A model generated the notes under the pieces. It was given only the letters and a program-made list of their open reading frames with translations. It did not search any database and was not told where the DNA came from. Shown here piece after piece: positions 1 to 35,505 of a stretch of 35,505 bases of DNA; the stretch's first letter is position 1; each line of letters starts with the position of its first letter. The stretch spans positions 1 through 35,505 of the forward strand of contig NZ_JASJOU010000031.1 in assembly GCF_030068605.1 (NCBI RefSeq). The letters run 5' to 3'. A program made the position numbers and the translations under genes. This DNA comes from Xanthocytophaga agilis. Lineage in GTDB: Bacteria; Bacteroidota; Bacteroidia; Cytophagales; 172606-1.

Positions 1-117
1 TCTGTTTTTCGTGATGGGCTACAAAAACTCAAAGAAAAGCTCACTTGTCTAGTCGATTTTCGAGAGTATCTGCTCAAGCGCTTTCCTAAAAAATCAACTA
101 TTTTTAAAATTGTCTAG
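1..117 (+). CDS. C-terminal tail of an unidentified protein (partial)
   Basis: An open frame enters from the left edge and gives 38 codons before TAG at 115-117. The tail is basic and hydrophobic, with residues such as LVDFREYLLKRFPKK near the end. No domain can be recognised from so short a piece. A transposase C-terminus is conceivable but not shown. The composition changes to AT-rich non-coding sequence right after the stop, which supports a real gene end. The 5' part lies outside the window. Confidence 0.45.
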   Translation, partial: SVFRDGLQKLKEKLTCLVDFREYLLKRFPKKSTIFKIV

Positions 118-203
118 TAGTATAATTATTTTTATTTTAATCAAGGCATTTCAAAGTCTCTTCTCATAGGTATATCATTCGGTATTAATCTACTACTCTG
201 CTT

Positions 204-914
204 ATGTTTTCTTCTGATCTGGCAAATGATGCCTCTCTAAAAAATGTACTGGAGGTAGATAGCATTATGCTTTCTTTTGGTTCCAGAAACATCGTAACAG
301 ATTGTTACCTGCAATGTTGTACAGGAGATATAATGGGTCTTCTGGGGAGAAATGGCTGTGGGAAATCTTCACTGTTAAAGATTATCTTTGGAACCCTGGA
401 GACAGAAAATAAAAGTATCCGGATCAACAAACAGGTATATACCCATCCGTATAAGGAAGGCCATCTGATAGCTTATTTACCACAACACGGTTTTTTGCCC
501 CAAAGCCTGACACTGAAAAAAATCATAGATTTATATATTCACACCGATTCTGGCAAAACCACTTTGCTGTCAGATGAAAGGGTAAAAAGTCTTTATGCCA
601 AACGGGTTTCTGAATTATCAGGGGGTGAACGGAGGTACTTTGAGGTGCTGTTGTTGATTAGTATGGATGTCAAATTTATCTTGCTGGATGAGCCTTTTTC
701 CTATGTGGAGCCAATATACAGACAAACTATTATGGATTTGATTCGTAGGTACACATCTCATATAGGGTTTATCATCACCGATCATGATTACCGGAATATT
801 ATCGAAATCAGTGATCGGATTGTATTACTTACAAATGGCGTCTGTAAGCATATCAAAAACCTGGAGGAACTGGAACGGTGGGGATATCTACCACCAGGTA
901 AACTAGAGCATTGA
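204..914 (+). CDS. ABC transporter ATP-binding protein
   Basis: 236-aa stand-alone ABC ATPase. Visible motifs in order: Walker A GRNGCGKS at about 48-55, Q-loop Gln94, signature LSGGE 138-142, Walker B FILLDEP 158-164, and H-loop His194 in ITDHD. All catalytic elements are intact, so it should bind and hydrolyse ATP at the inner membrane. No permease gene is adjacent. The downstream gene is convergent, and upstream there is only the tail of an unrelated frame, so its partner is unknown. The closest match by layout is the LivF/LptB-like class of short cassettes. The first ATG gives a 20-residue lead before the first beta strand; a start at Met22 is possible. No clear promoter was found in 118-203. 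Confidence 0.9.
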   Translation: MFSSDLANDASLKNVLEVDSIMLSFGSRNIVTDCYLQCCTGDIMGLLGRNGCGKSSLLKIIFGTLETENKSIRINKQVYTHPYKEGHLIAYLPQHGFLPQSLTLKKIIDLYIHTDSGKTTLLSDERVKSLYAKRVSELSGGERRYFEVLLLISMDVKFILLDEPFSYVEPIYRQTIMDLIRRYTSHIGFIITDHDYRNIIEISDRIVLLTNGVCKHIKNLEELERWGYLPPGKLEH

Positions 915-1003
915 TACAACAGACACATCCGGCAAGTATATATTTCAAGACCACTGAAGCATTCTGGTTTTGCTTCTTTTCATACTAAGGAAGCTATAAA
1001 ATC

Positions 1004-1053
1004 AATTGGTATAAACCTGAATTACTTTTGGGTGATACAGATTTATACCAATT
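1004..1053. terminator. Inverted repeat between convergent genes
   Basis: A perfect 12-bp inverted repeat, aattggtataaa at 1004-1015 and tttataccaatt at 1042-1053, with a 26-nt loop. It lies between the ABC ATPase (ends 914) and the anti-sigma candidate (ends 1074), which converge. A shared two-way terminator is the simplest reading. The stem is AT-rich and the loop is long, so it could also be a protein-binding dyad or a repeat remnant. Confidence 0.4.
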
Positions 1054-1073
1054 ACATACTCTGTTTATATGCT

Positions 1074-2642
1074 CTACTTACCCAGCTTTCGCATTAGTTG
1101 TAAGTGAACTCCTACCGAATAGGGACGCAATCCAAATGGAGCTTGCTGAGTATAGGTAGATTCCAACGAATAATTAAATGCAGGCATGATCGTTAATTCG
1201 TAGTTGTGATTCAACATGTAGTTGTAGCCAATACCCGCCAGAATAGTATAGTTTACCTGCTTTAATACATTCTCTTTTGAAGGAAATGTAGTCGTTTGAT
1301 CCAATTGGCCGTTTACATACTGACGAGTCTGGCCTTTGAGTAACAAATTGACACCACTTCCCATAGTCAGATTAAACCTGTGGCGTCCATTCGCCTTAAA
1401 ATAATAAGTAGCAGCTATTCTAAGTCCACTATAGGTATAATCGCTTACTACCTGTCTCTGTCCGGTTTCATATACGGGTGTTATCGTAACCTGATTTGGA
1501 GCAGTCACTGTACGAATAAGTTCCTCAATGTGATCTGTTCTGTAGGAATAGCCTAGCTTCTCACTAAGTTGAGATACCATCAGATGACTTTCCACTGAAA
1601 ATCTCTTCGTAATGTATCTGCGTACATTCAGCCCCCATACATACTCCAGACGATCTTTGAGAGAAGAGTTAGCATTATTCATCCGGATGATCACAATATC
1701 ATCTGAGGTGGATGGAACAAATGTTCGGAAGGTATAACGTGGTGCGACAAACAGACCGACAGACCATCCAGCTCTATTTTCAGAGGGAATAGTAGGTTTA
1801 ATCGGAGACTCTACTTGTGGTATACTGTCAGGTTGAAATCTTGGTGTAATAGCAGGTAGTCTAACGGCTCCGGTTTGTTGAAGTGTAATATCCCGGAATG
1901 CCAGGGAATGGATAGAAGGCACAAACAGTTCAACAGAATCGTTACCTGTTCCTTTTCTGAAGTCATTATCCTTTTGAATAGGAGTACCCTGTTTTATAGA
2001 ATGTGTGACGGCTGTATGTACTGGTTCATTCAAAACCTTTGCATCCGGTCTTCGGACTGAATTACCTCGTTTACGATACAATTTCTTTTTGGATGTATTG
2101 GCTACTATTGTCAAATCATCTGATGGAGAATCCGCAGGTAGTTCTGAAAACTGAGTTCTGGTAACTGTTTTTAGTGTTTTATGGCGATCAGTAAGCAGAG
2201 TACTTCCTTCTCCGGATGTCTCTGATGGTTTAGTCTTGTTTTTAGATTTGGAAATAGTTATAGTTGGTTTATTAACAGATCGTATAGGTTTTCTGTTTGC
2301 TGATGCTACCTTTTCTTGTTGAGTGGATAATATATGTAAAGATGGTGTATCTGCTGATTCTGTATTTTGAGTTTTATTGTTTTTATGAGTTGACTCTGTT
2401 ACCGGACGATTATTTCCTGCCATTTCAGGAGCAGGTTTGTTTAGTGAGATATGATCTCTATACTTTATCAGCAAAGCAACTGTTCCTGTGACCAACAGCA
2501 GTACTGCCAGCCAGCCAAACAGACGCCAGCGACGCTTAGGTTGTATCTCTGCCTGAATAGATGCCCAACCTTGCACAGGGGGCTCCTCTTCGAGTTCCAT
2601 CATTTTGCGACGGATTTCTTCCAGTTCTTTTTCGTTCAGCAT
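1074..2642 (-). CDS. Dual-membrane-spanning anti-sigma factor candidate (inner-membrane anchor plus outer-membrane beta-barrel)
   Basis: 522 aa in three parts. Residues 1-38 are charged and cytoplasmic in character, with EEIRRKMMELEEE at the start. Residues about 41-59 form one membrane helix (LFGWLAVLLLVTGTVALLI). Residues about 60-289 are a Ser/Thr/Lys/Asn-rich linker of the kind that spans the periplasm. Residues about 290-522 show alternating aromatic/hydrophobic strands (RAGWSVGLFVAPRYTF through YSVGVHLQLMRKLGK), typical of PorT/OMP_b-brl beta-barrels. There is no signal peptide, so the N-terminus should stay in the cytoplasm. The start overlaps the stop of the ECF sigma gene by 7 nt, implying translational coupling. 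This layout matches the Dma-type dual-membrane-spanning anti-sigma factors described in Bacteroides thetaiotaomicron. The function is inferred from layout and context. Confidence 0.75.
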   Translation of the reverse strand: MLNEKELEEIRRKMMELEEEPPVQGWASIQAEIQPKRRWRLFGWLAVLLLVTGTVALLIKYRDHISLNKPAPEMAGNNRPVTESTHKNNKTQNTESADTPSLHILSTQQEKVASANRKPIRSVNKPTITISKSKNKTKPSETSGEGSTLLTDRHKTLKTVTRTQFSELPADSPSDDLTIVANTSKKKLYRKRGNSVRRPDAKVLNEPVHTAVTHSIKQGTPIQKDNDFRKGTGNDSVELFVPSIHSLAFRDITLQQTGAVRLPAITPRFQPDSIPQVESPIKPTIPSENRAGWSVGLFVAPRYTFRTFVPSTSDDIVIIRMNNANSSLKDRLEYVWGLNVRRYITKRFSVESHLMVSQLSEKLGYSYRTDHIEELIRTVTAPNQVTITPVYETGQRQVVSDYTYSGLRIAATYYFKANGRHRFNLTMGSGVNLLLKGQTRQYVNGQLDQTTTFPSKENVLKQVNYTILAGIGYNYMLNHNYELTIMPAFNYSLESTYTQQAPFGLRPYSVGVHLQLMRKLGK

Positions 2643-3178
2643 TTCTCAGAGATTGAATATTTATGCAAAAGATCCTTTAGATAATTTTTCGCTTTTGCCA
2701 GCTGGGACTTGGAAGTTCCTTCGGCAATCTGGAGCATATCGGCAATTTCACGATGGGTGAATCCTTCTACTACATATAAATTAAATACCAGTCGATACCC
2801 TTCTGGTAACTGATTGATGAGTGCCAGCAATTCCTGACTGCTGATCTGGCTTACTATATCATCCTCTGCCGGAGAGCTTTCTTCTACCAGACTATAGTCA
2901 AGATGATCCTGGTATTTACGGTTTTTGTGGTAATGGTTAATCGCAGTATTCACAAAAATACGTCGTAACCATCCTTCAAAAGAGCCCCCATTGTATGTGC
3001 GAATATTGGCAAACACCCTGACAAAGGCTTCGTGGAATATATCTTCTGCCTCAAACCGGGACCGTGTGTAACGCATACAAACAGCCATCATCTTACGGGA
3101 ATAGAGCTGATACAGCTTTTCCTGAAAAGCTGGTTTTTGCTGCTGACATCCCGCAATGATTTCCTGTTCTGAATGCAC
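2636..3178 (-). CDS. ECF RNA polymerase sigma factor (sigma-70 family)
   Basis: 180 aa, the usual ECF length. Region 2 spans about 22-88, including the EAEDIFHEAFVRVF helix (core-binding and -10 recognition) and the GWLRRIFVNTAINHYHK helix. Region 4 spans about 113-167 with the helix-turn-helix THREIADMLQIAEGTSKSQL. It directs RNA polymerase to a small regulon and is probably held inactive by the overlapping membrane protein encoded next. The upstream lipoprotein gene ends 60 bp before its start in the same direction, so the three genes may form one transcript. The start at 3178 gives a normal N-terminus. Confidence 0.95.
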   Translation of the reverse strand: MHSEQEIIAGCQQQKPAFQEKLYQLYSRKMMAVCMRYTRSRFEAEDIFHEAFVRVFANIRTYNGGSFEGWLRRIFVNTAINHYHKNRKYQDHLDYSLVEESSPAEDDIVSQISSQELLALINQLPEGYRLVFNLYVVEGFTHREIADMLQIAEGTSKSQLAKAKNYLKDLLHKYSISEKC

Positions 3179-3237
3179 GTAGTTTAAAGTTAAAAAGGAG
3201 TAATGTTGCTATTATAGTTGGTTCGATTCCGCTGGTA

Positions 3238-3912
3238 TTAGTTAACTTTCACCTTTACAATCACCTCCAGATAGGTATTGTAATTCTGGTCCGGATAAAC
3301 CCGATAGCGAAACGAATCTTCACCAGTAAAATCTTTCGGTGGCTGGTATACATAAATGGTGTTTTTATAACTACCTGCATACTCAATAGTACGAAATGTG
3401 CCTAGCTGCGGTGCATAGACAGACCTGCCAGCCATTGGACAGATGATATCATTTTCAAATATCCGGATGCCTTTTGGTGTATTTCGGGTTGTTTGCAGAG
3501 AGTCTGCCCTCACAACATTGGTACAGTTATTGGGATCCAGAGGGACTTCTATATGAAGCCGTATTTTTTGTGTTTTGCAGGTACTTTCACTACATGCCTG
3601 ATAGGTCAGACTGTCTGTCCCGAAGAATTCAGTATCAGGCTGATAATAAGTATCACCATCGGGTTGTACACTCAGTGTGCCATGAACGGGCTGACCAAAG
3701 GTAACAGTAACAGCTGTTTTCAGGCTATCATTTCCGAGTGGGTCCATCCGTATAATTCCACCTCCACCAAAGGCATAGACATCATCCTCATATAACTCGA
3801 AGTTATCAGATGATCCGGGGATTATATCTTCCGGAGTTGTACACCCTCCCAATAAAAACAAGAGTACAAGACTTCCCGTCAGGGCTCCCAGATGGCGCAA
3901 AGAGCTTTTCAT
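3238..3912 (-). CDS. Lipoprotein with Ig-like (cadherin-type) domains
   Basis: The start is set at 3912 because it places a standard type II signal peptide (MKSSLRHLGALTG...LLGGC) at the N-terminus with lipobox Cys24. A start 36 nt upstream would add an unneeded leader. The mature 200 residues contain repeated patterns, PDTEFFGTDSLTYQACS and PKDFTGEDSFRYRVY, typical of bacterial Ig-like/cadherin-like Big_9 domains, about two copies. Lys-rich strands end the protein. It is probably anchored to a membrane with binding or structural domains outside. It sits just upstream of the ECF sigma gene in the same direction. It could be a sensor partner or a regulon member; the sequence does not decide. 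Confidence 0.8.
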   Translation of the reverse strand: MKSSLRHLGALTGSLVLLFLLGGCTTPEDIIPGSSDNFELYEDDVYAFGGGGIIRMDPLGNDSLKTAVTVTFGQPVHGTLSVQPDGDTYYQPDTEFFGTDSLTYQACSESTCKTQKIRLHIEVPLDPNNCTNVVRADSLQTTRNTPKGIRIFENDIICPMAGRSVYAPQLGTFRTIEYAGSYKNTIYVYQPPKDFTGEDSFRYRVYPDQNYNTYLEVIVKVKVN

Positions 3913-4162
3913 TATACTTGACAATTTTAGTAAATTCCAGACACGCACAAATGCTTTCTGTGAGAGAAGACAGAATCTGTCAATGAACGGTTGCCTGAGA
4001 GGATTTTTTATTTTGAAATTTTTTAAGTATTGCGGAGAGACTGGATCGGGTGCAATGATAACTGCCCACTAAAAGGGTTACAAAGAAGGGTTTCCAGAGG
4101 GAGGAGCTATTCAGGAACCAAGGCAAATTAGTGTAATGCTCTTTTCTTCGTCTTTGTCAGTT

Positions 4163-4370
4163 GCTTAACGTACCAAAGCTAACCGACACGGATCTCATTG
4201 TGGTGAGGCAATGGACTTTAGCAGAGTCGGTGGAAGGATTTGTTGTTCGGGCGGTCCAGGTATTGCCAAAGGCGGGATTTTTACCACAAAAGCTCAATTG
4301 AACAACAAAAGTTGAACCTTGTGCGAAATCTCCAATCGAAGTGGTTCAGTCCCCCGCTTTGGGCAATACC
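4163..4370. repeat. Highly structured intergenic element with nested inverted repeats
   Basis: This fills most of the gene-free stretch 3913-4387. Complementary segments seen directly: accgac 4182-4187 with gtcggt 4226-4231; ttgtggt 4199-4205 with accacaa 4283-4289; ttgttgttc 4240-4248 with gaacaacaa 4300-4308; and ggtattgccaaaggcggga 4259-4277 with the near-complementary tcccccgctttgggcaatacc region 4350-4370. The pairs are nested and partly interleaved, so a compact fold is possible in RNA or single-stranded DNA. GCTTAAC at 4163-4169 fits the integron attC core RYYYAAC, but no matching second core was found. From memory, similar blocks recur between genes in other Bacteroidota; this was not checked here. 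Confidence 0.6.
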
Positions 4371-4387
4371 TTGGTATGGGCAATTTT

Positions 4388-4891
4388 TTATTTCTTCTCT
4401 ACTGATAAAGTCGTTAGCAACACTGCCAATTCGTTTAGTGTCATAGTGAAACCTCCCTGGAAACCCATTTCAATCATCTGTTCCATTCTTTCAAGAGATT
4501 CGTTGTAAATAGTAATGCTAACTTTAGTTATTCCATTTTGCTCACTGAAATTCAAATCCCAATTCGAACCTGGCAAATGAGGATTTTCGTCTTTGTCTGC
4601 AAATACACTTACATATTTGAAGTTAGTTTTGGGGCTAATGGACGTATAGTCTTGTATTTGCCAGCTTTCGTGTCCTTCCGGGCTAACCATTGCATAAAAT
4701 CTTCGTCCGCCGACTTTGAACTCCATTGATTTGGTTTTGGAAACCCACGGTTTGGGTGCCCACCATTGGTCAAGGATTTCTTTTTTCGTAAATGCGTCCC
4801 AAACAAGTGAAAGCTCGGCATCAAACTCTCTTGTTACGAATACAGATTTGGTTGATTTGTCAACCGTAAAGTCAAATAGTAAATTATTCAT
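4388..4891 (-). CDS. SRPBCC (AHSA1-like) domain protein
   Basis: 167 aa covering one complete START/SRPBCC fold. Recognisable parts are the opening strand and helix [19 protein letters not shown], the DQWWAPKPW motif usual in the AHSA1 subfamily, the [13 protein letters not shown] strands and the C-terminal helix [17 protein letters not shown]. The fold binds hydrophobic ligands, but the ligand is not predictable. Its start overlaps the stop of the ArsR gene by 8 nt, so the two are co-translated. ArsR/SRPBCC pairs are widespread, with the regulator controlling the pair. No signal peptide; cytoplasmic. Confidence 0.9.
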
Positions 4892-5207
4892 TTTTATTGT
4901 TTTTTAGTTTTACTAATACATCGTCTAGCTGATTATATCGAGTCTCCCAGATTTTTCGGAATTGCTCCATCCACTTGTCTACTTCTTTTAATTTGTCAAT
5001 TTCAAGTGAGTAGTAGATTTCTCTTCCTTTTTGTTCTTGTTTGACAAGTTCGCATTCTGTTAAAATGCGTAAATGTTTTGACACGGCTTGTCGTGTCGTG
5101 TTGAAGTTGTCGGCAATGGCATTTGGTGTCATTGCCTGTAATGCAATTAAGCCGATTATGGCTCGTCTCGTTGGGTCTGCAACGGCTTGAAAAATATCTC
5201 TACGCAT
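4884..5207 (-). CDS. ArsR-family winged-helix transcriptional regulator
   Basis: 107 aa from the start chosen at 5207 ([18 protein letters not shown]), the normal opening of this family. A longer reading from 5255 would begin inside the operator and -7 box. The winged helix includes [24 protein letters not shown] (recognition helix) and the wing [12 protein letters not shown]. No cysteine metal site (the CxC of ArsR/SmtB) is visible, so it belongs to the non-metal branch that accompanies SRPBCC genes. It overlaps the SRPBCC gene and is probably autoregulated through the dyad at 5227-5266. Confidence 0.92.
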
Positions 5208-5226
5208 ATGCCTGTTTGTTTTAATG

Positions 5227-5266
5227 AAACCGATTGGTTGCAAATGTATATGCAACTTTTCGGTTT
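5227..5266. promoter_or_regulatory. 40-bp dyad, probable ArsR operator
   Basis: Two nested arms share one centre. The inner arms are gttgca 5237-5242 and tgcaac 5251-5256; the outer arms are aaaccga 5227-5233 and tcggttt 5260-5266, with equal 3-nt spacers on each side. The dyad covers the -7 box and part of the spacer of the minus-strand promoter, so binding would block transcription of the ArsR/SRPBCC operon. Confidence 0.75.
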
Positions 5267-5271
5267 CGCAA
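5241..5271 (-). promoter_or_regulatory. Bacteroidota-type promoter of the ArsR/SRPBCC operon
   Basis: On the minus strand the -33 element TTG is at 5271-5269 and the -7 element TACATTTG (TAnnTTTG) is at 5248-5241, separated by 20 nt. This is the best full promoter match in the window. The predicted transcript starts about 30 nt before the ATG at 5207. Confidence 0.75.
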
Positions 5272-5494
5272 TTTTTTTTAAAAAATTTAAGTAGGTCAAC
5301 AAATTTACTTATCCTGATACCGGTATATGCTGACTTATCCGCATAAAAAGTTGCTTCGTAACCTGTAATCTTGCTGTCAATAAATTATTTTATTTTTTTT
5401 ATTCTCCGGGCAACCATCCTTCTTCGCTTCCTGTCTTACCTCCAAATTCATTATTCAATACACCACACAGTTAACAACTTAACACTACACATTT

Positions 5495-6343
5495 ATGAAA
5501 ACTATGAAGGTACTATGTATAGCAGCAATTGTATTTTCTGCTATCTCTTTTTCATCCTGCAAGAAAGATTCTATTATTCTGCCTGATACAGAGCACTCGT
5601 CAGACAAGCCTGGTGATTCAGAATCTCCACAGGATACGATTCCATCCGATACCATTCCGCAAGACACAATCCCAACTGACAGTGGAGATACGGAACAGCC
5701 ACAGGGGCCAGGCAACCTGTTGAGTCAGATGGGTACAATCAAACTTAGCTATGATGCTACCTATCAACTGACCGGATATGATTCGTATAGCAACATAGGA
5801 TATACCATTGTATATGAGAATGGCCGTCCTGTTCGTCTCAACTTTACCAAACATCCTTCGTATGCGATTTACACGTATGAAGGAGATCTGGTATCAGAGA
5901 TTGTTACTTACAATGGCTATAATGAGGTATCATACCGACACCACTTTACCTATGCCAATGGGAAGCTTATCCGTGAAAGCCAGCGTAGCTATATCAGTGG
6001 CTTTCTCACTGTGGATGACTATAGCTATGACGCCAATGGCAATCTGATCCGTATTGCGGTTTCCGGAGCTGCCAGTGGGCAGGAGTCTGATCTGAAGTTC
6101 TCTTACAATGTGCTCTATGGCAATTATGACAGCCAACCTAATCCGATGCCGTTGATCAGTAGTGAGTATTATCTGCCAGGGGTTAAATTGTTTACCAATA
6201 ATCCAGGTTATCGGGAAACACCTAGTTCTAAAGAATTGTATACCTATGTATATTCTTCTGCTGGTTTGCCTGTGGAACGTGCTACAAAGCTGGAAGGCTA
6301 TTCGCATGTGCCTGCTGCCATACATAGATATAGCTATTGGTAA
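5495..6343 (+). CDS. Lipoprotein with YD-like repeats
   Basis: 282 aa. The N-terminus MKTMKVLCIAAIVFSAISFSSC is a type II signal peptide with lipobox Cys22; a start at Met4 would also work. Residues about 28-70 are an acidic, Pro/Ser/Asp/Thr-rich low-complexity linker with DTIPSDTIPQDTIPTD repeats. The rest has repeated tyrosine-rich strands (YTYEGDLVSEIVTYNG, HFTYANGKLIRES, YSYDANGNLIRIA) resembling short YD/RHS-type repeats. It is most likely a surface or periplasmic lipoprotein of unknown function. It is monocistronic: divergent from ArsR and followed by a strong hairpin. Confidence 0.85.
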   Translation: MKTMKVLCIAAIVFSAISFSSCKKDSIILPDTEHSSDKPGDSESPQDTIPSDTIPQDTIPTDSGDTEQPQGPGNLLSQMGTIKLSYDATYQLTGYDSYSNIGYTIVYENGRPVRLNFTKHPSYAIYTYEGDLVSEIVTYNGYNEVSYRHHFTYANGKLIRESQRSYISGFLTVDDYSYDANGNLIRIAVSGAASGQESDLKFSYNVLYGNYDSQPNPMPLISSEYYLPGVKLFTNNPGYRETPSSKELYTYVYSSAGLPVERATKLEGYSHVPAAIHRYSYW

Positions 6344-6376
6344 ATCCAATAGGTTATTAGAATAGGACTCATTTCA

Positions 6377-6407
6377 AATGCAAGTAAGAGATATTCTTAC
6401 TTGCATT
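6377..6407. terminator. Hairpin terminator after the YD-repeat lipoprotein
   Basis: A perfect 12-bp stem, aatgcaagtaag 6377-6388 and cttacttgcatt 6396-6407, with a 7-nt loop, lies 34 nt after the stop at 6343. It is followed by mixed rather than T-only sequence. It is probably the transcription end of the upstream gene. Confidence 0.65.
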
Positions 6408-6529
6408 GCTTATTTGTGTATAGCATGAGTGATTTTCGATGTGATTCAGAATGAGATAATATGCAACCTCCTTCCTTTCTTTTCTCAAATTTCTGATCTT
6501 TATTCTACTTGCAACATGGTACTTTTTTG

Positions 6530-6545
6530 TCACGCCACGGCGTGA
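6530..6545. repeat. Short GC-rich palindrome in intergenic DNA
   Basis: tcacgcc 6530-6536 and ggcgtga 6539-6545 form a 7-bp stem with a 2-nt loop, in a patch with GC-richer words than its surroundings (to about 6640). Nothing coding was recognised in 6408-6760. The patch may be a remnant of a dispersed repeat. Confidence 0.4.
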
Positions 6546-6763
6546 TAACCCAAAAAGGATATTTTTCTCCGATCCTTCAGCCCGCAAGCCCAAAGGCCAA
6601 CCTGGCGGAGAAAAGATTCCCAACGTACCTATACGAACATTAGCGATTGAAGGTATCTTTGCCCTCTTTGCAGCTTCTTAAAGATGATCCATTATGTATG
6701 GAATCAAAGTAAAATTCTTTTCCTCAAAATTCAGGAGGAATCGTGTATGTGTAATAAGTCTTT

Positions 6764-7026
6764 TGCGGTGAATTCCGATCAAATTCTTTTTTGCCGTGAG
6801 TTATGCGCAAAGGAAAAAATGATCGGAGTTCCGGTCAAAATTTAATTTGCGGTGAGTTATGCGCACCAATGAAAGTGATCGGAATAAAAAGCAGTTTGTT
6901 TGGTGACTGATGAAGTTGGGCTGCCCTTACAAAAAAATAGTTTGCATAGAACTATGCTCAATCCCTTTCATGCGGTGAACTCTGCACAGAGAACTTTTTG
7001 GCGTCAATTCTCATCAAATTACTTTG
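6764..7026. repeat. Degenerate tandem array with exact 28-bp period
   Basis: Units begin at 6764, 6792, 6820, 6848 and 6876, then in a second register at 6943, 6971 and 6999; every step within a register is exactly 28 bp. Unit heads read tgcggtgaattccgatca, tgccgtgagttatgcgca, tgatcggagttccggtca, tgcggtgagttatgcgca, tgatcggaa, tgcatagaactatgctca, tgcggtgaactctgcaca and tggcgtcaattctcatca. Some heads resemble the reverse complement of others, so the core is roughly palindromic. The tails are AT-rich and vary. No gene is recognised in it. It lies upstream of the nucleotidyltransferase gene. Confidence 0.7.
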
Positions 7027-7172
7027 TGAGACAAACTAAAGACAACATAAAGATATTTGATAAAATACTGCATCCGGGATGTGTCATTTTTCATCTCTTT
7101 TATTCTTATTTACAGGAAGTTATATATCTTGAGTGTTGATTTATCTGGTGTTTTATTTTTCGATTACATACA

Positions 7173-8036
7173 ATGATGATACTTCCTAAGGAAAAGCAAG
7201 AGATACTAGACACTATTGTAAAGGACTTAAAAGGTATTACAAATGTCCAGGCGATTGTATTAGGTGGTTCTTATGCAACAGGAACAGCAACGGAGACCTC
7301 TGACCTGGATATAGGAATCTATTATTACGAAAAAGCTCCTTTTGATATCAGGGAAATACAAGCTATCGCGAAGAAATATGCAAAAGACAGTAGTCCGACA
7401 GTTACTGGTTTTTATGAATGGGGTCCATGGGTGAATGGAGGTGCCTGGGTAAAAACGGCGTATGGAAAAGTTGATTTGCTTTACAAGAACATCGAACAGA
7501 TAACGACGACTATTGAGAATGCGCAGGAAGGCTTATGGGAGAACCATTTTGAGCAACAACCTCCTTATGGTTTTTCATCTATTATCTTTCTGGCAGAAAC
7601 TCAAGTGTGCATTCCTTTGTATGATCCGGAAGGCATTATTGCTAAGCTAAAATCAGCAGTACAGACATATCCTCCCAAACTAAAGCAGTTGGTAGTGCAA
7701 CAATCTTTGTGGTCTGCTGAGTTTACCATCTGGCATGCTGATTCTTTTGCTGTCAAACAGGATGTATATAATACACTGGGTTGTTTCACGAGAGCAATCA
7801 AAAACATAGTGACCGCCTTGTTTGCCCTGAATGAACTCTATCCAATCAGCGACAAAAGAGCTATTCAGGTTCTGGAACAATCAACCATAAAACCGCCACA
7901 TCTGACAGATAAGATTAATGCTGTTTTATGTGTTGATATGGATACCCTATCTGAGAATGTGGATCTGCTAAAATCACTATTCAACGAAGTGGTAGATCTC
8001 GCTCAGGAGATGTATAAGCCTGCTTATCAGTTATGA
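7173..8036 (+). CDS. Nucleotidyltransferase-fold domain protein
   Basis: 287 aa. The N-terminal 110 residues carry the polymerase-beta-type minimal nucleotidyltransferase signature: GGSYATGTAT at 31-40, followed by TSDLDIGIYY with metal-binding Asp44 and Asp46. The C-terminal part is helical (about 150-285), like the helical bundles of kanamycin-type nucleotidyltransferases and DUF4037-like proteins. It could transfer a nucleotide to a small molecule, RNA or protein; the substrate is not predictable. It stands alone, with no antitoxin-like partner (MNT/HEPN pairs have a separate HEPN gene). Starts at 7173 or 7176 are equivalent. Confidence 0.82.
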   Translation: MMILPKEKQEILDTIVKDLKGITNVQAIVLGGSYATGTATETSDLDIGIYYYEKAPFDIREIQAIAKKYAKDSSPTVTGFYEWGPWVNGGAWVKTAYGKVDLLYKNIEQITTTIENAQEGLWENHFEQQPPYGFSSIIFLAETQVCIPLYDPEGIIAKLKSAVQTYPPKLKQLVVQQSLWSAEFTIWHADSFAVKQDVYNTLGCFTRAIKNIVTALFALNELYPISDKRAIQVLEQSTIKPPHLTDKINAVLCVDMDTLSENVDLLKSLFNEVVDLAQEMYKPAYQL

Positions 8037-8134
8037 GGATAGCTGCAATAGCACATAAAATATAATGTATATACTTATTGTACTAAAGTGCTAGCTGTAC
8101 TATAGTAGCCAGAATTAGGTATCAGAAAGCAGAA

Positions 8135-8512
8135 CTAGTTCTCTGAATCTTCATTGTCAGAGAAAATCTTCTTTCTGTGAGTTTGTCCCCATTTTGCCAT
8201 TTCCCACAAAATAGGTCTCAATGTTTGGCCATACGAAGTGAGCGCATATTCAACCGTGACCGGTCTGGTGTTCATGACTGTTCTACTCACCAAACCATTG
8301 ATTTCCAGCTCCTGTAGTTCTTTGGAGAGCATTTTGGAACCTATCCCTTCTACTTCCCGCTGCAGATCCATAAAGCGTTTATTGCCAAAGCTTAAACAGC
8401 CGATAATGGTAATTTTCCATTTGCCATCCAGCAAGTCCATTGTATCATGAATAGCCCTTAGCTGACTTGGACAGTGGGATGGCTTTTCGTCTATAAAAAT
8501 CTTTTTTCGCAT
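8135..8512 (-). CDS. HxlR-family transcriptional regulator
   Basis: 125 aa, the normal length. It contains the family's core DLLDGKWKITIIGCLSFGNKRFMDLQ (split helix-turn-helix entry), GIGSKMLSKELQELEINGLVSR and the wing region VTVEYALTSYG. Cys14 in HCPSQ is the conserved N-terminal cysteine that several HxlR/HypR proteins use to sense electrophiles or oxidants. It is divergent from the SDR gene at 8618, with tandem dyads between them, so it probably regulates both. Confidence 0.92.
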   Translation of the reverse strand: MRKKIFIDEKPSHCPSQLRAIHDTMDLLDGKWKITIIGCLSFGNKRFMDLQREVEGIGSKMLSKELQELEINGLVSRTVMNTRPVTVEYALTSYGQTLRPILWEMAKWGQTHRKKIFSDNEDSEN

Positions 8513-8527
8513 ACAATATCAGAACCT

Positions 8528-8562
8528 ACTTTCCCGGCGGAAACCACTTTCCAACGGGAAAC
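8528..8562. promoter_or_regulatory. Tandem dyads, probable HxlR operators
   Basis: Two 17-bp palindromic sites in direct repeat: actttcccggcggaaac at 8528-8544 and actttccaacgggaaac at 8546-8562, with an 18-bp centre-to-centre step. Both have TTTCC and GGAAA/GGGAAA arms. They sit 16 bp upstream of the HxlR start and upstream of the SDR -7 box, the expected place for a shared operator. Confidence 0.7.
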
Positions 8563-8589
8563 TCATATCTAACGTAAAGGTAGTGATAT

Positions 8590-8597
8590 TAATTTTG
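8590..8597 (+). promoter_or_regulatory. -7 promoter element of the SDR gene
   Basis: taattttg fits TAnnTTTG, 20 nt before the SDR ATG. No good -33 TTG is seen at the right spacing, which would suit a promoter needing activation. Confidence 0.5.
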
Positions 8598-8617
8598 CTT
8601 CTACAAATCAGAATCAC

Positions 8618-9370
8618 ATGAAAACAAAATTAGAAGGCAAAATTGCCGTTGTAACTGGCGCAGCCAAAGGAATAGGTGCCGCCATTGCCCAGGCGTTAGC
8701 AGCACAGGGGGCTGCTGTTGTGGTAAATTATGTAAGCGATCAAGCCAATGCAGATCGTATTGTCAGTACAATTACAATGCAAGGCGGAAAAGCCATTGCT
8801 GTACAGGCAGACGTAGCCAACTCTACTGATGTGCAAAGGCTATTTGCGAAGGTGAAAGAAGTGTTTGGGCAAGTTGATATTCTTGTAAACAATGCTGCGA
8901 TAAGCCGATTTGGTCCGGTGGAGAGCATTACAGAAACAGATTTTCAACAACAATACCACACAAATGTATTGGGGCCGATCCTTACTATTCAGCAGGCATT
9001 GAACTATTTTCCTCCAGCAGGTGGAAGCATTATCAATATCAGTTCGGTAGCCGGTCAGAATCCAGGCCCGTATACAAGCTTGTATGCATCTACCAAAGCT
9101 GCTTTAAATGCGTTAACTATTTCCCTTTCCAGAGAACTTGCACTACGTAACATTCGGGTCAATACAGTTGCTCCAGGCAATACAGATACGGAAGGAGCCC
9201 GAGCACTGGGTCTGGCTGGAACAGATATTGAAAAAGCACTGCTGGCTGCTACTCCACTTGGTCGCGTTGGTAAGCCGGAAGAAGTGGCCCCAATGGTAGC
9301 GTTTCTTGCATCCGATGATGCTGCCTGGATTACAGGAGAAAAAATAGCAACGTCTGGCGGTATGAGGTAA
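8618..9370 (+). CDS. SDR-family NAD(P)-dependent oxidoreductase
   Basis: 250 aa, classical SDR. Cofactor motif TGAAKGIG 13-20, NNAA 91-94, catalytic Ser142/143, Tyr156 and Lys160 (YASTK), and PG at 186-187 before the substrate loop. The end EEVAPMVAFLASDDAAWITGEKI is the standard SDR C-terminus. It is close to 3-oxoacyl-ACP reductase (FabG)-like and glucose dehydrogenase-like members, but the substrate cannot be fixed. An oxidoreductase divergent from an HxlR regulator suggests a response to reactive carbonyls or quinones (inference). Confidence 0.93.
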   Translation: MKTKLEGKIAVVTGAAKGIGAAIAQALAAQGAAVVVNYVSDQANADRIVSTITMQGGKAIAVQADVANSTDVQRLFAKVKEVFGQVDILVNNAAISRFGPVESITETDFQQQYHTNVLGPILTIQQALNYFPPAGGSIINISSVAGQNPGPYTSLYASTKAALNALTISLSRELALRNIRVNTVAPGNTDTEGARALGLAGTDIEKALLAATPLGRVGKPEEVAPMVAFLASDDAAWITGEKIATSGGMR

Positions 9371-9391
9371 CCTTCCAGACTGTATGAGCAG

Positions 9392-9430
9392 ATCTACGTG
9401 TTTGTTAGCCAGGATATAAGACACGTAGAT
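9392..9430. terminator. Inverted repeat after the SDR gene
   Basis: atctacgtgt 9392-9401 and acacgtagat 9421-9430 form a perfect 10-bp stem with a 19-nt loop, 21 nt after the SDR stop. There is no T-run, so this is either a terminator-like hairpin or a binding dyad. Confidence 0.45.
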
Positions 9431-9634
9431 TTGCCCACTTATCCTGTCCCATATCTTTTCTGGAAATCCAGACAAATTTTGGTACAAGCAGGACAATGTT
9501 CTCTACAATCGCGCTGGGTAGTAGCTGTGGGTTGGAAATTTTTTCCTGCGAGGAAAGCCCCTTATCGTGTCCCATAACTTTTTCAGAAATAAGGGTTTTA
9601 GAGAAAATTTTCTTTTACCTCTCAACTCCATCTC

Positions 9635-9768
9635 TGTCCTCCAGAAAGAAACTTCCCGCCCTTGTCGGGACAGGCGTGGCAAGACCGGCGGCATTTCCGA
9701 CAGGAGATAATTTTTCTCTCAAAAGCCAAACGTGGCTCTATTTGTCACAAGGTTCTTTCAGAAGGATA
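9635..9768. repeat. Short terminal-inverted-repeat element, copy 1
   Basis: The left end tgtcctccagaaagaaac (9635-9652) and right end gttctttcagaaggata (9752-9768) are inverted repeats with about 14 of 18 positions matching. The interior (9675-9768) is a direct match to 13538-13632, sharing gtggcaagaccggcg and ccaaacgtggctctatttgt. It has no transposase, so it resembles a MITE or other dispersed extragenic repeat. It lies in the gene-free stretch 9371-9953. A 130-codon open frame across it is not coding-like. Confidence 0.65.
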
Positions 9769-9953
9769 GGGAGTTTTTTTCTTTATTGGGCAGAAGCATC
9801 ACTAGAGGTGTCGTTTTTTTGCTCACGCACAGATCTGGCTCACCAAATTCTCGTTTGGTGCTCCTGTTTTTGGGCAAGTAAAAAGTGAAAAGGCCACAAG
9901 AAGAGCGATGAAAAGTACTCTGAAGCAACATGGTTGACAAGCATACCCTGTTC

Positions 9954-10883
9954 TTATGCAAGGTTTTCTACTTTCTCATTCTTCTCAATAAAATCATGCA
10001 TTCTTACCATACTTTCTTCGCCATCTAACGTCACTAACACTTTTTTAAATCGTATAGGTAAGCCCGTTGCTATCCATAAATTGGCATTATCCTGTATATG
10101 AAAATGAATATGTGGTTCGGTTGAATGGCCACTGTTTCCACAAAGGCCGATTACTTCTCCCTGCCTAACTTGTTGCCCCTTCTGAACCCGGATGCTACCA
10201 GACTTAAAGTGTGCAATGAATGAAAATTCCTTATCGGCATGCTGGATAATGACAAAGTTGCCCCTAAAATCACGCGTTTTCCAATCAAGAGATAGATCAC
10301 CTACACCTGTATAATCTTTTACCCGGTCACTTACGGTTACCACTCTACCATCAGCAGGAGCCAGTACTTCTTTTTCGTAACAATAATAGTCGCTTAGACT
10401 TTTTCCCTCTTGTTCAAACGATTTTTTGTTTGGGTCCACAATGATAAAGTCATAGGCATACCGCTGAGTCAAAATATCCCACGAATGCGAATTCTTTTTA
10501 GTAGAACTTCCATTGGCAACAAACCACTGTCCCTGAAAAGGAAGGATAAAGTCTGTTTTATTTTGATAATTATCTCTGTCAGGAAAGCCCGAAATGTTCT
10601 TAAGAAGAATTACTATCTGTCCTAATCCCTGTAATGTTGCAGGAAAGAAGACAAAGGGGTTAAGCTGGCTTAGAAAGAAAGTAAGGTAATAGTTGTTCAG
10701 GTTTTTGATGTTCGATTCTTTTTCCGCTTCCTTCATACCCTTGAAAAGCTGTATAAAGCCAATCAGATAAAAAAGGAAAAACCATTTCAGTATGGGTATC
10801 CAGAATAATCCCAGAAAACCAATAATTCCCAAATGTTGTAATTGTGTCCAATCAATTTGTTTTAGTTTTTTCCAGGTATTCAT
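9954..10883 (-). CDS. M23-family metallopeptidase with N-terminal membrane segment
   Basis: 309 aa. Hydrophobic stretches at about 18-48 and 66-95 suggest membrane anchoring. The C-terminal LytM/M23 domain (about 130-275) has the zinc-site parts: candidate His133 with Asp145 (RYAYDFIIVDP), EVLAPADGRVV, QHADKEFSFIAHF with His225, GQQVRQGEVIGLCGNSGHS, and the closing EPHIHFH with His258/His260. M23 enzymes cut peptidoglycan cross-bridges or act as activators of amidases. In this subfamily the first zinc His is displaced from the usual HxxxD spacing, so activity is likely but not certain. Genes on both sides appear unlinked. Confidence 0.85.
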   Translation of the reverse strand: MNTWKKLKQIDWTQLQHLGIIGFLGLFWIPILKWFFLFYLIGFIQLFKGMKEAEKESNIKNLNNYYLTFFLSQLNPFVFFPATLQGLGQIVILLKNISGFPDRDNYQNKTDFILPFQGQWFVANGSSTKKNSHSWDILTQRYAYDFIIVDPNKKSFEQEGKSLSDYYCYEKEVLAPADGRVVTVSDRVKDYTGVGDLSLDWKTRDFRGNFVIIQHADKEFSFIAHFKSGSIRVQKGQQVRQGEVIGLCGNSGHSTEPHIHFHIQDNANLWIATGLPIRFKKVLVTLDGEESMVRMHDFIEKNEKVENLA

Positions 10884-11012
10884 ATGATAGAGAAAGATGA
10901 CCTATTCCTTCAGAGGCACCTATTGGTGAAGAATGAATAAAAAGGTAACCCAACTCTTTCAAAAGAGAAGAATGTACACCATCGAAATCATCATACAGAG
11001 ATGCTGGAAAAT

Positions 11013-11047
11013 AAAACAAGCCCAAACATTTCTATTGGGCTTGTTTT
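11013..11047 (-). terminator. Rho-independent terminator of the tRNA-like gene
   Basis: A perfect 13-bp stem, aaaacaagcccaa 11013-11025 and ttgggcttgtttt 11035-11047, with a 9-nt loop. On the minus strand it is followed by T-rich sequence (TTTTATTTT). It begins 1 nt after the 3' end of the tRNA-like gene, so it looks dedicated to it. Confidence 0.8.
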
Positions 11048-11048
11048 A

Positions 11049-11170
11049 ACAGAAGGCAGGGCTTGAACCTGCAACCAGACTGATAAGGGTAGTCGTCCCA
11101 CCAACCCCCCGTTGGGGGTCAACCTTTTGGGTACTTGATCAATTGCGTCTTCCAATTGCGCCACTTCCGT
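11049..11170 (-). tRNA. tRNA-like gene with 53-nt interruption in the anticodon arm
   Basis: Read on the minus strand from 11170. The acceptor strand ACGGAAG (11170-11164) pairs with CTTCTGT (11055-11049, one G-T). TG is followed by the D arm GCG...CGC with an AATTGG loop (11161-11145). An anticodon-stem pair TTGAT (11142-11138) and ATCAG (11084-11080) follows. The T arm GCAGGTTCAAGCCCTGC (11072-11056) has correct 5-7-5 geometry. Between the anticodon-stem halves are 53 nt (11137-11085) instead of 7, containing a C5/G5 hairpin. The amino-acid identity is therefore unreadable. CCA is not encoded. It may be a tRNA with an insertion, a decayed tRNA, or a tRNA-like regulatory RNA. The promoter and terminator flanking it argue that it is transcribed. 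Confidence 0.55.
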
Positions 11171-11177
11171 CGTTACA

Positions 11178-11185
11178 CAAAGTTA
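11178..11185 (-). promoter_or_regulatory. -7 promoter element of the tRNA-like gene
   Basis: On the minus strand TAACTTTG fits TAnnTTTG exactly and ends 7 nt before the acceptor stem. No TTG is found at the usual -33 distance. Confidence 0.55.
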
Positions 11186-11307
11186 CTCAGAAAATGAATT
11201 TCCTCATGCAATAATTTCCATTGGCAAAAGGAGACAATGAGTAGAAATCCGGTAAAGAGAATCCGTAAATAGTAATTCCATGGCAGGAAAATTATCTTAT
11301 TACTCTG

Positions 11308-12684
11308 TTACAGAGGATTATTAGGGATAAACGTAGTATTGACAATCTGGTGAATCACATCATCCAACTGCATGGACTTTGTTTTTAGATCAGCAACTAC
11401 ATGCTTTTTATCAGGATCGCTGACATCCTCTTCTTCCAGCAAATTAATCAGACCCATAATAGTTGCAACAGGTGCTCTCAGTTCATGAGAGCTCAGAGAG
11501 GCAATTTCCCGCAGACGGGCATTCTGCTGTCTGATTTCATCCTGAGCGGCCAGTTGCCTTGTTACATCACGAGCTACACAGGCAGTTCCTGTTACCTGAC
11601 CTATTTCATTATAAATAGGGTTGAAGCCTACTTCCTGAATAATTTTAGCTTGTGTAGTAGGGTCTGTAAACTCGTTGTAGGCACGAAAAGAATTGCCCTC
11701 AAAGGCTTTGTCGTAGAGTTTTTTGTATTTCTCTATATACAGGCTTTGTTCATTACCACTGACCCGTTCATGCAACTGCATACCGGGCTGGATATCAATC
11801 TGAAATATTCTGAAAACAAACTCTTTGTATGCTTTGTTCGCAAATAGGATACGTCTGTCACAGTCTACAGACCAGATATTGTCTTCCGTATTATTGATCA
11901 GAGCCTCCAGTGTTTCCTTGGTTCGCTTAATCTCCATCTGGATCAGATGTTGTTTCGTAACATCCAGTCCAACTCCCTGAATTTCTTTTACCTCTCCGAA
12001 TTCGTCTTTGACTCCCACAATATCACATTCCAGCCAATGGATCTTTCGGTCTTTGTCCCATCGTCTGTGGGTAATATGGATTACCTGGCCAGGTTTGTTT
12101 TTTGCTTCCTGATAAATTTCTTTCACCTTTCCAGCATCATCGGGGTGCCAGAAGTCCGATATTTTCTTTCCAATCAGATCCGACTTTTTTTGTCCGAAAT
12201 CCCGGCTGTAGGTATCATTCACAAATGTATATTCCTGGTCCGGATTGATACGAAACAATAGTGCGGGACCCGCATTGATGACTGACTCAAGAAAAGTGAT
12301 CTTTTTTTGCGATTCTCTTCTATGAAATAAGATATCTGTCACATCTCGAATAATATGCATCAGAACTTCATGTTGGGTATCTGGCAGTATAAATCGCACC
12401 ATTTTTACCTGTACCCATTTTAAGGTACCGTCTGCACTGATAATACGGTGTGTGAGTTTGACTTCTCCTGATTGTGTCAGTTGTTGTGTACTGCGGACTA
12501 CTTCATTCAGATCCAGTGGGTCTATGATTTTTTCCCATAAACCGGGCTGCTGCTTCATGTCAGCCTCACTATACCCGGTAATCCCCTCTACTGCAGGACT
12601 AATGAACAGGTATTGATTGCTGCTGATGTCAAAAGCCATAACGGCATCTTCCAGCGCAGATAATAAGAAATGTAATAACGGCAT
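11308..12684 (-). CDS. PAS-domain protein with HisKA but no HATPase domain
   Basis: 458 aa. Three PAS units: about 5-115 (ending MHIIRDVTD), 128-245 (ending QGVGLDVTKQ) and 255-376 (ending ACVARDVTRQ). A HisKA dimerisation helix follows with phosphoacceptor His400 in SSHELRAPVATIMGLINLLEEE, and the protein ends at about 452 with NTTFIPNNPL. The catalytic ATPase domain (N, G1, G2 boxes) is absent, and no continuation is found in the 135 bp downstream. It is cytoplasmic, with no membrane helix. It could receive phosphate from another kinase, act as a dominant partner, or be a truncated kinase. Single gene. Confidence 0.9.
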   Translation of the reverse strand: MPLLHFLLSALEDAVMAFDISSNQYLFISPAVEGITGYSEADMKQQPGLWEKIIDPLDLNEVVRSTQQLTQSGEVKLTHRIISADGTLKWVQVKMVRFILPDTQHEVLMHIIRDVTDILFHRRESQKKITFLESVINAGPALLFRINPDQEYTFVNDTYSRDFGQKKSDLIGKKISDFWHPDDAGKVKEIYQEAKNKPGQVIHITHRRWDKDRKIHWLECDIVGVKDEFGEVKEIQGVGLDVTKQHLIQMEIKRTKETLEALINNTEDNIWSVDCDRRILFANKAYKEFVFRIFQIDIQPGMQLHERVSGNEQSLYIEKYKKLYDKAFEGNSFRAYNEFTDPTTQAKIIQEVGFNPIYNEIGQVTGTACVARDVTRQLAAQDEIRQQNARLREIASLSSHELRAPVATIMGLINLLEEEDVSDPDKKHVVADLKTKSMQLDDVIHQIVNTTFIPNNPL

Positions 12685-12936
12685 GTGAAAACCCTGTTTC
12701 GCTTACTAAGAGTGTATTCTTAAATCTAGTAAAATTTCCATTTAAAATTTGAAAATCGAAGGGGAATATTGAGGGAAATACTATTTCTATTCGCTAATTT
12801 CCAGCGAAAACAACACTATCAATAGATTATCAAGAAAATTTATCTGGATATTGAAAAATGAAGTATGCGGAGATAGGCACATTTTTCAAAGTTTGTTTTA
12901 TTTAATTGCCTATCATAAACCTTTAAGTTAATCCAA

Positions 12937-13356
12937 ATGAATAAACTACTAGGGATAGGTATATTTTCGGTATTGAGTATTTTGACAGGTTGCAACAAGC
13001 CATATTATACCATAAAAAAGCAAACTACAAACAAGCTATTGTTACTCAAGCTGAAGAATGAAACAATAGATAGTATTCCATTCTTTTCTGAAAAATATTC
13101 CAGATTTTATGTAAAAAGTAATTCTATATTCATTACAGACATTACCTCTTCTATAAATATCATTTACATTCATTTAAGGAAAATTACTATTGAAAATAAT
13201 AAGCTTTCAAGAGCTTCTCCCAAATCAAAAATAATTCTAAGTATCAATCCTGAATATGATAGATTAATTCGTCTGTCCTTTAACAAAGAATCGCTTTTTA
13301 CGAGGGTTTATAAAAATGGAAACATGATCGAACAGATTGTACCCCTAACAGATTAG
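12937..13356 (+). CDS. Small hypothetical lipoprotein
   Basis: 139 aa. A clear lipoprotein signal peptide, MNKLLGIGIFSVLSILTGC, has lipobox Cys19. The mature part is Lys/Ser/Ile-rich with predicted beta strands (FYVKSNSIFITDITSSINIIYIH). No known domain is recognised. Codon use is AT-rich compared with most neighbours, typical of poorly conserved accessory genes. It stands alone, divergent from the PAS protein. Confidence 0.7.
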   Translation: MNKLLGIGIFSVLSILTGCNKPYYTIKKQTTNKLLLLKLKNETIDSIPFFSEKYSRFYVKSNSIFITDITSSINIIYIHLRKITIENNKLSRASPKSKIILSINPEYDRLIRLSFNKESLFTRVYKNGNMIEQIVPLTD

Positions 13357-13518
13357 TAGGGATGAAATCAAAGTGTATAGTTAGCTAGTAACTCGACTCT
13401 TTCTTTGTTTTTCTATTTTACAATGTAAGCGTTTAGAAGATACTTTTCGTTTAATCCGTTTCCCGGTAAGTACTAACTAAGCATATACTGCTCACAAGTA
13501 ACCCGCTTTTTCGTTTTT

Positions 13519-13632
13519 TGTCCTCCTGAAAGGATCTCGTGGCAAGACCGGCGACCTTTACGATTTGAGTGTATTTCTTCTCTCAAAAACCAAACGTGGC
13601 TCTATTTGTTACAAGTTTCTTTCAGAAGGACA
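13519..13632. repeat. Short terminal-inverted-repeat element, copy 2
   Basis: The left end tgtcctcctgaaagga (13519-13534) and right end ttctttcagaaggaca (13617-13632) are inverted repeats. The interior matches copy 1 (9675-9768). A further ttcagaagga motif lies at 13668-13677, outside the element, suggesting a partial extra end. It is located in the gene-free stretch 13357-13741, which holds nothing else recognised. Confidence 0.65.
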
Positions 13633-13741
13633 GGTAGTCAGAAGGAAAGGTAGAGGGATGATCTTTTTCAGAAGGATAGAATGTGTATTTTCTATGCGTT
13701 CTTCTAAAGTTCAGGTGACTATTATTTCCTTACAGTATAAG

Positions 13742-16087
13742 TTAGATCGCGTATTTTAGACTTAATAAGAAGTTTCGTGTAGGGCCGGGGGAGAACTGAT
13801 TGGAGTAAATGGCATTGGCAAAGTACTGTTTATTTAATACGTTGTTAAGATTCAGCCTTACATTGATTCGTCCCACACGATACCCAATAGCCATGTCGGT
13901 TACTGTATAGGCTGGAAGAGTATACGTGTTGGTACTGTTGGTGAACGTGTCACTCATATAGTTGACTCCTGCTCCCATATTCAGTCCTTTGAATGCTGCA
14001 TATTGCCATTCATAGTTTAGCCACAGATTCAGCATACTGACAGGTGCAAAAGATACTCTTTTTCCTGCAACCGGATTTATCTCACTACCCTCATATGGAA
14101 GGTAGTTTGCTTTAGAGAATGTATACCCTGCTGTCAAATCCAGTCCTTTCCACAGACTTCCGTTGATTTCTGCTTCAAACCCTTTGGATTCTGCTGAGCC
14201 AATCCGTTTGTAAATTCCTCCAGGAAGAGCTTCTACCTGATTGTCTTTTCGCATATAGTAAAAAGCAAGGCTGGCTGTCCAACCGGAATGTTGCAGACGA
14301 GAGCCTATCTCTGCCTGATAACCAGTTTCCGGATCAAACGTTTCGCCATTGGGTGCAACACGGCGGGAAGGTTTAAAGTACGTAGAATACGAACTATAAA
14401 CAGACAAAGGCTCAACAGGCTGATATACCAGTCCAAACCGATAGGTCAATGCATTTTTAGAAATAGTTGATTTCGGGCCTTCTTCGGTTACATGCCGCGT
14501 TGCGTCTACCTGATTGGTATAGTAGCTGCCATTAAAGATGTCATATCGTAATCCTATCAGTGCTTTCAAATACTCTGCAACCTTGATCCAATCCTGTATA
14601 TATACTCCATGCACATTTTCCATAGTAGCCCTATAATTCTGGTCTGTGAAGGAAATATACCCCTGATTGAGAATCGGATTATGAATAGGAATTGTAGCGT
14701 TTTTTCCTGGACCATTGACATCTCCGTTATAGGTCTTCCTGTCCAGTATACTGAGTGAATATCCTACCAATACTTTGTGTACAATAGAACCAGTTAGCCA
14801 TTCACTACTAAGCTCCAACTGGTTTTGAAGCGGTTTGGTCAGGTGATTGAAATAAAATGGAAAGGATCGGGTCAGTGAATCCAGTGACGCATTCACAGAA
14901 AGTTCTTCGGTTGAGAAATAATGGATATTATCATCATAATAGGATAGCTGATCCGACAGTTTTACTTTTTCGGAGAATTTGTGCACATAGTTGAGCTGAT
15001 AGTCAAAACGGGTATGTTTTAAAAAGTCTGCAGGGTCATTGTACCGCGTATCGACATCTAGTCCAGGTATTTTTTTACTTCCTTCCAGCATAGGAATGCC
15101 TGTGTCCGTATCATAGTTGTCTTTGTTTACACCCACTGTCAGATAAAACAAATCTTTACTGGTAGGTGTATATTCCAGTGCCAGGTAGGCATTGTTTGTA
15201 GTAGACCCAGAATATCGGTAGCCTTCGGTATCAGACATTCCAAAGTCAACCCGATACCGCAACTGGTTACTGATAGAACCGGAGGCTCCCGCTCTCATTC
15301 TGCGGGTATTATAACTTCCATAGGTAGCTGAAAATTCCGCTTTAAATTCTTTCGTTGGGCGCTTTCTAACAATGTTGATAATCCCTCCCAGCGCTGAATG
15401 TCCAAACAAAACCGAAGCGGGACCTTTTAACACTTCTATACTTTCTACATTAGCCAGATTCGTTGTAGGGGCACTGGTGGAGATGTTGTGTCTTTCGTCT
15501 CTGACCCCATCAACAAGTAGTACGAAATTGCTGAACCCCCGGATGGTAAAATGCTGAAATCCCCCATAGGTATTATTAGCACGCACTCCTGTAGTATTCT
15601 TCATTGCTTCACCCAGATCATCCGCTCCACGCTGTTCTATAGTCTTTACAGAAACGGAAGAGGTAGTCAGTGGGATATCTCGCAGGGGAATTGCCTGTTT
15701 GGTAATAGCCGTGAAACTGGATTTTCTGTCGGATGTAATCACTATTTCCGACAACTCATTGGTCTTCCTGTTAAGCTGATAATTTAGCGAAGTTCTTTGT
15801 CCTGCGGTTACCACAATAGTTTGTTTTAATGCCTGATAGCCAATGCCACTAATGGATAATACATATTTTCCGGCAGGTATATTTTTGAGTAGAAAGTGCC
15901 CCGTTTCACTGCTGGTAGTACCATATGCCGTTTCATCCAGGCCAATAGTCATATTAGGGAGTGGTTCTTTATTTTCGGATTGGATATATCCGGAAATACT
16001 ACCCTTTTCAGATTGAGCCAGCATACATAAAGGCAGAAATAATAGACAAAGAAATAGAGGTAACATATGTTGTAGTGACTTATTCAT
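13742..16087 (-). CDS. TonB-dependent outer-membrane receptor (siderophore-receptor type)
   Basis: 781 aa from the start set at 16087, which places the signal peptide MNKSLQHMLPLFLCLLFLPL...LAQ at the N-terminus. The frame is open 83 codons further upstream, but that would bury the signal peptide. Domains: carboxypeptidase-regulatory-like Ig fold about 30-110 (GSISGYIQSENKEPLPNM), plug about 130-245 with TTGVRANNTYGGFQHFTIRG, LLVDGVRD and VEVLKGPASVLFG-type motifs, then a 22-strand barrel to the terminal aromatic/hydrophobic strand FLLSLKYAI. The family carries iron-siderophore complexes across the outer membrane using TonB energy. A cobalamin riboswitch lies about 465 nt upstream on the same strand, so the cargo may be a corrinoid or cobalt chelate. 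Confidence 0.93.
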   Translation of the reverse strand: MNKSLQHMLPLFLCLLFLPLCMLAQSEKGSISGYIQSENKEPLPNMTIGLDETAYGTTSSETGHFLLKNIPAGKYVLSISGIGYQALKQTIVVTAGQRTSLNYQLNRKTNELSEIVITSDRKSSFTAITKQAIPLRDIPLTTSSVSVKTIEQRGADDLGEAMKNTTGVRANNTYGGFQHFTIRGFSNFVLLVDGVRDERHNISTSAPTTNLANVESIEVLKGPASVLFGHSALGGIINIVRKRPTKEFKAEFSATYGSYNTRRMRAGASGSISNQLRYRVDFGMSDTEGYRYSGSTTNNAYLALEYTPTSKDLFYLTVGVNKDNYDTDTGIPMLEGSKKIPGLDVDTRYNDPADFLKHTRFDYQLNYVHKFSEKVKLSDQLSYYDDNIHYFSTEELSVNASLDSLTRSFPFYFNHLTKPLQNQLELSSEWLTGSIVHKVLVGYSLSILDRKTYNGDVNGPGKNATIPIHNPILNQGYISFTDQNYRATMENVHGVYIQDWIKVAEYLKALIGLRYDIFNGSYYTNQVDATRHVTEEGPKSTISKNALTYRFGLVYQPVEPLSVYSSYSTYFKPSRRVAPNGETFDPETGYQAEIGSRLQHSGWTASLAFYYMRKDNQVEALPGGIYKRIGSAESKGFEAEINGSLWKGLDLTAGYTFSKANYLPYEGSEINPVAGKRVSFAPVSMLNLWLNYEWQYAAFKGLNMGAGVNYMSDTFTNSTNTYTLPAYTVTDMAIGYRVGRINVRLNLNNVLNKQYFANAIYSNQFSPGPTRNFLLSLKYAI

Positions 16088-16337
16088 AGAGAAATACAAG
16101 GTCGAGGTTTGGTAGAGTAATTGATTGGTGAACAGACCGAAAGCCGATGAAACAGGCTGGGTTCCAGGTGGAATATTTTTACCTACCACTTTTGCCTCAA
16201 GGACATGATCTTTTACTATCTGATGGGTACTTGTTGACTCATCATCAAAAATACTCTTTCTGTCTAACGGTATATAGACAGTTAATAGGTGGCTCTGGCT
16301 ATCAGTGTGCGGATAGCAGCCATAAGGTGTTTGCATA

Positions 16338-16369
16338 CTTTTAACTGTGTTAAGATGGATAGTTAAAAG
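16338..16369 (-). promoter_or_regulatory. Hairpin in the long leader of the TonB receptor
   Basis: cttttaact 16338-16346 and agttaaaag 16361-16369 give a 9-bp stem with a 14-nt loop, between the riboswitch and the receptor start. No T-run follows on the minus strand, so it does not look like a classical terminator. It may belong to the expression platform or be a second control point. Confidence 0.35.
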
Positions 16370-16551
16370 CTCTTACACTCCACAATGTAACAAGGGATAA
16401 AATCAAAGACAGGGGAGAGATCTGACTGAAAACAGGTATGCATATGATGAGGTTCATCTACGTGAACCGCCTCAGATCCATAGTTTGTAAAAATTTCAGA
16501 ACAGAAAACACCACACCTGACCGTGCTTCAAACCGCGAAAGCATTGTCATA

Positions 16552-16719
16552 CTGGAAAAGGCAGGTCTCCTGACTTGTAACACGTATACCATCCTTCCCA
16601 TATCATTGATACAGTGGACAAACAAGGGTATACGCTTTGAAGGTTACTTACAGTTGCGCGACAGTTCGTGATTTTCACACGATTCCCTATTAATCGGCAT
16701 TATGCAGAACCTCTTCCAG
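16552..16719 (-). promoter_or_regulatory. Cobalamin riboswitch
   Basis: On the minus strand the P1 halves CTGGAAGAG (16719-16711) and CTTTTCCAG (16560-16552) pair. Between them come AATAGGGAATCGTGTGAAAA, then TCGCGCAACTGTAAGT, CCACTG, ATGGGAAGG, and the B12 box AGTCAGGAGACCTGCC (16575-16560). These are the conserved blocks of the AdoCbl/cobalamin class in the right order. It should lower expression of the downstream TonB receptor when cobalamin is plentiful. No other minus-strand gene begins before the receptor. Confidence 0.92.
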
Positions 16720-16917
16720 AGGGTATAAAGTAAAGAACTTACATGAAGGGGCGAATATACTTTATTTATCGGATTTGGACGTAGGTTTAGATTAATTCCT
16801 GTTTTGTCATGGAATTCCATGGATAAGAAGATTGTTTGCTATGCGAGGTATAAACCCTGGTTTTGGTATCCGGTACGGATTATCATATTAGGAAGAATCA
16901 AGATAGAGTTATTAATG

Positions 16918-16960
16918 AAAAGACACTGATTTGAACCTATAATTCGAATCAGTGTCTTTT
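16918..16960 (-). terminator. Terminator of the nucleotidyltransferase/metallophosphoesterase operon
   Basis: aaaagacactgatttgaa 16918-16935 and ttcgaatcagtgtctttt 16943-16960 form an 18-bp stem with one G-T pair and a 7-nt loop. It lies 81 nt past the metallophosphoesterase stop and upstream of the riboswitch, so it separates the two units. Confidence 0.75.
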
Positions 16961-17041
16961 TGTTTCAAATGAGATTTAGGAAGATGAGAAAGTTTCATCG
17001 TTTACTAACAATTACATGCTGAATTTGCTGACCAGCAAGTA

Positions 17042-17827
17042 TCATGGTGCTACTATCAGATGTTCTACAGGTTGGTTCTCCTTTTCCTGAAGTGGTAATT
17101 CATACAAGAAGAAAGGATTAGTATAACCCGCATTATGTAATACAGGTTTGGCAACATTGAACACCTTTACACCTTGTTTGGTGGCACCTTCCAGATGTCC
17201 ATGATGTGCATGCCCATGAAAGGCAACCGTTACTTCCCTGCGATCCAGCGGTTCTGCTAAGTAGGATGATCCAAGAAAAGGGAAAATCTCCTCAGGTTCG
17301 CCAACCACCGTTTCTTTGATAGGAGAGTAATGTAATACAGCCACTTTTAGTATATCAATATCATCTCCCTCCAGGCGATACAATGCCTGATCCAGTTTCA
17401 AGGATTCTTCCACTGCCGCCTGCACATACGCTTTATTCATTTCTTCCCCAAAGCGCGGAAGCATAAACCGGTCAAAGCCCCCGCCAAACCCTTTTACACC
17501 TGCAAATCCCACTCCATTGATAACCACTGATTCTCCATCCAATACATGAATCTTGTTATTACATAAAACATGTCTGATTTCATCCTGTTGATTATCATGA
17601 TAATCATGATTACCCAGTACTGCTATCACCGGAATAGAGCAAACACTCAGTTCCTCAAGCAAGATCTCAGCCTCACTGGCTTGTCCGGTATCTGTCAAAT
17701 CACCACACAGAATCAGCGCAAATGCCTGTTCTGATACAGACTGAAAGCATTCTTTCCATTTGCCACGGTCAGTCGCTTTAATATGAATATCGCCAATAGC
17801 AGCGATTTGTTTGCTTTTCAAATTCAT
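17042..17827 (-). CDS. Calcineurin-like metallophosphoesterase
   Basis: 261 aa. All five metal-binding motifs are present in order: GDIH 12-15, GDLTD about 42-46, GNHD about 71-74, a His in VLHYSP, and GHAHHG near 200. No signal peptide, so cytoplasmic. The family hydrolyses phosphomono- or diesters (nucleic acids, cyclic nucleotides, UDP-sugars); the substrate is not readable. It starts 2 nt after the stop of the nucleotidyltransferase gene, so the two are translationally linked and probably work on the same molecule. Confidence 0.92.
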   Translation of the reverse strand: MNLKSKQIAAIGDIHIKATDRGKWKECFQSVSEQAFALILCGDLTDTGQASEAEILLEELSVCSIPVIAVLGNHDYHDNQQDEIRHVLCNNKIHVLDGESVVINGVGFAGVKGFGGGFDRFMLPRFGEEMNKAYVQAAVEESLKLDQALYRLEGDDIDILKVAVLHYSPIKETVVGEPEEIFPFLGSSYLAEPLDRREVTVAFHGHAHHGHLEGATKQGVKVFNVAKPVLHNAGYTNPFFLYELPLQEKENQPVEHLIVAP

Positions 17828-17829
17828 AT

Positions 17830-18582
17830 CTATATGCTTTTCATTGTGATTGTTTTATAATTCCATTCCCGTACGTCAATATCATACTGCGTCTGATCAA
17901 TGAGAGGCCCAAGACATAACGTTTGTTGTGGTGTTGGTAAATCATACTGTTCCTTGGCTTTTGCCAGTAACGCCTCCATTAACCAATGGGGAACCAGATC
18001 TCTTTTTGACGGATAACAAAACTGGAAACTAAGCAGCTGAGCCAAGAGTAGTTGCCAATGTATCTCCAGATGCGTCCATACCCGGTTCCAGTTCAAACGG
18101 TCTCCATAACGCACAATCAGGTGGTTCAGGTCAGCTCCATCAAACCGCTCCCGGTTTTGTACATAGATTTTACACCAGAACAACTCTTCCGCAGATAAAA
18201 ACTGAACAGGTACACCACAAAACTCTCCCGCATACGAATTTTCCATCCAGCTATCATCTACTGTACAAATATTATTTACTGTGTTATATATAATATCCAT
18301 AAAGTAATCATCGTGAAAGTACACCTTAGCCAACCATCGGGAATCAGTAATTTCCGTATGATATCCCATAGAGGAAAAGTGTTTGAGAATCTTGGGATAC
18401 TCACTGGCTTTACAGAATATATCCAGATCCTTGGTGTCACGATAGATGCCTGTATACTGGTGCAGAGCAAATGCTCCTCCTACGAGATAGGATAATCCAG
18501 CTTCATTGAGCATAGTAAGAGCTTCTTTGTAGAATTTTTCTGCTGTTCTTTTTTCTTCCTCAGTAACTTTACACTTAACCAT
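17830..18582 (-). CDS. Nucleotidyltransferase family protein
   Basis: 250 aa from the start at 18582 (MVKCKVTEEEKRTAEKFY); a start 45 nt upstream is possible but places the extra residues near the promoter. The N-terminal nucleotidyltransferase signature LVGGAFAL (33-40), YRDTKDLDIF (47-56) with Asp52/Asp54 as the metal pair, is clear. The rest is helical with Trp-rich stretches. It is related to AbiEii/aminoglycoside-type nucleotidyltransferases by motif. No AbiEi-like partner is present; instead it pairs with a metallophosphoesterase 2 nt downstream. Confidence 0.85.
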   Translation of the reverse strand: MVKCKVTEEEKRTAEKFYKEALTMLNEAGLSYLVGGAFALHQYTGIYRDTKDLDIFCKASEYPKILKHFSSMGYHTEITDSRWLAKVYFHDDYFMDIIYNTVNNICTVDDSWMENSYAGEFCGVPVQFLSAEELFWCKIYVQNRERFDGADLNHLIVRYGDRLNWNRVWTHLEIHWQLLLAQLLSFQFCYPSKRDLVPHWLMEALLAKAKEQYDLPTPQQTLCLGPLIDQTQYDIDVREWNYKTITMKSI

Positions 18583-18636
18583 ATGAATATATTTAATCTT
18601 TGATATTTCTCCCGAAGCTATTCGCATCTAGAAAAG

Positions 18637-18644
18637 CAAAGCTA
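18637..18644 (-). promoter_or_regulatory. -7 promoter element of the nucleotidyltransferase/phosphoesterase operon
   Basis: On the minus strand TAGCTTTG fits TAnnTTTG, 54 nt before the chosen ATG at 18582. A TTG at 18662-18660 lies upstream with a 15-nt gap, shorter than the usual 19-21. Confidence 0.45.
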
Positions 18645-18697
18645 AAATTGTGTGCCTCACAATATTGATTGTCAGTTACTAAGTAAAAACAACTCTT

Positions 18698-19171
18698 ATG
18701 CATATTACCATACAAAAGGGCATTACAGATTTGCAAAAAGCAAGTGTCCTGAAACTGTGGAATGAGGAATATCCTCAAAAACTCCAGTATGCGTCCGTTG
18801 CTGAATTTGATAAATATTTGGATGGACTGGAAGATAAAACCCATTTTCTGCTCAGAGAAGATGAAGAAATAATAGGCTGGGCTGCGACCTTTAAAAGGGA
18901 TGAGCAACGCTGGTTTGCGATTCTTATAAGTTCGGTTGTTCAGGGGAAAGGATATGGAAAAAAACTCCTCAATGCACTCAAAGAACACGAAACTCACTTA
19001 TTAGGCTGGGTAATTGATCATAATAAGGATAGCAAAGCCAATGGAATGCCTTATTGTTCGCCTCTGGTATTTTATGAGAAGAATGGTTTTGTGATACAAC
19101 CCGAGATTCGTTTTGAATCAGAGAAGATGTCGGCTTTACGTATTGAATGGAAAAAGATAGCCTCCGTGTAA
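18698..19171 (+). CDS. GNAT-family N-acetyltransferase
   Basis: 157 aa, one GNAT fold. The acetyl-CoA pyrophosphate loop is VVQGKGYGKKLLNAL (Q-x-x-G-x-G), preceded by the strand RWFAILISSVV, and the C-terminal strands are VFYEKNGFVI. It acetylates an amine of unknown identity in the cytoplasm. It is divergent from the nucleotidyltransferase operon across 115 bp; no shared operator was recognised. Confidence 0.9.
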   Translation: MHITIQKGITDLQKASVLKLWNEEYPQKLQYASVAEFDKYLDGLEDKTHFLLREDEEIIGWAATFKRDEQRWFAILISSVVQGKGYGKKLLNALKEHETHLLGWVIDHNKDSKANGMPYCSPLVFYEKNGFVIQPEIRFESEKMSALRIEWKKIASV

Positions 19172-19279
19172 GTAAACAACTGATCTGTCTGCGTTTACTT
19201 CTGTTTTGAATAACCTTCTGTAGCTCATTTATTTAACTCACTACCTTGAGTTCTGGTATTACCTACAAAAAATATATTA

Positions 19280-19330
19280 ACTGCAATTACGAATTAAATA
19301 AATTGATTTATATTTACTGCAATCACGAAT
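19280..19330 (+). promoter_or_regulatory. Direct repeats upstream of padR, candidate PadR operator
   Basis: actgcaattacgaat at 19280-19294 and actgcaatcacgaat at 19316-19330 differ at one position and are 36 bp apart, just before the PadR start at 19343. The second copy ends 12 nt before the ATG, so binding there could block initiation. Confidence 0.6.
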
Positions 19331-19342
19331 AATATTGAACTA

Positions 19343-19669
19343 ATGAAAAAAACAAAACTGGGAGAGTTTGAAGAACTGGTATTGCTTACAGTTGCTGCGC
19401 TGCAGGAGGATGCCTATGGTGTAGAGATCAAGCGGGAACTGGAAACACGTTTGAAGGAAAAGCTAAGTGTAGGTTCTATCCAGTCGGCACTGAAGCGTAT
19501 GGAGGAAAAAGGATTCCTTACTTCGGAATTTGGAGAAGCTACTCAGAAGAGAGGAGGCAAACGCAAACGTATCTATGCCACAACCTCCTATGCCCATCAG
19601 GTCCTTGCTGAAATGAGAGACATTCGGGCTGGTTTATGGGAAGCCATACCAAATGTATCGTTGACCTAA
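19343..19669 (+). CDS. PadR-family transcriptional regulator
   Basis: 108 aa, the normal short PadR. Recognisable are LGEFEELVLLTVAALQEDAYGVEIKREL, SVGSIQSALKRMEEKGFLTSEFGEA, and the wing RGGKRKRIYATT. It represses transcription by binding dyads and releases on small-molecule signals. It lies 20 nt before the permease gene, so the operon is PadR-permease. This PadR plus prefix-domain permease pairing is common in Bacteroidota and Acidobacteriota. It probably autoregulates through the repeats at 19280-19330. Confidence 0.95.
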   Translation: MKKTKLGEFEELVLLTVAALQEDAYGVEIKRELETRLKEKLSVGSIQSALKRMEEKGFLTSEFGEATQKRGGKRKRIYATTSYAHQVLAEMRDIRAGLWEAIPNVSLT

Positions 19670-19689
19670 CTAAATAAACCCTGACAACT

Positions 19690-22296
19690 ATGAAACAACC
19701 TAACCACTACGCTCCACCCAAATGGCCTCTCCGGCTTTTGCGCCTGTTTGTAAAAGAAGAATACCTCGAAGAGATTGAAGGAGACATGGAAGAACTTTTT
19801 CAGGACAATCTGGAAACACTCTCTTACCGTCAGGCCCGAAGAATGTATACCTGGGAAATGATACGTCTGATGCGACCGCTTATCATGAAAAATATACGTA
19901 TTACACTATCTCCTAACCCGTATGGTATGTTTAAGAACTACTTCAAAATTTCGTTCAGAAGTTTGATGCGAAACCCGCTGAGTGCATTCATCAATATTAT
20001 GGGTTTAGCGGTTGCTATTGGCATTTGTATGCTTGTCTATGCTTTTATTGCCTATGACAACAATATTGATCAATTCCATACTCATAAACATTCTGTTTAC
20101 CTGACTACTTTTTTTGCAGATAGAGAAGGTACGCTACAACAATATGGACAAACACCAGGGCCTCTGGGGCAAATGCTTAAGGAAGATTTTGCTCAGATTA
20201 AACATGTGTGTCGGATAGAAGACAGAAATCTTGTACTAAAATATGGTGATCAGGTATTTACCGAGCGGGTACGTTATACTGACCCTACCTTTTTAGAGAT
20301 GCTTACCTTTCCTCTGAAGTGGGGAACAAGCCAATCATTAGCAGATGTAAATAGTGTGATTCTCAGCGAGGAAATGTCTGTTAAGTATTTTGGTGCAACA
20401 AATCCCATTGGTGAGAACGTTCATATAAAACTAGGCAATGCTGGAACCAAAACGTTTAAAGTGATGGGAGTAGCTGCTCCTTTTCCAAAAGCTCATGCCA
20501 TTGATTTTGATTTTCTAATCAATTTTGAAAACCTGCGTTTATCCGAATCGGATGGTGCATTACATGACTGGAATACTTTGGTCAATGCCACCCTTGTTCA
20601 GGTAGAAGATCCATCTGATCTAAAGATTATTCAACAGGGAATGGATAAGTATAAAGTTCTGCAAAACAAAGAAGTGCAGAAGGACTGGGCAATCTCTTCC
20701 TTTGCCTTTGAGCCATTGGCAACATTACATAAAAATTCAGCACAGATACGGGATGATATTTCCGTTGATCCTCCTATAGAAAGTCTGGTTGCACTGCCTG
20801 TCATAGGTATGTTTATGCTGGCTCTGGCTTGCTTCAATTATATCAATATCGCACTTGTTTCAACTACGAAAAGACTAAAGGAAATTGGTGTACGAAAAGT
20901 CATTGGAGCCAATAGAGTCCGAATCATGATTCAGTTTTTAGTTGAGAATATCTCTGTAACATTTTTTGCATTGGTACTGGGATTTATCCTGACCATTACT
21001 GTTTTTCTTCCCTGGTTTATTCCTGTATCTGGCAGAGAGTTGGAGCTTAATCTGATTGATAGTAACTTTTGGGTGTTTCTGCTGGCTATTTTATTTTTTA
21101 CAGGTATTGCCTCCGGACTATATCCTGCTTTGTATATCTCCAGATTTGATGCTGTAAAGATATTTACAGGCTCAGTGCAGTTTGGCAAAAAGAACCCATT
21201 GACAAAGCTGTTTTTGGGTATTCAGCTGGTCCTATCATGTATTCTGATCACAGGAGCTGTGGTTTATATGCAAAATACAACCTTTCAGACAATGCGTAGC
21301 TGGGGCTACAATCAGCGGGATGTATTGTATGTGAACATTCCGAACCAGTCTGCCTATGAACATTTACAGGATAAAATGCTTCAGAATGCCAATGTGCGTT
21401 CACTTGCAGGTTCAAAAGACCATCTTGGGAAAAAGATTTCTACCGCGATAATTCATACACCTGCCAATCGCCAGTACGAAGTGGAGCAGTTAGCCGTTGA
21501 TGCTCATTATGTTAATACAATGGGTTTGCAACTGTCAGATGGACGGAACTTTAACGATCAGTCTGAAAATGATAAACACACAGTCATTGTCAATGAGCTT
21601 TTGGTGAAAAACATGGAACTATCAAATCCGATTGGGCACCAGTTCCGGATAGACAGTACAAAATATCAAATCATTGGAGTGGTAAAGGATTTTCATACCC
21701 ATAGTTTTTACAATCCGATTCGACCCACTCTTTTTAAGTTAGCAGACAAGAAAGACTATCAGTTTTTGTCTGTGCAAGTGAAAAATGGTTCACAAGAGGA
21801 AACCTATCAGGCCTTACAGACTCAGTGGGCTGCTTTATTTCCGGATAGCCCCTTTCAGGGTGGATATCAGGAAGATGTCTGGGGTATATTCTTTAGCCAG
21901 TTAGCACGTATGGAAGAGTTCACCAGGACAATTGCTTGTATGGCTGTATTGCTGGCAAGTTTGGGATTGTATGGGCTGGTTTCACTCAATGTGGCGGGTC
22001 GGGTCAGAGAGTTTAGCATTCGGAAAGTACTCGGAGCCAGGCTATTGGACTTATCTGTAACCATTGCCAGACAGTATTTGGTTCTGATCGTATCTGCGTT
22101 GGCAATTGGAGTCCCCGTGAGTTATATGTTAATTCACACACAATTAAATATGATGTTTGCTTATCCAATGCCAATGGACTTTTCAGGTGTTTCGATTGCT
22201 GTATTACTACTGGTTTGTGTTTTGCTGGGTGTGATTTCTATTCAGATTAGAAAGGTAGCTAAGTCAAATCTGGTAAAGGGACTGAAAGTAGAGTAA
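19690..22296 (+). CDS. MacB/FtsX-type ABC permease with permease-prefix domain
   Basis: 868 aa. The N-terminal 1-70 is the permease-prefix domain (RLFVKEEYLEEIEGDMEE...). TM1 at about 97-121 is followed by a large MacB-type periplasmic domain, then three helices with a GxRKVIGANR coupling motif, a second periplasmic domain and a final three-helix FtsX block with RKVLGARLLDLSV. The result is two tandem FtsX halves in the inner membrane. No ATPase is encoded nearby, so it must use one from elsewhere or act without it. These proteins probably move mechanical force or export lipids, peptides or antibiotics; the exact cargo is not clear. Confidence 0.93.
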   Translation: MKQPNHYAPPKWPLRLLRLFVKEEYLEEIEGDMEELFQDNLETLSYRQARRMYTWEMIRLMRPLIMKNIRITLSPNPYGMFKNYFKISFRSLMRNPLSAFINIMGLAVAIGICMLVYAFIAYDNNIDQFHTHKHSVYLTTFFADREGTLQQYGQTPGPLGQMLKEDFAQIKHVCRIEDRNLVLKYGDQVFTERVRYTDPTFLEMLTFPLKWGTSQSLADVNSVILSEEMSVKYFGATNPIGENVHIKLGNAGTKTFKVMGVAAPFPKAHAIDFDFLINFENLRLSESDGALHDWNTLVNATLVQVEDPSDLKIIQQGMDKYKVLQNKEVQKDWAISSFAFEPLATLHKNSAQIRDDISVDPPIESLVALPVIGMFMLALACFNYINIALVSTTKRLKEIGVRKVIGANRVRIMIQFLVENISVTFFALVLGFILTITVFLPWFIPVSGRELELNLIDSNFWVFLLAILFFTGIASGLYPALYISRFDAVKIFTGSVQFGKKNPLTKLFLGIQLVLSCILITGAVVYMQNTTFQTMRSWGYNQRDVLYVNIPNQSAYEHLQDKMLQNANVRSLAGSKDHLGKKISTAIIHTPANRQYEVEQLAVDAHYVNTMGLQLSDGRNFNDQSENDKHTVIVNELLVKNMELSNPIGHQFRIDSTKYQIIGVVKDFHTHSFYNPIRPTLFKLADKKDYQFLSVQVKNGSQEETYQALQTQWAALFPDSPFQGGYQEDVWGIFFSQLARMEEFTRTIACMAVLLASLGLYGLVSLNVAGRVREFSIRKVLGARLLDLSVTIARQYLVLIVSALAIGVPVSYMLIHTQLNMMFAYPMPMDFSGVSIAVLLLVCVLLGVISIQIRKVAKSNLVKGLKVE

Positions 22297-22503
22297 GGAT
22301 AGCAGGCTTGATAAATCAGTACAGAAGGGGTGAGTGTTACCAGGTTTTGGTGTATAATGTGAATTTTAACATCTGAAGAAGATCCTCTCTGTTAAAATCC
22401 ATTTGTTTTTCATAAATTATCCTTGTTTTATGAGTTAAAGCAAGGGTAATTCATTTTGTACTTCTTCGCACTAAATGTTCACCTGTTATTCTGCTAACTA
22501 TTT

Positions 22504-24957
22504 ATGCTGAAGCATTATCTGGATTTATCACTGAGGAATATCAAAAAGAATACTATCTACTCCGCTATCAACATTCTGGGATTTTCTATTGGTATTGCAG
22601 TTGTCCTATACATTACTCAATATGTAGCATATGAGTTAAGCTATGATTCCTTTATAAATGAGGCAGAGTATATCTACAGAGTTGACCATACCCAATATAC
22701 CAGTGAAAAAGAATGGCAGGGCAGTGCAAGAAATTATTTAGGATTGGGTCCTATGCTAAAGGAAAAACTACCAGATGTAGCTGATTTTTGTAGAATTTCA
22801 AAAAATCTGGATGCAACCAGAGGGGTGCCACTTAAGTATCAGGATAAGATATTTTATGAGCAGAATGTGTATTATGTTGACAGTACTTTTTTGGATTTCT
22901 TTTCAGTACAGCTGGTAAGTGGAAATAGTAAAACTGCCTTAATGAATGGCAACTCAGTTGTGATATCAACCTCAATTGCAAAAAAGCTATTTGGAGACAG
23001 AGACCCCATCGGATTAGTAATAACTGAACTGGATAATGAAAACTCAAACCGAATAGTTACCGGAGTTTTTGAGGATATTCCTGAAAACTCTCACCTGAAA
23101 TTTGATATCCTTATTCCCATCTTTGGTGATCCTAATTATAAATTTTTTGTTCAGGACCCATGGTATTCACCTGCATGGTATACCTATGTAAAGATGGGTA
23201 GCAAGATAAAATATCAGAAAGATATTAATCTGGTAGCCACATCAATTGCCCGAACCTACAAGCCAGACTTTATAAAGAATCAATTGCGCATTGTGTTCAC
23301 ACCTGTTACATCCATTTACCTGCAATCTGATTTCAAAGACGAACTGAAAATAAATGGAAGTTTAAATCTTGTATTCTTTCTTATTCTGGTGGCATTTTTA
23401 CTGCTGGCAATCAGTAGCATCAACTACTCAAATCTGAGTATCGTGTTTGCTATGGATAGGTCTAAAGAGGTGGGGTTAAGAAAAACTTTTGGTGCCTCCG
23501 CAACTCAGTTGAGAAAACAATTTCTTATTGATTCTTTTGTAACCAATCTGCTTTCGTTGGGGATAGCGATAGTTTTGTATGTGGTGTTTTCTCCTTCCTT
23601 CAATGATATAATTGGTAAAAATATAAACGCCTCTCTGAATTATATAGCTTTTACAGGAGCTGTAATCGGAGTTCTCATCGTATCTACTTTACTCAGTGGG
23701 GCGTATCCAGCTATACTTCTTTCTTCCTTTAAACCTGTTGAAGTTTTGAAAGGGAAGCTAGTGATGAACAACAGAAGTTTTAGTTTGCGAAAGGCATTGG
23801 TCGTGTTCCAGTTTTGTATGGCATTGATACTGATTATCTGGTCTCTTTTCGTATCCGGACAATTGGAATTTATGCGTACAGCGAATATTGGTTTCAATCC
23901 GGATAACCAACTCATCATTCATAATCCTACAGCCTATAGCAGGGTTGATAACGAACATAGATATGATGACTATCTGGTTTTTAAAAAAGAAGTCCTGAAC
24001 AGCGCTGCTATTGAGAGTATTTCTACGTCTTCTTCCGTCCCAGGTACAGAGATAGGCTTTACCTATGTCAATTCTATAAAGAAGCAGGCAAATGGAGTAT
24101 ATGATCCAACACCCTATAAGGTAATGTATGTAGGATACGACTATCTAAGCCAACTGGAACTTCAATTACTGGCAGGGAGAAATTTCTCAGAAGACTTTCC
24201 TTCCGATGTTAAGTATGGAAGTATTATTCTAAATGCTGAGGCTATAAAGGTTCTGGGCTATTCTTCCCCTGAAGATGCCCTGAACAAATATATATACTTC
24301 CAGCAGTTAGATGAGTGGGAAAAGGTGCAGATTATTGGTGTTGTAAAAAACTATCGGCATGTATCCCTAAAAAGTCCTGTATCACCCACACTTTTTTACC
24401 TAAGCCAGGATAAGGGGCAACAGGTATTTTACTCACTGAAATTTGCAAAGAACAGCCCTCAGCATGTGATAAGTAGTGTGAAGGATATATGGAAAAAGGT
24501 GTATCCCGGTAAACCCTTCAATTACTTCTTTTTGGATGATCATTATGACATTCAGTATGCACATGAGAAACGATTACAACTACTTACCACTTTCTTTTCC
24601 AATGTTGTGATCTTTATCTGCTGTCTTGGTTTAATAAACCTGGCCTTATTTGAAGGGAAAAAACGTTCCAAAGAAATTGGAATCCGAAAAGTCCTTGGAG
24701 CAAGTCGCCGATCCATACTCTTCCTTCTCATGGCTGATTTCCTGAAGCTGGTAATTCTGGCCAATATCATTGCCTGGCCTATTGCTTATCTGATTATAAA
24801 TAAATGGCTCCAGAGTTATCCTGAAAGGATACATATTAATGGCATACTATTTCTGGTTGCAAGTTTGGCATCTATCGCTCTGGTGATGCTTTCAGTTTTC
24901 CTTTCTACCTATAAAACAACTAATATTAACCCCGTCAAAGCCATAAAAAGCGAATAG
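22504..24957 (+). CDS. MacB/FtsX-type ABC permease
   Basis: 817 aa. It has the same two-half MacB/FtsX plan as its upstream neighbour but without the prefix domain: TM1 at about 18-40 (YSAINILGFSIGIAVVLYI), periplasmic domain, SKEVGLRKTFGASATQLRKQ coupling motif, second periplasmic domain and the closing block with RSKEIGIRKVLGASRRSIL. It ends VNPVKAIKSE-like (INPVKAIKSE), the standard terminus. It is 207 bp after the first permease and may be an independent unit or the end of the PadR operon. Confidence 0.92.
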   Translation: MLKHYLDLSLRNIKKNTIYSAINILGFSIGIAVVLYITQYVAYELSYDSFINEAEYIYRVDHTQYTSEKEWQGSARNYLGLGPMLKEKLPDVADFCRISKNLDATRGVPLKYQDKIFYEQNVYYVDSTFLDFFSVQLVSGNSKTALMNGNSVVISTSIAKKLFGDRDPIGLVITELDNENSNRIVTGVFEDIPENSHLKFDILIPIFGDPNYKFFVQDPWYSPAWYTYVKMGSKIKYQKDINLVATSIARTYKPDFIKNQLRIVFTPVTSIYLQSDFKDELKINGSLNLVFFLILVAFLLLAISSINYSNLSIVFAMDRSKEVGLRKTFGASATQLRKQFLIDSFVTNLLSLGIAIVLYVVFSPSFNDIIGKNINASLNYIAFTGAVIGVLIVSTLLSGAYPAILLSSFKPVEVLKGKLVMNNRSFSLRKALVVFQFCMALILIIWSLFVSGQLEFMRTANIGFNPDNQLIIHNPTAYSRVDNEHRYDDYLVFKKEVLNSAAIESISTSSSVPGTEIGFTYVNSIKKQANGVYDPTPYKVMYVGYDYLSQLELQLLAGRNFSEDFPSDVKYGSIILNAEAIKVLGYSSPEDALNKYIYFQQLDEWEKVQIIGVVKNYRHVSLKSPVSPTLFYLSQDKGQQVFYSLKFAKNSPQHVISSVKDIWKKVYPGKPFNYFFLDDHYDIQYAHEKRLQLLTTFFSNVVIFICCLGLINLALFEGKKRSKEIGIRKVLGASRRSILFLLMADFLKLVILANIIAWPIAYLIINKWLQSYPERIHINGILFLVASLASIALVMLSVFLSTYKTTNINPVKAIKSE

Positions 24958-25026
24958 TCTACTTTTCTTTATACTTCATATATGAGTGATCTTGAATATT
25001 GGAAGTGAGTTTAGTTTATTTTCAAC

Positions 25027-25065
25027 ACCATCACTTATGCTTTTGAAAAGAGTATAGGTGATGGT
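25027..25065. terminator. Hairpin after the second permease
   Basis: accatcac 25027-25034 pairs with gtgatggt 25058-25065, extended by partly paired tat/ata and ctttt/aaaag segments. It is 69 nt past the stop. Probable terminator of the permease unit. Confidence 0.6.
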
Positions 25066-25142
25066 TAATTTTGAAAAATATCTCTAGTTTGGTTGGTTTA
25101 TTGTCCCTTTCATAATTTTTCCACAACCGCTCTCATTTTTTA

Positions 25143-25215
25143 CTTACCCAAAAACAGGTTTTTATCTTCAGAGCATCTCTTTTCTTTAGAAACACAAAAA
25201 CCTGATTTAGGTAAG
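25143..25215. repeat. Long imperfect inverted repeat
   Basis: cttaccc...aacaggttttt (25143-25163) and aaaaacctgatttaggtaag (25196-25215) are inverted with a few mismatches and a 32-nt loop. It lies upstream of the NmrA gene. It may be a repeat remnant, a second terminator or a regulator-binding dyad. Confidence 0.45.
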
Positions 25216-25258
25216 ATATTTAGTATACCCCTGACATACAGCTGTCATAGACCCACTC

Positions 25259-25266
25259 TATGTTTG
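25259..25266 (+). promoter_or_regulatory. -7 promoter element of the NmrA-like gene
   Basis: tatgtttg fits TAnnTTTG, 67 nt before the ATG at 25334. No TTG at -33. Confidence 0.45.
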
Positions 25267-25333
25267 TGTTACTGTGAAGTTATCCTCTGCCGCAGTACTA
25301 GAAACCTATTTTTTTACTAAACAAACAACAGCT

Positions 25334-26191
25334 ATGTATATCATTCTGGGTGCAACGGGACATATTGGCTCTGTAGTAGCCAAAACCCTTCTGAAACAAA
25401 ATGAAGCAGTAACAGTTATAACCCGAAATCAGGATAAGGTTCATGAATGGGAACAGCTAGGAGCAAAGGTCGCTGTAGTAGATGTGTTTCAAACAGATGA
25501 ACTACGTTCTGTTTTGCAGCAAGCCAAACGCCTCTTTTTACTGAATCCGCCTGCTCCACCAGATACGGATACAAGCAAACGTGAACTGGATAGCATTCGA
25601 TCTATATTGTCAGCCTTAAACGATTCGGGGATTGAGAAAGTTGTCGCACAGTCTACCTATGGGGCTCAGCCAGGTGATCAAATCGGAGATTTGGGTGTAT
25701 TGTATGAAATGGAACAGCACCTATCCAAAATAGGCATTCCAGCTACTATTATTCGGGGAGCTTATTATATGAGCAACTGGGATATGTCTCTGGTTTCTGT
25801 TCGTGAAGAAGGTAAGTTATATACTTTTTTCCCTGCCGACTTTTCCTTACCTATGGTAGCTCCGGAAGATTTAGGGCATGTGGCAGCACAACTATTAACC
25901 TCCGATTCCCTTACGGGTATATATCATGTAGAAGGTCCGGAACAGTATTCGGTTGCAGATGTAGCCACTGCATTTAGTGTGACTTTGAAAAGGCCAGTTG
26001 AAGTAGTGACCACTCCTCGTAGCCAATGGGAATCTGTTATGATGGAGGTAGGGTTTTCGAAAGAAGCCGCACAATCATTTGCAGGTATGACAGATGTTAC
26101 TTTACAAAAAGGTCCTGAAATAGCTGATTCTCCTATTCGGGGAGCTATTACTCTTCAGACCTACATTCGACAGTTGGTTGTGCAACAGTAA
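25334..26191 (+). CDS. NmrA/QorB-like NAD(P)-binding reductase
   Basis: 285 aa. The start is set at 25334 because MYIILGATGHIGSVVAKTLL is the usual opening beta-alpha-beta of atypical SDRs, with cofactor motif GATGHIG 6-12. The upstream ATG at 25274 would add 20 unneeded residues. RxxDK (RNQDK) after strand 2 suggests NADP. No Tyr-x-x-x-Lys pair is obvious, as in NmrA regulators and QorB-type quinone reductases. C-terminal motifs include YHVEGPEQYSVADVA. Possible roles are quinone reduction or redox sensing. Single gene, with a terminator directly behind it. Confidence 0.88.
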   Translation: MYIILGATGHIGSVVAKTLLKQNEAVTVITRNQDKVHEWEQLGAKVAVVDVFQTDELRSVLQQAKRLFLLNPPAPPDTDTSKRELDSIRSILSALNDSGIEKVVAQSTYGAQPGDQIGDLGVLYEMEQHLSKIGIPATIIRGAYYMSNWDMSLVSVREEGKLYTFFPADFSLPMVAPEDLGHVAAQLLTSDSLTGIYHVEGPEQYSVADVATAFSVTLKRPVEVVTTPRSQWESVMMEVGFSKEAAQSFAGMTDVTLQKGPEIADSPIRGAITLQTYIRQLVVQQ

Positions 26192-26221
26192 GTTCAGGTT
26201 CGAATAACCGTTTGGACCCGC

Positions 26222-26249
26222 ATTGAAAGCAACGTTTGTTGCTTTCAAT
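26222..26249 (+). terminator. Hairpin terminator after the NmrA-like gene
   Basis: A perfect 12-bp stem, attgaaagcaac 26222-26233 and gttgctttcaat 26238-26249, with a 4-nt loop, 30 nt past the stop. The remaining gene-free DNA to 26800 shows no recognisable gene, RNA or repeat. Confidence 0.75.
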
Positions 26250-26808
26250 ATAGCTACAGATAGATAACCGCGGCAAAGACTAAATTTATAACCCTCAGGG
26301 TTTACCCCATCCCTCCTGCTAGTCCATCAGGTTACTCATGCTTTGATATATATTGTACCTGACCTCCTTCACAGAGATCAAACAACAAAAGTCAGTGATT
26401 TAAAAGAATCGTCATTAATAAGAATGAGGATGGAAAATATGAAGTAGGGGAGAATGCAGAGCATAGTTATTCTTATTCACCCTAAAAAAGACCCTACTAA
26501 ACAGAAGAATTAATTTGACACTATACGTCTGTGTTCATTTGACAATAAAAATGAGCAGGACGTATTTTCTTTTTACATACTGTACCCCTTCTTTATGGTC
26601 CTTCTTTATGAATAAGAATACTACTGTATTTGGATGTTAACTATCTGAAACTGTTGTATCTGTACAAATTATCATATCCGACTATGGATCATAAAATAGT
26701 ATCAGGATGGTTTGGCAGGGTTAAGATTTTCATAAAAAGAAGGATTATTGGTTGGATTTATTTCACAAAAATGCAAATAGAGTGTTCAGCGTTCTATAGG
26801 AAAATTTA

Positions 26809-26816
26809 TATATTTG
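26809..26816 (+). promoter_or_regulatory. -7 promoter element of the sensor kinase gene
   Basis: tatatttg fits TAnnTTTG, 60 nt before the ATG at 26877. No convincing -33 TTG. Confidence 0.45.
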
Positions 26817-26876
26817 ACAGGCAGAAGCTAAGCTATAAGTTCTTTCTCTTTCCGTTTTTTGTGCATATCCTATAGA

Positions 26877-29315
26877 ATGAGTGATAAACAAGATACCTTT
26901 ATTGAGCATATTCTTGCAGAAAACGAGCGGCTACAAGCTGCGCTTCGTTTTGCCCAGATTGGCACTTGGGAGTTAGATATAGTAAACAAACAAGTCCATT
27001 GGGATGAACACTGCAAGCAGCTCTACGGATTTTCCAAAGAAGATACCGTGACATATGAAGAGGTGCTTACCTACATACATCCCTTAGATGCAGGACGTGT
27101 TCGCGAGGCTGTGCAAGCAGCGCTTAATCCACAAAGTGATGGAGTGTACGATATACAATTTCGTACAATAGGAGCAGAAGATGGGCAGCTGCGCTGGATT
27201 CATTGTAAAGGACAGACATATTTCAACAAGACAGGCGAAGCGTATCGTTTTACCGGAATTGCACAAAATATAACAGAGCTGATCGAATCCCGGGAACAAG
27301 CAGAAGCGTCAGATCATTTGGCTGCATTGGCACTGGAGGGAGCCAATGCAGGACGATTTACAGTTCGGCTTGAAGATAATCATGTGGACCATTCTACTAT
27401 ACTGGCACATATTCTCACTGGTAATGAAAGGATAGTCAATCGGGCTACTTTGGTAGAGCATGTACATTGGGATGATCGTGGTATACGGGATAAAGCCTAT
27501 CAACAGGCAGAGAAGACAGGTAAACTTCGGTACCAGGCTCGTTTTGTCTGGGATGATGGTTCTATACACTGGGTAAGAGTAATAGGACAATATCAGTATA
27601 ATGAAAATGGAAAGCCTTACCAATTTTCGGGAATAGCTCAGAATATAGACCAGGAAGTAGAAGCGCGGCTGAAACTGGAAGAAAGTGAGTTGTTTGTTCG
27701 AAGTGTTATGCAAAACTCTCCAGTAGCTAAGTTGGTGGTTGTTGGAGAACAGATGACTATCAGTATTGTCAATGACACTATGTTTCAACTTCTTGGTAGA
27801 AATGATTCTATTATAGGAAAACCTTTACCAGAGGCATTGTCGGAATTTATTTCCACTCCCTTTATTGATCAGCTCAAACAAACATTCAAATCAGGAGAGA
27901 TATTTTATCAGCCAGAAGAGAGGATAGAATTGGTAAGACATGGCGTTCCCTATATAGGCTATTACAATTATATTTATAAACCGCTTCAAAATACAACAGG
28001 TGTTATATACGGAGTTCTGGTCACGGCTACGGAGGTGACACAACAAGTGGTATCCCGTCAGCAGGTTGAAGAAGCAGAATCACTTATGCGTGGGGCTGTG
28101 GAACTTGCCCAGTTAGGTACCTGGACAGTAGATCCTGTAACGGGACAAGTCTCCTATTCAGAACGTTTAGCAGAATGGTTAGGTCTTGAAAAAGAAGGAA
28201 CACATCTGGAAAATTTTTACTCAGTTATCTTTGTACAGGAGCAGGAACGTGTACGTGTAGCTATTGAATCTGCTTTAAAGCCTGAATCGGGTGGTATCTT
28301 TGATCAGGAGTATATGATTGTTAACCATCTGACAGAGAGGAAATACATCATACATGCTCAGGCTCGGACAACCTTTAATGAAAAAGGAATGCCTGTGAAA
28401 ATGACAGGTACAGCACAGGACGTAACCACCGATCGTTCATTGCAACTAGCGTTACAACAGCAGGTGCAGCAAAGTACGGAAGAACTGGCAGCCTCTAATG
28501 AGGAGCTAGCTGCGGCCAATGAGGAATTGGCTGCTACAAATGAAGAGTTGGCCACAACCAATGAAGAACTTACAGAGTCAAACGAACTGCTAGCCCGTTC
28601 AAACGATAATCTGGAAAAGTTTGCTTACATAGCCAGTCACGATTTGCAGGAGCCATTGCGTAAAATTCAGTCATTTGGAGACCTGTTAAAAAAAGACCAT
28701 GGTAGTGCTCTGGGTAATGGATTGCATATATTGGAAAGAATGCAATCAGCTGCAAATCGTATGTCAATACTGATCAAAGACTTGCTTGCCTTCTCACGTA
28801 TTATGCCTAACAAAGAGGTTTTAACTACTGTTTCACTGAATGAGTTACTTACTTCAGTTCTTGCCGAACTTGAATTGCGTATTGAGGAGACCCATGCCCA
28901 GATCCTAATAGATCCGCTGCCAGATATTTCTGGAGATGCATCTCAGTTAAGTCAGCTTTTTCAGAATCTGTTGAGTAATGCACTTAAGTTTCACAAGCCA
29001 GGTATACCACCAATCATTCAGATACGATACAAGCAAATTACTTTTTCTGATTTGCCTTTATTTGCTAAAGTATCCCGACAAAGTACAGATTACCACCAGA
29101 TCGATGTCATTGATAATGGAATTGGGTTTGAGCAAGAATATGCCAGTCGCATCTTTCAGATATTTCAACGGTTACATAGTCGGGTTGAATATGCTGGAAC
29201 GGGTATTGGACTGGCTATCTGTGAAAAAGTGGTTATGAATCATGGCGGTGCTATTATAGCTAGTAGCGAACCTGGTAAGGGAGCTACTTTTACTATTTTT
29301 CTACCTCAGGCCTAG
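26877..29315 (+). CDS. Multi-PAS sensor histidine kinase
   Basis: 812 aa from MSDKQDTF; the ATG 18 nt upstream adds nothing recognisable. Four PAS units: about 20-137, 145-262, 270-390 and 400-518, the first, second and fourth of PAS_3 type (QFRTIGAEDGQLRWIHCKG). A signalling helix at about 525-578 is built of seven-residue EELAxxN repeats. HisKA has His588 in IASHDLQEPLRKI. HATPase_c has N-box Asn701 (LFQNLLSNALKFH), G1 DNGIG 746-750 and G2 GTGIGLA 774-780. All catalytic motifs are intact. No membrane helix, so a cytoplasmic sensor. No response regulator lies beside it, so it is an orphan kinase. Confidence 0.95.
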   Translation: MSDKQDTFIEHILAENERLQAALRFAQIGTWELDIVNKQVHWDEHCKQLYGFSKEDTVTYEEVLTYIHPLDAGRVREAVQAALNPQSDGVYDIQFRTIGAEDGQLRWIHCKGQTYFNKTGEAYRFTGIAQNITELIESREQAEASDHLAALALEGANAGRFTVRLEDNHVDHSTILAHILTGNERIVNRATLVEHVHWDDRGIRDKAYQQAEKTGKLRYQARFVWDDGSIHWVRVIGQYQYNENGKPYQFSGIAQNIDQEVEARLKLEESELFVRSVMQNSPVAKLVVVGEQMTISIVNDTMFQLLGRNDSIIGKPLPEALSEFISTPFIDQLKQTFKSGEIFYQPEERIELVRHGVPYIGYYNYIYKPLQNTTGVIYGVLVTATEVTQQVVSRQQVEEAESLMRGAVELAQLGTWTVDPVTGQVSYSERLAEWLGLEKEGTHLENFYSVIFVQEQERVRVAIESALKPESGGIFDQEYMIVNHLTERKYIIHAQARTTFNEKGMPVKMTGTAQDVTTDRSLQLALQQQVQQSTEELAASNEELAAANEELAATNEELATTNEELTESNELLARSNDNLEKFAYIASHDLQEPLRKIQSFGDLLKKDHGSALGNGLHILERMQSAANRMSILIKDLLAFSRIMPNKEVLTTVSLNELLTSVLAELELRIEETHAQILIDPLPDISGDASQLSQLFQNLLSNALKFHKPGIPPIIQIRYKQITFSDLPLFAKVSRQSTDYHQIDVIDNGIGFEQEYASRIFQIFQRLHSRVEYAGTGIGLAICEKVVMNHGGAIIASSEPGKGATFTIFLPQA

Positions 29316-29383
29316 TGAATTTATTTGTCCAAACTTTTGTAGTGAATTCTATTTAACAAGGTTTTGCGTTTCCGCTAAAGGTC

Positions 29384-29407
29384 TAGAGCAGATATATATC
29401 TGCTCTA
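29384..29407. terminator. Perfect palindrome between convergent genes
   Basis: A 24-bp perfect palindrome, arms tagagcagatat and atatctgctcta, lies between the sensor kinase (ends 29315) and the acyltransferase (ends 29450). Probable shared terminator; with no loop bases it could also be a protein-binding site. Confidence 0.6.
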
Positions 29408-29449
29408 TATAATTTCATTACCTGTATTACTAAAGGTTGTAAATGAAAA

Positions 29450-30526
29450 CTAAACAACTTGAGAAACAGCATTTTTAGATGGCGCCTTTTTACTCATCCC
29501 AAACAGAAATCGGAGAATATCTACTCTTCTAACCAACTCATACAGGACAAAACAACCCACAAAGGTAAACAGCAAAACCAGGATAAACTGAACAGGTGCT
29601 GGTATATTCAAAGGGAAGATAAACAGAGATCCTGTGTATAAAACAGCCATATGCACAATATATACCGGATAGGCAGCCTGACTTAAATAGCTTAACGTTT
29701 TACTTGGATGATTCAGATAACTGTAGGCAAATCCAAAAACAGAAAAGATCCAACAATCTGATTCAATTACTAACAGATAGCCAGGTACAGTAAATTGTCT
29801 GATTCGTAAGATAAATAACACACTAGCTATGACCAGAAAAAGCATTTTCCATTTACCGATCATTTGCCAGAAGGAAGAACCACTGAGTGCAAAGCAAAAA
29901 CCGAAGAAAAAGGCTCCGAAACCCAAAAAGAATCCATGCCATGTCATAGCATATAACTCGTAGGGCCTGGGATCTACCAATATCACTTCCGCAATAAATA
30001 CAGATACAATGGGCAACAATCCTAATGGCGTACTCAACAGTTTTCTCATGCCCTGAACTACTTTGCCATCCTGATTACGTTGCATATAAAAGAAGACAGG
30101 TGAAAGAATAAACACATATACAAAGATATTACCCAAAAACCATAAATGACCGGGGCTAGGAAAGTAGCTTAATTCCATCTTGTAGTAATATTGCCATACA
30201 TACATATGTAGAGGAACAATCAAAAAAGTACCAACTATCAAGGGGATCAGTATTCGTTTACCCCTTTCGGTCATTAACTCACTCCAGTTTCTGTTACGGA
30301 GTGAAAAATATACACCCATGCCAGACACAAAAAATAATAGTGGTATTCTCCATACATTCAACATTGCCATGGGAATCCATAATGATTCCCATGTTTTTTC
30401 GGTTGTAATAAATCCAATCATAGTACCCCATGATTGAAATCCGATAGCCACATGATATAGCAAAAGCAGTCCTATCGCAATTACCCGTATCCAGTCAATA
30501 TCGTATCTTCTGTCTGATGATGTCAT
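29450..30526 (-). CDS. Acyltransferase 3 family membrane protein
   Basis: 358 aa with about ten hydrophobic segments. The N-terminal motif YDIDWIRVIAIGLLLLYHV with His25 is the family's catalytic region, and FFVSGMGVYFSLRNR and HLWFLGNIFVYVFIL are further family blocks. These inner-membrane enzymes (OafA/OpgC-like) O-acylate sugars, glycans or lipids. The Asp-Trp opening is closest to the OpgC/MdoC-like branch. It lies 27 nt downstream of the ankyrin lipoprotein on the same strand, probably one operon. Confidence 0.9.
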   Translation of the reverse strand: MTSSDRRYDIDWIRVIAIGLLLLYHVAIGFQSWGTMIGFITTEKTWESLWIPMAMLNVWRIPLLFFVSGMGVYFSLRNRNWSELMTERGKRILIPLIVGTFLIVPLHMYVWQYYYKMELSYFPSPGHLWFLGNIFVYVFILSPVFFYMQRNQDGKVVQGMRKLLSTPLGLLPIVSVFIAEVILVDPRPYELYAMTWHGFFLGFGAFFFGFCFALSGSSFWQMIGKWKMLFLVIASVLFILRIRQFTVPGYLLVIESDCWIFSVFGFAYSYLNHPSKTLSYLSQAAYPVYIVHMAVLYTGSLFIFPLNIPAPVQFILVLLFTFVGCFVLYELVRRVDILRFLFGMSKKAPSKNAVSQVV

Positions 30527-30553
30527 AGTTGTATATAGTATTGGATAAAAGAT

Positions 30554-31135
30554 CTATTTCAACATGGCTGCAATTTCAGGCCGAGTCTTTTCAATATAGG
30601 CATAGTCCAGTTTTAACCCCATGGGCGCTAGAGCCTTACCCATCATATCATAGATTCCCTTGGCATCTTTGAATGGAGTTGCCACTGATTCATAAGCTGT
30701 TGCATTAAAGTTGTTTCGGATGGTTTTGTCTGCTCCTTTGTCTAATAGCATCTTTACAATTTCAGGTCGGCAAAAGAATGCAGCCGTATGAAGGGGTGTA
30801 GAGCCATCCTTATTTTTAAAGTTCAAATCTGCTCCGGCATCAATCAGCAACTTTGCAGCTTCTGTCTTGCCAAATACTGCAGCTGTAATCAGCGGGCTTG
30901 ATCCTCCAAAAGGATCTTTTTCATTGAGATCGGTACCTGCCTCAATATGTTGCTGAAGTGCTTTGATATCGTCTTTGACAATAGCCGTATGAATATCAAC
31001 TTCGGGTGCTTTGACTCCGTTTTTTGAAGCAGCGGATGATTCTTCTTTCTGTTTACAGGAAATCAATGTCAATAAAAGAAATAAGAAAGCGATTTTACGT
31101 ACTACTTGTAATGACTTTGCGGATTGTGTTTTCAT
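30554..31135 (-). CDS. Ankyrin-repeat lipoprotein
   Basis: 193 aa. Type II signal peptide with lipobox LISC, Cys27. Ankyrin repeats span about 46-150, with two full units (GGSSPLITAAVFGKTEAAKLLIDAGADLN and DGSTPLHTAAFFCRPEIVKMLLDKGAD) plus flanking partial ones. The end is helical. It is probably periplasmic or on the outer-membrane inner face, mediating protein contacts. It is first gene of an operon with the acyltransferase; the exact partner is unknown. Confidence 0.9.
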   Translation of the reverse strand: MKTQSAKSLQVVRKIAFLFLLLTLISCKQKEESSAASKNGVKAPEVDIHTAIVKDDIKALQQHIEAGTDLNEKDPFGGSSPLITAAVFGKTEAAKLLIDAGADLNFKNKDGSTPLHTAAFFCRPEIVKMLLDKGADKTIRNNFNATAYESVATPFKDAKGIYDMMGKALAPMGLKLDYAYIEKTRPEIAAMLK

Positions 31136-31173
31136 TGTTTGAGTGTGTCAAGTATTAGAGATAAGTAATGAGA

Positions 31174-31181
31174 CAAAGGTA
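31174..31181 (-). promoter_or_regulatory. -7 promoter element of the ankyrin/acyltransferase operon
   Basis: On the minus strand TACCTTTG fits TAnnTTTG, 38 nt before the ATG at 31135. A weak TTTAG lies near the -33 distance. Confidence 0.5.
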
Positions 31182-31416
31182 GGTTGTCACCACTGGCAGC
31201 ACTAAATACCTATGCTGACAAAACCATTAAGTTTGAAGAATGCGGTATAAATTATGGCGCATCCATATAAATTATGATGCAATTGAACGATACAATAGGT
31301 AAATTGCTTTCGAAAAAGCTTGTTTCCGTACTTAACAGGGCTTTTGGTAGTGCTGTCAGGTATTCAGAGACTTTCTGTCTTTTTACGCTTACAAACCTTC
31401 TAGTTGTCCGACTATT

Positions 31417-33513
31417 ATGCTGGAAAGCCGATCCATTGACAATGATTTTCTACGTCAGATTACTGCCGTTGTGGAAGCGAATATTTCCAATGAGCAGTTC
31501 GGAGTAACTGAACTAGCAGACGCTATGAATATGAGTCGGTCTAACTTGTTGCGTAAGGTAAAAAAGATGACGAATCTGTCCGTTAGTCAGTTTATTAGCC
31601 AGGTACGTCTCAGGCGTGGTATGGAACTGTTGCGAAGTTCATCTTTTAATGTATCTGAAATATCCCATCAGGTAGGCTTTAACAGCACTTCTTATTTTAT
31701 TAAATGCTTTCGTGAATACTATGGCTATCCTCCCGGAGAAGTTGGCAAAAGAGAAGTAGGAGACATGCTGGCTAATCTGGCAGAAGAATTCCAGCCAGTT
31801 GAGCAATCTACCACAAGTCTGAAACAATCAAACTGGAAAAGAAATGCTTTTATTCTGAGCGGAGTCCTACTTGTGATTGTACTGGTTGTTGGAGTCGCCA
31901 AGTGGTATCTTGGATCTTTTCCCAGATTCTCACAGCTTGAAAAATCAATTGCTGTATTGCCTTTTAAAAATGACAGCAATGATTCTACGAATGTCTATTT
32001 AATTAATGGACTAATGGAGTCAACACTTACCAATCTCCAAAAGATAAAAGAGTTGAGAGTCATTAGCCGGACATCTACTGAAAAGTACCGGAATACCCCT
32101 CGTTCTATTCCTGAAATGGCAAAAGAACTGAATGTAAGCTACTTTATTGAAGGTAGTGGCCAGAAGATAGGAGATCAGATTGTATTAAATATCCAATTAA
32201 TAGAGGCTGGCAGTGATAAACATTTGTGGGCACGGCAATATAAGAGGGAGACGAAAGACATCTTTGCCTTGCAGCAGGAGATAGCTCAGAATATTGCAGA
32301 AGAAATTGAGGCGATCATTACTCCTGAAGAAAGAAAACAAATTGAAAGAATACCAACAGAAGATCTGGAAGCCTATGACTTTTATCTAAAGGGAAAGAAT
32401 ATGCTTTATCAGGGAACACGGGAAAGTCTGCTGAAGGCCATTCCTTCTTTTAATGAGGCAATCCGGTGTGATCCAAAATTTGCCCTGGCCTATGCTGACG
32501 CCGCTATGACCTATTATTATCTGGATCTTTATCAAACAGAGAAAAAGTATGGAACCGAAATGGGAAATTATGCGGATAAAGCCTGGCTATATGATTCAAA
32601 GCTGGCAGAAAGTCTGGTTGCTAAAGCCTTGTTTTATATGCATAAAGGAGAGTATAGACAGGCGGTACCCTATCTCGAAAAAGCCCTGGAGTATAATCCA
32701 AACTCAGATCTGGCCATTCATTTCCTGTCAGAATTATACAATAACTATATTCCTGATACAAACAAATACCTGGAGTATGCATTAAGAGGAGTTAGACAAA
32801 ATTTGCCTTCTGATGATTCTATTAACACCAGCTACACCTATATGCATCTGAGCAATGCTTTTTTACAGGCTGGTTTTATAGACGAGTCACTCCTTTATAT
32901 TCGGAAATCATTAGATTATAATCCCAAAAATCCCTTTGCAAACTGGATTAAGATTGGAGCCATCTTTGCTAAAAACAAGGATATTGTACAGGCGAAACAG
33001 CTTTTTAAAAAAGAATTTAGCTATGATACCAGCCGATTTTATATTGCACAAGAGCTAGGCAAGATTAGCTTTATCATGCGGGATTACAAAGACTCTTATC
33101 TGTACTATCAAAAATTTCTCGCAACCAAAGATGCACAGCAATTAGATATCTTTAAAAACGAAAGTCTGCGAATAGGAATTGTATGGGGGAAGATAGGTAA
33201 AAAGAAAGAAGCTGAAGCTTTTATTAAACAGTTTAAAGAGTTTGTCGATGGTAATGAATCGATCTATAAAAATCTGAATCTGGTTGAATATTATGCCTAT
33301 CAGGGTAATACCACTAAAGCTATTGAGCATCTTAAACTATTCTCAAAAGAAGATAATTTTCAGTATTGGGTCCTTTTATTGCCAGATAATCCGGAATTTG
33401 ATTCTATTAAAAACCATCCGGAATTCTGGAATATCATGCATGAGATTGAAAATCGTTTCTGGAATAACCACAAAAGGTTAAAGGCATCTCTGGAAGAGAA
33501 GAATTTGCTCTAG
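31417..33513 (+). CDS. AraC-type DNA-binding domain fused to membrane helix, TolB-like and TPR domains
   Basis: 698 aa. Residues about 8-110 are a complete AraC helix-turn-helix pair: VTELADAMNMSRSNLLRKVK, then VSEISHQVGFNSTSYFIKCFREYYGYPP. A membrane helix spans about 144-165 (AFILSGVLLVIVLVVGVAKW). After it comes a FlgO/TolB-N-like domain about 176-295 (SIAVLPFKNDSND, HLWARQYKRETKDIFALQQE), then TPR repeats about 320-690. The layout puts the DNA-binding part in the cytoplasm and the TPR part in the periplasm, so it is a one-component membrane-bound regulator. The start at 31417 directly precedes the DNA-binding domain. Divergent from the ankyrin operon. Confidence 0.9.
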   Translation: MLESRSIDNDFLRQITAVVEANISNEQFGVTELADAMNMSRSNLLRKVKKMTNLSVSQFISQVRLRRGMELLRSSSFNVSEISHQVGFNSTSYFIKCFREYYGYPPGEVGKREVGDMLANLAEEFQPVEQSTTSLKQSNWKRNAFILSGVLLVIVLVVGVAKWYLGSFPRFSQLEKSIAVLPFKNDSNDSTNVYLINGLMESTLTNLQKIKELRVISRTSTEKYRNTPRSIPEMAKELNVSYFIEGSGQKIGDQIVLNIQLIEAGSDKHLWARQYKRETKDIFALQQEIAQNIAEEIEAIITPEERKQIERIPTEDLEAYDFYLKGKNMLYQGTRESLLKAIPSFNEAIRCDPKFALAYADAAMTYYYLDLYQTEKKYGTEMGNYADKAWLYDSKLAESLVAKALFYMHKGEYRQAVPYLEKALEYNPNSDLAIHFLSELYNNYIPDTNKYLEYALRGVRQNLPSDDSINTSYTYMHLSNAFLQAGFIDESLLYIRKSLDYNPKNPFANWIKIGAIFAKNKDIVQAKQLFKKEFSYDTSRFYIAQELGKISFIMRDYKDSYLYYQKFLATKDAQQLDIFKNESLRIGIVWGKIGKKKEAEAFIKQFKEFVDGNESIYKNLNLVEYYAYQGNTTKAIEHLKLFSKEDNFQYWVLLLPDNPEFDSIKNHPEFWNIMHEIENRFWNNHKRLKASLEEKNLL

Positions 33514-33540
33514 ATCTCTGTGTTAAAATTTCTGTGCATT

Positions 33541-33569
33541 ATACTTCTATCCTGTAAAAGGATAAGTAT
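33541..33569 (+). terminator. Hairpin after the AraC/TPR gene
   Basis: atacttctatcc 33541-33552 pairs with ggataagtat 33560-33569, with bulged bases on one side and a 7-nt loop, 28 nt past the stop. Probable terminator. Confidence 0.6.
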
Positions 33570-34643
33570 AAAAGACTATATGTTTTATACAAATATGCTG
33601 ATAAAAAAACAAAAAATCATAAGAGGCTTTTGAGTGAGCAACGGCTTGGATTCTTTACAGATCTTTAGAATTAAACATATATACATGTGTCTGATATTCA
33701 GTTTTACTGGCTTCTCTATTCTGGTAATTTTTTGAGAAAAATATTCTCATATGTGAGAGTGTTTTATAACAAAGTAGGGAAAATAAAAAATGATATTAGT
33801 CATTGGTTGTTAGTATAATTCGCAGGAAAATACCTAATAATAAAATTTTGGAGGAAATTTCACGTAGAAGATTGTAGTACTTACATGTTGTTTCTACTTA
33901 AAGATATTTTAGCAGAGTTATTTTTATTTGGTATCCTTTGAGTCTAAATAGCTAAAAAACAGCATGATAACCTTCCTAAGAAGTGCCTGAAAAAGAGTTT
34001 TTTCATACTAGTAATTCAAAATAGTATCTATTTATACTATCCGTACGCGTTTTCTGGCAAAACAATAATTCTACATATTTTTTTGAGTATCTATTGTACA
34101 GAAATAACTATAGCGGCATTAGAAATGTCCTGAAGAATTTTAACAGGCAAAAAGGGAGATTATTTGTATGAAATAAACGGCAAGTGCAATCCTGTTTCTT
34201 ACATCGGTAAGCAAACCTCTGTGTGTGAGTTGAATAAGTAGAGTGAGGGAATGCATATTTGTAAAAAGAATCAGAGATATGTTTGCTATTTGTCAATGGA
34301 TTTGTCTGGTTTAAATTTCTCAAATCTGGAAAATTAGTTTAAGCTGACAAATTATCCTCTGTATTTTTAAGAGCACCTAATGAATGAGTTTTTATTGAGT
34401 ATCAGGTAGAATTACTCAAAAACGGATGTCGGGTATCTATTTGATGTCTCCACTCAAACCTTACAGAAACAGAGCAATCAAGTACACTTTCATTTTAATG
34501 AAATAGAAAGGCCTACAAGGTATTTCTATATCCGGATCCGGATGATTCGTTAATCGAATTGGCTGGGTCTGAAGGCTTTTTATTGCCTTCTCTCAAAAGT
34601 ATGATCAAAATGCTTACGAAAGATCTAATTGAACACACCATTG
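33570..34643. other. Long AT-rich gene-free stretch
   Basis: About 1.07 kb without a convincing gene. A hairpin with arms gaaggc 34571-34576 and gccttc 34585-34590 occurs near the right end. A protein-like open stretch without a start codon, 34502-34666, reads RKAYKVFLYPDPDDSLIELA and on; it runs into the lectin gene start and may be a fragment of a decayed gene. No promoter for the lectin gene matches TAnnTTTG. Confidence 0.4.
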
Positions 34644-35505
34644 ATGAAACAGATTTGTACGTTTAGTCTCACTACACTATTTGTAGTGTTTGTATCACTC
34701 ACTGTTTTTGGGCAAAACTTCCAGATGAATGGAACTGCCAAAGCAGGTGTGGCCTGTACGACAGGGAACAGCTTTCAGCTAACAGCTAATTCCGGTAACC
34801 AGATTGGTTCGGTATGGCGAACAGCTCGTCTCAACCTGAACTATTCCTTTGAGGTACAGTTTAGCGGATACTTTGGTACAGCAGATGCAGGAGCAGATGG
34901 AATTACATTTGCTTTGCAGTCAGTGGGGCCTTCTGCTTTGGGTACTGCCGGAATTGGAATAGGTATGCAAGGAATTACCCCTTCTGTGACAGTAGAGTTC
35001 GATACCTACGACAATGCTGCTCCTGGGGCTGATATTGCCAACGACCATATTGCCATTTTCAAAAATGGAATAATTGGTTCTCCAGTATTTGGAGCAGTTT
35101 CTGCACGGACAGGTGGGCAGAATATTGAAGATGGAACATTCTATCCAATCCGTATTGTGTGGAACAGCTCTACCAAGACAATGCAGGTGTATTTTAATGG
35201 TGCATTGCGGGCAACCTACTCTGAGAACTTCGCAAACACAGTATTCAGTAACAATCCGTTGGTATACTGGGGATATACAGCTTCCACCGGAGGAGCAACC
35301 AATCAGCAAGAAGTATGTGATGTAAACTTCTTCTATGACAATGATCAGGATGGGGTATTTGATAATACTACAGATTTGGATGATGACAACGATGGCATCC
35401 TGGATACAGATGAAAATGGTGGTGTAGATCCTTTCGCCGATGTTAACAGCAATGGCATTCCTAATTATATAGATCCATCATTCGCCGGCTTTGTAGACTC
35501 AAATA
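34644..35505 (+). CDS. Secreted L-type lectin-like protein with calcium-binding repeats (partial, runs off the window)
   Basis: 287 codons are visible with no stop before the window end. Signal peptide [20 protein letters not shown] with predicted cleavage after VFG (residue 23). Residues about 28-225 form a legume/L-type lectin-like beta-sandwich: [30 protein letters not shown] and [15 protein letters not shown] are typical of bacterial lectin-like adhesin domains. From about 230 on come Asp-rich thrombospondin type-3-like repeats ([38 protein letters not shown]), which bind calcium. The missing C-terminus probably carries more repeats and a type IX secretion signal; that is inference. Likely surface adhesin or glycan-binding protein. 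Confidence 0.88.

Follow-up and report, generated by a model that had tools for sequence, protein, structure and literature searches.

The locus analyzed here raises the question of whether an ECF sigma factor is governed by an anti-sigma factor reaching from the cytoplasm to the outer membrane, and what part the adjacent lipoprotein gene plays in such a system. Dma-type anti-sigma factors carry a signal from the outer membrane to the cytoplasm within one protein. In the window (the whole 35,505-nt stretch of DNA analyzed), three genes lie on the reverse strand: an Ig-like lipoprotein gene (open reading frame 3238-3948, 236 aa from GTG), an ECF sigma factor gene (2636-3178, 180 aa, GTG start), and a gene for a 522-aa predicted Dma-type anti-sigma factor (1074-2642, ATG start). 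The lipoprotein gene is located 59 nt upstream of the sigma gene, and the ORF coordinates gave the 7-nt overlap between the sigma and anti-sigma genes (2636-2642) that had been noted at first. We confirmed this overlap, the predicted tether and barrel, and the upstream lipoprotein gene in the window. We consider it probable that the locus encodes a one-protein trans-envelope switch, with the lipoprotein mainly as its principal output.

The 522-aa protein matched the Pfam family OMP_b-brl_2 (PF13568) at residues 291-493 (E 1.4e-6; 28.9 bits, just exceeding the cut-off of 27). Structure prediction of the full chain (mean pLDDT 53.8, pTM 0.42, five aligned sequences) gave helices at residues 3-14 and 22-32, a long helix at 37-65, an unstructured region at 63-288 (10-residue pLDDT means of 25-46, mostly below 30), and strands from 292 to 519 (10-residue means of 47 to 93). 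The best PDB matches of this model in Foldseek were the OmpA transmembrane barrel (9fzc, E 1.3e-7; 9fzd, TMt 0.73), with a TM-score by query length of about 0.25 because half of the chain is disordered, and a sequence search of solved structures with the barrel yielded no match up to E 1. On the reverse strand, the protein is accordingly divided into a predicted cytoplasmic anti-sigma segment with an EPPxxxWxxI motif (residues 1-36; 2535-2642), an inner-membrane helix (residues 37-65; 2448-2534), a disordered periplasmic tether (residues 66-291; 1770-2447), and an OmpA-like outer-membrane beta-barrel (residues 292-519; 1086-1769). Hydropathy peaked in the segment from residue 41 (2.47), and a hydrophobic stretch within the first 30 or so residues was found in 0 of the 48 homologues tested, in agreement with the lack of a signal peptide. 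Homologues at 48 sigma-linked loci were included in this assignment; of 79 homologues, 71 had W..[IVLF] ahead of the membrane helix, the conserved tryptophan being W26 in the window's protein, and the tethers, measured from the barrel-profile match that 11 of the 79 lacked, spanned 77-398 aa (median 224.5, n = 68). Zinc-type class I anti-sigma factors (ZAS) are defined by an N-terminal domain with a zinc motif of cysteine and histidine residues, and this motif is absent here, as the translation contains no cysteine in residues 1-60. The original prediction of a short N-terminus before a single inner-membrane helix, a linker of 230 residues (about 225 in the model), and a barrel within residues 290-522 was thereby borne out by the structure prediction and the homologues as a Dma-type domain layout. 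With this predicted layout, the protein would cross the inner membrane once, insert its barrel in the outer membrane, and bind the sigma factor by its N-terminus.

The adjoining gene encodes a protein with Sigma70 regions 2 and 4 only (Sigma70_r2, E 5.8e-15; r4_2, E 1.9e-15), as expected of an ECF sigma factor. It also matched TIGR02937 (E 2.3e-30) and, at the profile level, solved ECF sigma factors such as SigH, SigE, and SigW.

Gene order in related genomes was not random. The set from the order of the window comprised 52 stretches including the window (53 listed rows for 52 genes, minus a 92-aa contig-end fragment in G208, plus L073), and in 48 of them the barrel gene was immediately preceded by the sigma gene; two others ended at contig ends and two held plain porins. 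The same adjacency was observed in 19 of 19 stretches of the class outside the order, which were hand-chosen among the best rows of the class search (L174 had no upstream sequence). That search found like proteins in genomes of the class; 305 of 395 genomes was rejected as a count of Dma proteins, since it includes plain barrels of 240-300 aa and only three candidates were scored per genome. An Ig-lipoprotein gene lay 16-448 nt upstream of the sigma gene in 21 of the 48 sigma-Dma loci of the order (20 of 47 without L073, a locus added owing to its lipoprotein), with close pairs among them (window/L009, L053/L054, L057/L058, L067/L074, and L072/L073). The remaining 27 had the sigma-Dma pair without an Ig-lipoprotein, as did all 19 class loci, and unrelated lipoproteins occupied the same place in L060, L064, L065, and L071.

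The triplet was also recovered from the lipoprotein side. Among the matches listed with an open frame below 500 aa and not at a known Dma locus (20 + 6), 18 of 26 had a sigma gene of the Dma-locus type downstream: 17 of the first 20 (L152 and L154 had none, and L160 ends at a contig end) and L227 of the next six, in which L224-L226 were contig-edge pieces and L228-L229 had no sigma gene and, by eye, no lipobox. A more distant sigma gene downstream of L225 (E 3e-16, no Dma match) was left out of the count. In 16 of these 18 listed loci a Dma match followed the sigma gene; L159 ends there and L166 had none. Another gene separated lipoprotein and sigma in L159, L163, L164, and L166, and in L168 the gap was 648 nt and no clear lipobox was seen. 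A lipoprotein-like match in G001 (L017, L021) was discarded, as other genes surround it and no sigma-Dma pair is among the listed ORFs. Tree distances were correlated for sigma and lipoprotein (Mantel r 0.71, n = 32), Dma and lipoprotein (r 0.79), and sigma and Dma (r 0.82), values that partly reflect common species history, and tree positions differed for some loci (e.g., L012, L059, L078, and L158). Paralogous modules within one genome kept their own lipoprotein lineage (window and L072; L162 and L163; L164 and L165). The Ig-lipoprotein is a conserved, co-inherited operon partner and no chance neighbour.

The lipoprotein ORF opens with GTG at 3948, and the ATG at 3912 suits a 23-residue signal peptide, giving a protein of 224 aa (3238-3912, reverse strand). 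Pfam identified Big_9 in two stretches (E 1.9e-15), with only Cadherin_5 and Cadherin_4 besides it up to E 1 and no NigD family. The AlphaFold2 model (mean pLDDT 85.5) consisted of beta-sandwich domains and matched Ig/cadherin-type beta-sandwich proteins in Foldseek at low TM-score; a sequence search of solved structures gave a single match, at E 1. Operon lipoproteins typically carry a motif near C-[DN]-x-[VIF]-x-[ED]-D-x-x-P after the lipobox. D, N, or E at +2 was found in 28 of 30 operon lipoproteins (38 before removal of 7 near-copies and L168) and in 14 of 60 other lipoproteins from the same stretches, and proline at +10 in 20 of 30 and 6 of 60, respectively, the lipobox rule being stricter for the 60 controls than for the 30. 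The window's lipoprotein, with LLGG/C followed by TTPEDIIP, matches this motif partly, as CTTPEDIIP has no acidic residue at +2 and is shorter by one position.

These features bear on a reading in which the Ig-lipoprotein is an input, namely an antenna or latch acting with the Dma barrel, whose loss or ligand binding would free the sigma factor, with autoregulation restoring the latch by negative feedback. We regard this reading as possible and clearly the less favored one. The tight linkage to sigma-Dma modules, the co-inheritance, a fold suited to binding, a post-cysteine motif seemingly beyond the needs of a generic export signal, and the RcsF/OMP complexes of Escherichia coli, as far as the accessible accounts describe them, are consistent with it. 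However, the 27 order loci and 19 class loci without an Ig-lipoprotein indicate that signalling does not generally require it, unrelated lipoproteins can take its place, the window's own copy departs from the motif, and NigD, in the accessible part of its literature, is an output. In a more specific form, which we consider unlikely, the post-cysteine peptide (approximately CDxVxEDxxP) would dock on or pass through the barrel, as the accessible accounts propose for RcsF and OMPs, so that lipoprotein and barrel would form one sensor; the Ig domains would be kept outside, acting as an antenna, and their displacement would be relayed via the tether to the sigma factor in the cytoplasm. We thus favor the lipoprotein as an output of the switch, and the promoter analysis bears on this point.

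A motif, GGCAAC-N18-GTCTT, was found de novo in 14 of 26 regions upstream of homologous lipoprotein genes, whereas any pattern in four shuffled sets reached at most 10; some low-complexity patterns, TTTT-N16/17-TTTT (12) among them, passed this limit too. An exact copy precedes the window's lipoprotein gene at 3967-3995 on the reverse strand, and its matrix site (3965-3997) is one of the 11 training sites of the weight matrix. The strict pattern CAAC-N16-19-GTC occurred upstream of 20 of 38 lipoprotein genes (shuffled mean 1.56, maximum 5 in 200), 2 or 3 of which (L163, L164, and perhaps L059) resemble chance; L053, in the set of 38, has little upstream sequence. Directly before the sigma gene, it was present in 15 of 28 order or own-genome loci without an Ig-lipoprotein (shuffled mean 1.09, maximum 6) and in only 5 of 20 class loci (mean 0.66, maximum 4), and a de novo search of the sigma-only set returned no CAAC pattern above the shuffled maximum (12; shuffled 10-15). 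Matrix sites scoring at least 18 numbered 25, against 0-5 (mean 0.76) in 25 column permutations, and those scoring 12-18 (30 of 55) about equalled the permuted controls. Eight of nine sites outside the training set and its near-copies precede a lipoprotein or sigma gene. None of the 38 gaps between lipoprotein and sigma genes contained a strict-pattern site, which says little because the chance expectation is only 0.57, and a separate weak promoter for the sigma gene may lie there. A genome-wide regulon based on the exact motif was rejected, as its 9 matches, several inside long open frames, showed no excess over 10 for the reversed-pattern control, and a low-scoring site in L193 (1.4) also precedes a 320-aa gene.

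A second exact copy lies at 5409-5437 on the forward strand (matrix site 5407-5439). It scored 21.5, is outside the training set, and is identical in the close relative G006. A 282-aa lipoprotein gene (5495-6343, forward strand) starts 56 nt past this matrix site; its product has CKKD after the lipobox and a very weak RHS/YD-like match (PF05593, E 0.0067, below cut-off), and it is the predicted second target. A common second target between genera was rejected, since this protein and the 491-aa (L055) and 688-aa (L010) lipoproteins are not homologous; the predicted second targets vary between genera.

ECF promoters usually have AAC and GTC halves at such spacing. With such a predicted promoter ahead of the lipoprotein gene, which comes first in the operon, the operon is apparently autoregulated, and the sigma factor would transcribe from GGCAAC-N18-GTCTT. 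It is improbable that the motif is another regulator's site and that the sigma factor acts elsewhere: the strict motif is missing before 18 of the 38 lipoprotein genes, but it has the ECF form and tracks the operon start, lying before the lipoprotein gene if there is one and before the sigma gene if there is not. That the lipoprotein is a mere co-transcribed passenger, and the 522-aa protein an ordinary porin-type barrel beside an unrelated sigma factor, is very improbable, since the weak Pfam score of the barrel and the many loci without an Ig-lipoprotein are outweighed by the conserved N-terminus and membrane helix, the sigma adjacency, the reciprocal linkage of the lipoprotein, and the promoter ahead of it.

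Under the one-protein switch that we favor, the Dma-type protein would be anchored in both membranes, in the inner one by its helix and, at the far end of the tether, in the outer one by the OmpA-like barrel, and its first 36 or so residues would hold the sigma factor at the inner membrane. An outer-membrane or surface disturbance sensed at the barrel would release the sigma factor, which would then transcribe from GGCAAC-N18-GTCTT promoters. Its first target would be its own operon, led by the Ig-lipoprotein gene and followed by the sigma and Dma genes, combining positive feedback with re-supply of the inhibitor, and its second target would be the lipoprotein gene at 5495. The Ig-lipoprotein may be a surface-exposed coat or repair protein of the outer membrane. 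The analysis yields GGCAAC-N18-GTCTT as a predicted promoter code, two transcripts in the window that are predicted to be direct targets and are both lipoprotein-led, and a lipoprotein partner that is conserved and bears a distinctive anchor motif.

Several known systems can be compared with this locus. FecR-type anti-sigma factors acting with a TonB-dependent transducer also pass an outer-membrane signal to an ECF sigma factor and require a separate receptor; in contrast, the sigma factor here scored 90.5 bits, below the TIGR02985 cut-off of 126.4 for the FecI type, and the Pfam matches of the 522-aa protein include no FecR domain. The RcsF-OmpA/OMP complexes of E. coli, in the accessible accounts, use a lipoprotein with an outer-membrane barrel for stress sensing, which would be the likeness if the input model were right. 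To our knowledge, the RcsF-OMP system involves neither a sigma factor nor a tether to the inner membrane.

The closest layout is that of Dma1/Das1 and Dma2/Das2 of Bacteroides thetaiotaomicron, for which the accessible part of the report describes an N-terminal anti-sigma part, an inner-membrane helix, a disordered tether, and a barrel, as well as induction of the operon upon loss of the anti-sigma factor and regulation of its own operon by Dma2 (PMC13088901). The likeness lies in the four-part layout beside an ECF sigma gene. Dma genes adjoin ECF21 sigma genes; the adjoining gene here, with its 7-nt overlap, is classed at the ECF level. The lipoprotein here is upstream and Ig-like. In the accessible parts of the EcfO-Reo reports, this pair mediates an envelope-stress response in Bacteroides fragilis and Phocaeicola vulgatus, EcfO drives NigD surface lipoproteins, nigD and further lipoprotein genes belong to its regulon, and nigD (M0N98_03762), ecfO (03761), and reo (03760) of P. 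vulgatus have consecutive locus tags (PMC9308784, PMC13114119). As there, a sigma gene is followed here by one for an envelope-spanning anti-sigma factor and a lipoprotein gene lies beside the sigma gene, although the lipoprotein is of the Big_9 type and not NigD. The original prediction of a third component stands as to a conserved partner, and less so as to its being undescribed, as a lipoprotein beside a Dma/Reo-type pair is already known in kind from nigD-ecfO-reo; the Ig-like version and its predicted promoter are new, and no description of it was found in titles and abstract openings of open-licence PubMed Central articles. We read the Ig-lipoprotein as a probable non-homologous counterpart of NigD, and this parallel, together with the promoter, makes it more likely a sigma output than a sensor input. 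The comparison suggests that there is a lipoprotein slot beside the sigma gene, occupied in Bacteroidales by NigD and in the order of the window by lipoproteins of the Ig-like or another type.

The window, one contig of a 9.77-Mb genome, carries a conserved module that we regard as real: a Dma-type trans-envelope sigma switch encoded in an operon starting with an Ig-like lipoprotein. In transcription order on the minus strand, ORF calls placed the lipoprotein gene (3238-3912, or from a GTG at 3948) ahead of the ECF sigma gene (2636-3178), followed by the 522-aa gene (1074-2642), which overlaps the sigma gene by 7 nt. No further ORF was listed downstream of the 522-aa gene on this strand, and the gene 3' of the triplet encodes a convergent ABC transporter ATPase (204-914). 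The window also encodes a nucleotidyltransferase-domain protein (7173-8036), with a weak, below-cut-off match to an MntA-type antitoxin, and a tandem pair of MacB/FtsX-type permeases of 868 and 817 aa (19690-24957).

The 522-aa protein showed 95% identity to a protein of Xanthocytophaga flavus, the closest named relative found. Pfam assigned residues 291-493 to an OMP_b-brl_2 barrel, with a score barely over the cut-off. The AlphaFold2 model, based on five aligned sequences, comprised two short helices and a long one (residues 37-65), then residues 63-288 without structure, then strands at 292-519. Local confidence was good for many of the strands; overall confidence was low, as expected because half of the chain is disordered. 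The top Foldseek match was the OmpA transmembrane barrel. Together with the tethers of homologues, these results bear out the original prediction of a Dma-type layout with a barrel within residues 290-522. Tether length was 77-398 residues (median 224.5) in the 68 of 79 homologues where it was measurable; a fully stretched chain of 77 residues reaches about 26 nm, roughly the distance across the periplasm, so even the shortest tether could just span it. The N-terminus contained a conserved E-x-P-P-x-x-x-W-x-x-I, and W-x-x-[IVLF] preceded the membrane helix in 71 of 79 homologues. Lacking cysteine, this part is not an anti-sigma domain of the zinc type. The same genome also encodes short proteins (frames of 151-264 aa) whose match to the Dma profile is confined to its N-terminal part (G000:C20:136930-137418, C20:182741-183025, and C9:332541-332966); perhaps these are anti-sigma factors with the same cytoplasmic segment and no barrel.

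The barrel profile A4 matched 47 of the 291 genomes of the order (E 1e-4). An ECF sigma gene lay directly upstream of the Dma-type gene in 48 of 52 stretches examined in the order; two of the others end at contig ends and two carry plain porins. Spacing across the 48 loci ranged from a 116-nt overlap to a 33-nt gap, the largest overlaps reflecting uncertain start codons. The sigma gene was likewise present in all 19 class loci, which were picked outside the order. The window organism itself encodes three full-length Dma-type proteins, two with an Ig-lipoprotein in front: the window triplet and L072, a second complete triplet (422-aa Ig-lipoprotein, sigma, and 583-aa Dma; G000:C2, 5751-9399). 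The third sigma-Dma pair (L169; G000:C2, 5591-7925) has none.

The window lipoprotein carries a lipobox. It also has two domains of the Ig/cadherin-like class, with Big_9 matched in two stretches and a model of pLDDT 85.5. Its first Foldseek matches were Ig-like parts of GH107 endo-fucoidan hydrolases, and later ones were protocadherins and titin Ig tandems; TM-scores were low (at most 0.38 by query length among the matches listed), which supports the fold class but nothing more specific. The lipoprotein-sigma-barrel triplets that the original prediction proposed to seek by homology were recovered from both ends. Of the 48 order loci, 21 had an Ig-lipoprotein upstream of sigma; none of the 19 class loci did. 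From the lipoprotein side, 18 of 26 short profile matches (among the matches listed) had a downstream sigma of the Dma-linked type, and 16 of these 18 a Dma match as well; four ended at contig ends, two lacked both lipobox and sigma, and two (L152 and L154) were Ig-lipoproteins without a nearby sigma. In four loci (L159, L163, L164, and L166), a protein of ~370-518 aa separates the Ig-lipoprotein from sigma; the three scanned carried CarboxypepD_reg and a type IX secretion tail, two of them also PKD. Within its own genome, the window lipoprotein had two matches (E 1e-3), both at sigma-Dma modules, and the broader profile A6 had four, including, among the matches listed, the same two lipoproteins. 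The sigma, Dma, and lipoprotein trees agreed broadly (r 0.71-0.82, n=32). The Mantel test alone would be confounded by species history, and paralogue pairs are better evidence: two modules in one genome each retain their own lipoprotein lineage (by visual comparison of trees that had no support values).

A predicted ECF-type promoter (GGCAAC-N18-GTCTT in the window) precedes the operon. When 26 deduplicated regions upstream of lipoprotein genes were screened for any pair of four-letter words, CAAC-N18/19-GTCT occurred in 14, versus a maximum of 10 for any pattern in four shuffled sets; TTTT-N16/17-TTTT also reached 12 in the real regions. The strict form, CAAC-N16-19-GTC, preceded 20 of 38 lipoproteins (200 shuffles: mean 1.56, maximum 5), or 16 of 31 without near-copies; of the 20, two or three look like chance (L163, L164, and perhaps L059). 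Among loci of the order and own genome without an Ig-lipoprotein, 15 of 28 had it directly before sigma (shuffled mean 1.09, maximum 6), and in class stretches 5 of 20 sigma genes did (mean 0.66, maximum 4). None of 38 lipoprotein-sigma gaps contained it, which is not evidence by itself because only 0.57 were expected by chance.

A weight matrix from 11 training sites, run over 1,113,977 bp, gave 25 sites scoring at least 18, versus 0-5 (mean 0.76) with 25 column-permuted matrices. Leaving out the training sites and five near-copies (L009 twice, L058, L073, and L074), nine remained: six precede lipoprotein genes (L010, L055, L060, L065, L071, and window 5407), two precede sigma (L098 and L182), and one falls inside a reading frame (L160). 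The L010 site, 7747(-), is 230 nt from a divergent 688-aa PKD lipoprotein gene (5451-7517) adjoining the triplet. L011 has the ortholog in divergent orientation too, but no matrix site of at least 12 there. The L055 site precedes a 491-aa lipoprotein gene downstream of Dma. Behind the sites of L060 and L065 (same genus), L071 (a 117-aa ORF found by lipobox scan), and L064 (a weaker site, 13.5), the lipoprotein is not Ig-like, and Pfam gave no match for those of L060 and L071; judging from these cases, the first position of the operon seems to be a lipoprotein slot open to different folds. The sigma-less L152 and L154 have low-scoring copies directly upstream (12.3 and 14.7), where chance sites are equally frequent; possibly these lipoproteins are regulated in trans, or the copies are chance.

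In the window, one predicted promoter (3967-3995, minus strand) closely precedes the lipoprotein ORF, and another (5409-5437, plus strand) is 56 nt ahead of a second lipoprotein gene, at 5495; both are unchanged in the very close relative G006. The L072 promoter, TAGACAAC-N18-GTCTTTA, is related and was among the training sites. Exact motifs numbered 9 genome-wide versus 10 in a reversed control, so these counts alone mean nothing. Among the five with the 18-base spacer that the matrix fits, the two window sites scored >20 and the others 12.4, 3.7, and 1.4; the other four have a 17-base spacer, outside this scoring.

Most operon lipoproteins also share an anchor motif, counted in 30 operon lipoproteins without near-copies; the comparison set was 60 further lipobox proteins from the same stretches. 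The cysteine was directly followed by D, N, or E in 28/30 versus 14/60, +7 was acidic in 73% versus 25%, and +10 was proline in 20/30 versus 6/60; +4 was V, I, or F in 21/30 operon lipoproteins. The window lipoprotein (CTTPEDIIP) is an exception at +2, and only its ED-x-x-P part fits, one residue earlier. The published Capnocytophaga surface-export signal is K-(D/E)2 or Q-A-(D/E)2 (PMC5080379). Both are acidic, but the operon motif is more specific, so it may signal export, serve as a docking peptide, or do both. The Ig-like lipoprotein is most likely the main output of the sigma switch; the chief alternative is that it has an input function in it.

In the original prediction, the upstream lipoprotein could be a third component of a kind not known to be described. 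This stands for the Ig-like lipoprotein in this slot, which, like its breadth in the order and the two motifs (promoter and anchor), was not found in the literature searched (open-licence PubMed Central). The system type itself is already known from the descriptions of Dma2 and EcfO-Reo. Dma2 is described as having four parts, the same layout as the 522-aa protein, alongside a putative ECF21 sigma, and loss of Dma2 induces the operon (PMC13088901). Work on Phocaeicola vulgatus EcfO-Reo (PMC9308784, PMC13114119) describes an anti-sigma now called Reo, for which a barrel in the outer membrane and a span across the periplasm are predicted, a 33-fold induction of its sigma gene by an antibacterial toxin, and an EcfO regulon including three NigD lipoproteins, presented as surface lipoproteins whose function is unknown. 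There, nigD, ecfO, and reo have consecutive locus tags with reo downstream of ecfO, which suggests the gene order nigD-ecfO-reo, a probable parallel to the triplet of the window.
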